A DNA stretch of 36,485 nucleotides from Trueperaceae bacterium (GTDB taxonomy: Bacteria; Deinococcota; Deinococci; Deinococcales; Trueperaceae), in NCBI GenBank assembly GCA_013697735.1, contig JACCWH010000080.1, positions 1-36,485 on the forward strand, read 5' to 3'. The translations under genes and the position numbers were made by a program. The notes beneath the pieces are model-generated. The model was not told the origin of the DNA, searched no databases, and saw only the letters and a list, made by a program, of their open reading frames with translations. Below are positions 1 to 36,485 of the stretch, one piece after another (the first letter of the stretch is position 1; each line of letters opens with the position of its first letter).

Positions 1-65
1 CCCTTGCTCTTCGTCGGCAGCGACTTCGAACGAACGGACGTGCACGTGGCGTGACCCCGCTCGGC

Positions 66-71
66 TACCGT
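66..71 (+). promoter_or_regulatory. -10 element of a leaderless promoter (TACCGT)
   Basis: TACCGT lies six bases before the ATG at 78. No Shine-Dalgarno sequence precedes that ATG, so transcription probably starts at or next to it. The same TAnnnT-6-start layout recurs at 1948, 15383, 16185 and 17549. No good -35 hexamer is visible. Confidence 0.5.
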
Positions 72-77
72 ACGCTG

Positions 78-1094
78 ATGACGGATCACACCGCACGGAC
101 CGACGGCCGCCTCCTCGGCGCCACGAAGCTCCCGGTCTCCCCCCTCGGGCTCGGCCTCGCCGCGCTCGGGCGCCCGGAATACATCAACCTCGCTCGCGAC
201 GCCGATCTCGGTGCGGATCGGAGCGTTCGCGAGATGGAGCGCCGGGCGCACGACGTGCTCGACGAGGCCTGGCGACTGGGTGTCCGATACGTCGACACGG
301 CGCGCTCCTACGGGCGAGCCGAAGCGTTCCTCGGCGCGTGGCTCACCAGCCGGCGCATCGATCCGCGCGACGTGGTGGTCGGCTCGAAGTGGGGATACAC
401 CTACACGGCGAACTGGCAGGTCGACGCGGAGACCCACGAGATCAAGGACCACGATCTCGCGACGTTCGAACGGCAGTTGCCGGAGAGCCGCGCGCACCTC
501 GGGGAGCACCTCGACCTCTACCAGGTGCACTCGCTCACCCTCGAGAGCGGCGCGCTCGACCGACCTCGTCTCCTCGAATCGCTCGCACGGCTCAAGGGCG
601 CCGGGACGCCCATCGGGTTCTCGACGAGCGGACCCGATGGAGCGCGCACGATCGAGCGCGCGCTCGGCGTGTGCGTGGATGGCGTGCGCCTCTTCGACGC
701 AGTCCAGGCGACCTGGAACCCCCTCGAGCCATCCGCGACCCGCGCACTCGAGGCCGCGCATGCCGACGGGGTCGGCGTGATCCTCAAGGAGACCCTCGCG
801 AACGGCCGCCTGTCGAAGCATGGGGCGTCTACGCTCGCGCCGGCGACGGAGACACGCCTACGCCAGCAAGCCGCACGGCTCTCCACCACGCTCGATGGCT
901 TCGCGCTCGCTGCCGCGCTCGCGCGTCCGTGGGCCGACGTCGTCCTCAGCGGCGCCGCGACGGTGTCGCACGTCGCCTCCAACGTCGCCGCGCTTTCGGT
1001 CGCCTGGGATGACGAAGCCGAGCGAGCACTGGTCGCGTCGGCCGAGGGGGCATCCGAGTACTGGCAGCGCCGGACCGAACTCCCCTGGTCCTGA
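78..1094 (+). CDS. Aldo/keto reductase
   Basis: This is a cytoplasmic NAD(P)H-dependent oxidoreductase of the aldo/keto reductase superfamily, 338 residues long, which is normal for the family. The usual catalytic tetrad can be read in order: Asp and Tyr in VDTARSYG, Lys in GSKWGY and His in YQVHS. The substrate cannot be told from sequence. The ATG at 78 is chosen because it sits six bases after TACCGT, matching the leaderless layout of other genes here. An in-frame GTG at 51 would add nine residues but has no ribosome binding site. The gene is convergent with the methyltransferase that follows. Confidence 0.88.
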   Translation: MTDHTARTDGRLLGATKLPVSPLGLGLAALGRPEYINLARDADLGADRSVREMERRAHDVLDEAWRLGVRYVDTARSYGRAEAFLGAWLTSRRIDPRDVVVGSKWGYTYTANWQVDAETHEIKDHDLATFERQLPESRAHLGEHLDLYQVHSLTLESGALDRPRLLESLARLKGAGTPIGFSTSGPDGARTIERALGVCVDGVRLFDAVQATWNPLEPSATRALEAAHADGVGVILKETLANGRLSKHGASTLAPATETRLRQQAARLSTTLDGFALAAALARPWADVVLSGAATVSHVASNVAALSVAWDDEAERALVASAEGASEYWQRRTELPWS

Positions 1095-1179
1095 ACGGGT
1101 TCGCCGGGCGTGGGACCGGCCGCCGTAGTCGTACGCGGGTCCTCGGACGGCCCCGTCACGAACCTCCCGGAGCGTGTGG

Positions 1180-1941
1180 TCAGTCCGGAGCCGTCGGCTT
1201 CGTTGCGGAGAAGCGCAACCGCACGTAGTCGGCGCTCCAGCCTCCGGCATCGTCGCACAGGTCGGGGCGGAGCGCGTCGACGACCTCCGCCACGAAGAAC
1301 GCCCGCTCGCGGCGCGGCACCGCCACGAGGTACGGCCCCGCGAGGGTCTCGAGCCATGCTCCGACGTCGCCCGGCAACGCTGCCGGCCGGGGGAACGACG
1401 AGACAGCTCCGACGTCGAATCCCGACGCCCGGAGGAGCGCCTCGAACTCCGCCGGGTGCGGGAACCGCCACGGGCTCGCCACCGAGATTCCGCGCCGGTC
1501 GAGCGCCGTGTGGAGCGCCTCGACGATCGTGGCCACGTTGCCGTGGGCACCGAACTCCCCCACGAAGCGCCCGCCCGCCACGAGTGAGCGGTGGACCTCG
1601 ACGATCACGCGCTCGAGATCGAGCATCCAGTGGAGCGCCGCGTTCGAGAAGACGGCGTCGAAGGCTGCCGCGTACGGCAGCGCAGTACCTGATTCGACCC
1701 GCGCGTCGAGGCCACGAGCGCGTGCTGCCGCGACCATGTCGGGGCTCGAGTCGACGCCGACGACGGTGCTGCCTGCAGCCACGATGTGGAGCGTCAGGGC
1801 TCCGTCGCCGCAGCCGAGATCGAGGATCCGCTCTCCCGGTCGCGGCGCCAGCAGGTCCACGACGGACATGCCGAGGTCGGAGACGAAGCGCGCGTGCTCG
1901 CCGTACCGTTCCGGGCTCCACACGAAGGGTTCGTCGGTCAT
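1180..1941 (-). CDS. Class I SAM-dependent methyltransferase (type 11-like)
   Basis: The protein (253 residues) has the Rossmann methyltransferase motif I, LDLGCGDG, near residue 42. An acidic residue ending strand 2 follows (VVGVDSS), and a motif resembling trans-aconitate and UbiE-type enzymes (FSNAALHWM) comes later. It probably transfers a methyl group to a small molecule; the acceptor is unknown. The start is taken as the ATG at 1941, six bases after a TAGCGT -10 element. A GTG at 1944 is the only close alternative. The gene runs towards the aldo/keto reductase and appears to be monocistronic. Confidence 0.85.
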   Translation of the reverse strand: MTDEPFVWSPERYGEHARFVSDLGMSVVDLLAPRPGERILDLGCGDGALTLHIVAAGSTVVGVDSSPDMVAAARARGLDARVESGTALPYAAAFDAVFSNAALHWMLDLERVIVEVHRSLVAGGRFVGEFGAHGNVATIVEALHTALDRRGISVASPWRFPHPAEFEALLRASGFDVGAVSSFPRPAALPGDVGAWLETLAGPYLVAVPRRERAFFVAEVVDALRPDLCDDAGGWSADYVRLRFSATKPTAPD

Positions 1942-1947
1942 CACGCC

Positions 1948-1953
1948 ACGCTA
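1948..1953 (-). promoter_or_regulatory. -10 element of a leaderless promoter (TAGCGT)
   Basis: On the minus strand TAGCGT is followed by GGCGTG and then ATG, again a six-base gap and no ribosome binding site. It is the likely promoter of the methyltransferase. Confidence 0.5.
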
Positions 1954-1999
1954 GCAGCTATCGCGCCGAAGCGCGCGGTCCTGAGGGGAGTGCTCGGGC

Positions 2000-3793
2000 C
2001 TACGCGCGCATCTGTTCCGGGGCGAAGTAGAGCAGCGTCCACCCGGCGACCGGCTTGATCGGTCGCTCGATCGAGTGGAGCCGGAACTCACCGCTCGGCA
2101 TCGTCCCACCGAGCAGGAACCAGTCGCTTCCGCGCGTCCCGAGCCGGCGCTCGACCTCCCCCAGGTCGTTGCCTTCGCGAAGCTTCGTGGTGCGGATCGT
2201 CCACCCGTCGCGGAGGCGAGCGTCGAGCGTCTCGTGATCCGCCGAGGGGTCGAATGCGATGCGACCACGCTGCTGCACCGTCATGCGCCGCGCTTCGGGG
2301 TCTCGTTCCTGGTGCGTCGCCAATTGGAAGGCGCGATGGTAGCCGAACTCGTGCCCCCAGGACTTGCACACGAGCGCGTTGTAGAAGTCGTTGTCGGTGG
2401 CGCACAGCAATTGCCCCAGATGTTGCGTCTCCAGCTCGTGTTCGGCGTGCTCCGAGAGGATCTCACCGTAGTAGACGGCGATGCCGGCCATCCGCAACGG
2501 TCGGAGGCGCCCGTAGGCTCCGTCGGCCACGAGGACCCCCACCTCGAGCCTGGTGAGCACCTGAGCGAAGGCACTCGTCCACCGCGACGCGCCGACGACC
2601 AGCACGCCGTGCGCATTCCGCGCAGCGAGATCGAGGCGACGCGTGAACGAACCGATCGTGAGTCCGTGCGCCACGACCGTCACGATGATGATCAGGAAGA
2701 CGATCGGGAGGAGGCGGTCGGCATCCGCGTACCCCGCCGTGACCAGGGCCGGACCGAAGATGCCGGCGGTGGCCGCGGCCACGATGCCGCGTGGCGCGAT
2801 CCACGCGAGCAACAGCCGGTCCTCCTTCCGCATGGGCGCTCCGATCGTCGCGAACGCGATGGCGAGCGGCCGCACCACCACGAGCGTCACGAGGACGAAG
2901 AGCGCGGCCCGCCAATCGAGGAGGGCGATCTGGTCCATGGTGATCTGTGACGGGATGACGATGAAGAGCACCGACAGGAGCACCACGGTGAGGTTCTCCT
3001 TGAAGTGTCGCAGCGATTCCCGCTCGACGAGCTTCATGTTGCCGATCACCAGGCCCATGACCGTGACGCTGAGGAGCCCCGCCTCGTGCTGCACGAGGTT
3101 GCTGGCCCAGTAGACGACGAGCACGAGCACCATCAGGATCGGCGGCTTCAGGTGCTCGGGAACCGAACCACGACCGAAGAGGCGCCCCGTGAGCCAACCG
3201 CCTGCCCCTCCGAACACCGCGCCCGCGGCGAGCGCCGACGCGAGGCTCACCATGGTCGCCATGGCACCGCCACCGGTGACCGTGAAGTACTGGAACGTCA
3301 GCACCGCCATCAGCACGCCGATCGGATCGTTCACGATCCCTTCCCACTTCAGCAGCGACGCCGAGTCCTTATTCATCCTCGCCTGCCGAATGAGCGGCAG
3401 GATCACGGTCGGTCCCGTCACCACCAAGATCGCGCCGAGCACGAGCGACACCGGCCAGCTCAAGCCGGCGACGTAGTGGGCGGCGAGGCTTCCGAACAGC
3501 CACGACAGGCCGGGAGCCAAGACCGTCAAGCGGCCGATGCCGTGGCCTACGCGTCGGAACTCGCCGAGCCGGAGAGCCATGCCGCCCTCGAAGAGGATGA
3601 TCGCCACCCCGAGCCCGATGAGGTCGGCGAGTTCCGCCTGGGGCACACCGAGATCGATGACACCGGTGACCGGCCCCAGGAGGAGTCCGGACCCGATCAG
3701 CACCACGATCGCGGGCAGCTTGAGGCGCCACGCCACCCACTGACTCGCGAGCCCGGCACTGAGGATGACGAGGACGAGCGTCGCGCCTTCCAC
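2000..3793 (-). CDS. CPA1-family Na+(K+)/H+ antiporter with C-terminal RCK/TrkA-N-like domain
   Basis: This inner-membrane antiporter (597 residues) has about 12 hydrophobic segments over residues 1-385. The Asn-Asp pair of electroneutral CPA1 exchangers is present in EGIVNDPIGV. A soluble C-terminal part follows; it begins with a Rossmann-type strand (GVLVVGAS) and resembles the TrkA-N/RCK domains that bind nucleotides and gate transport. Its expected role is exchange of sodium or potassium for protons in pH and salt homeostasis. The start is a GTG with a purine-rich GGGAGG about ten bases upstream. The gene is divergent from the ROK kinase and stands alone. Confidence 0.88.
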   Translation of the reverse strand: MEGATLVLVILSAGLASQWVAWRLKLPAIVVLIGSGLLLGPVTGVIDLGVPQAELADLIGLGVAIILFEGGMALRLGEFRRVGHGIGRLTVLAPGLSWLFGSLAAHYVAGLSWPVSLVLGAILVVTGPTVILPLIRQARMNKDSASLLKWEGIVNDPIGVLMAVLTFQYFTVTGGGAMATMVSLASALAAGAVFGGAGGWLTGRLFGRGSVPEHLKPPILMVLVLVVYWASNLVQHEAGLLSVTVMGLVIGNMKLVERESLRHFKENLTVVLLSVLFIVIPSQITMDQIALLDWRAALFVLVTLVVVRPLAIAFATIGAPMRKEDRLLLAWIAPRGIVAAATAGIFGPALVTAGYADADRLLPIVFLIIIVTVVAHGLTIGSFTRRLDLAARNAHGVLVVGASRWTSAFAQVLTRLEVGVLVADGAYGRLRPLRMAGIAVYYGEILSEHAEHELETQHLGQLLCATDNDFYNALVCKSWGHEFGYHRAFQLATHQERDPEARRMTVQQRGRIAFDPSADHETLDARLRDGWTIRTTKLREGNDLGEVERRLGTRGSDWFLLGGTMPSGEFRLHSIERPIKPVAGWTLLYFAPEQMRA

Positions 3794-3840
3794 TCCCGAC
3801 GTACCTCCCTACACCGACCGCTGCAGCCCCGCGGCGTGAC

Positions 3841-3861
3841 CGTGCACGCTCGACGTGCACG
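3841..3861. repeat. Two copies of the palindrome CGTGCACG
   Basis: CGTGCACG, itself an 8-base palindrome, occurs at 3841-3848 and 3854-3861 with a 5-base gap (13 bases centre to centre). The pair lies between the divergent antiporter and ROK kinase genes. A third copy is at 39-46, before the first gene. It may be a regulator site; no cognate protein can be named. Confidence 0.35.
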
Positions 3862-3882
3862 AGGAGGAGCATCGCATGCGAG

Positions 3883-3911
3883 CGCGATCCGCGCGGTTCG
3901 TTCGGATCGCG
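3883..3911. repeat. Inverted repeat with 9-base arms
   Basis: CGCGATCCG at 3883-3891 is matched by CGGATCGCG at 3903-3911 across an 11-base loop. It lies in the 238-base region between the antiporter and ROK kinase genes and could be an operator or an RNA hairpin. TATCAT at 3966-3971 is a weak -10 candidate for the ROK gene. The rest of this region shows nothing further. Confidence 0.4.
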
Positions 3912-4031
3912 AAACCACGCTCCTCGCACCGCCGAGCGCCGCGGCGAGCGGCGACACGTGGCGCGTATCATCGCCGAACATGATGCGACGCGGCCGACAC
4001 CTGGCCGCGTCGGGTGGGAGCGTCTCCCTGT

Positions 4032-4955
4032 ATGTGGCACCTCGGCATCGACATCGGCGGGTCCTCGGCCAAGGTCTCACTCCTCGACGACGACGCGATC
4101 GTGTCGAGCACGCGTCACGACCTCCCGGACCGCTCATCCGATCCGTCGGCCAACCGCGCCGTCAGGATCGACCTCGTCCGCAGAGCGATCGCGGTGGCGC
4201 GAGGTGATGGAGGCACCGACCTCACCGTCACCGTGGCGACGCCCGGCATCGTCGACGCCGCGCACCGGCGCATCGTCTCCCTACCAGCCAAGCTCGCCGG
4301 CCTCGAGGGAGTCGACTGGACGGAGTCCCTCGACCGCGACGACGGCGCCCGGCATGCGCCAACGATCACCGTGCTCAACGACGCCCACGCCGCAGTGCTC
4401 GGCGAGGCCTGCCTCGGCGCCGGGCGTGGCGCCGACGATATCGTCATGCTGACGCTCGGCACCGGGGTCGGCGGCGGCGTCATTCAGGGCGGGCGGCTCC
4501 TCGAGGGGAAGAATCGTCGCGCCGGTCATCTCGGCCACATCAGCCTCGACCCCTACGGACTCCCGAGCGTCTTCCCCACCCCGGGGTCGCTCGAATGGCA
4601 CGTCGGCGACGCCTACGTGGGCGTGCGCACCGCGGGCCGCTACGCCTCCAACGAGGAGCTGGTGGCGGCCGTGCGGCGGGGCGAGGCGGCAGCCACGACG
4701 GCGTGGCGCCGTATGGTGCGCGCACTGGCCGTCGGGGTCGCGTCGCTCGTGAACGTCTTCGATCCGGAACTCGTGATCCTCGGCGGAGGCCTGGCCGCGG
4801 CCGGCGCGCCCCTCTTCGAGCCGCTCGCGATCGAGCTCGACGAAGTCTCGTGGCGACCGAACGGTCTCGTCGTGCCGGTCGTACGCGCCGCCCTCGGCCC
4901 CTTCTCGGGCAGCGTCGGCGCCGCCCTCTTCGGACGCGAAAGGAGCATGCAATGA
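4032..4955 (+). CDS. ROK-family sugar kinase/regulator, zinc motif absent
   Basis: The 307-residue protein has the ROK fold signatures. These are the N-terminal phosphate loop GIDIGGSSAK, the catalytic Asp in LNDAHAA (residue 117) and the glycine-rich TLGTGVGGG loop. ROK enzymes phosphorylate hexoses or N-acyl hexosamines with ATP in the cytoplasm. The family motif around GHxxx...CxCGxxGCxE is altered: GHISLD is kept, but the zinc-binding cysteines are replaced by SVFPTPGSLE. There is no N-terminal helix-turn-helix, so it is an enzyme rather than a repressor. The ATG at 4032 follows GGGAG at an 11-base spacing; a GTG at 4014 is the alternative. It overlaps the aldolase gene by ATGA. Confidence 0.8.
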   Translation: MWHLGIDIGGSSAKVSLLDDDAIVSSTRHDLPDRSSDPSANRAVRIDLVRRAIAVARGDGGTDLTVTVATPGIVDAAHRRIVSLPAKLAGLEGVDWTESLDRDDGARHAPTITVLNDAHAAVLGEACLGAGRGADDIVMLTLGTGVGGGVIQGGRLLEGKNRRAGHLGHISLDPYGLPSVFPTPGSLEWHVGDAYVGVRTAGRYASNEELVAAVRRGEAAATTAWRRMVRALAVGVASLVNVFDPELVILGGGLAAAGAPLFEPLAIELDEVSWRPNGLVVPVVRAALGPFSGSVGAALFGRERSMQ

Positions 4956-5614
4956 ATTTCTGGCTCGCCAGCGCGAATCCGCGCGCCGTAGAGACGCACC
5001 TCGCCCTCGGGATCTGGCGCGGCGTGATCACGAATCCGGCGGTGGTCGCCGCCGAGGGACGAGCGCCGCGCTCGCTCTTCACCGATCTCATCGCCTTGGT
5101 CCCGAGGGCCTGGTATCAATTGCGCGATGCGTCGGCCGATGCCATGCTCGCGGAAGCCGACGACATGCTGTCGATCGATTCGACGCGCATCGGCATCAAG
5201 GTGCCCGCGACGAACGCTGGGCTCGGCGTGCTCCGAACCCTCGCCGATCAGGGACTCGAGCCGATGGCGACGGCGGTCCCCACCGCAACGTGGATGACGT
5301 TCGCCGTCGCCGCGGGGGCGACGATGATCGCCCCGTACGGCGGCATGCTCCAACGGGCCGGCGTCGCCTCGAAGCACGACGAGATCGCTCGCATGCAGGA
5401 GATCATCGACGAGCAGGGGTACGACGTCGACCTCTGCACCGGCATCTACGACGCGACGGAGATCCCACTCTATGCCCGCCTCGGTGTTCGCGCGTGCTTC
5501 GTCTGGGAGCGCGACGTGGTGCGGTACTTCACGCAACCGCTGGTAGCGGAGGCGTGCGAGGCCTTTCGAGGCGACTGGGAGGCTATCGCGGCGGCCATCG
5601 CCCGGGAAGGCTGA
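4952..5614 (+). CDS. Transaldolase/fructose-6-phosphate aldolase-like protein (TalC/FSA family)
   Basis: The length (220 residues) and layout match E. coli FsaA. The Schiff-base Lys is in GIKVPATNAGL (K83), and Asn28 (ITNP), Gln56, Thr107 and Tyr129 (APYG) are all conserved. The Asp of the first strand (FsaA Asp6, LDTSD) is replaced by Ala6 (LASAN). That Asp takes part in proton transfer in transaldolases, so activity or substrate may differ. The start is an ATG with AGGAG six bases upstream. It overlaps the ROK kinase stop as ATGA, so the two are translationally coupled and probably act in one sugar-phosphate pathway. Confidence 0.8.
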   Translation: MNFWLASANPRAVETHLALGIWRGVITNPAVVAAEGRAPRSLFTDLIALVPRAWYQLRDASADAMLAEADDMLSIDSTRIGIKVPATNAGLGVLRTLADQGLEPMATAVPTATWMTFAVAAGATMIAPYGGMLQRAGVASKHDEIARMQEIIDEQGYDVDLCTGIYDATEIPLYARLGVRACFVWERDVVRYFTQPLVAEACEAFRGDWEAIAAAIAREG

Positions 5615-5630
5615 GCACGTCGGCTCAGCC
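5609..5630. terminator. Hairpin overlapping the aldolase stop codon
   Basis: GGCTGAGC and GCTCAGCC form a perfect 8-base stem with loop ACGTCG. The left arm contains the TGA stop of the aldolase gene. No T-run follows, so it is a possible non-canonical terminator or 3'-end stabiliser. Confidence 0.45.
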
Positions 5631-5700
5631 GTACGTCGGGCGCTGGGGCCAGCCGGCCGGCGAGTCCTCAACGCCGCCGAGCCCGAACTCCGCAGGAGTC

Positions 5701-6126
5701 TCAGGCAGGTTCTTGGACGCCAACGCCGAGCGACGACGCAACGCCAGCGACGCGCTCGGCGAGCACGTCGTCCTGAACGCGCTTCCACGCCGGAAATGCG
5801 CCGTCGAGACACCGCCGCCCGGCCGCCGTGAGGAGGAGCGTCCGCTCGCGGGCGTCGGGCGACGACGCCGATGCGACCCACCCTGAGCGCTCGAGGAGGG
5901 CCACGCCTCGGGTGAGCGTGGTGCGCTCGAGGCCGAGCATCTCAGCGAGTGCCCCGAGTCGTGTCGGGCCCCTCAGCGCGAGGGCGGCGAGGATCGAGAA
6001 TTGCGTTGCTCGCAAGCCGTGCGGCCGCAGTGCGCGCTCGAAGCGTCGGGTGAGTGACCGTGCTTCCTTGCGAGCCGCCAGACACGTGCACGCCTTCGTC
6101 TCTTCGAGATCGAACGTCGGCTCCAT
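5701..6126 (-). CDS. MarR-family transcriptional regulator
   Basis: The 141-residue protein has a MarR winged helix-turn-helix: RATQFSILAALALRGPTRLG, then a recognition helix in LERTTLTRGVALLERSGWV and a wing ending in DARERTLLLT. Cysteines near residues 13 and 15 (ACTCLAAR) recall redox-sensing members, but that role is a guess. The ATG at 6126 is chosen because a strong promoter occupies the DNA just upstream; a GTG at 6147 lies inside that promoter. The gene converges on the aldolase gene and is divergent from the IclR gene. It is probably autoregulated through the palindrome in its promoter. Confidence 0.88.
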   Translation of the reverse strand: MEPTFDLEETKACTCLAARKEARSLTRRFERALRPHGLRATQFSILAALALRGPTRLGALAEMLGLERTTLTRGVALLERSGWVASASSPDARERTLLLTAAGRRCLDGAFPAWKRVQDDVLAERVAGVASSLGVGVQEPA

Positions 6127-6134
6127 GGCGTCGA

Positions 6135-6163
6135 AGTGTAGATACACCCGTCGCGCGTGTCAA
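6135..6163 (-). promoter_or_regulatory. MarR gene promoter with embedded palindromic operator
   Basis: On the minus strand a perfect -35 TTGACA (6163-6158) and TACACT (6140-6135) are separated by 17 bases. The palindrome GTGTA-TC-TACAC spans 6136-6147 and covers most of the -10 element. Binding there would block polymerase, the classical MarR autorepression arrangement. The ATG at 6126 is only eight bases past the -10, so the transcript should be almost leaderless. Confidence 0.7.
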
Positions 6164-6253
6164 GCGGCTGCGTTGCGGAGGCCGGGCCGCGATGGCGCCG
6201 CCGCGGTCCCTCACCACCATGCCCGGAACTTCTTTCGCCCCGACGCATACCCA

Positions 6254-6282
6254 TTGACAACGTACCGGCACCGTCTTACAGT
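6254..6282 (+). promoter_or_regulatory. Promoter of the IclR/peptide transport operon
   Basis: TTGACA at 6254-6259 is followed after 17 bases by TACAGT at 6277-6282. The ATG at 6296 is 13 bases beyond, leaving an mRNA leader of only about six bases. Confidence 0.65.
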
Positions 6283-6295
6283 CCGAACTCATATC

Positions 6296-7126
6296 ATGAT
6301 GCGAGATGCCGCGACACTGCCGCACGAGCCACACGACCCCCCGCCGGACCGCAATCCCTACGTCCTGACGTCGGCGCTGCGCACGCTGCAGGTGCTCCAG
6401 GCCTTCACCACGCCGCCGCACCGACTCGGACTGGCCGACGTGGTCGCACGCCTCGACCTCGAGCGCAACCAGGCCTACCGGTCTCTCAAGACCCTCGAGG
6501 CCGCGGCCTACCTGGTGGACGCCGGCGAGGGACGCTACGAACCCGGACCCGCCGCAGCGGCGCTCGCCACCGCGGCGGTCCGTTCCCAGAGCGGTTCGCT
6601 CCTCGCCGTCGCCGGACCCTTCCTCGATGCGCTCAGCTCCGAGACCGCCGAGACCGTCCACCTCTTCGTCCGCACCGGTGACCGCGCCGTCTGCGTCGAC
6701 CGACGTGAGAGCACGCAGAGCGTCCGCCTCATGTCGGTGCTCGGCCGCTCGCTCCCGCTGCACGCCGGCGCCGTTCCCAAGGCGATCCTCGCCTGGCTCC
6801 CCGAGTCGGAGCGAGTAGCGGTCCTGCAGCGGTTGCACGAGCTCCCCGCCTACACGGAGCACACGGTCCTCGACCGCGACGCGCTCGCCTGCGAGCTCCG
6901 CATCATCCGGGAGCGGGGCCACTCCCGCTCCGACGAGGACTTCGACGCCAGCGCCCGTGGCGTGGGAGCACCGATCTTCGGGCCCGACGGCCTCGTGGTC
7001 GCCGGCATCAGCGTCGGGGGGCCGTCGTTCCGCATCGACGACGCGACCCTCGACCACTTCGCCCAGCTCGTCCGCACCGCCGCGGCAGCGATCTCGAGTC
7101 GCCTGTCGCTCGCGGCGCGTTCCTGA
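6296..7126 (+). CDS. IclR-family transcriptional regulator
   Basis: The 276-residue protein has an N-terminal IclR winged helix-turn-helix (about residues 22-85, with TSALRTLQVLQAF and LERNQAYRSLKTLEAA). A C-terminal effector-binding domain follows (about 95-270), with family hallmarks such as HAGAVPKAILAW and a GVGAPIFGPDG core. IclR proteins bind small carbon sources and usually control the adjacent genes. Only 12 bases separate it from the peptide-binding protein gene, so it should be transcribed with the transporter operon and probably regulates it. The start is one of two adjacent ATGs (6296, 6299). Confidence 0.88.
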   Translation: MMRDAATLPHEPHDPPPDRNPYVLTSALRTLQVLQAFTTPPHRLGLADVVARLDLERNQAYRSLKTLEAAAYLVDAGEGRYEPGPAAAALATAAVRSQSGSLLAVAGPFLDALSSETAETVHLFVRTGDRAVCVDRRESTQSVRLMSVLGRSLPLHAGAVPKAILAWLPESERVAVLQRLHELPAYTEHTVLDRDALACELRIIRERGHSRSDEDFDASARGVGAPIFGPDGLVVAGISVGGPSFRIDDATLDHFAQLVRTAAAAISSRLSLAARS

Positions 7127-7138
7127 AGGAGGACCCGT

Positions 7139-8734
7139 ATGCGCATTCACCCTCTCGTCCACCGTCTCGTCCTGGTCGTCGGCCTCGCAGCCGCCGGCAC
7201 CCTCGGCGCCGCGACCGCCCAGGAGGCCGATACGAGCGCGGTCTTGAACCTCGCGACGAACGCCGATCCCACCCTCAATCCCTGGACCCCGGGCGCGGTG
7301 ATCGAGTCGAACCTCATCAACACCATCCTCTTCGACCAGCTCACGCGCTACTCCCCCGAAGACCTGACGCCCGTACCCGCGCTCGCGGTCGCCTGGAGCG
7401 CCGACGAGGGCGGCCTCGCCTGGACCTTCGAACTCCGACAGGGCGTGCAGTGGTCCGACGGCGCTCCCTTCGGCGCCCACGACGTCGCCTTCACGTTCAA
7501 CGACGTCGTCAAGAACGCCGAGCTCGGCGCTCAGAGCGCCTCGCAGTACGCGCCCATCGATCGCGTCGAAGTGGTCGACGACCACACCGTGCGCTTCGTG
7601 CTCAACACGCCGTTCTCGGCGCTGCCCTACTACCTCGCCTCCTTCGCAGGCATACTCCCCGAGCACGTGCTCGGTGACGCCGAGAATCCGCTCACGGTGG
7701 CGAGCTTCAACAAGGCCACGCCCGTGACGACGGGACCGTACATGGTGGCCGAGTTCGTACCCGGCTCCTTCGTCCGGCTCGTCCCGAACCCGCTCCACTG
7801 GGCCGGCGAGCCGATGCTCGCGGGACTCGTCTTCCGCGTGATCCCCGACCCGAACACGCAAGTCGCGCAGGCCCGCGCCGGCGAACTCGACGTGGTCACA
7901 CGCCTCAGCCCCAACCAAGCACCCGGCATCGAGGCGACCGGCCGACTCGAGGTACTGCGGCAGTCGCAGAACCTCTTCTTCTTCGTCGCCCCGAACCACG
8001 ACGACGAGCGCTTCGCGGACGTCCGCGTGAAGCAGGCCCTGCTGCTCGCGATCGACCGCCAGGCGATGATCGACGCGCTCCTCGACGGCTTCGGCGAGGT
8101 GGCGACGGGCCCCGTGGCGCCGATGCTCGGCGCGCTCTACCACGGCGACGTCAGCACCTACGACTACGACCCCGAAGCGGCCGCCGCGCTCCTCGACGAA
8201 GCCGGCTGGACGCTCGGCGCCGACGGCGTTCGCACCAAGGACGGCCAACGGCTCGAGATCGCCATGCCGACCGGCCAGTTCGGCGACCTCGTCCCCGCCA
8301 CGCTGCTCGTGCAGCAGTACTGGGAAGACATCGGCGTGGTCGCCGACGTGGCGATCATGGAGTGGAACGCCTACATCCAAGACGTCGTCGTGAACCGCAA
8401 CTATGAAGCCACCCTCGCCTGGTGGAGCATGCCCCCCACCGCCGACGTCGCCCCGTACTTCTCCTGCTCGGCCGCGCAGTCGGGGAACAACATCCCCAAC
8501 TACTGCAGCGAAGAGCTCGACGAGCTCATGCGCGCCGGTCGCCGCGCGCTCACACTCGACGAGCAGGTCGAGGCCTACGCCGCCATGCAGGAGTTCCTCG
8601 CCGACGACCTCCCCTACCTCTACCTCTGGTACCCCGACATCCTCACCGCGAAGAACGTCGCGCTCGAGGGCTTCCCCGAGATCACTGCCGCCGCCGCCTT
8701 CCAGCACGCGGTCGATTGGTACATCGCCCGCTGA
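7139..8734 (+). CDS. ABC transporter substrate-binding protein, peptide/nickel class (SBP_bac_5)
   Basis: This is an exported solute receptor of 531 residues. A Sec signal peptide covers about residues 1-28 (hydrophobic LVLVVGLAAAG, ending ATAQ) with no lipobox. The mature part shows the family 5 pattern: an early segment NADPTLNPW, then LAVAWSADE with WTFELRQGVQWSDGAPF, and a DVAFTFNDV segment. Family members bind di- and oligopeptides, and the dipeptidase and S33-like hydrolase downstream support a peptide or peptide-like ligand. AGGAGG lies just before the ATG. Confidence 0.92.
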   Translation: MRIHPLVHRLVLVVGLAAAGTLGAATAQEADTSAVLNLATNADPTLNPWTPGAVIESNLINTILFDQLTRYSPEDLTPVPALAVAWSADEGGLAWTFELRQGVQWSDGAPFGAHDVAFTFNDVVKNAELGAQSASQYAPIDRVEVVDDHTVRFVLNTPFSALPYYLASFAGILPEHVLGDAENPLTVASFNKATPVTTGPYMVAEFVPGSFVRLVPNPLHWAGEPMLAGLVFRVIPDPNTQVAQARAGELDVVTRLSPNQAPGIEATGRLEVLRQSQNLFFFVAPNHDDERFADVRVKQALLLAIDRQAMIDALLDGFGEVATGPVAPMLGALYHGDVSTYDYDPEAAAALLDEAGWTLGADGVRTKDGQRLEIAMPTGQFGDLVPATLLVQQYWEDIGVVADVAIMEWNAYIQDVVVNRNYEATLAWWSMPPTADVAPYFSCSAAQSGNNIPNYCSEELDELMRAGRRALTLDEQVEAYAAMQEFLADDLPYLYLWYPDILTAKNVALEGFPEITAAAAFQHAVDWYIAR

Positions 8735-8788
8735 ACGGCACCGCCGCCCGCTCGCGAGTGTGCTCACCCGGAAGGAGCGTCGGCCCGC

Positions 8789-9736
8789 ATGATCGTGTTC
8801 GTCGCTCGGCGCCTTCTGCAGGGCGCGGCGGTCCTCTTCCTGGTGTCGGCGATGACGTTCTTCCTCGTCAATCTCGCGCCCGGCGGACCCTCGTCGCTCA
8901 TCGACTTCCAATCGACCGCCGCCGAGCGACAAGCGCGTCTCGCGCGCTTCGGCCTCGACCGCCCGGTGCACGAGCGCTACGTGCGCTGGCTCGCGGGCGC
9001 CGTGCGCGGCGACCTCGGCACCTCGATCAACCAGGGGCTCCCGGTCGCCGCGCTGCTCCGGCAGCGGATCGGGCCGACGCTCGTGCTCGGACTGACGTCG
9101 CTGGCGCTCGCGGCCCTCTTCGGCGTCGCGCTCGGCGTGATCGCGGCGCTGCGGCGCGACCGCTGGCCCGACCACCTCGTCAACAGCATCGCCACGCTCG
9201 GGATGTCGGTACCGAACTTCTGGCTCGGCATCGTGGTGATCATCGTCTTCGCCGTCAACCTCGGCTGGCTGCCGGCCACGGGGAGCGCCTCGATCGGCCG
9301 CGGCTTCGATCTCGGCGACCGCGTCCGGCACCTCGTCCTCCCGGCGGGCGTGCTCGCCTTCAGCCTGATGCCCAACGTCGCGCGCGTCACGCGCGCGGCC
9401 GTGCTCGAGGTGATGGCGTCCGACTACGTGCGGACCGCGCGCGCCAAAGGGCTGCTCGAACCGAGCGTGCTCCTCAAACACACCGTTCGCAACGCCCTCG
9501 TACCGGTCGTGGCCATGCTGGGCCTCGTCGCCACCGTCCTGTTCAGCGGCTCCGTGGTGATCGAGAGCGTGTTCGGATGGGCCGGTATCGGCCGGCTCGC
9601 CATCGAGGCCGCCAACGGCCGCGACTACCCCGTCATCCTCGGCGTGACGCTGCTCGCGGGCGCGCTCGTCATCGTGACCAACATCGCGGTCGACATGCTC
9701 TACGCGGTCGTCGACCCCAGGATCCGCCATGATTGA
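8789..9736 (+). CDS. ABC transporter permease, DppB/OppB type
   Basis: This inner-membrane permease (315 residues) has about six transmembrane segments. The N-terminal helix is followed by a periplasmic stretch with NLAPGGPSS, and the long cytoplasmic EAA loop is present (SDYVRTARAKGLLEPSVLLK). That loop docks the ATPase. AAGGAG lies 11 bases before the ATG, a long spacing. The gene overlaps the second permease by eight bases. The pair forms the translocation channel for ligand delivered by the binding protein just upstream. Confidence 0.92.
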   Translation: MIVFVARRLLQGAAVLFLVSAMTFFLVNLAPGGPSSLIDFQSTAAERQARLARFGLDRPVHERYVRWLAGAVRGDLGTSINQGLPVAALLRQRIGPTLVLGLTSLALAALFGVALGVIAALRRDRWPDHLVNSIATLGMSVPNFWLGIVVIIVFAVNLGWLPATGSASIGRGFDLGDRVRHLVLPAGVLAFSLMPNVARVTRAAVLEVMASDYVRTARAKGLLEPSVLLKHTVRNALVPVVAMLGLVATVLFSGSVVIESVFGWAGIGRLAIEAANGRDYPVILGVTLLAGALVIVTNIAVDMLYAVVDPRIRHD

Positions 9737-10592
9737 CGTCGCCTCCGCCGGCACCGCGCGCGGCACGCGACCCCGCATCCTGCGCAAGATCCTCCGTCAA
9801 CCGCTCGGGATCGCGGCCTTCGCGCTGCTCGTGGTGCTCGTGGCGAGCGTGACGATCGGCCCGGAGCTGCTGCCGCACTCGCCCTCTCGAGCGAACGCCC
9901 GTGCCATCTTGCAGGCGCCCTCCGCCCTCCATTGGCTCGGGACCGACGAGCTCGGTCGCGACGTCTTCGCCCGCATCCTCGCCGGCGGACGCGTCTCCAT
10001 GGCCGTCGGCCTCTTCGCGATGCTCGTCGGGCTCGGCCTCGGACTCAGCGTGGGCGGCACCGCCGGATACTTCGGCGGCCGCGTCGAAGGGGTCCTCATG
10101 CGACTCGTCGACGCCTTCATGGCGATCCCGGCCTTCTTCCTGATCCTGGTGATCGTGACGAGCTTCGGCAACGCCCCCTTCACCATCATCGTCACCGTCG
10201 GCATCGGCTTCTGGGCGCAGATGGCGCGCGTCGCGCACGCGGAGTTCAAGCGCTTCCGCACCCACGAGTTCATCGAGGCGTCCCGCGCGCTCGGTGGCTC
10301 ACACCTGCGCGTCATGGTGCGGCACATCCTGCCGCAGGTCATGCCGCAGGCAACCGTGTTGGCCACGCTCGGCGTCGGCTGGGCGATCCTCACGGAAGCC
10401 GCGCTCTCGTACCTCGGCCTCGGCATCCAACCGCCGCTCGCATCGTGGGGAAACATGCTCCAGAACGCCCAGGGCTATATCTGGCGCGAGCCGATCCTGG
10501 CCGTGTGGCCCGGACTCTTCATCGCTCTCACCGTGCTCGCCTTCAACCTCCTCGGAAACGCGCTCCGCGACGTGCTGGACCCCCGGTCCTGA
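9729..10592 (+). CDS. ABC transporter permease, DppC/OppC type
   Basis: This second permease of the heterodimer (287 residues) begins with a cytoplasmic leader and one helix, then a GTDELGRDVFARI motif typical of DppC. Five more helices follow, and the EAA loop is in HEFIEASRALGGSHLRVMVR. The C-terminal AALSYLGLGIQPP motif is diagnostic of the family. No dppD- or dppF-like ATPase gene follows; the next gene is a dipeptidase. The energising ATPase must come from elsewhere in the genome. Confidence 0.92.
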   Translation: MIDVASAGTARGTRPRILRKILRQPLGIAAFALLVVLVASVTIGPELLPHSPSRANARAILQAPSALHWLGTDELGRDVFARILAGGRVSMAVGLFAMLVGLGLGLSVGGTAGYFGGRVEGVLMRLVDAFMAIPAFFLILVIVTSFGNAPFTIIVTVGIGFWAQMARVAHAEFKRFRTHEFIEASRALGGSHLRVMVRHILPQVMPQATVLATLGVGWAILTEAALSYLGLGIQPPLASWGNMLQNAQGYIWREPILAVWPGLFIALTVLAFNLLGNALRDVLDPRS

Positions 10593-10603
10593 CGTCGCAG
10601 GAC
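10586..10603. repeat. Small hairpin at the permease stop codon
   Basis: GTCCTG and CAGGAC pair across the loop ACGTCG, and the TGA stop lies across the stem-loop junction. The loop sequence equals that of the hairpin at 5609. It sits inside the operon, just before the dipeptidase ribosome binding site, and may tune relative expression. Confidence 0.3.
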
Positions 10604-10611
10604 GGAGAACC

Positions 10612-11811
10612 ATGCCCCCTAAGAAGTACGACGGCTACCGAGCCTACCAATACCTCGATCCGGCCGACCTCCCCCGCGTCGAGCTCGTGGAGCAGATCGA
10701 CCGCGTGCCGAGCAAGAAGGTGGCGACGACCGACGAGCAGGAGGCGCACGTCCGCCGTCTCTTCGAGGAGCACCTCGTCATCTCGCTCCACGACCATCTC
10801 TTCGTGGCCCCGAAGGACCTCGCGGGATTCCTGGAGTTCCGCCGCTGGGGGCGCGAGTTCACGGGCTACGAGGGCATCGCGGCGAGCGGTCTCGATTGCG
10901 TCTTCGACGGCATGATGGACGGCACCGCCATGATCACGTCGCGCGCCGGCTGGAAATGGGACGACGTGATCTTCGACATCGGCATGCGCCTCTCCGACAT
11001 CGCCCACCAGGAGATGGTCCGCGTCGCCCTCACCACCGACGACATCCGACGCGCCAAGGCCGAGGGTGGCGTCGCCTTCGTGATCTCGCTCGAGGGCTCG
11101 GCCATGATCGAGAACGAGGTCGACCGCATCGACGTCCTCTACGGGCTCGGCGTGCGCTCCCTCGGCATCTGCTACAGCGAGGGGAACGCGCTCGGCGCCG
11201 GCCTCAAGGAGCCGGCCGACTTCGGGCTCACGGCCTTCGGTCGGCGCGCCGTGCGGCGCATGAACCAGCTCGGGATCGCCATCGACGTCTCACACGCCAA
11301 CGACCGCACCTCGATGGACACGATCGAGGCGTCCGCAGGGCCCATATTCATCACGCACGCCGGCGCGCGCGCCCTCTGGGACTCGCCGCGCCTCAAGCCC
11401 GACGAGGTGATCCGCGCGTGCGCCGAGAAGGGTGGCGTGATCGGCATCGAGGCCGCCCCCCACACGACCATCACCCGCGCGGACACGACGCACTCGATCG
11501 AATCGTTCATGCAGCACTTCGAATACTGCGTCGACCTCGTCGGCATCGATCACGTGGCGTTCGGACCCGACGTGCTCTTCGGCGACCACGTCGGGCTCCA
11601 CGGCGCCCTGCGCGAGGCGCTCAGCCTCGGCGCATCGAAGGGGACGTCTCCCTTCCCGATGGTCGACTACGTCGACGGCATCGAGAATCCGGCCGAAGCG
11701 TTCCCGAACATCGTGCGTTGGCTGGTCACGCACGGCTACTCCGACGCCGACATCGGCAAAGCCGTCGGCGGGAACATCATGCGTGTGCTGGACGAGGTAT
11801 GGGCGCGCTGA
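10612..11811 (+). CDS. Membrane-dipeptidase-like metallopeptidase (peptidase family M19)
   Basis: This is a TIM-barrel metallohydrolase (399 residues) of the renal dipeptidase family, which cleaves dipeptides with a binuclear zinc centre. Likely metal and catalytic residues are E161 (VISLEGSAM), H228 (DVSHAND), H249 (IFITHAGA) and D320 (VAFGPDV). The N-terminal motif reads LHDHLF (residues 59-64), so the usual HxD of M19 appears as HxH. No signal peptide or lipid anchor is seen, so it should act in the cytoplasm on imported peptides. GGAG precedes the ATG by four bases. It overlaps the next gene by 13 bases. Confidence 0.85.
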   Translation: MPPKKYDGYRAYQYLDPADLPRVELVEQIDRVPSKKVATTDEQEAHVRRLFEEHLVISLHDHLFVAPKDLAGFLEFRRWGREFTGYEGIAASGLDCVFDGMMDGTAMITSRAGWKWDDVIFDIGMRLSDIAHQEMVRVALTTDDIRRAKAEGGVAFVISLEGSAMIENEVDRIDVLYGLGVRSLGICYSEGNALGAGLKEPADFGLTAFGRRAVRRMNQLGIAIDVSHANDRTSMDTIEASAGPIFITHAGARALWDSPRLKPDEVIRACAEKGGVIGIEAAPHTTITRADTTHSIESFMQHFEYCVDLVGIDHVAFGPDVLFGDHVGLHGALREALSLGASKGTSPFPMVDYVDGIENPAEAFPNIVRWLVTHGYSDADIGKAVGGNIMRVLDEVWAR

Positions 11812-13211
11812 AGCCTAAAGCGAGCGCCCTCGCCGGATACGTGATCGGGGTCTATGGCAGCGGCGGCGCGCCGTGGCACCACCTCGCCTTGGCCGCCGCG
11901 CACGGCGCCGAGGTCCGCCCGGTGCGCGCCTACGACGTCGCCGCCGGACGGCTCGAGGGCGTCGACGCGCTCATCGTGCCGGGCGGCGGCGCGACCGCCA
12001 TGGCCGGACTGTTGGCACCCCTCGGCGCCGATGGCACGGCGGCCATCCGCGCCTGGGTCCGACGAGGCGGCACCTACGTAGCGTCGTGTGCGGGTTCGGT
12101 GCTCCCGCTCGCGCTCGCGGGCGCCGCCGACGCGGCACTCCCCTTCGCCCGCGCCCTGCGCATGCTCGACGTCCCCTTGGCGAACCCGGGCGACGCCACC
12201 CTCGGCGGACTCTCCTCGCCGGGCGTCGGACGCATCCGAGTCCGCGTCGACCGGGAGCACCCCTACGCGCGGGGGCTTCCCGAGCAGGTCGAACTCATCC
12301 ACTACAACGGCCCCCTCTTCGACCTCCGCGCCGCCCCGCCCGGCGTCCGGGCGTTCGCCTGGCCCACCGCGCCGACCGACGCCTTCACGGCGGCGGAAGC
12401 CTTCCTGCCAGAGGGCGCCGAGTCGCGAACACCGACGACGATCGAGCGCTGCATAGCGGCCGGTGCCGCCACCGGCATCGAGGCAGCGTTCGGTGACGGC
12501 CGGGTGGTCCTGTTCGGATCGCACCCGGAATTCGGACTCGGGCCGCTCCTCCTCGGGTGGGGTGCGGGCGCCGACCTGCTCGTGGCCGCACTCGCCCACC
12601 GGCCGCCGCGGTCCGAGCGCGGCCGGGAGCCCGGTTTCGGCTGGAGCGTGTCGCAGGAGCACGCCGGTCGCTCGGCGCCCGAGCTGGCAGCCGGAGCGGT
12701 CGACGACCTACACCGCATGTCGGCGCGCTTCGCGGCGCTCGCCCAGAAGCCACCCGATGCGTGGCTCGACGACACGCACGCCGCGCGCTTCCACGGTCGC
12801 GATGCCCGCAGCGCCTGGCACGACGACACTCGCGCGGCCGCACACGTCGCGACCGCTGCCGCCCTCGACCTCGCGACGCTTGCGCCGGACGCGACCTCGG
12901 TCGACACGCCGTGGCTCGACGACGCCGCTCGCGCCGATCAGGACTTCGGCGCGATGGGCCTCACGCAACTCGTCGGCAGGATCGACGCCATGCTGAGCGC
13001 AGCGGAGGGAGCGGCCGAACGGCCGCCGCGGCGCCCGGTGCACGCCTACGACCTCTTCGACGAGCACCCCTACCACCTGGCGGTGGCGAGTTACCTCAGC
13101 GCCGCAGGTCTGAGCGCCGCGGCGCTCCTCGTCGTGGCGACGATCGCGGCCCGCCGCGGCGTGATCGGGCCGCATGCCGCCGCCTCGCTCTGGGCGGAGA
13201 CGGCGTCGTAG
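11799..13211 (+). CDS. Class I glutamine-amidotransferase-like (BPL-N type) protein with unknown C-terminal half
   Basis: Residues 14-265 of 470 resemble the amidotransferase-like fold found at the N-terminus of some biotin-protein ligases. VDALIVPGGGATAMAG is followed by the nucleophile elbow YVASCAGS (Cys97), and HPEFG appears near residue 248. The C-terminal 200 residues are not recognised. They are Ala/Asp/His-rich and predicted helical, with one hydrophobic stretch near the end (LSAAGLSAAALLVVATIAA) that could anchor it in the membrane. The ATG overlaps the dipeptidase, implying coupled translation and a linked role, perhaps hydrolysis of an amide or glutamyl bond. That role is conjecture. 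Confidence 0.72.
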   Translation: MGALKPKASALAGYVIGVYGSGGAPWHHLALAAAHGAEVRPVRAYDVAAGRLEGVDALIVPGGGATAMAGLLAPLGADGTAAIRAWVRRGGTYVASCAGSVLPLALAGAADAALPFARALRMLDVPLANPGDATLGGLSSPGVGRIRVRVDREHPYARGLPEQVELIHYNGPLFDLRAAPPGVRAFAWPTAPTDAFTAAEAFLPEGAESRTPTTIERCIAAGAATGIEAAFGDGRVVLFGSHPEFGLGPLLLGWGAGADLLVAALAHRPPRSERGREPGFGWSVSQEHAGRSAPELAAGAVDDLHRMSARFAALAQKPPDAWLDDTHAARFHGRDARSAWHDDTRAAAHVATAAALDLATLAPDATSVDTPWLDDAARADQDFGAMGLTQLVGRIDAMLSAAEGAAERPPRRPVHAYDLFDEHPYHLAVASYLSAAGLSAAALLVVATIAARRGVIGPHAAASLWAETAS

Positions 13212-13261
13212 AAGCGCGAGCACCCGCCTTCGGAGTGTCCCCTGCCCACGGAAGGAGTCCC

Positions 13262-14113
13262 ATGTTGTTCGTGAAGGTGAACGGCGCACGTCTCCGCGTC
13301 GACGTCCAAGGGCGCGGCCGCGCGATCTACGCCCACCATGGCGCGCCCGGACTCGGTACGCACGCCACGCCGAAGCGCGCGTTCGCGCCGCTGGCGGACG
13401 CCTACCGCATCGTCACCTGGGACGCCCGCGGCTCGGGCGAATCGGACGCCATCCCACCGTACTCGCACGACCAGTGGGTCGCCGATCTCGACGGCCTGCG
13501 ATCACACTTCGGCGACGAGCAGATCGTGGTGAAGGGGGGCTCGTACGGGGGCTACGTGGCGCTCGAGTACGTGCTGGCGCACCCCGAGCGCGTGAGCCAC
13601 CTGATCCTGCGCGACACCAGCGCCTCGCGGCACTTCGAGGCGCTCGCGCGCCGGAACGCGCTCGAGCGCGCGAACGAGTTCCCCGACATCACCGAGGAAC
13701 TGCTCGACACGCTCTTCGAGGGACGCGTGGGGAGCGATGAGGCGTTCCGGGCTGCGTACGCGACCATCGCACCGCTCTACGACGCTCACGCCGATCCCGA
13801 GAAGGTTCGCGCGCGCCTCGCCGCCGCAACGTTCAGGGCCGAGACGCACGATCAGGCCTTCTCGCGCAACCTACCTGGGTACGACCTCACGGGGCGCCTC
13901 CACGAGATCCGCGTCCCCACGCTGATCGTGGTCGGGCGCCACGACTGGATCACCCCGGTGGCCGCGGCCGAGGAGATCGCGGCCGGCATCGCGCATGCCG
14001 AGCTGGTGATCTTCGAGGAATCTGGCCATTCGCCGCAGCTCGAGGAGAACGAGAAGTTCGTCGCCACCGTGCGCGACTTCCTCGTGCGACACGAAGCGCC
14101 CGGCACCATCTGA
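13262..14113 (+). CDS. Alpha/beta hydrolase, proline-iminopeptidase-like (S33)
   Basis: This is a 283-residue alpha/beta-hydrolase fold enzyme. The triad is visible: nucleophile Ser94 in GGSYGGY, Asp in VGRHDWITP and His in ESGHSPQLEE. An oxyanion-hole HHGAPG (residues 25-30) and WDARGSGES are typical of S33 aminopeptidases and their relatives. It has no signal peptide. AAGGAG four bases before the ATG gives a strong ribosome binding site. As the last gene of the peptide operon it may trim N-terminal proline or hydrolyse a related amide or ester. Haloalkane dehalogenase-like or lactonase activity cannot be excluded. Confidence 0.85.
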   Translation: MLFVKVNGARLRVDVQGRGRAIYAHHGAPGLGTHATPKRAFAPLADAYRIVTWDARGSGESDAIPPYSHDQWVADLDGLRSHFGDEQIVVKGGSYGGYVALEYVLAHPERVSHLILRDTSASRHFEALARRNALERANEFPDITEELLDTLFEGRVGSDEAFRAAYATIAPLYDAHADPEKVRARLAAATFRAETHDQAFSRNLPGYDLTGRLHEIRVPTLIVVGRHDWITPVAAAEEIAAGIAHAELVIFEESGHSPQLEENEKFVATVRDFLVRHEAPGTI

Positions 14114-14129
14114 CCCGACCGGCGCTCGC

Positions 14130-14153
14130 GCGCCCGGCCGCTACGCCGGGCGC
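14130..14153. terminator. Bidirectional hairpin between convergent genes
   Basis: GCGCCCGGC and GCCGGGCGC form a perfect 9-base stem with loop CGCTAC. It lies 17 bases after the stop of the hydrolase at 13262. Its loop contains the TAG stop of the opposing gene (14143-14141). No T-run is present on either strand. Confidence 0.55.
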
Positions 14154-15376
14154 CTGCGCTCGAGGCGCAAACCCGCCGCGGTCCGCGCCGGGAAGCCCCG
14201 CCAGTGGGTGTGCCCGGCCGCAGGCGCACCGCCCTCGTCGAGGCGCACGACGCCGTCGACCGCGCGCTCGACCAGGTCGAAGTACGCCGCCAGTTCCGAC
14301 TCGCCGCGCAGGTGGATCGCGAGGAAGGCAGCCACGAAGTGGTGGGCGACGTCGTTCATGCGACGGGTGTCCCACACTGCGTCGGCATGGTGCTCGAACG
14401 CCCGCGGGTCGTGCGCCACCTCGATCGGCACCGGCATCGGCGCCGCGGCGTTGTGGTTCGCCCCCTCGAACGTCAGCAGCGTGCGCTCCGCGTTACGCGC
14501 CCCCGCGAAGATCGCGTGCACGCCACGCTCGTACCCGGAGACGTCGTCGAGCTCGCCGGCCATCAGGAGCATGGGCGTGCTGAGCGCCTCGAGCCCCTCC
14601 GCGTCCCAGAAGCCGGCCTCCATGCCCCAGGGACCGATCGCGACCACGGCGCGAACGCGATCGTCGCGACCGGCGAGGTAGGTAGCCTCCCCCATCTGCC
14701 GGGTGCGGAGGGCGCCGTTCGGCGGTGCGTATTCGTACCCGATGCTCGCCGCCGAAAAACCGCCGCCGACGGCGTTGATCGCGCCGTAACCACCCATCGA
14801 GTAACCGACGATCGCCGTGCGCGACGCGTCGACGATTCCCGCGAGCGGATCGCCCGCGCGTGCCGCGAGCGCCGCCATGGCTTCGAGCACGAAGAGCTGG
14901 TCGAGCGGTCGGTTCAGGAGCGTACTCGCGAAGGCGGCCTGATCGGCGTACGTGCTGTCGGTGTGGTCGATCGACGCGACCACGTACCCCCTGCTCGCGA
15001 GGTGCTCACCGAAATGGGCCATGAGGAAGCGGTTTCCCGTATACCCGTGCGACACGATCACCAACGGGCGCGGCGCACCCTCGACGAGCGGCGCCGCGTC
15101 GCGCCGCGCACGGCCACGCAGGGTTGCGCGCACGGCCGGATCGCGTGTGCCGACGTCGTAGCGCTGAGACCCCGGCTCCGCGGCTGCGCCCGCGGCCGGG
15201 TACCAGACTTCCACCACCAGGGGGCGCGCGTACCGCGGCGCTCCGCCATTCGCGAGCGCACCGATCACGTCGAGCTGGTCGGGATTGACGAATGCGAGCG
15301 TGCGCACCCCGAGCGCATGGTCGCCGAAGGCGGCGAACTCGGGGGCGTCGGGGCGCACCAGATCGATCCGATTCAC
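14141..15376 (-). CDS. Alpha/beta hydrolase, PAF-acetylhydrolase/dienelactone-hydrolase-like esterase
   Basis: The protein (411 residues) has an esterase nucleophile elbow GYSMGGYG (Ser193) and an oxyanion segment VIVSHGYTGNR (about 107-117). A later Asp (GELDDVSGYE) and a His (EGANHNAAAP) can complete the triad. This arrangement is typical of bacterial homologues of platelet-activating-factor acetylhydrolase, which cleave short esters. No signal peptide is evident, so a cytoplasmic location is likely. The start is a GTG six bases after TACGCT, with no ribosome binding site. The natural substrate is unknown. Confidence 0.8.
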   Translation of the reverse strand: MNRIDLVRPDAPEFAAFGDHALGVRTLAFVNPDQLDVIGALANGGAPRYARPLVVEVWYPAAGAAAEPGSQRYDVGTRDPAVRATLRGRARRDAAPLVEGAPRPLVIVSHGYTGNRFLMAHFGEHLASRGYVVASIDHTDSTYADQAAFASTLLNRPLDQLFVLEAMAALAARAGDPLAGIVDASRTAIVGYSMGGYGAINAVGGGFSAASIGYEYAPPNGALRTRQMGEATYLAGRDDRVRAVVAIGPWGMEAGFWDAEGLEALSTPMLLMAGELDDVSGYERGVHAIFAGARNAERTLLTFEGANHNAAAPMPVPIEVAHDPRAFEHHADAVWDTRRMNDVAHHFVAAFLAIHLRGESELAAYFDLVERAVDGVVRLDEGGAPAAGHTHWRGFPARTAAGLRLERRRPA

Positions 15377-15382
15377 GGCGAC

Positions 15383-15388
15383 AGCGTA
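15383..15388 (-). promoter_or_regulatory. -10 element of a leaderless promoter (TACGCT)
   Basis: The minus strand reads TACGCT, GTCGCC, GTG, with a six-base gap to the start codon of the esterase-like gene. Confidence 0.5.
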
Positions 15389-15425
15389 CCCGGCGCGCCG
15401 TGGCGGCGACGCTTCAGCAGATCGC

Positions 15426-16178
15426 TCAGTCGAAGGTGCCCTCGGGGATCGGCTCGTTGATGCGAACGTCCTCGAACGCCATGGTCGCGAAACGCTCCGG
15501 GCCGTCGGAACGCAGCCAGTACATGGTCGCGCTCCTACCCACGACCGCGTTGCCGCGGAACGGCTCGTCGAAGACCATCAGCATTTCGCCTTCCGACGAA
15601 TCGACCACGATGGCGAGGAGGTTGCCGTCGCCGTCGAACAGCAACCGCGACTCCTCGGAAGCCTCGACGCCCGCGAACGGCGTGGAGCCCGAGACGGTCA
15701 CCTGTTGCCCTTCGACGAGACCGCCGTACGAGCGGACGCCGTCGTACGTCGCGGTGGCGCCGTCGGCGAGCATGTCGCTCGTATCGCGGTCGAAGATGCC
15801 GTCGAAGGTTTCGGCCATCACTGCCGGCAACGGCATCATCATGCCGCTCATCGACATACGCGCCTGGCCGTCCATGATGATGATCCTCGCACTCATACCG
15901 GGCGCCAGCTCCGTGTCGATCGCGGCGCGCTCGCCGACGTAGTCGATGATCGTGCGAGTCCGGACGGTCCCTTCCTCCCCCATGGCGTCGATGGTCATCA
16001 CCATCACCTGGTCGAGGGTGTCGACGACCATGTCGGAAGCCGGCTGGAGCCCCTCGAGGAGGGTGCGGGCGCGCTCATCGACCTGTGCGAACGCGAACGG
16101 GAGCGCTGCGAGCGCGACGAGCACGAGGAGGCGAGCGGAGCGTCCGGGGGCGAATCTCGAGTCTGCGAATCGTGACAT
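15426..16178 (-). CDS. Exported LolA-like/outer-membrane lipoprotein-sorting-like protein
   Basis: The 250-residue protein starts with a Sec signal peptide (about residues 1-32: basic start, LLVLVALAALPFAFAQ, cleavage after AFAQ). The remainder is rich in beta strands with a methionine-rich middle (MSMSGMMMP). It ends in FEDVRINEPIPEGTFD, a pattern shared by LolA/LppX-fold proteins that bind lipid or are used as envelope sensors. An envelope role is inferred from the signal peptide and fold resemblance only. The ATG is six bases after TAGTGT on a leaderless promoter. The gene is divergent from the RNA methyltransferase. Confidence 0.7.
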   Translation of the reverse strand: MSRFADSRFAPGRSARLLVLVALAALPFAFAQVDERARTLLEGLQPASDMVVDTLDQVMVMTIDAMGEEGTVRTRTIIDYVGERAAIDTELAPGMSARIIIMDGQARMSMSGMMMPLPAVMAETFDGIFDRDTSDMLADGATATYDGVRSYGGLVEGQQVTVSGSTPFAGVEASEESRLLFDGDGNLLAIVVDSSEGEMLMVFDEPFRGNAVVGRSATMYWLRSDGPERFATMAFEDVRINEPIPEGTFD

Positions 16179-16184
16179 GACACC

Positions 16185-16190
16185 ACACTA
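16185..16190 (-). promoter_or_regulatory. -10 element of a leaderless promoter (TAGTGT)
   Basis: The minus strand reads TAGTGT, GGTGTC, ATG, with a six-base gap and no ribosome binding site. Confidence 0.5.
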
Positions 16191-16277
16191 CGCGCTCCTC
16201 GCGACGAGGGTGCATGGGCGGGCGCTCCGAGCACCCGTGATAGCCTGACGCGCACGTCGGTTTGGGGGAGGCGCATC

Positions 16278-17495
16278 GTGGTGGACGGCGAAAGGGCGAA
16301 CCCCCCCAGCGACAAGGCGCTCGAACGACGCACCGGGCGATGGCTCCGCTCCGAACCGTTCGAGTGTTTCGTGCAGGTGGCCCCCGGCCTCGAGGGGGCG
16401 CTCGCCGAGGAGCTGCGTGGAGGTGGTTTCCCGACCGTCGTCGCTTGGGAGCGCGGCGGCGCGAGCCTCGCGCTCGATCACGCCGACGTGATGCGTGCCA
16501 ACCTCGTCCTTCGGACGGCGAGCCGGGTGCTGCTCCGGATCGGATCCTTCGCCGCCGCGACACCCGAGATGCTGTTCGACAACGTCGGACGGATCCCGTG
16601 GGAGCTCCATCTGGGGAGGAGCGACACCTACGCGCTCCGGATCACCTCGCGCAGCTCCAAGCTGCAGGCCGGCGACGGCGTGGCGAACACGATCGCGCGT
16701 GCGGTGGCGAAACGGCTGCGCCCATTGGGACTCCATCCCGCACCGGCGGAGCACGCGACGCTCGAGTTCGCCATCCGAATCGTCGACGACCGCTGCACCG
16801 TGAGCTTCAACACCAGCGGCGAGCACCTCCATCGCCGCGGCGTCCGCCGCCACGTGAACGACGCGCCCGTACGCGAGACGATCGCCGCGGGCGTGGCGCT
16901 GCACGCCTTCCGCGCGCACGACGTGATCGTCGACCCGTTCTGCGGAAGCGGCACGCTGCTGCTGGAAGCGGCCGATCTGGTGGCGGGGCGGTTGCCCGGC
17001 CGCGGTCGCTCCTTCGGGTTCGAGTCGGCCGCGTGGCACCGGCCCGGGAGGTGGCGCGAGGTCCGTCGCCTCGCGACCGCCCGCGCGGCCGAGGCCGCGG
17101 CCGCTCCCGCGCCGCGACTCGTGGGGATGGACGTCGACCCCGAGGCCCTCGCGGCGGCGCGGCACAATCTCTCGGAAGGCGATCATGCGCACGTCGACCT
17201 CGCGCTCGGCGACGCGACCGCGCTCGATCTCGACCGCTTCGCTGCGCAGCGCGGCCTCGTGGTCGCCAACGTGCCCTACGGCGTCCGGCTGGGCGAGCGC
17301 GCCGACGCGGCGACGACCCTTCGGCGCTTCCTGGAGCGCTGCGCGGCAGCCACCTCACCTTGGGATCTCGCGCTCCTCACGACCCACCCGCACCTCGTCA
17401 GGGAGCACGAGGCGCTCGAAGTCGAGCACATGCGAACCATCGCGAGCGGCGGGCTGCGGGTGACGATGGTGACGGCCCGGACGGAAGGCTCGTGA
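16278..17495 (+). CDS. THUMP-domain class I RNA methyltransferase (RlmL/Trm14-like)
   Basis: The protein (405 residues) combines an N-terminal ferredoxin-like/THUMP RNA-binding region (about 27-185) with a C-terminal Rossmann methyltransferase. Marks include LHRRGVRRHVNDAPVRE joining the halves, motif I DPFCGSGT (219-226) and VGMDVDPEAL for the SAM ribose. The catalytic motif reads NVPYG (331-335) where relatives have NPPYG. Family members make N2-methylguanosine in 23S rRNA or tRNA. The start is GTG (or the next GTG, 16281) with GGGGGAGG six bases upstream. The intergenic region also holds TAGCCT near 16242 as a possible -10. Confidence 0.87.
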   Translation: MVDGERANPPSDKALERRTGRWLRSEPFECFVQVAPGLEGALAEELRGGGFPTVVAWERGGASLALDHADVMRANLVLRTASRVLLRIGSFAAATPEMLFDNVGRIPWELHLGRSDTYALRITSRSSKLQAGDGVANTIARAVAKRLRPLGLHPAPAEHATLEFAIRIVDDRCTVSFNTSGEHLHRRGVRRHVNDAPVRETIAAGVALHAFRAHDVIVDPFCGSGTLLLEAADLVAGRLPGRGRSFGFESAAWHRPGRWREVRRLATARAAEAAAAPAPRLVGMDVDPEALAAARHNLSEGDHAHVDLALGDATALDLDRFAAQRGLVVANVPYGVRLGERADAATTLRRFLERCAAATSPWDLALLTTHPHLVREHEALEVEHMRTIASGGLRVTMVTARTEGS

Positions 17496-17548
17496 AGTCG
17501 GCGCCGCGGCGGGCTCCCCCATCGAGCGCCCCGGCGTCTACGCCGCTG

Positions 17549-17554
17549 TAGCAT
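17549..17554 (+). promoter_or_regulatory. -10 element of a leaderless promoter (TAGCAT)
   Basis: TAGCAT, six bases, then the GTG at 17561. No ribosome binding site is present. Confidence 0.5.
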
Positions 17555-17560
17555 CGCACC

Positions 17561-18430
17561 GTGACCCATGGAGCCGAGCACCTTCGAACCGACGTCGCCG
17601 GGCGCCTCACGACGGACGCCCTCCTGGCGATGAAGGAGCTCGTCGCGCCCCTCGTGCGCGACGCCGGCCACTGGGCGAAGGGCGAGTCCGACAGAGAGCA
17701 GGCCGGTACCCACGACCTGGGCGTGCGCACGAAGACGGGCCCCGGGGACGTGGTCACGCTCGCCGACGCCCTGGTACAGCGGCGGCTTGCCGAAGCGCTC
17801 CGCGACGCGTATCCCGGTTTCGCCTTCGTCGGCGAGGAGGGCCTCGACGAAGGGCGGCCGGAGGCACCCACCTGGGTGATCGACCCGATCGATGGGACAC
17901 ACAACTTCGTGCGCGCCTACCCCGGCTTCTGTGTCTCCGTGGGCCTGGTCGAGGGGCAGGAGAGCGTGTTCGGGGCGATCTACGACTCCGTGACCGACAC
18001 CGTCACCTGGGCCGTGCGCGGCGGTGGCGCCTGGTGCGACGGGCGCCGCCTGCAGGTGCGGCCCGCCGACGAGCTGGCGAACTCGCTCGTGGCCACGAAC
18101 GTCATCCCAGCCACCGCGGCCGATCCGGCGCAGCGCGAAGTCTTCTGGCGCCTCGTGGGCGGGGCGGCCGGTTCACGCTCGAGCGGCGCCGCCTGCCGAG
18201 ACTTCTGCCTGGTGGCGTCGGGGAAGCTCGACCTGTTCTGGCAGTTCGGGCTCAGGTCGTGGGACGTGGCGGCCGGTGTGGTGATCGTGCGCGAGGCGGG
18301 CGGACGCGTGACGTTCGCGGGGGATCCGGTGGATTGGGTTCGCGGCGGGGGCCTCTCGTGCTTCGCAGGCGCCGAGGCGCTCGTGGTGCAGGCCGTCGAC
18401 CTCGCACGTGACCTGGGCGCCGGTTCCTGA
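17561..18430 (+). CDS. Inositol-monophosphatase-family phosphatase
   Basis: This is a Mg2+-dependent phosphatase of the IMPase/FBPase superfamily, 289 residues. The metal-site residues are all present: Asp in TLADALVQ, Glu in FVGEEG (about 92-93), DPIDGTHNF (108-116) and the C-terminal RSWDVAAG. Family members dephosphorylate inositol phosphate, histidinol phosphate, adenosine bisphosphates or fructose bisphosphate. I cannot choose between them. The start is a GTG of leaderless type. The gene follows the RNA methyltransferase but has its own -10 element, so it is probably transcribed separately. Confidence 0.88.
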   Translation: MTHGAEHLRTDVAGRLTTDALLAMKELVAPLVRDAGHWAKGESDREQAGTHDLGVRTKTGPGDVVTLADALVQRRLAEALRDAYPGFAFVGEEGLDEGRPEAPTWVIDPIDGTHNFVRAYPGFCVSVGLVEGQESVFGAIYDSVTDTVTWAVRGGGAWCDGRRLQVRPADELANSLVATNVIPATAADPAQREVFWRLVGGAAGSRSSGAACRDFCLVASGKLDLFWQFGLRSWDVAAGVVIVREAGGRVTFAGDPVDWVRGGGLSCFAGAEALVVQAVDLARDLGAGS

Positions 18431-18499
18431 GAGACCGCTTCAGCGCACCGTCGCCGTCACGGCGGGCGTACTTCATGATCCTCCGGTGTTGGCCGCCGA

Positions 18500-18710
18500 C
18501 GTCGCGCGCGATGTCGGTGAACTCGCCGCGGGTGCGGCAGTCGAACAGCGAGCCCTGCACCTGGATCGACGTGATCGGTACGCCGTGGTCGAGGATCTCC
18601 CCGAGCCGTTGTCGGTCGAAGTTGGTGAGACCGCCCGCGCGCACCTTTCCCTGCCGCTGGGCGTCGAGGAGTGCCTCGAGCGCATCGAGGCGAGCTGCCA
18701 CGAGCCGAGG
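18500..18710 (-). pseudogene. Aldo/keto reductase remnant
   Basis: Reading the minus strand over about 70 codons gives RLDALEALLDAQRQGKVRAGG, LTNFDRQRL, then GVPITSIQVQGSLFDCR. This is the mid-protein block of aldo/keto reductases (helper-helix, G-TNF, QvqySLlD). No start, catalytic N-terminus or C-terminal half can be found nearby, and the match fades at both ends. It is therefore a decayed fragment and not a fragment of the intact reductase at 78. The rest of 18431-18962 (532 bases) shows no other gene. Confidence 0.6.
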
Positions 18711-18962
18711 ATCACGCGGTCGAGGCAGGGCGCGGCAGTACCGCCGCACCCTCGGTCCGGTGAACGCGGTCGGGCGCACACCGCGCTATGATGTGCCGCG
18801 CAGGCAGCTTCCGCCCGCTCCCCATCCAATGATGATGACGCGCTCGCAGCCGTTTCGCCGATCCCGGTGTGCACGTGGGCCCGTCCCGGCATTCGCGCCA
18901 CCGGCCGGCCCCCGCCGTCGTGGAGCCGCTGCCGCACACACCGACTCAAGAGGACGGAACAC

Positions 18963-20450
18963 GTGACCTACAGGCTCGATCTCGCACGCATCAAGACCGA
19001 ATGGTTCAGCAACGTCCGCGGCGATCTGCTCTCCGGACTCGTGGTGGCGTTGGCGCTCATCCCCGAGGCGATCGGCTTCTCGATCGTCGCCGGCGTCGAT
19101 CCAAAGGTCGGCCTCTACGCCAGTTTCAGCATCGCCGTCGTCACCGCGTTCGTGGGGGGACGACCCGCCATGATCAGTGGTGCCACCGCGGCCATGGCGC
19201 TGCTCATGATCACGTTGGTTCGCGACCACGGACTCGAGTACCTGTTCGCGGCAACCGTCGTCACGGGTCTCATCCAGGTCCTCTTCGGGATCGCCAAGCT
19301 CGGCCGCTACATGCGCTTCGTGCCCAAGAGCGTGATGATCGGCTTCGTCAACGCGCTCGCCATCATGATCTTCCTGGCACAGCTCGAACACTTCCAAGGT
19401 GCCGGTCTCGGTGTGGTGGCGCTTGTGCTCGCGGGGCTCGCCATCATCTACCTCTTCCCGAGACTCACGCGGCTCGTGCCCTCGCCGCTCGTGGCGATCG
19501 TGGTCCTCACGACCTTCGCGGTCTTCTCGGGTATCGCCTTCCGAACCGTCGGCGACATGGGCGAGTTGCCCTCGGCCCTGCCGTTCTTCGGACTACCGCT
19601 CGTCCCGTTCACGCTCGAGACGCTGCTGATCGTGCTCCCCTACGCGTTCCCGCTCGCGCTCGTCGGCCTCATCGAATCGCTCCTAACCGCCAACATCGTC
19701 GACGACCTCACCGACACGCCGAGTGACAAGAACCGCGAGGCGCGCGGACAGGGCATCGCCAACGTGGTCACCGGCTTCTTCGGTGGCATGGCCGGTTGCG
19801 CCATGATCGGGCAGTCGATCATCAACGTCGGTAGCGGCGGCCGCACGCGCCTGTCGACGCTCATGGGCGGTGTGTTGCTGATGGCGATGATCCTCCTCCT
19901 CGGCGACGTGGTGCGCCTCATCCCGATCGGCGCCCTGGTCGCCGTGATGGTGATGGTGTCGATCAATACCTTCGACTGGGGCAGCCTGCCGGGAATGCTG
20001 CGCCACCCCAAGAGCGACACGATCGTGATGCTCTCCACCGTCGGCGTGGTGCTGTGGACGCACAACCTCGCCCTCGGCGTAGGTGTCGGTGTGGTGCTCT
20101 CCGCCCTCTTCTTCAGCCGTAAGATCGCCAACCTCATCGAGGTCACGAGCACGCTCGACGAGAGCGGCCGCACACGCACCTACAGCATCGTAGGGCAACT
20201 CTTCTTCGTCTCGACCGAGGCGTTCCAAGCGAGCTTCGAGGTGAACGAAGACCTCGACGACGTGGTGATCGACCTGGCGCAGGCGCAGCTCTGGGACGGC
20301 TCGGCCGTCGACGCCATCGACAAGGTCGTCATGCGCTTCCGCGGCCGCGATACCCGCGTCACGCTGCGCGGCGTGAACGCTACGGGTGCCGCGTTAATGG
20401 AGAACCTGGCGGTCCACGATCGGCCCGGAACGCGCCTCGGCGAGCGCTAG
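18963..20450 (+). CDS. SulP-family anion transporter with STAS domain
   Basis: This 495-residue inner-membrane protein has roughly 10-14 hydrophobic segments over residues 1-390. It shows the SulP hallmark near the N-terminus ([22 protein letters not shown]) and later GLIESLLTA and [25 protein letters not shown]-terminal STAS domain follows (about 400-490: [10 protein letters not shown] ... [11 protein letters not shown]). SulP proteins carry sulfate, bicarbonate or dicarboxylates, often with sodium or protons. Sulfate export or import would suit the sulfatase nearby, but bicarbonate is equally possible. The start is a GTG with GAGGA about eight bases upstream. The universal stress protein follows after 52 bases. 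Confidence 0.88.
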
Positions 20451-20463
20451 CGCCGGCGCTCGC
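20440..20463. terminator. Hairpin overlapping the SulP stop codon
   Basis: GCGAGCGC and GCGCTCGC form an 8-base stem around TAGCGCCG. The loop begins with the TAG stop of the transporter gene. There is no T-run. It could separate the transporter transcript from the stress-protein gene. Confidence 0.45.
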
Positions 20464-20502
20464 GTGTGGGGCGTAGACTCACGGTACCTACGGAGGTAGC
20501 GC

Positions 20503-20919
20503 ATGTTCTCGCGGATCCTCGTACCGACCGACTTCTCGGGCAGCGCCGACGCTGCGCTCGCCCTCGCCCGGAGCCACTTCCCCGAGGCGCAGCGGTGCCT
20601 CCTCCATGTCGTCGATCCGCAGCGCCTCGCGTCCAGCGCGATGTCGTCCGTATCGGCCGGAGACGACCGCCGCGCCCTCGAGGCGGCGGTCACGGCGCAG
20701 CTCGAAGAACTGGCGATCGAAGGTGAAGGGTGTGCCGTCCGGGTCGGCCCCGCCGCCGAGACCATCCTCGAGAAAGCTCGGGCGTGGGACGCCGACCTGA
20801 TCGTGATGGGCACGCACGGCCGCACAGGCATCGCACACTTCCTCAATGGGAGCGTCGCCGAGCAGGTGGTGCGCCACGCCCGCCGGCCGGTGTTGATCGA
20901 GCACGAGCGGAAGGAGTAG
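20503..20919 (+). CDS. Universal stress protein (UspA family)
   Basis: This 138-residue single-domain cytoplasmic Usp begins with FSRILVPTDFSGSADAALALA. It contains the ATP-binding motif G-x2-G-x9-G-S (GTHGRTGIAHFLNGS), so it belongs to the nucleotide-binding subgroup. Usp proteins bind ATP and adjust survival under stress, often next to transporters, where they may act as energy sensors. The gene follows the SulP transporter, so such a partnership is plausible. The ATG has CGGAGG seven bases upstream, and TAGACT near 20471 is a possible -10, suggesting its own promoter. Confidence 0.9.
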   Translation: MFSRILVPTDFSGSADAALALARSHFPEAQRCLLHVVDPQRLASSAMSSVSAGDDRRALEAAVTAQLEELAIEGEGCAVRVGPAAETILEKARAWDADLIVMGTHGRTGIAHFLNGSVAEQVVRHARRPVLIEHERKE

Positions 20920-20940
20920 CCGCCCTCCGCCGACGCTACT
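20915..20940. terminator. Mirror-symmetric convergent stop codons forming a stem
   Basis: AGTAGC at 20915-20920 and GCTACT at 20935-20940 pair across 14 bases. Each arm contains a TAG stop: the stress protein on the plus strand and the sulfatase on the minus strand. The stem is short (6 bases), so terminator function is only possible. Confidence 0.3.
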
Positions 20941-22453
20941 GGGCCGGCCCCTCGAAGGCGTTGTCGAGCGTATGTCTGGGTGCGGGGCGCCGCTCACCGC
21001 CTCGGCTCCCGTGTGCGAGCTCGACCCGAAACATCCAGTCGAGCAGTCGACTGAGGAGGCGCGCCTTGAGGGCTGCACGTTCGGGCGCGTCCCAGAGGTC
21101 GCTCAACTCGTCGGGATCGGCCATGAGGTCGTAGAGCTCGCCCTCGACCGTGCCGTCGGGGAGATGGTAGACGTTCAGCTTGTGATCCCCTTCGCGCCAC
21201 ATGGTGCCGTGAAGGGGCGGATCCCAGGCGCCGCATGAGGAGATGCCGCTGTCCCGGTAGGCACTCACTGCCGCCTCGCGAACTATGACGCCGTCGGTCG
21301 CCGCCGGGAGTAGGTCGCGGGCGTCGGGCATCCATCGATCGACGTCGCCGGGCTCGGCGCCGGCAGCCAGCATGATGGTAGCCGCGAGATCGTGCAACTG
21401 GGCGAGTCCCGGAACCCGCGTACCGGGCTCGATCACGCCGGGCCAACGCATGAGCAGCGGCACGCGCACGCAGGGATCGAAGAAGAAGGCACCCTTCACC
21501 AGCAGGCCGTGGTCGCCGATCATGTCGCCGTGGTCGCTCGCGAACACCACGAGCGTCCGATCGCGAAGGCCGAGCGCGTCGAGCGCCGCGAGGACGCGGC
21601 CGATTTCCTCGTCGGCGAAGGCGACGTTGGCGTGATAGTCACGGCGCATCGTCGCGATCTCGGCGGCGGTCAGGCTCCGTGCGTCGCCAAAGTAGCCGTC
21701 CTCCTGCTCCCGCCGGAGCGACGTGGGGCGGGCGGCGAGGTCGTCGACGACCGGCGCCGGGATGCCGGCGGTGTCGACACCATCCGCGGCATGCGTCGGG
21801 TAGTCGCGATAGGGGTTGTGCGGGTCGAAGAGGCTCATGAGGCAGAAGAAGGGACGATCCGGGTCGCGCGAGCGGAGGAAGTCGATGGTGCGCTCGGCCG
21901 CCCAGTGGCTGAAGTGCAGGTGCGCCGGATGGTGCAGCACAGCGCGGCCCTCGCGTTCGAGTCGCACCTTGAAGGCGGGGTCGACCTCGTCGAGCCAGCG
22001 TGCATAGGCGTGGAATGGGGAGTCCATGCGGACGCATCCCTCGTTGCACCACTCGTAGACGTCGAAGCCGTCGTGCGGGTGGCGCGCCTCGGCCTCGGCG
22101 TGCATCGAGCTCACGTGCAACTTGCCGACCAACGCCGTCTGGTACCCAAGCCCTCGCAACCGTTCGGGAATGAGCACCTCATCGTCGGGGAGCACGTCGT
22201 AGAGCCGGTAGACGCCGTGCTCCGGGAGATGGTGGCCAGTGAGCATGCTGGCGCGCGAGGGGGAGCAGATCGGGTTCGTGGCATAGCACCGCTCGAACAC
22301 GGCGCCGTCGCGTGCGAGCGCGTCGAGGTGGGGCGTGTGTCCGGCCGTGAAGCCGTACGCCTCCAGCGAATCGAAGCGCTGTTGGTCGGTCATGATCAAG
22401 AGCACGTTCGGGAGCGGGGCGGCGGCCGGAGCCCCCTTCTGCGCGCTCGTCAC
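20936..22453 (-). CDS. Type I sulfatase (formylglycine-dependent), cytoplasmic
   Basis: The 505-residue alkaline-phosphatase-superfamily hydrolase opens with PNVLLIMTDQQRFD (metal ligands). It carries the formylglycine consensus C-S-P-S-R at Cys63-Arg67, which needs a sulfatase-modifying enzyme elsewhere. Also visible are VGKLH and FASDHGDMIGDHG, the usual catalytic Lys and Asp-His metal site. No signal peptide is present, unlike most polysaccharide sulfatases, so the substrate should be a small intracellular sulfate ester. A phosphonate or choline-sulfate hydrolase of the same superfamily is possible. The GTG start overlaps the aldolase-type gene by GTGA; it is the last of three coupled genes. 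Confidence 0.88.
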   Translation of the reverse strand: MTSAQKGAPAAAPLPNVLLIMTDQQRFDSLEAYGFTAGHTPHLDALARDGAVFERCYATNPICSPSRASMLTGHHLPEHGVYRLYDVLPDDEVLIPERLRGLGYQTALVGKLHVSSMHAEAEARHPHDGFDVYEWCNEGCVRMDSPFHAYARWLDEVDPAFKVRLEREGRAVLHHPAHLHFSHWAAERTIDFLRSRDPDRPFFCLMSLFDPHNPYRDYPTHAADGVDTAGIPAPVVDDLAARPTSLRREQEDGYFGDARSLTAAEIATMRRDYHANVAFADEEIGRVLAALDALGLRDRTLVVFASDHGDMIGDHGLLVKGAFFFDPCVRVPLLMRWPGVIEPGTRVPGLAQLHDLAATIMLAAGAEPGDVDRWMPDARDLLPAATDGVIVREAAVSAYRDSGISSCGAWDPPLHGTMWREGDHKLNVYHLPDGTVEGELYDLMADPDELSDLWDAPERAALKARLLSRLLDWMFRVELAHGSRGGERRPAPRHTLDNAFEGPAQ

Positions 22454-23400
22454 GCGCCAACCGCCTCGGTGCGCGCGATGAGGGTGGCGCTGAGGCGGTC
22501 GAGCGCACGGAGCCCACGGTCGTCGTGCTCGCTGAAGCCGACCGAGTGGACACGGCAGGCGTCGCTGATGGCGGCACGTCCGCTGAGTCGGAGGAATCGC
22601 TTCGCTGCCGCAGGGTATTTGAAGTCGACCACGTACTCACCCACGATGAGGGCGTCGTGCACGGACCGTGCCTGCTCCGGCCGGTCGAGCGCGTGACGGC
22701 AGAGCCATACGATCACCTCGGGGAAGTAGTTCGCAGCGATCCCCGAAAAGCCGTCGCCGCCGGCACCGAGCGAATCGAGGAGTGAGGCCATCTCGGCGTT
22801 GAAGAAGCGCAAGCGCGTCCCGCGCACTGCGGCGACCTTGGCGGCGATCTGCGCTCCGACGAGGCAGGTGTCCTTGTGGAACACGAAGCGGTTCGAGGCA
22901 GCGGCCCAGGCGAGCGTCTCCGGCGGCAGCACGCGCTTGTAGGGCGCCGGACACTCGTAGAGCCCTAGGTCGATGCCGGCAGTAGCGTCGAGCAGCGCTC
23001 CGACGCGCGTGCGCCAGACGTCATCGCTCTCGCCGTCGTCGGCGAACTGGTTGGTGAGCAGGACGACCGCAGCCACGCCGGTACCGTGCAGGCGCCCCAC
23101 CATCTCGACCTGTCGCGTGGCGCTCGCACCGAATGCTCCGGCTGCCACGATCGGGATGCGACCTCCGACCGCGCGGACGACGTGCGCCGCGAGCGCGACC
23201 CGCTCATCCTCGGTGAGCTGGAACATCTCGGCGGACTGGGCGACGGCGAAGAGCCCTGCGACGCCGGCATCGAGCCACATCTCGATCAAGGCGTCGAGCG
23301 TCGGCCAATCGATGCTGCGGTCGTCCAGGAAGGGGGTGAGCATGACGGGCCATACGCCACGTGGACAGGGGTGCTCGGCCGCCACCGGTACCTCGCTCAC
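22450..23400 (-). CDS. Dihydrodipicolinate synthase/N-acetylneuraminate lyase-family protein
   Basis: This is a class I aldolase-type TIM barrel of 316 residues. The Schiff-base Lys is in FVFHKDTC (K176) and the Tyr that relays protons is in GLYECPAP (Y148). The (S/T)-T-G-E pyruvate-binding loop appears as AQSAE, so the substrate is probably not that of lysine biosynthesis. Members cleave or form bonds in 2-keto acids such as 2-keto-3-deoxy sugar acids, or act as dehydratases. It overlaps the sulfatase and IclR genes by four bases on each side (GTGA). That makes it part of one coupled unit that probably handles a sugar acid. Confidence 0.86.
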   Translation of the reverse strand: MSEVPVAAEHPCPRGVWPVMLTPFLDDRSIDWPTLDALIEMWLDAGVAGLFAVAQSAEMFQLTEDERVALAAHVVRAVGGRIPIVAAGAFGASATRQVEMVGRLHGTGVAAVVLLTNQFADDGESDDVWRTRVGALLDATAGIDLGLYECPAPYKRVLPPETLAWAAASNRFVFHKDTCLVGAQIAAKVAAVRGTRLRFFNAEMASLLDSLGAGGDGFSGIAANYFPEVIVWLCRHALDRPEQARSVHDALIVGEYVVDFKYPAAAKRFLRLSGRAAISDACRVHSVGFSEHDDRGLRALDRLSATLIARTEAVGA

Positions 23401-24191
23401 GGCGTCGCCCTGAGCAGCGAGTCGACGATCTTCGAACTGCGCTGCGGTACGTGCCCCATGCGTCGCGAAATCTCTTGAGCGGTGAAGCGCAACGCCGTCA
23501 CGATCGACTCCCGTCTCGTCCCGATGATGTCAGGGTCGCTGCCAGACACACTGCAGGCACCGACCACGCGCCCCGTGCCATCGAATATGGCCGCGCCGAG
23601 GCAGTACGTTCCGAGTTCGTGCTCCTGGTCGTCGATGGAGTAGCCACGCTCGCGCGTGCGCGCGACCTCGGCCTCGAGCGTCTCCTCGGTGATGAACGTG
23701 TGGTCGGTGTAGGCAGGGAGTCCCTGCCGGCGGACGATCTCTGCGCGTTCGTCGTCATCGAGATGCGGCAGGATCGCCTTGCCGACACCCGTGCAGTGGA
23801 GGGGGCTGCGATCGCCGACGGCCGAGCGCGCGAGGAGACGACTCCTCGTCTCGATTGCGTAGACGTAGAGCACGTGGTCCCCCTCGAACGCCGTGAGATA
23901 GACCGTCTCATGCGTAGCGTCGGCGAGCTCGCGGAGCAACGGAGCGGAGCGGTCGCGCAACTCGACGCTCACGCGCGCGGACTGCGCGAGCACGACCACG
24001 GCGGTACCGAGGGCGTAGCGGTCGCGATCGACGCGTTCGACGTACCCGTTGGACACCAGCGTCTTGAGGATGTTGTGCACGGTGCTCTTCGGGAGGTCGA
24101 GGCGACGCGAGAGCTCGCCCAGCGACAGCCGTGGCTCCGCAGGGCTGAACGCCTCCATGAGTCGGATGGCGCGCTCGATCGACTGGATCAC
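23397..24191 (-). CDS. IclR-family transcriptional regulator (divergent locus)
   Basis: This regulator (264 residues) has an IclR winged helix-turn-helix at its N-terminus ([35 protein letters not shown]) and a C-terminal ligand domain ([22 protein letters not shown]). The start is set at the GTG 24191, eight bases after AAGGAGG. An upstream in-frame TTG at 24221 lies inside the -10 box and is rejected. It leads the operon with the DHDPS-family gene and the sulfatase. It probably controls both directions of the divergent locus, including itself, through the ATGGAACG sites. Confidence 0.9.
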
Positions 24192-24215
24192 GCAGCCGGC
24201 CTCCTTATGAACGTC

Positions 24216-24244
24216 ATTCAACCATCCCGAACGTCTTCGGTCAA
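24216..24244 (-). promoter_or_regulatory. Promoter of the IclR-lyase-sulfatase operon
   Basis: On the minus strand TTGACC (24244-24239) and TTGAAT (24221-24216) are spaced by 17 bases. The GTG start follows about 25 bases later with a strong ribosome binding site between. Confidence 0.6.
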
Positions 24245-24245
24245 T

Positions 24246-24313
24246 ATGGAACGGTTGACATTCTCTTCTAGCCTGTGTTCAATAGTGTCACAGCACGTTC
24301 CATGATACGGAAC
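24246..24313. promoter_or_regulatory. Candidate IclR operators (ATGGAACG sites)
   Basis: ATGGAACG at 24246-24253 lies exactly between the two back-to-back -35 elements. Its exact reverse complement CGTTCCAT is at 24296-24303, just after the plus-strand transcription start. A third half-site, GGAAC at 24309-24313, forms the palindrome GTTCC-7-GGAAC with it (24297-24313). IclR proteins bind paired half-sites of this size, so these are probable operators. Confidence 0.55.
24255..24283 (+). promoter_or_regulatory. Promoter of the isomerase-kinase-TRAP operon
   Basis: A perfect -35 TTGACA (24255-24260) is followed after 17 bases by TTCAAT (24278-24283). The expected start near 24290 gives a leader of about 44 bases that contains a downstream palindrome and GGAGG. 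Confidence 0.6.
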
Positions 24314-24333
24314 AGAGGAATGGAGGCACCCCT

Positions 24334-25971
24334 GTGGTGTCAGAGACCGCACCACACGTCTTCCTCGTAGCCAGCGGCGACCTCCGGCCCGAGGCGAACC
24401 GCATGTGCTGGCCCGCTCAGGAGGCGATGGAGACGGCGTTGAGCGCGGCCTTCACGGCGGCGGGCGCCACCCTCGAGCGCGCTCACGACTTCGATGCCGC
24501 CTCGGGTCACGGCTTCATCGCGACGCAGCGCGAAGGTATGGACGTCTTCGCGCGCATCCCCGATGGGGCACCCGTGGTCGTGGCCGAAGCGGTGTGGCAG
24601 TACAGCCATCACGTGCTGGCCGGCCTGCAAGCGCACCGCGGGCCCGTGCTCTGCGTCGCCAACTGGAGCGGCACGTGGCCCGGCCTCGTCGGCATGCTCA
24701 ATCTCAACGGCAGCCTCACGAAGGTCGGTCGCCCCTACGCCACGCTCTGGAGCGAACACTTCGACGACACCTACTTCAGCGACGGGCTTCGTACCTGGCT
24801 GCGAACAGGCGCGCTCGCGCACGACGCGAGCCACGTCCGGCCGCTCGACGCACGTGCTCTCCCCCTCGATGCGGCCGAGGTCGGACGTACGGCCGCGCAG
24901 CAGCTGCGCACGGGCCAGGCGATCCTCGGCGTCTTCGACGAGGGCTGCATGGGCATGGCGAACGCGATCCTGGAAGATCACCTGCTCAACCCGCTCGGCG
25001 TGTTCAAGGAGCGCCTCAGCCAGTCCGCGCTCTATGCCGCCATGCGCGACGTGACGCCGAGCGAGGCGCGCGAGGTCTACGACTGGCTCGTCCGCGAAGG
25101 CGTCACGTTCGTCCTCGGGGAGGAAGAAGCAACCGACCTCACCGAGTCGCAGGTGCTGCAGCAGTGCGCCATGTACGTCGCCGCGGTCCGCATGGCGAGC
25201 GCGTTCGGCTGCGACGCCATCGGGATCCAATACCAGCAGGGCCTCAAGGACCTGACACCCGCCTCCGACCTCGTGGAAGCGCTCCTGAACGATCCCCACC
25301 GTCCACCGGTCACGCATCGGGCGACGGGCGCCCCCCTCTACGTCGGCGAAGCGCTCCCGCACTTCAACGAGGTCGACGAGGCGGCAGGGCTCGACGCGCT
25401 CATCACGAATCGCGTCTGGCGGGCGCTCGGTCTCGACCCCACCACCACCTTGCACGATCTGCGTTGGGGCGAGCACTACCTCGGCCCCGATGCGGCGGGG
25501 GAGCCACTCGACGCGTTCGTCTGGGTCTTCCAGATATCGGGCGCCGCCCCGGCAGCGCACTTCGAGCATGGGTATCGCTCGGCGCGCAGTGAGCGCCAGC
25601 CACCGATGTACTTCCCGCTCGGTGGCGGCACCCTCAAGGGCGTCTCCAAGCCCGGCGCCGTCGTCTGGAGTCGCGTCTACGTCGAGGCGGGCCGCCTCCA
25701 CCTCGACCTCGGTCGCGCCACCGCCGTCGCGCTCCCAGAGGCGGAGACGGAGCGGCGTTGGGCCGCCACCACCTCGCAGTGGCCGATCATGCACGCCGTC
25801 CTCCACGGCGTCACGCGCGACCAAATGATGGGGCGCCACAAGGCGAACCATATCCAGGTCGTCTACGCCCCCGACGATGCGGCGGCCGATCGGGCCCTCG
25901 CCGCCAAAGCCGCCGCCTTCCACGAGCTCGGCGTCGCCGTCCACCTCTGCGGTCACGTGACGGTGGGCTGA
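24334..25971 (+). CDS. L-fucose/L-arabinose isomerase-like protein
   Basis: The protein (545 residues) resembles the FucI/AraA fold, which interconverts aldose and ketose sugars with Mn2+. FDEGCMGMANAI (about 208-219) matches the central signature, and a C-terminal GRHKANHIQVVYA suggests metal-binding histidines. Overall identity to classical FucI looks low, so the sugar cannot be named. It starts at GTG 24334 (or 24337) with GGAGG seven bases upstream. It heads the plus-strand operon; the kinase begins three bases after its stop. The pair suggests isomerisation followed by phosphorylation of an imported sugar. Confidence 0.72.
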   Translation: MVSETAPHVFLVASGDLRPEANRMCWPAQEAMETALSAAFTAAGATLERAHDFDAASGHGFIATQREGMDVFARIPDGAPVVVAEAVWQYSHHVLAGLQAHRGPVLCVANWSGTWPGLVGMLNLNGSLTKVGRPYATLWSEHFDDTYFSDGLRTWLRTGALAHDASHVRPLDARALPLDAAEVGRTAAQQLRTGQAILGVFDEGCMGMANAILEDHLLNPLGVFKERLSQSALYAAMRDVTPSEAREVYDWLVREGVTFVLGEEEATDLTESQVLQQCAMYVAAVRMASAFGCDAIGIQYQQGLKDLTPASDLVEALLNDPHRPPVTHRATGAPLYVGEALPHFNEVDEAAGLDALITNRVWRALGLDPTTTLHDLRWGEHYLGPDAAGEPLDAFVWVFQISGAAPAAHFEHGYRSARSERQPPMYFPLGGGTLKGVSKPGAVVWSRVYVEAGRLHLDLGRATAVALPEAETERRWAATTSQWPIMHAVLHGVTRDQMMGRHKANHIQVVYAPDDAAADRALAAKAAAFHELGVAVHLCGHVTVG

Positions 25972-25973
25972 GC

Positions 25974-27524
25974 GTGGGGGAGTTGCTCTTGGGCATCGAC
26001 GTCGGGACGGGCTCGACGAAGGGGGTGCTGGTCACGCCCGGCGGCGAGGTCGTGGGCGAGCACGTCGTCCCCCACGGGCTCGAGATCCCGCGCCCCGGCT
26101 GGGCCGAACACGACGCCGAGGGCGTGTGGTGGCACGACGTGGTGAGCGTCTGCCGGGCGCTCACGAGTGGCTCCGTGAGCGGGGCCGACATCGCCGGTGT
26201 GGCGCTCAGCGCGATCGGTCCCTGCCTCCTGCCCGTCGCCGCCGACGGCCGACCGCTCCGTAAGGGGATCCTCTACGGCGTCGACACCCGCGCCACGCAC
26301 GAGATCGCCGAACTCGAGAGCGAGCTTGGAGCCGACGAGATCTTCGCGCACAGCGGTATGCCCCTCAGCAGCCAGGCCATCGGTCCGAAGTTGCGCTGGC
26401 TCCTGCGGCACGAACCGTCCGTCTGGCACGACGCCCACACCTTCCACACGGCGAGCAGCTGGCTGGTGGAGCGCCTCACCGGCGAGCGCGTGATGGATCG
26501 CCACACCGCCAGCCACTGGATGCCGCTCTTCGACCTCCGCGCCGGCACGTGGTCGGAGCGCTACACCGAGGGGTTGGCCGACGTCGGTCGCCTCCCGCGC
26601 CTCGGATGGAGCGACGAACGCGCGGGCGAGGTGACCACAACCGCAGCGGCCACGACGGGCCTGCGCGCCGGGACCCCCGTTGCGGTCGGCACCGTCGACG
26701 CCGTCGCGGAGTCGATCAGCGTGGGCGCCGTCGCGCCCGGCGACCTCATGATCATGTACGGCAGCACCACGTTCTTCGTGCTCGTGACCGACGCTCCCCA
26801 CCCCGATCCGCGTGTATGGACCACGCGCGGCGCGTTCGCGGAGCAGTATGCGCTCGCCGCCGGCATGGCGACCACCGGGAGCCTCACCGCCTGGTTCAAG
26901 GACGCCCTCGTCGGCGGCGGCGATGCCGGGGCAGGAGGTACGAGCGCTCCCTCGTTCGCGGATCTGTTCGCAGCGGCAGCCACGGTGCCGCCCGGAGCCG
27001 ATGGACTCCTCGCGCTCCCCTACTTCAGTGGTGAACGAACCCCGATCCAAGATCCGGATGCGCGCGGCGTGATCGCCGGCCTCAGCCTCGGACACGGCCG
27101 CGCGCACGTCTTCCGCGCCCTACTCGAGGGTGTGGCCTATGGGGTGCGTCACAACCTCGAGACGTTCCGCAGCATGGGCGCGCCCATCCGCCGGGTGATC
27201 GCCGTCGGTGGCGGGACCCAAGGGGGCCTCTGGACGCAGATCGTCTCCGATGTGAGCGGCACCCCTCAGGAGCGCACCCGGCCGCACCACGGCGCGGCGT
27301 TCGGCGACGCATTCCTCGCCGGCCTCGCGACCGGCGCACTGCGGCGAGCCGACCTCGCCACCTGGGTCAGGCCCGACGCGAGGGTCGAGCCCGACACCAC
27401 CGCCAGAGCGCTATACGACGCCGGGTTCGAACGCTACCTCCGGCTCTACCGAGCTTCCAGAGACGTGGTGCACGAGCTCGCGCACGAGCAGGCGAGCGGA
27501 GCGAGGGGGTCGACGACCATGTGA
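25974..27524 (+). CDS. FGGY-family carbohydrate kinase (xylulokinase-like)
   Basis: This 516-residue kinase has both FGGY halves: the N-terminal phosphate loop GIDVGTGSTKG, then SGERTPIQDPDARG, and the C-terminal ATP-site motif VIAVGGGTQGGLWTQI. The family phosphorylates ketopentoses, glycerol or other small polyols with ATP in the cytoplasm. The GTG 25974 starts two bases after the isomerase stop. A TTG at 25989, six bases after GGGGAG, is a real alternative. The position after an isomerase and before a TRAP transporter supports a role in catabolism of the imported substrate. Confidence 0.88.
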   Translation: MGELLLGIDVGTGSTKGVLVTPGGEVVGEHVVPHGLEIPRPGWAEHDAEGVWWHDVVSVCRALTSGSVSGADIAGVALSAIGPCLLPVAADGRPLRKGILYGVDTRATHEIAELESELGADEIFAHSGMPLSSQAIGPKLRWLLRHEPSVWHDAHTFHTASSWLVERLTGERVMDRHTASHWMPLFDLRAGTWSERYTEGLADVGRLPRLGWSDERAGEVTTTAAATTGLRAGTPVAVGTVDAVAESISVGAVAPGDLMIMYGSTTFFVLVTDAPHPDPRVWTTRGAFAEQYALAAGMATTGSLTAWFKDALVGGGDAGAGGTSAPSFADLFAAAATVPPGADGLLALPYFSGERTPIQDPDARGVIAGLSLGHGRAHVFRALLEGVAYGVRHNLETFRSMGAPIRRVIAVGGGTQGGLWTQIVSDVSGTPQERTRPHHGAAFGDAFLAGLATGALRRADLATWVRPDARVEPDTTARALYDAGFERYLRLYRASRDVVHELAHEQASGARGSTTM

Positions 27525-27583
27525 CCCTCCCGCTCTCGCCCAGCGCCACGCCCCCAACCCACCGTCCGCACGAAAGGAACCCC

Positions 27584-28606
27584 ATGACCCTCCGAACCCG
27601 AACGATCGCAATCGCCCTCGCCCTCGGCCTCCTCCTCGGCCTCGGCGCCACCTCGGCGCAATCGCAGGATCGCCTCACCATGCGCATCGCGACCGCCGCG
27701 AACCCTGCCGACTACCACGCAGGAGCCCTCTACGTGTTCAAGGAGTACCTCGAACGCGCCGTCCCGGGCCGCTTCAACGTCGAGATCTACCCGAGTGCAT
27801 CGCTCTTCCAGCAGGGCACGGAGCCGGCAGCGCTCCAACGCGGCAACCTCGAGGCGACGCTCCTCTCCGCCCAGGACATCTCTCGCCAGGTGGCGCCCGT
27901 ATCGGCCCTCACGGCCGGCTACCTCGTGCGCGATCCCGCCCACCTCTGCGAAATCTGGAGCGGCGACGTCGGCACGGAACTCAAGAGCCTCGTCGCCGAC
28001 GAGATGGGCATTCAGATCCTCGAGGTCTTCTACCTCGGCACGCGCCAACTCACGATGCGCCGCCCCATCGACGTCCAGACCCCCGCCGATCTCGCGGGCG
28101 TGAAGCTGCGCATGCCCGACTCGCAGGCGTGGCTCTTCCTCGGCAACGCGCTCGGCGCCGACGCCACCCCGCTCGCGTTCGGCGAGCTCTACCTGGCGCT
28201 CCAGACCGGCACGGTCGACGGCCAAGACAATCCCCTCCCGAGCGTCGTGGTCAACAAGTTCTACGAGGTCTCGCAGCAGGTCATCCTCACGAGTCACCTC
28301 GTCGACGGCGTGCTCTTCGCCATCTCCGACACCTTCTGGAATCGGCTCGACGCCTCCGAGCAGCAGATCATGCGCGACGCCTCACGCGCCGCGGCACTCT
28401 TCAACAACCTCAACCGCATCCGCGCCGAACGCGAGGTGGTCGAGTACCTCGAGGGGCAGGGCCTGAGCGTCGTGACGCCCGACGTGAACGCGTTCCGGGA
28501 GACGGTCCAGGACGCCTACCTGAACTCGAGCTTCTCCGACACGTGGCTGCCCGGCTTCGTCGACACCGTCAACGCGCTCGAGCCGCGCTCCGCCTGCCAG
28601 TTCTGA
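27584..28606 (+). CDS. dctP: TRAP transporter solute-binding protein (DctP family)
   Basis: This is a periplasmic/extracytoplasmic receptor of 340 residues. A Sec signal peptide covers residues 1-28 (LALGLLLGLGATSAQ, cleavage near SAQ-SQ). The DctP signature GVKLRMPDS holds the conserved Arg that salt-bridges the ligand carboxylate, and TVDGQDNPLP is the other hallmark. Ligands are therefore acidic: sugar acids, dicarboxylates or sialic-type acids. The ATG 27584 follows AAAGGA by five bases; a GTG at 27521 is not favoured because it puts 21 residues before the signal peptide. The two membrane subunits follow. Confidence 0.92.
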   Translation: MTLRTRTIAIALALGLLLGLGATSAQSQDRLTMRIATAANPADYHAGALYVFKEYLERAVPGRFNVEIYPSASLFQQGTEPAALQRGNLEATLLSAQDISRQVAPVSALTAGYLVRDPAHLCEIWSGDVGTELKSLVADEMGIQILEVFYLGTRQLTMRRPIDVQTPADLAGVKLRMPDSQAWLFLGNALGADATPLAFGELYLALQTGTVDGQDNPLPSVVVNKFYEVSQQVILTSHLVDGVLFAISDTFWNRLDASEQQIMRDASRAAALFNNLNRIRAEREVVEYLEGQGLSVVTPDVNAFRETVQDAYLNSSFSDTWLPGFVDTVNALEPRSACQF

Positions 28607-28648
28607 GGTAGCCGGGCGCCCGACCCGCTACTGCACTCCCGCCTCCCG

Positions 28649-28680
28649 CCGCCGGGCCGAGCCCACGCTCCGCCCGGCGG
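28649..28680. repeat. Strong mRNA hairpin between dctP and dctQ
   Basis: CCGCCGGGC (28649-28657) pairs with GCCCGGCGG (28672-28680). Inside, GAGC pairs with GCTC around CCAC, with only a C-C mismatch between the two stems. It lies between the dctP stop and the dctQ ribosome binding site. Such hairpins often protect the upstream message or attenuate the downstream genes, raising receptor levels over permease levels. Confidence 0.6.
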
Positions 28681-28698
28681 TGCACGACCGAGGAGCCC

Positions 28699-29247
28699 AT
28701 GCGCACCACCTTCACCCGAATCGCACGCTGGGCCCAGGAAGGGGCCGACCTCGTCAGCGCGACGCTCTTCGCGCTGGTCTTCGTCGGCTTCGTCATCCAG
28801 GTCGGCTCGCGCTATCTCTTTCGCAACCCCCTGGGCTGGTCGTCCGAGGCGATCATGATCGCCTTCATGTGGGCCTTCTTCTGGGCGGCGGCGTTCTCCG
28901 TTCCGCTCCGCGGTCATATCTCACTCGACATCGTCTACAACGCGCTTGGTGAACAGGGGCGTCGCTGGGCGAGCGTGGTGCAGTTGCTCGCGATATCCGT
29001 CGTGTTCGTGCTCGCGCTCCCCGCCACGATCGACTACGTCACCTTCATGATCCGGATCCCCACGTCGGCGCTCGAACTCCCCTTCGGCTACGTCTTCGCC
29101 TGCTTCCCCATGTTCATGATCGCGATCGTCGTGCGTTCGTTCGCGCGCGCGATCGGCCTGATGCTCCCGGGATGGCGTGGCCGCCTCGGCGCGATCCGTG
29201 GCACCGAAGCGCCCGAAGAGGCCGCGGCGCAGAAGGCTGCGACGTGA
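28699..29247 (+). CDS. dctQ: TRAP transporter small permease (DctQ family)
   Basis: This is the four-helix membrane subunit of the tripartite transporter, 182 residues. Visible features are hydrophobic segments near 18-38, 50-75, 95-115 and 130-150, GWSSEAIMIAFMWAFFWAAAFSV typical of the DctQ core, and a C-terminal charged tail (EAPEEAAAQKAAT). GAGGAG lies four bases before the ATG. Its stop overlaps the large permease start (GTGA), so the membrane pair is coupled. Confidence 0.9.
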   Translation: MRTTFTRIARWAQEGADLVSATLFALVFVGFVIQVGSRYLFRNPLGWSSEAIMIAFMWAFFWAAAFSVPLRGHISLDIVYNALGEQGRRWASVVQLLAISVVFVLALPATIDYVTFMIRIPTSALELPFGYVFACFPMFMIAIVVRSFARAIGLMLPGWRGRLGAIRGTEAPEEAAAQKAAT

Positions 29248-30536
29248 GCATCGCCCTCAGCCTCATGCTCTTCTTCATGGTGGTGACCTCGCTCCTCGGC
29301 ATGCCGATCGGCCTCAGCCTCATCGGCAGCGGCATGCTCTACCTGATGATCTCGGGGCGCGACATCGGCCTCGCGGCCGAGCAGACACTCAACGGCACGT
29401 GGTCGACCTTCATCATCCTCGCCGTGCCGCTCTTCATCTTCGCGGCGCGGATCATGAACGCCGGGTCGATCACCGACCGGCTCCTGAGCCTCGCGCTCAT
29501 GTCGGTCGGCCGGCTCCGAGGCGGCCTCGCACACGTCAACATCGTCGCCAGCGTCATCTTCTCGGGCATGAGCGGCAGCGCCGTGGCCGACGCCTCGGGA
29601 ATGGGATACATCCTCGTCCGCATGATGACGAAAGGGAATCGCTACCCGCCCGGGTACGCGAACGCAATCACCGCCACCTCTTCGACCATCGGCCCGATCA
29701 TCCCCCCGTCGATCCCCATGATCCTCTACGCACTCGTGTCGGGCACCTCCATCGGTGCGCTCTTCCTCGGCGGCGTGATACCTGGCATCCTGATGGCACT
29801 CTCTCTCGGCGTCGTGGTGTGGATCACGGCGCGCGCGCGTGGATTTCCTCGAGAGGAGCCGACGCCCTGGCGCGCGATCCCGCGACAACTCGGTCGCAGC
29901 ATCCTGCCACTCCTCACCCCCGCCATCTTGCTCGGAGGCATCTACTCGGGCATCTTCACGCCCACGGAGGCGGCGGCGGTGGCGGGTCTCTACGCACTCG
30001 TCCTCACCGTCTTCGTCTATCGCGAGCAGGGCCCACGAGAGCTCTACGCCGTGCTCAAGGACACCGCCGTCGCCTCCGCCGTGGCGATGCTCGTCGTCTC
30101 GGGGGCGTTCATCTTCAACTACGCCGTCACCATCGAACAGGTTCCCGCTCGCATCGCCGCGTGGATGGGCGGGCTCGACATGTCGGCCACGGCGTTCATG
30201 CTTTTCCTCACCGTCATCTTCCTCCTCCTCGGCGCTTTCTTCACGACCACGACCATTCTCCTCGTGGTGGTGCCGCTGGTGCTACCGGCCGTTCAGCTCT
30301 ACGGCATCGACCTCGTGCACTTCGGCGTGGTGGTGGTCGTGAACGCCATGATCGGCCTCGTCACGCCGCCGTACGGGGTACTGCTCTTCATCCTGAGCGG
30401 CCTGACCGACACGCCAGTGGGCAAGATCATCAAGGAATCGTGGCCCTTCATGGGCGCACTCATCGTCGCGCTGGTGCTGATGGCGATCTTCCCCGAGATC
30501 GTACTGTGGCTGCCGAGGCAGTTCGGCTACCGCTGA
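29244..30536 (+). CDS. dctM: TRAP transporter large permease (DctM family)
   Basis: This is the channel-forming subunit, 430 residues (family usual about 425), with about 12 transmembrane segments. Conserved elements are GMPIGLSLIGSG, VIFSGMSGSAVADASGMGYI, IGPIIPPSIPMILYA and the C-terminal GLVTPPYGVLLFI. Uptake is driven by a sodium gradient in characterised members. The GTG start lies within GTGA at the dctQ end. It is the final gene of the operon. The 95 bases before the lipoprotein gene hold no clear terminator. Confidence 0.92.
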   Translation: MSIALSLMLFFMVVTSLLGMPIGLSLIGSGMLYLMISGRDIGLAAEQTLNGTWSTFIILAVPLFIFAARIMNAGSITDRLLSLALMSVGRLRGGLAHVNIVASVIFSGMSGSAVADASGMGYILVRMMTKGNRYPPGYANAITATSSTIGPIIPPSIPMILYALVSGTSIGALFLGGVIPGILMALSLGVVVWITARARGFPREEPTPWRAIPRQLGRSILPLLTPAILLGGIYSGIFTPTEAAAVAGLYALVLTVFVYREQGPRELYAVLKDTAVASAVAMLVVSGAFIFNYAVTIEQVPARIAAWMGGLDMSATAFMLFLTVIFLLLGAFFTTTTILLVVVPLVLPAVQLYGIDLVHFGVVVVVNAMIGLVTPPYGVLLFILSGLTDTPVGKIIKESWPFMGALIVALVLMAIFPEIVLWLPRQFGYR

Positions 30537-30631
30537 GGCGCCGAGCCCGCTCGCCGACTCACCGCCCCCGACGGAAGTCGGAGATCCCTGACGATCGCTC
30601 GAGACGAGCGCACCAGCGCGATCGTCGCGAC

Positions 30632-31204
30632 TCAGAAGACGCTGAAGGAGATCCGCAGCCGCAGTTGCTTGACGTCGTAGCCGATCGACGCGACGCCGTC
30701 TTCCTCCGCGCTGAGGTCGGTCCCGACCAACAGGAGTCCTACGCAGACGCGCCGGTCGTTGACGGCCGCGATCTGGTAGCGATCGAGCCGGACCGAGTCT
30801 CCGAGTGTCACCGTGGGCGAGGCGAGATCGACCCTGACGGGTGCTCCCAAGGCCGCTGCGTCGCTGAACAGCGCCTCTTCATCGGCCGCGAGGTAGGCCT
30901 GGACCTCGACCACGCCGCTGATGGGCGGACCGTCGTACGCGAGGTCGAGTTCATACGTCAAGTTCGCGTGCACCAGCGTGACCCCGCGGCGATCGTCGTC
31001 GAGGACGAGGCAGCTCTCGCCCGCTTCTGGGATGTGCTTGCGCACGTCGTAGGCCGAGCCGGCCACGATCTCTTTCTCGATGGTGCCTGATGCGGCGTCC
31101 CCGAGCTTCGCGAGCAGGTCGATCTCGAGCGGGATCGGAATCGCCTTGCAGGCGGCGAGGACGACGATGAGGAGGGCTGGGAGGATGACGCGAGAAAGTA
31201 TCAT
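30632..31204 (-). CDS. Putative lipoprotein of unknown function
   Basis: I do not recognise this 190-residue protein. It opens with a signal peptide (MILSRVILPALLIVVL) and a lipobox L-A-A-C, so it should be lipid-anchored at Cys19. The rest looks beta-rich, with alternating hydrophobic stretches (YELDLAYDGPP, VDLASPTVTLGDSVRLDRY) and a second pair of cysteines (ESCL, RRVCVG). An envelope location is the only safe statement. It follows the DUF2231-like gene after 70 bases on the same strand. Confidence 0.65.
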   Translation of the reverse strand: MILSRVILPALLIVVLAACKAIPIPLEIDLLAKLGDAASGTIEKEIVAGSAYDVRKHIPEAGESCLVLDDDRRGVTLVHANLTYELDLAYDGPPISGVVEVQAYLAADEEALFSDAAALGAPVRVDLASPTVTLGDSVRLDRYQIAAVNDRRVCVGLLLVGTDLSAEEDGVASIGYDVKQLRLRISFSVF

Positions 31205-31274
31205 TCTTCACTCTGGCGCACCGCTATGAGCGCGGCGTCGGAGGGGCATGAGGAACCCTCACCGGATACTTCGT

Positions 31275-31796
31275 TCAGCGCCCCTTGCGCAGCGGCGCCT
31301 CGAGCGTCTCCTCGAGCAGATGGTCGAAGGGGGGCGCCACCGAGGGTGAACGAGCGAGGGGGCCGCGACCCTTCACGCGCACACCGTGCTCGTACACGAG
31401 GTGCGCGCCGTACCACGCCGATCCGAGCAGCGCTGCCGTGCCGAAGGCGGAGAGCGCCACGGGGAGGCCCGTAGACGGCCGGCGCCGCCGCCGACGCATG
31501 CCGAGGTTGACGACCGAGAGGGCGATCAGCGCGAGATTCATCCCGCCGTGCAGCCGCGCCATCGGCTTCGCCGGGTGCTCGCGCGGAATCTCGAGGTAGT
31601 CCATCGCGCCCGCGGTCGCCGCCACCACCGATCCGGCGACGGCGCCCTCCATCGCGAGGTGGGCAGCGTCGGCGTAGCGCTGGCGCCCCGTGACGAGGTG
31701 GAGCACGTCCATGGCGAGGCTGAACGGGAAGAGCGCGAGTGGAAAGGTGACGAGCTGTGGGTGTGCGGGATGGCCCGCGAGCGTGGCCTTGGGCAT
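31275..31796 (-). CDS. DUF2231-like inner-membrane protein
   Basis: The 173-residue protein has about four transmembrane segments. It carries the HPAHPQLVTFPLALFPFSLAMDVLHLVTG start and the LHGGMNLALIALSVVNL stretch of DUF2231 (predicted membrane, sometimes heme-associated) proteins. A basic tail RRRRRRP lies between helices 3 and 4. GAGGAG precedes the ATG by eight bases. Only 19 bases separate it from the P450 gene, so the two are likely one transcript. A role in supplying electrons or heme to the P450 is conceivable but not shown. Confidence 0.75.
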   Translation of the reverse strand: MPKATLAGHPAHPQLVTFPLALFPFSLAMDVLHLVTGRQRYADAAHLAMEGAVAGSVVAATAGAMDYLEIPREHPAKPMARLHGGMNLALIALSVVNLGMRRRRRRPSTGLPVALSAFGTAALLGSAWYGAHLVYEHGVRVKGRGPLARSPSVAPPFDHLLEETLEAPLRKGR

Positions 31797-31815
31797 GGTG
31801 GGACTCCTCTTCCGC

Positions 31816-33177
31816 TCAGTGCGAGACGTCGAACCGGAGTGTGTTGTTGTCGAGCATGCTCGGCATCGGGTGCGTGGCGTAGAGCTTACGCGGCGCTCGT
31901 TCCTGGTAGTGCCCCTTGCGGAGCAACGCGGCGAGCATCGTGCTGGTGATCATGAGCACGAGGTTCTGCGCCGGGCAGCCGACGGGCCCACGACTGAACG
32001 GGACGAGCGGCCAATCGTCGTCGGTGCGCTCGTGCGACCAAACCTCCGGCGCGAAGCGATGGGCGTACTCGAGGTGCCGGTCGTCGCGATGGAAGTAGTT
32101 CGAGTAGACGAGGATGCCGGTGTCTTTCGGCATCACTCTGCCGTCCCACATCGTCTCGGAGCTCGACTGGCGGAGGATCATGGGCGTGGTCGGCCAGAGG
32201 CGAAGCGACTCGAGCAGGCACTGCCGCACGAAGGGGAGTGCCGGCTCGCTGTCACGGGCCTCAGCCTCGTCGCGGGCGCGCACCTCGTGCTCCGGGTGGG
32301 CGGCGAGGAGCGCCAGCGCTCTGAAGGTCGTCATCCCCGCCGGATCGATGGCGAAGAGCCAATGGGGGATCTGGTGGTCGGCCGCCGTGTCGGGCGTGGC
32401 GTGCGTTGCAGCCATCACGGCCGCGAGCGTGTCGCTCTCCGCGGCGTCGAGGTAGCGGTTCAAGCGCACGAAGAACTCGTCGCGCTGACCGATGCGCTTG
32501 GGCTGCAGGAACGCGAGGTTCGCGTAGGCGCGGAGCCGTTCGTGCAAGCGCGTGAACTCGCGGTCCTCGCGCGCGGCGTCACCGAGCATCACGCGCCGCA
32601 CCATGCAGAACCAGGCGTCGGAGAAGACGTCCCAGTCGAGCACGCCCTTACGCTCGGCACGGGCGAGCATCACCTGCGCCTCCTCCTCGATCACGCTCGC
32701 GAAGCGCTCCGAGAGGCGGTGCATGGGACGCGGTGTCTCGAGCACCTCCTCGTTGAACCGCCGCCGATCGGGTCGCTCCTCGGGGCTCGAGATCAGCACG
32801 GCCTTGGGCTGGAAGTGCGACAGCGACGCGCGCTTCTCGCTGCTGTCGGCGCCGAACGGCACCGGCGACTCCTCGAGTACGCGGTGGACGTGCCGGGCAG
32901 CGAGCACCACGGCCTGCTTCCGAATCGGAACCCGCAGCATGATCGGGCCATCGCCATAGGTGTCGTGCAGTCGTTGCACGCGGCGGACGGCGCGACCGAC
33001 GAGGTCGACGCGTTCTGCAGCGGCTACCATTCGCGGTCGCCGGATGATGGGTCCCTGGGCGAGCGTGGGCACGATGACCTCCGCCATGAGCGCGGCGGTG
33101 TCGGCGACGCTCATGGTCGGGATGGGTCGATGGCTGCCGAGATCGACGTGAGAGCGCGGGCGCTCGGCCGTACTCAT
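31816..33177 (-). CDS. Cytochrome P450
   Basis: This is a soluble P450 of 453 residues. The K-helix motif ESLRLWPTTP gives E-x-x-R. The I-helix segment FAIDPAGMTTFRAL replaces the standard A-G-x-D/E-T-T, and the heme loop is FSRGPVGCPAQN with the axial Cys. The loop deviates from FxxGxRxCxG: Val for the basic residue and Ala for the last Gly. No membrane anchor is seen. It needs a ferredoxin and reductase from elsewhere. The ATG at 33177 overlaps the stop of a 22-codon ORF by ATGA; a GTG at 33219 would add 14 residues. The substrate is unknown. Confidence 0.85.
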   Translation of the reverse strand: MSTAERPRSHVDLGSHRPIPTMSVADTAALMAEVIVPTLAQGPIIRRPRMVAAAERVDLVGRAVRRVQRLHDTYGDGPIMLRVPIRKQAVVLAARHVHRVLEESPVPFGADSSEKRASLSHFQPKAVLISSPEERPDRRRFNEEVLETPRPMHRLSERFASVIEEEAQVMLARAERKGVLDWDVFSDAWFCMVRRVMLGDAAREDREFTRLHERLRAYANLAFLQPKRIGQRDEFFVRLNRYLDAAESDTLAAVMAATHATPDTAADHQIPHWLFAIDPAGMTTFRALALLAAHPEHEVRARDEAEARDSEPALPFVRQCLLESLRLWPTTPMILRQSSSETMWDGRVMPKDTGILVYSNYFHRDDRHLEYAHRFAPEVWSHERTDDDWPLVPFSRGPVGCPAQNLVLMITSTMLAALLRKGHYQERAPRKLYATHPMPSMLDNNTLRFDVSH

Positions 33178-33242
33178 CGTGTGTGCGGGTCCGGCCCTTC
33201 GACGCGGACCTCGAACCATACGTTGCTCTCGTAACGGGACAT
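33174..33242 (-). CDS. 22-codon ORF translationally coupled to the P450
   Basis: MSRYESNVWFEV and ten further residues (22 in all) read from an ATG at 33242. It has an excellent ribosome binding site (GAGGAGG, five bases spacing). Its TGA overlaps the P450 ATG as ATGA. This is the best ribosome binding site near the P450, so the short ORF probably delivers ribosomes to it. It may be a leader peptide, a real microprotein or the end of a lost gene. The 199 bases upstream (33243-33441) show no convincing gene. Confidence 0.45.
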   Translation of the reverse strand: MSRYESNVWFEVRVEGPDPHTR

Positions 33243-33441
33243 GACGCCTCCTCGGTGTTCGCCGCCGGCGCTCGCGGCCGTAGGCTGCGCCTTCCTGATC
33301 GCGATCCGGGTCCGCCTCCCCGCGGCCTCCACGGCTTCCACGGCTTCCGGACCATAGAGGCGCTGCAGCCCTGGACCGCCCTCGGCCGTCACACGAGCGC
33401 GACGCCGAATGTGCTCACGCGGTCGGCGTGCCGGCGGTACG

Positions 33442-34368
33442 TCAGCTCCGCTGCGTATCCTTCGTCCGCTTGTGGGCGTACATCTTCGTGTCGGCCTCCG
33501 ACAGGATGTCGTCCGGGGACTCGTCGCCCGTGATTCGTCCCACGTAGCCGACGCTGAGCGACAGCGGCACCGTCTCCTCCGACCCTGACTCCGCCGCTGG
33601 GAGCCGGACGTGCAGCCCCTGCGTGAGACGGTGGACGGTGTCGTCGAGACGCTCGACCCCGTCGGCGCCGACGAGCAGCACGACGAATTCGTCGCCGCCC
33701 CAGCGCGCCACGAAATCGGTCGCTCGTACGGCAGAGGCGACGTGCGCCGCCACCTGTCGCAGCGCCTCGTCGCCGCCGCCGTGGCCGAAGCGGTCGTTGA
33801 TCGACTTGAACGAGTCGAGGTCGAGGAAGATCGCCGAGAAGACGCCCTCAGAACCCCGCCGCTCCCGCTGCAGTTCGCCAATCCGCTCGTAGAGCGCCGT
33901 CCGGTTCGGGAGCCCGGTGAGAGCGTCGCGATAGGCGATGTGCCGGAGACGGACGTTGGTGCGTGCCACGAGGTGCTGCTGCTCGCGTGCCTCGAGCGCC
34001 CGCCGGACGAATGCGACGAGCACGCGCGCTCGCGTCGGTTGCGTGAGCACCGTGGCGTTGCGCCAAGGCACGGCCGGCGCCTCGTGGAGCGGTGTCAGGA
34101 CGATGATCGGCAGCGACGACCAGGCGGGTTCGCGCTCCTGGAACCGTTCGATCACCGCCGCGGCGTCGAGGTAGATCGCGCGCGCCGTCACGAGCACGAC
34201 GCCGTAGGTGTCCTGTGCCGCGGCGAGCGCGCGTTCGAAGGCCTCCCCGTCGTGCACCACATCGCATTGGAGTCCAGCGCCGGCAAGCCGGTCTGCGATC
34301 AGCTCGGCGTTGCGCCGCACGGGCGCGAACACCAGGACGCGAACGTCATCCCGTCGGTGCGACATCAT
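33442..34368 (-). CDS. Pseudo-receiver-GGDEF diguanylate cyclase
   Basis: Residues 10-125 of 308 have the length and strand pattern of a response-regulator receiver. The acidic pair, phospho-acceptor Asp and conserved Lys are all missing (VLVFAPVRR, VVLVTARA, LTQPTR), so it is a pseudo-receiver that cannot be phosphorylated in the usual way. A coiled linker leads to a full GGDEF domain (about 142-300): DALTGLPNR, FLDLDSFKSIND and GGDEF at 224-228. The inhibitory I-site RATD (215-218) is also present. It should make cyclic di-GMP from two GTP in the cytoplasm and be product-inhibited. The start overlaps the end of the KaiC-like gene by 23 bases. Confidence 0.86.
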   Translation of the reverse strand: MMSHRRDDVRVLVFAPVRRNAELIADRLAGAGLQCDVVHDGEAFERALAAAQDTYGVVLVTARAIYLDAAAVIERFQEREPAWSSLPIIVLTPLHEAPAVPWRNATVLTQPTRARVLVAFVRRALEAREQQHLVARTNVRLRHIAYRDALTGLPNRTALYERIGELQRERRGSEGVFSAIFLDLDSFKSINDRFGHGGGDEALRQVAAHVASAVRATDFVARWGGDEFVVLLVGADGVERLDDTVHRLTQGLHVRLPAAESGSEETVPLSLSVGYVGRITGDESPDDILSEADTKMYAHKRTKDTQRS

Positions 34369-35866
34369 CGTCCGTGGAGGCAGCGCGCCGTCCGGACACG
34401 ATGTGCCGGGCCACGAGCCCGACGGCGCCGTGCAGTTCGACGACGTCGACGCCCTCGGACGTGATCTTCAGCTCATGGATCCGTGTGTCGTGCCGGCCAT
34501 CGCGCCGCTTCACGACGGTGAGCGCCTTGTGGAGGCCGTCGGGTCCCTCGAAGAACTGCATCACGATCTTGACGTCGACCGTCTCGCTGATGTCGACCGG
34601 AAACACGCTGCCGGACTCGGGCATCATCGCGTGCGCCAGCGTCAGGATCGAGATCACGCCGCGATGGTTCATGAACCGAACCACGTCTCGGAGCTGCGTC
34701 AGGAGCAACGGTTCCGATTGCATCGCCTGGTAGTAGCCGGAGAGCGAGTCGACGATCACGAGCTGTGCCCCCCAGCCGATCCCCGACCGGAGCACGGTCG
34801 CGAACTCCCCCGGCAGGATGCTCGGCCGCTCGACCTGGATCACGCGCAGCAGGTCGTTCTCGATGTGGGGCCGCAAGTCCATCCCGAGTGCCGCCGAACG
34901 CGCGAGGAAGGTGCGCTCGAGTTCCTCGAAGAGATAGAACAGCACCTTCGTCCCGCGCTGCAGCGCAGCGTAGGCGTAGTGGGTCGCCAGCGTCGTCTTC
35001 CCGACACCCGACGGTCCGACGAGCAGGCACGACGTCCCGGCACTGAGACCGCCGCCGACGATCTCGTCGAGCTCCTTCGAACCGGTCGCGAGGTCGTCGG
35101 TGAAATCGACGTCGGGCGCGGGCCGGGGCTCCTCGTTCGGCGTCATCCTCGGGTAGACGATGAGGCCGCCCTTCACGATCTGGTAATCCTGCTCCCCGCC
35201 CAGGAAATCGCTGCCGCGAACCTTGCTGACTGTGAGTCGTGAGTACTGAACACCGTGGGGCGAGACCACGTGGGCAAGGTCGATGATGCCGTCGGCCACC
35301 ATCTCGGTGTTCGATCCCCGTTCGTAGCTGGTGAAAAGTGCGGTGACGTCGAGCCGGTCGAAGAGCTCGACGAGGGTAAAGAGCTCCTGCTCGAAACGCC
35401 CCGGCACCGTGGCGAGAATCTCCATGAATGAGAGGGAGTCGAACACGAAGCGCTGCGGTTGGACCTCCTCGACGAGGGCCCGCACACGCGCGGCGATGTC
35501 GACGAGTTCGACCTCGTCCGGTACGAAGACGTCCTGCTTCGAACGCATCTGCTCGAGCGCTTCATGCGGCGAGATGGCCTGAACGCTGATGCCGTCGAGT
35601 GACCAGCCGTGCGACCAGGCCATCCGCTCCAACATGCGCGTCGGCTGGTAGAGGTTCACGAACAAGCAGCGCTCACCCCGCGCGACGCCGTCGAGCAGGA
35701 ACTGTAGCGCCAGCGTCGTCTTGCCCACGCCCGCCCCGCCACGGAGGAGGTAGACGCCGTGCTCGGGGAGCCCTCCGTGGAGGATGTCGTCGAGGCCCTC
35801 GATACCCGTGGAGACGCGCGCGAACGAGTTGCCGTCGCCGCCTGCGTCGCGCTCGACCGCGCTCAT
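34346..35866 (-). CDS. Double-domain KaiC-like RecA-superfamily ATPase
   Basis: The 506-residue protein has two tandem KaiC/RadA-type ATPase domains (about 14-240 and 256-480), the size and plan of cyanobacterial KaiC. Walker A loops are GGAGVGKTT (43-51) and GPSGVGKTT (284-292); Walker B strands are RFVFDSLSF and LVIVDSLSG. The catalytic Glu-Glu pair is intact in domain 2 (E314-E315, LFEELE) but is Tyr-Gln in domain 1 (73-74). The region matching KaiC phosphosites S431-T432 reads S427-E428 (DISET). Such proteins form hexamers and act in timing or signalling. The start lacks a clear ribosome binding site. It is coupled to the cyclase downstream. Confidence 0.85.
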   Translation of the reverse strand: MSAVERDAGGDGNSFARVSTGIEGLDDILHGGLPEHGVYLLRGGAGVGKTTLALQFLLDGVARGERCLFVNLYQPTRMLERMAWSHGWSLDGISVQAISPHEALEQMRSKQDVFVPDEVELVDIAARVRALVEEVQPQRFVFDSLSFMEILATVPGRFEQELFTLVELFDRLDVTALFTSYERGSNTEMVADGIIDLAHVVSPHGVQYSRLTVSKVRGSDFLGGEQDYQIVKGGLIVYPRMTPNEEPRPAPDVDFTDDLATGSKELDEIVGGGLSAGTSCLLVGPSGVGKTTLATHYAYAALQRGTKVLFYLFEELERTFLARSAALGMDLRPHIENDLLRVIQVERPSILPGEFATVLRSGIGWGAQLVIVDSLSGYYQAMQSEPLLLTQLRDVVRFMNHRGVISILTLAHAMMPESGSVFPVDISETVDVKIVMQFFEGPDGLHKALTVVKRRDGRHDTRIHELKITSEGVDVVELHGAVGLVARHIVSGRRAASTDDDVAPTG

Positions 35867-35925
35867 CGGGACTTCGGGGGCCGAGGCGAGCGAAGGAAGT
35901 GGATCCTACGGTGCGTCACGTGGCG

Positions 35926-35931
35926 ATACTA
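35926..35931 (-). promoter_or_regulatory. Possible -10 element for the KaiC-like operon (TAGTAT)
   Basis: The minus strand shows TAGTAT about 60 bases before the KaiC-like ATG. It is one of the few AT-rich hexamers in this gap. No convincing -35 is seen. Confidence 0.35.
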
Positions 35932-36000
35932 ACGCACTCGCGCCAAACAAAATCGAGGCGATGTGATGTACACCTAACTGGGGGCCGCGACCGGCGCCCA

Positions 36001-36017
36001 CGGTTGACGTTCAACCG
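36001..36017. repeat. 17-base palindrome CGGTTGA-CGT-TCAACCG
   Basis: Perfect 7-base arms flank CGT in the gap between the KaiC-like gene and the ArsR-like remnant. The spacing and symmetry suit a dimeric regulator. GGTTGA and TCAACC also occur at 24253 and 24218. Confidence 0.4.
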
Positions 36018-36059
36018 CTGGGTCGACGGAACATCGGCGCGCTCGTAACGATCGCTCAC

Positions 36060-36322
36060 ATGCTTGATCATCGATTCGATGGTGACGCCTCCCCCCACAC
36101 AGCACCGGCAGACGTCGGCGCAATCTTCAACGCGCTCTCGGATGGCCACCGACGCCGCATCCTCCGGGCACTCGAGGACGGGCGCCCCTCCCCATCAGCC
36201 TCGCAGCCGTTTCGAACTCCGCGCCACGCGGCTGGCCGGCGGTCCGATGGCGGGGCGCGTGGGCGGGCGGATCCCTCGGCGCAGCCTACGAGGCGTGGTT
36301 CGCGGAGGGTACGACGAGCTAG
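36060..36322 (+). pseudogene. Decayed ArsR-like regulator fragment
   Basis: From the ATG at 36060 the first 43 codons include VGAIFNALSDGHRRRILRAL, the first helices of an ArsR-type winged helix-turn-helix. The resemblance then stops in that frame. A second frame continues from about 36187 with PISLAAVSNSAPRGWPAV and ends at TAG 36320-36322, suggesting a frameshift near 36186. The original frame stays open to the window end but reads as non-coding (Arg/Ser/Pro-rich). No ribosome binding site is evident. Treated as a relic; a sequencing error is the alternative. Confidence 0.35.
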
Positions 36323-36384
36323 GAGCCCATCAATGGAGGAAGCCTCACGCGAAATGATCCCCGGCGGGAGCAAGCGCGCGACGT

Positions 36385-36485
36385 TCAGCGCGGCCGCGCG
36401 AACACCTGCGTCCAGTAGCCTCCCTCGTGGCCGACCCCGAGATGGACGAAGCGGTCGTGCATCACGTTGGCGCAGTGCCCGGGGC
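36385..36485 (-). CDS. CAP/SCP-domain protein, C-terminal end only (cut by window edge)
   Basis: The minus strand reads PGHCANVMHDRFVHLGVGHE, then GGYWTQVFARPR and stop. This is the closing block of CAP (SCP/PR-1) domains, whose typical ending is HC-NIM ... VGVG ... YWTQVF. CAP proteins are usually secreted or envelope-bound with poorly known function. Only 33 codons lie inside the window. Confidence 0.8.
   Translation of the reverse strand, partial: PGHCANVMHDRFVHLGVGHEGGYWTQVFARPR

Follow-up and report, generated by a model that had tools for sequence, protein, structure and literature searches.

In Trueperaceae, a KaiC-like ATPase gene is paired with a predicted pseudo-receiver diguanylate cyclase gene, a probable variant with exchanged output of a widespread signalling switch

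A group of kaiC genes followed by a specific histidine kinase gene was first described by De Luca et al. in 2011 (PMC3164672), who proposed that the N-terminal module of the kinase, RtaNt, binds KaiC. The pair Rta_04330/Rta_04340 in Ramlibacter tataouinensis is co-transcribed, and the phosphosites in the second (“dark-blue”) kaiC context of that study are SY, TY or SF (PMC3164672). The authors compared RtaNt with the receiver domain and with SasA/KaiB, drew it as KaiB-like, and also noted kaiC genes followed by genes for GGDEF/EAL proteins (PMC3164672). Furthermore, archaeal KaiC-like ATPases have been presented as signalling hubs, with KaiC-REC fusions in the Methanosarcinaceae (PMC5847659, citing Makarova et al., 2017). 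In the cyanobacterial KaiABC/SasA/CikA system, the KaiC ring is read by a partner kinase, and pseudo-receivers are located in KaiA and CikA.

The DNA analysed here, called the window, is a stretch of 36,485 nucleotides that corresponds to contig C166 in a metagenome-assembled genome of 3.5 Mb from a member of the Trueperaceae (Deinococcota). It contains a gene for a KaiC-like protein (P0001) and an overlapping gene for a protein with an N-terminal pseudo-receiver domain, pREC, and a GGDEF domain (P0002), with the following features:

34346..35866, minus strand: KaiC-like two-domain ATPase P0001, 506 aa; PF06745 twice, E 1.2e-64
35147..35815, minus strand: CI ATPase domain of the KaiC-like protein; PF06745 match
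34436..35089, minus strand: CII ATPase domain of the KaiC-like protein; PF06745 match
35645..35650, minus strand: Y73-Q74, where CI of KaiC has its catalytic Glu pair, with Gln instead of the second Glu; KaiC alignment
34922..34927, minus strand: E314-E315, CII catalytic Glu pair, kept; KaiC alignment
34583..34588, minus strand: S427-E428, position of the KaiC phosphosite S431/T432 with Glu as the second residue; sequence comparison
33442..34368, minus strand: pREC-GGDEF protein P0002, 308 aa; model pLDDT 83
33985..34368, minus strand: pseudo-receiver domain pREC, residues 1-128; predicted beta/alpha fold without helix 4 and acceptor residues
33457..33936, minus strand: GGDEF diguanylate cyclase domain, residues 145-304; PF00990, E 1.5e-36
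33685..33699, minus strand: GGDEF motif, residues 224-228, intact
33715..33726, minus strand: inhibitory I-site RxxD, R215-D218; RxxD in all five full orthologues
34346..34368, minus strand: 23 bases shared by both genes and read in different frames; ORF coordinates

These features bear out the sequence-only reading of the locus, which described a two-domain KaiC homologue overlapping by 23 bases a gene for a pseudo-receiver and an intact GGDEF domain, although its title word “fused” is loose for what are two separate proteins. The nearest solved relatives of P0001 in the PDB are KaiC proteins, and its orthologues were found in six genomes of the same family (G006, G007, G009, G014, G016 and G017) with 50-57% identity. 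Other genomes contain orthologues of both proteins with roughly 50% identity, which excludes chance open reading frames.

The GGDEF signature, the domain score (126 bits for PF00990 against a cut-off of 23.8) and the I-site all point to P0002 as a diguanylate cyclase. Its first 128 residues gave no match to the Pfam receiver domain (Response_reg) above the cut-off, and the fold assignment was therefore taken from structure prediction. AlphaFold2 models the N-terminal domain, with high confidence, as a beta/alpha fold of the receiver type in which helix 4 is absent, and one long helix joins it to the GGDEF domain. In the alignment, the acidic pair after strand 1 is replaced by A15-P16, the acceptor Asp by T61/A62 and the Lys by Q110. 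Since a pseudo-receiver is defined by the loss of these phosphotransfer residues (PMC12632262), the label is right. In the PDB, the fold of the whole protein is matched best by DgcR, WspR and PleD, cyclases of the Rec-GGDEF type, which also match best in sequence and share with P0002 the receiver fold, the long helix and a GGDEF domain with an I-site. P0002 differs from them in that its receiver lacks the acceptor Asp, the acidic pair, the Lys and helix 4, and in that it is encoded beside a KaiC-like ATPase rather than being served by a kinase.

The window shares with the KaiC/Nt-HK pair of De Luca et al. a two-domain KaiC and the lack of kaiB in the locus, and the N-terminal domain of the partner encoded next, which is also present in the kinase-type relatives, is probably equivalent to RtaNt. 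The partner is, however, a GGDEF protein only, with no kinase; the KaiC phosphosites of the GGDEF type are S/T/G-E and the CI position is Gln, whereas the described pair is phosphorylatable at both sites; and the host genome has two kaiB genes elsewhere, whereas the genomes with the described pair have none. The KaiC-REC proteins of the Methanosarcinaceae likewise combine a KaiC-family ATPase with a receiver-type domain, but, as summarized in the citing paper, they are archaeal, consist of a single polypeptide and have no GGDEF output. Compared with the cyanobacterial clock, the locus of the pair lacks both KaiA and KaiB and has other phosphosites, and its pseudo-receiver is N-terminal rather than C-terminal.

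In a sweep of 111 genomes from the phylum, the KaiC-like clade was identified in 8, which were also the ones with pREC, and the two were always adjacent as far as the contigs allow. In G007, G009, G014 and G016 a full P0002 orthologue is the next gene after the P0001 orthologue; in G006 the contig breaks off after the start of the P0002 orthologue, and the KaiC-like and pREC-GGDEF orthologues of G017 are located on two contig ends. The window has only the pair in common with its GGDEF-type relatives in the Trueperaceae, the genes upstream being different, and thus the pair outlives its neighbourhood. In four genomes (G007, G009, G014 and G017) the pair is directly preceded, on the same strand, by a giant gene with GH94/glucoamylase domains of the cyclic beta-glucan synthase type. 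This gene is absent from the window, and cyclic-glucan synthesis is a plausible target process for cyclic di-GMP made by the pair.

The adjacency extends far beyond the Deinococcota. A single window protein used as query against the GTDB contigs gave no match, and an alignment of the KaiC-like proteins was used to retrieve the 80 nearest relatives in GTDB genomes (35-52% identity), picked regardless of their neighbours. These were from the Pseudomonadota, Acidobacteriota, Planctomycetota, Verrucomicrobiota, Myxococcota, Bdellovibrionota and Gemmatimonadota, and one of the 80 loci (L043) was from the Trueperaceae and already counted as G014. A pREC protein followed the KaiC-like gene in all 80 cases, starting between -16 and +95 bases from the KaiC stop. 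In a reverse search, a pREC profile was run over 1,321 genomes from four phyla and 68 loci were read, in 63 of which a KaiC-like gene was located directly upstream of pREC. Adjacency was no criterion of this search, and its result is limited to this subfamily because the profile was made from KaiC-adjacent examples; a few genomes may be in both samples. On plasmids, the KaiC-like and pREC genes occurred together in all six loci with a recognised pREC, in one of which an IS21 element was inserted between them. A further plasmid match, from Nonomuraea (H2), had neither a KaiC-like gene nor pREC by the profile and was dismissed as a chance match. The adjacency of the KaiC-like and pREC genes, whose absence in relatives the sequence-only reading had named beforehand as a refutation, is thus near-universal in both samples.

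The output encoded behind pREC is much more variable. Among the 79 loci outside the Trueperaceae in the 80-relative sample, 78 encode a histidine kinase behind pREC, recognised by motif or by eye, and the remaining one (L045) a PAS domain at a contig edge. Pfam searches of six kinase partners confirmed HisKA, HisKA_3 and HATPase_c, often with a true receiver at the end, and PAS sensor domains are present in many of the kinase partners. Kinases, including HWE-type kinases, again dominate in the 68-locus sample, and two pREC members without a KaiC neighbour in the Planctomycetota sample carry a decayed kinase. A GGDEF output was seen in the Trueperaceae only, and a PAS-LuxR output only in the paralogue found on contig C118 and in G030. 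No GGDEF motif was identified behind pREC in about 147 loci outside the Trueperaceae, in which the read stretches sometimes stop 500 residues past pREC. A scan of 396 genomes from the phylum of an Acidobacteriota locus also gave no pREC-GGDEF protein, but with five candidates scored per genome and no positive control detected it carries little weight. The constant part is the KaiC-like protein and pREC, and the variable part is the output (kinase, GGDEF or PAS-LuxR). That pREC alone is constant in the partner while the output changes is as expected of a domain that reads KaiC.

The kinase-type pREC is also predicted to be a receiver. A model of pREC from Massilia, based on 82 sequences, shows a complete (beta-alpha)5 receiver with a pLDDT of 94, and all of its top PDB matches are receivers, such as FixJ, PhoB and CheY. 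A KaiB/SasA-like reading of the N-terminal module found no support, the top PDB fold matches shown being receivers throughout. The phosphosite patterns SY, TY and SF reported by De Luca et al. are the same as in the kinase-type relatives found here. On the basis of gene order and these KaiC phosphosite patterns, pREC is probably identical to RtaNt.

With moderate confidence, we favor the hypothesis that the pair is a dedicated two-protein switch, in which the KaiC-like ring controls the cyclase via the docked pREC and without phosphorylation of the latter. The KaiC-like protein would form a RecA/KaiC-type ring, presumably a hexamer, and pREC would be its docking partner in direct contact. The long helix, which in the model runs straight from pREC into the GGDEF domain as in WspR, PleD and DgcR, could then carry the effect of docking on the ring, or release from it, to the meeting of two GGDEF domains and thereby alter the synthesis of cyclic di-GMP. 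The direction of control is not given by adjacency; we infer that it would run from KaiC to the output and that CII would signal through its nucleotide state. The sequence-only reading had likewise suggested that the state of the ATPase is read by the pseudo-receiver and turned into cyclic di-GMP, and this is the best explanation for the adjacency and the constancy of pREC, the contact and the direction being the inferential parts of it. The EAL domains encoded in the host genome suggest that cyclic di-GMP is probably turned over.

What the ring could signal depends on two altered sites. In RecA-type ATPases, a change from Glu to Gln at the catalytic site usually stops hydrolysis with ATP binding spared, and a Glu is able to mimic a phosphorylated residue. 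The second Glu position in CI is Gln in all six readable KaiC-like proteins paired with GGDEF, compared with Glu in 144 of 148 paired with a kinase. At the second position of the phosphosite, all six have Glu, preceded by S, T or G, whereas among 149 kinase-paired proteins the site is S/T-Y in 147 (113 SY and 34 TY) and SF in one. From these residues it is predicted that CI in the GGDEF clade holds ATP without hydrolysis and that the second phosphosite mimics the phosphorylated state, and the pair in this clade has thus probably simplified its ancestral kinase cycle. Two KaiC sites changed in concert with the GGDEF partner, as would be expected if the proteins function as a pair. The set is small (seven GGDEF-type loci from one family and one clade), and since the GGDEF-paired KaiC proteins form a single clade with 100% tree support, the two changes may represent one historical event rather than functional coupling.

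Because of the lost CI Glu and the Glu at the second phosphosite, the “ATPase state” of the sequence-only reading can at most be that of the CII ring or of a largely locked ring, and with the predicted loss of CI hydrolysis the ring may switch very little. This leads to an alternative that we consider unlikely, namely that a locked KaiC-like ring serves as a fixed hexameric scaffold on which GGDEF domains are gathered as active dimers, with control exerted by expression and by cyclic di-GMP feedback at the I-site. Both altered sites fit such a scaffold, as does the intact I-site, but the CII Walker A motif and both catalytic Glu residues, which would be needless for a pure scaffold, are kept in all readable GGDEF-paired members.

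We think it rather improbable that control runs in the opposite direction, with the pREC protein as a sensor or input device for the KaiC-like ATPase, comparable to KaiA for KaiC and CikA for the clock. In KaiA and CikA, the pseudo-receivers are quinone-binding domains with a part in clock input (PMC12632262), and the PAS sensor domains in many kinase partners would suit such a role. The lineage-variable ends of the partners (kinase, cyclase and LuxR) are, however, classical outputs, and pREC is the only possible sensor domain in the GGDEF member, Pfam having found no other in P0002.

The host genome encodes four two-domain KaiC-family proteins, at these loci:

C49: kaiB-kaiC-PAS-GGDEF
C159: kaiC-kaiB
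C118: KaiC-like protein, then an overlapping pREC-PAS-LuxR gene
C166: the KaiC-like and pREC-GGDEF pair of the window

The sequence-only reading was right that neither kaiA nor kaiB is near the pair, and the genome nonetheless has two kaiB genes, on C49 and C159, each beside another kaiC gene. The C49 locus belongs with the non-cyanobacterial kaiB-kaiC loci with GGDEF/EAL or kinase genes (the first context of De Luca et al.), in which a KaiC-family gene is followed by a GGDEF gene as in the window; these loci differ from it by the CI EE pair, S-T phosphosites and kaiB, and the GGDEF partner on C49 has a PAS domain and no pREC. The two kaiB genes, and the hourglass proposed for the kinase-type pair by De Luca et al. 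(PMC3164672), could suggest that the pair is the output module of a timer or clock coupled to the KaiB proteins of the host. This we regard as very improbable, given that P0001 falls far below the NCBIfam cut-offs for circadian KaiC (117.4 bits against 546.25 for TIGR02655, circ_KaiC, and 207.5 against 408 for NF006799) and is separated from the kaiBC-type KaiC proteins of the same genome with 99% tree support. A circadian KaiC has catalytic Glu pairs in both ATPase domains together with S/T phosphosites, whereas P0001 has Y-Q in CI, E-E in CII and S-E at the phosphosite, and the genomes with the kinase-type pair contain no kaiB (PMC3164672). The analogy to KaiA drawn in the sequence-only reading is therefore needless, this KaiC group having S/T-Y rather than S-T sites and failing the circadian cut-offs.

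That the two genes are mere neighbours, by chance or through a shared promoter only, is scarcely credible: nothing speaks for it positively, a promoter/terminator scan was empty, and adjacency in 63/68 and 80/80 loci was seen in samples not chosen for it, across many phyla and on plasmids.

As a KaiC-kinase pair was described in 2011 and GGDEF/EAL neighbours were noted at the same time (De Luca et al., PMC3164672), the module is known, and the remark of the sequence-only reading that no described pair of this kind was known to it has to be corrected. Our literature search found no KaiC-like ATPase paired with a pseudo-receiver diguanylate cyclase (Makarova et al., 2017 being known to us through the citing paper), no recognition of the N-terminal domain of the module as a pseudo-receiver family and no paper joining the Trueperaceae with circadian terms; publications on HWE kinases and on KaiC of Myxococcus had no bearing on it. 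What is new is, first, that the N-terminal domain of the pair is, according to the models, a receiver fold without the phosphorylation residues; second, that the output has been swapped to GGDEF in one clade of the Trueperaceae and to PAS-LuxR in a paralogue; and third, that the GGDEF-paired KaiC is altered at two key sites, from Glu to Gln in CI and from Tyr to Glu in CII.

Our findings identify the pair as a probable variant, with exchanged output, of a signalling switch that is widespread but has received little study, and the output swaps found in nature imply that the KaiC-like/pREC head works as a module. How pseudo-receivers switch without phosphorylation was called a mystery in a 2025 review (PMC12632262), and for the pREC family a candidate regulator can now be named, from which it is genetically almost inseparable in many phyla. 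Some of the bacteria with such a pair are easy to work with, for example Sphingobium, Bradyrhizobium, Massilia and Azospirillum, and in the GGDEF version cyclic di-GMP offers a simple read-out of the roles of KaiC-like ATPases outside the clock. We tentatively suggest, as a possibility that may well prove too broad, that KaiC-like rings are general, phosphorylation-independent regulators of a large and unrecognised pseudo-receiver family with plug-and-play outputs (kinases, a cyclase and LuxR-type proteins). If this is true, the window would represent the first KaiC-gated cyclic di-GMP switch.

The module of a KaiC-like ATPase and a partner protein with an N-terminal pseudo-receiver domain (pREC) has a third output type, a pREC-PAS-LuxR-type regulator, encoded with a paralogous KaiC-like gene at two loci:

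L032, contig C118 of the window's genome, 1024-3745: paralogous KaiC-like gene and pREC-PAS-LuxR-type regulator gene
L031, contig C24 of genome G030, 8488-11251: the same two genes

The two genes overlap at both loci, and the paralogue carries a histidine at the position of the CI catalytic glutamate.

Natural uncoupling of a KaiC-like/pREC kinase pair is found on a plasmid, where an IS21 insertion separates the two genes:

L144, NT-25 plasmid LR723679.1, 1-4520: KaiC-like gene, IS21 element, pREC kinase gene

Two pREC proteins of the Planctomycetota sample (L210, L211) have no KaiC-like gene upstream and show a decayed-looking kinase part followed by a true receiver at the end; these are possibly standalone or degenerating pREC regulators.

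In four genomes, the KaiC-like/pREC-GGDEF pair comes right after a giant gene that runs in the same direction and has GH94/glucoamylase domains, of the cyclic beta-glucan synthase type (L023, 3-7766; L025, 8789-17479; L028, 1-4407; L024, 1-561); this giant gene is absent from the window. Near its own pair, the window has:

31816-33219, minus strand: cytochrome P450 gene
36060-36330, plus strand: divergent ORF near the contig end

The P450 gene shares the strand of the GGDEF gene, starts about 220 bases past its 3' end and is not common to the orthologous loci compared. The divergent ORF has a helix-turn-helix-like start (DVGAIFNALSDGHRRRILRALEDG) with an apparent frame shift shortly past it, and may be a broken winged-helix regulator.

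The window's genome also carries kaiBC-type loci:

L033, contig C159, 584-16093: EAL-domain protein, kaiC, kaiB and two GGDEF proteins, all inside 16 kb
L034, contig C49, 1-2628: kaiB, kaiC, PAS-GGDEF gene, in this order

On C159, both GGDEF proteins have hydrophobic N-terminal regions and D-S replaces E-E in CII of kaiC; c-di-GMP and Kai genes are clustered here too. On C49, kaiB is truncated at its start by the contig end, kaiC has canonical EE and S-T sites, and the PAS-GGDEF gene follows immediately 3' of kaiC, a second KaiC-cyclase pairing, of kaiBC type, in this genome.
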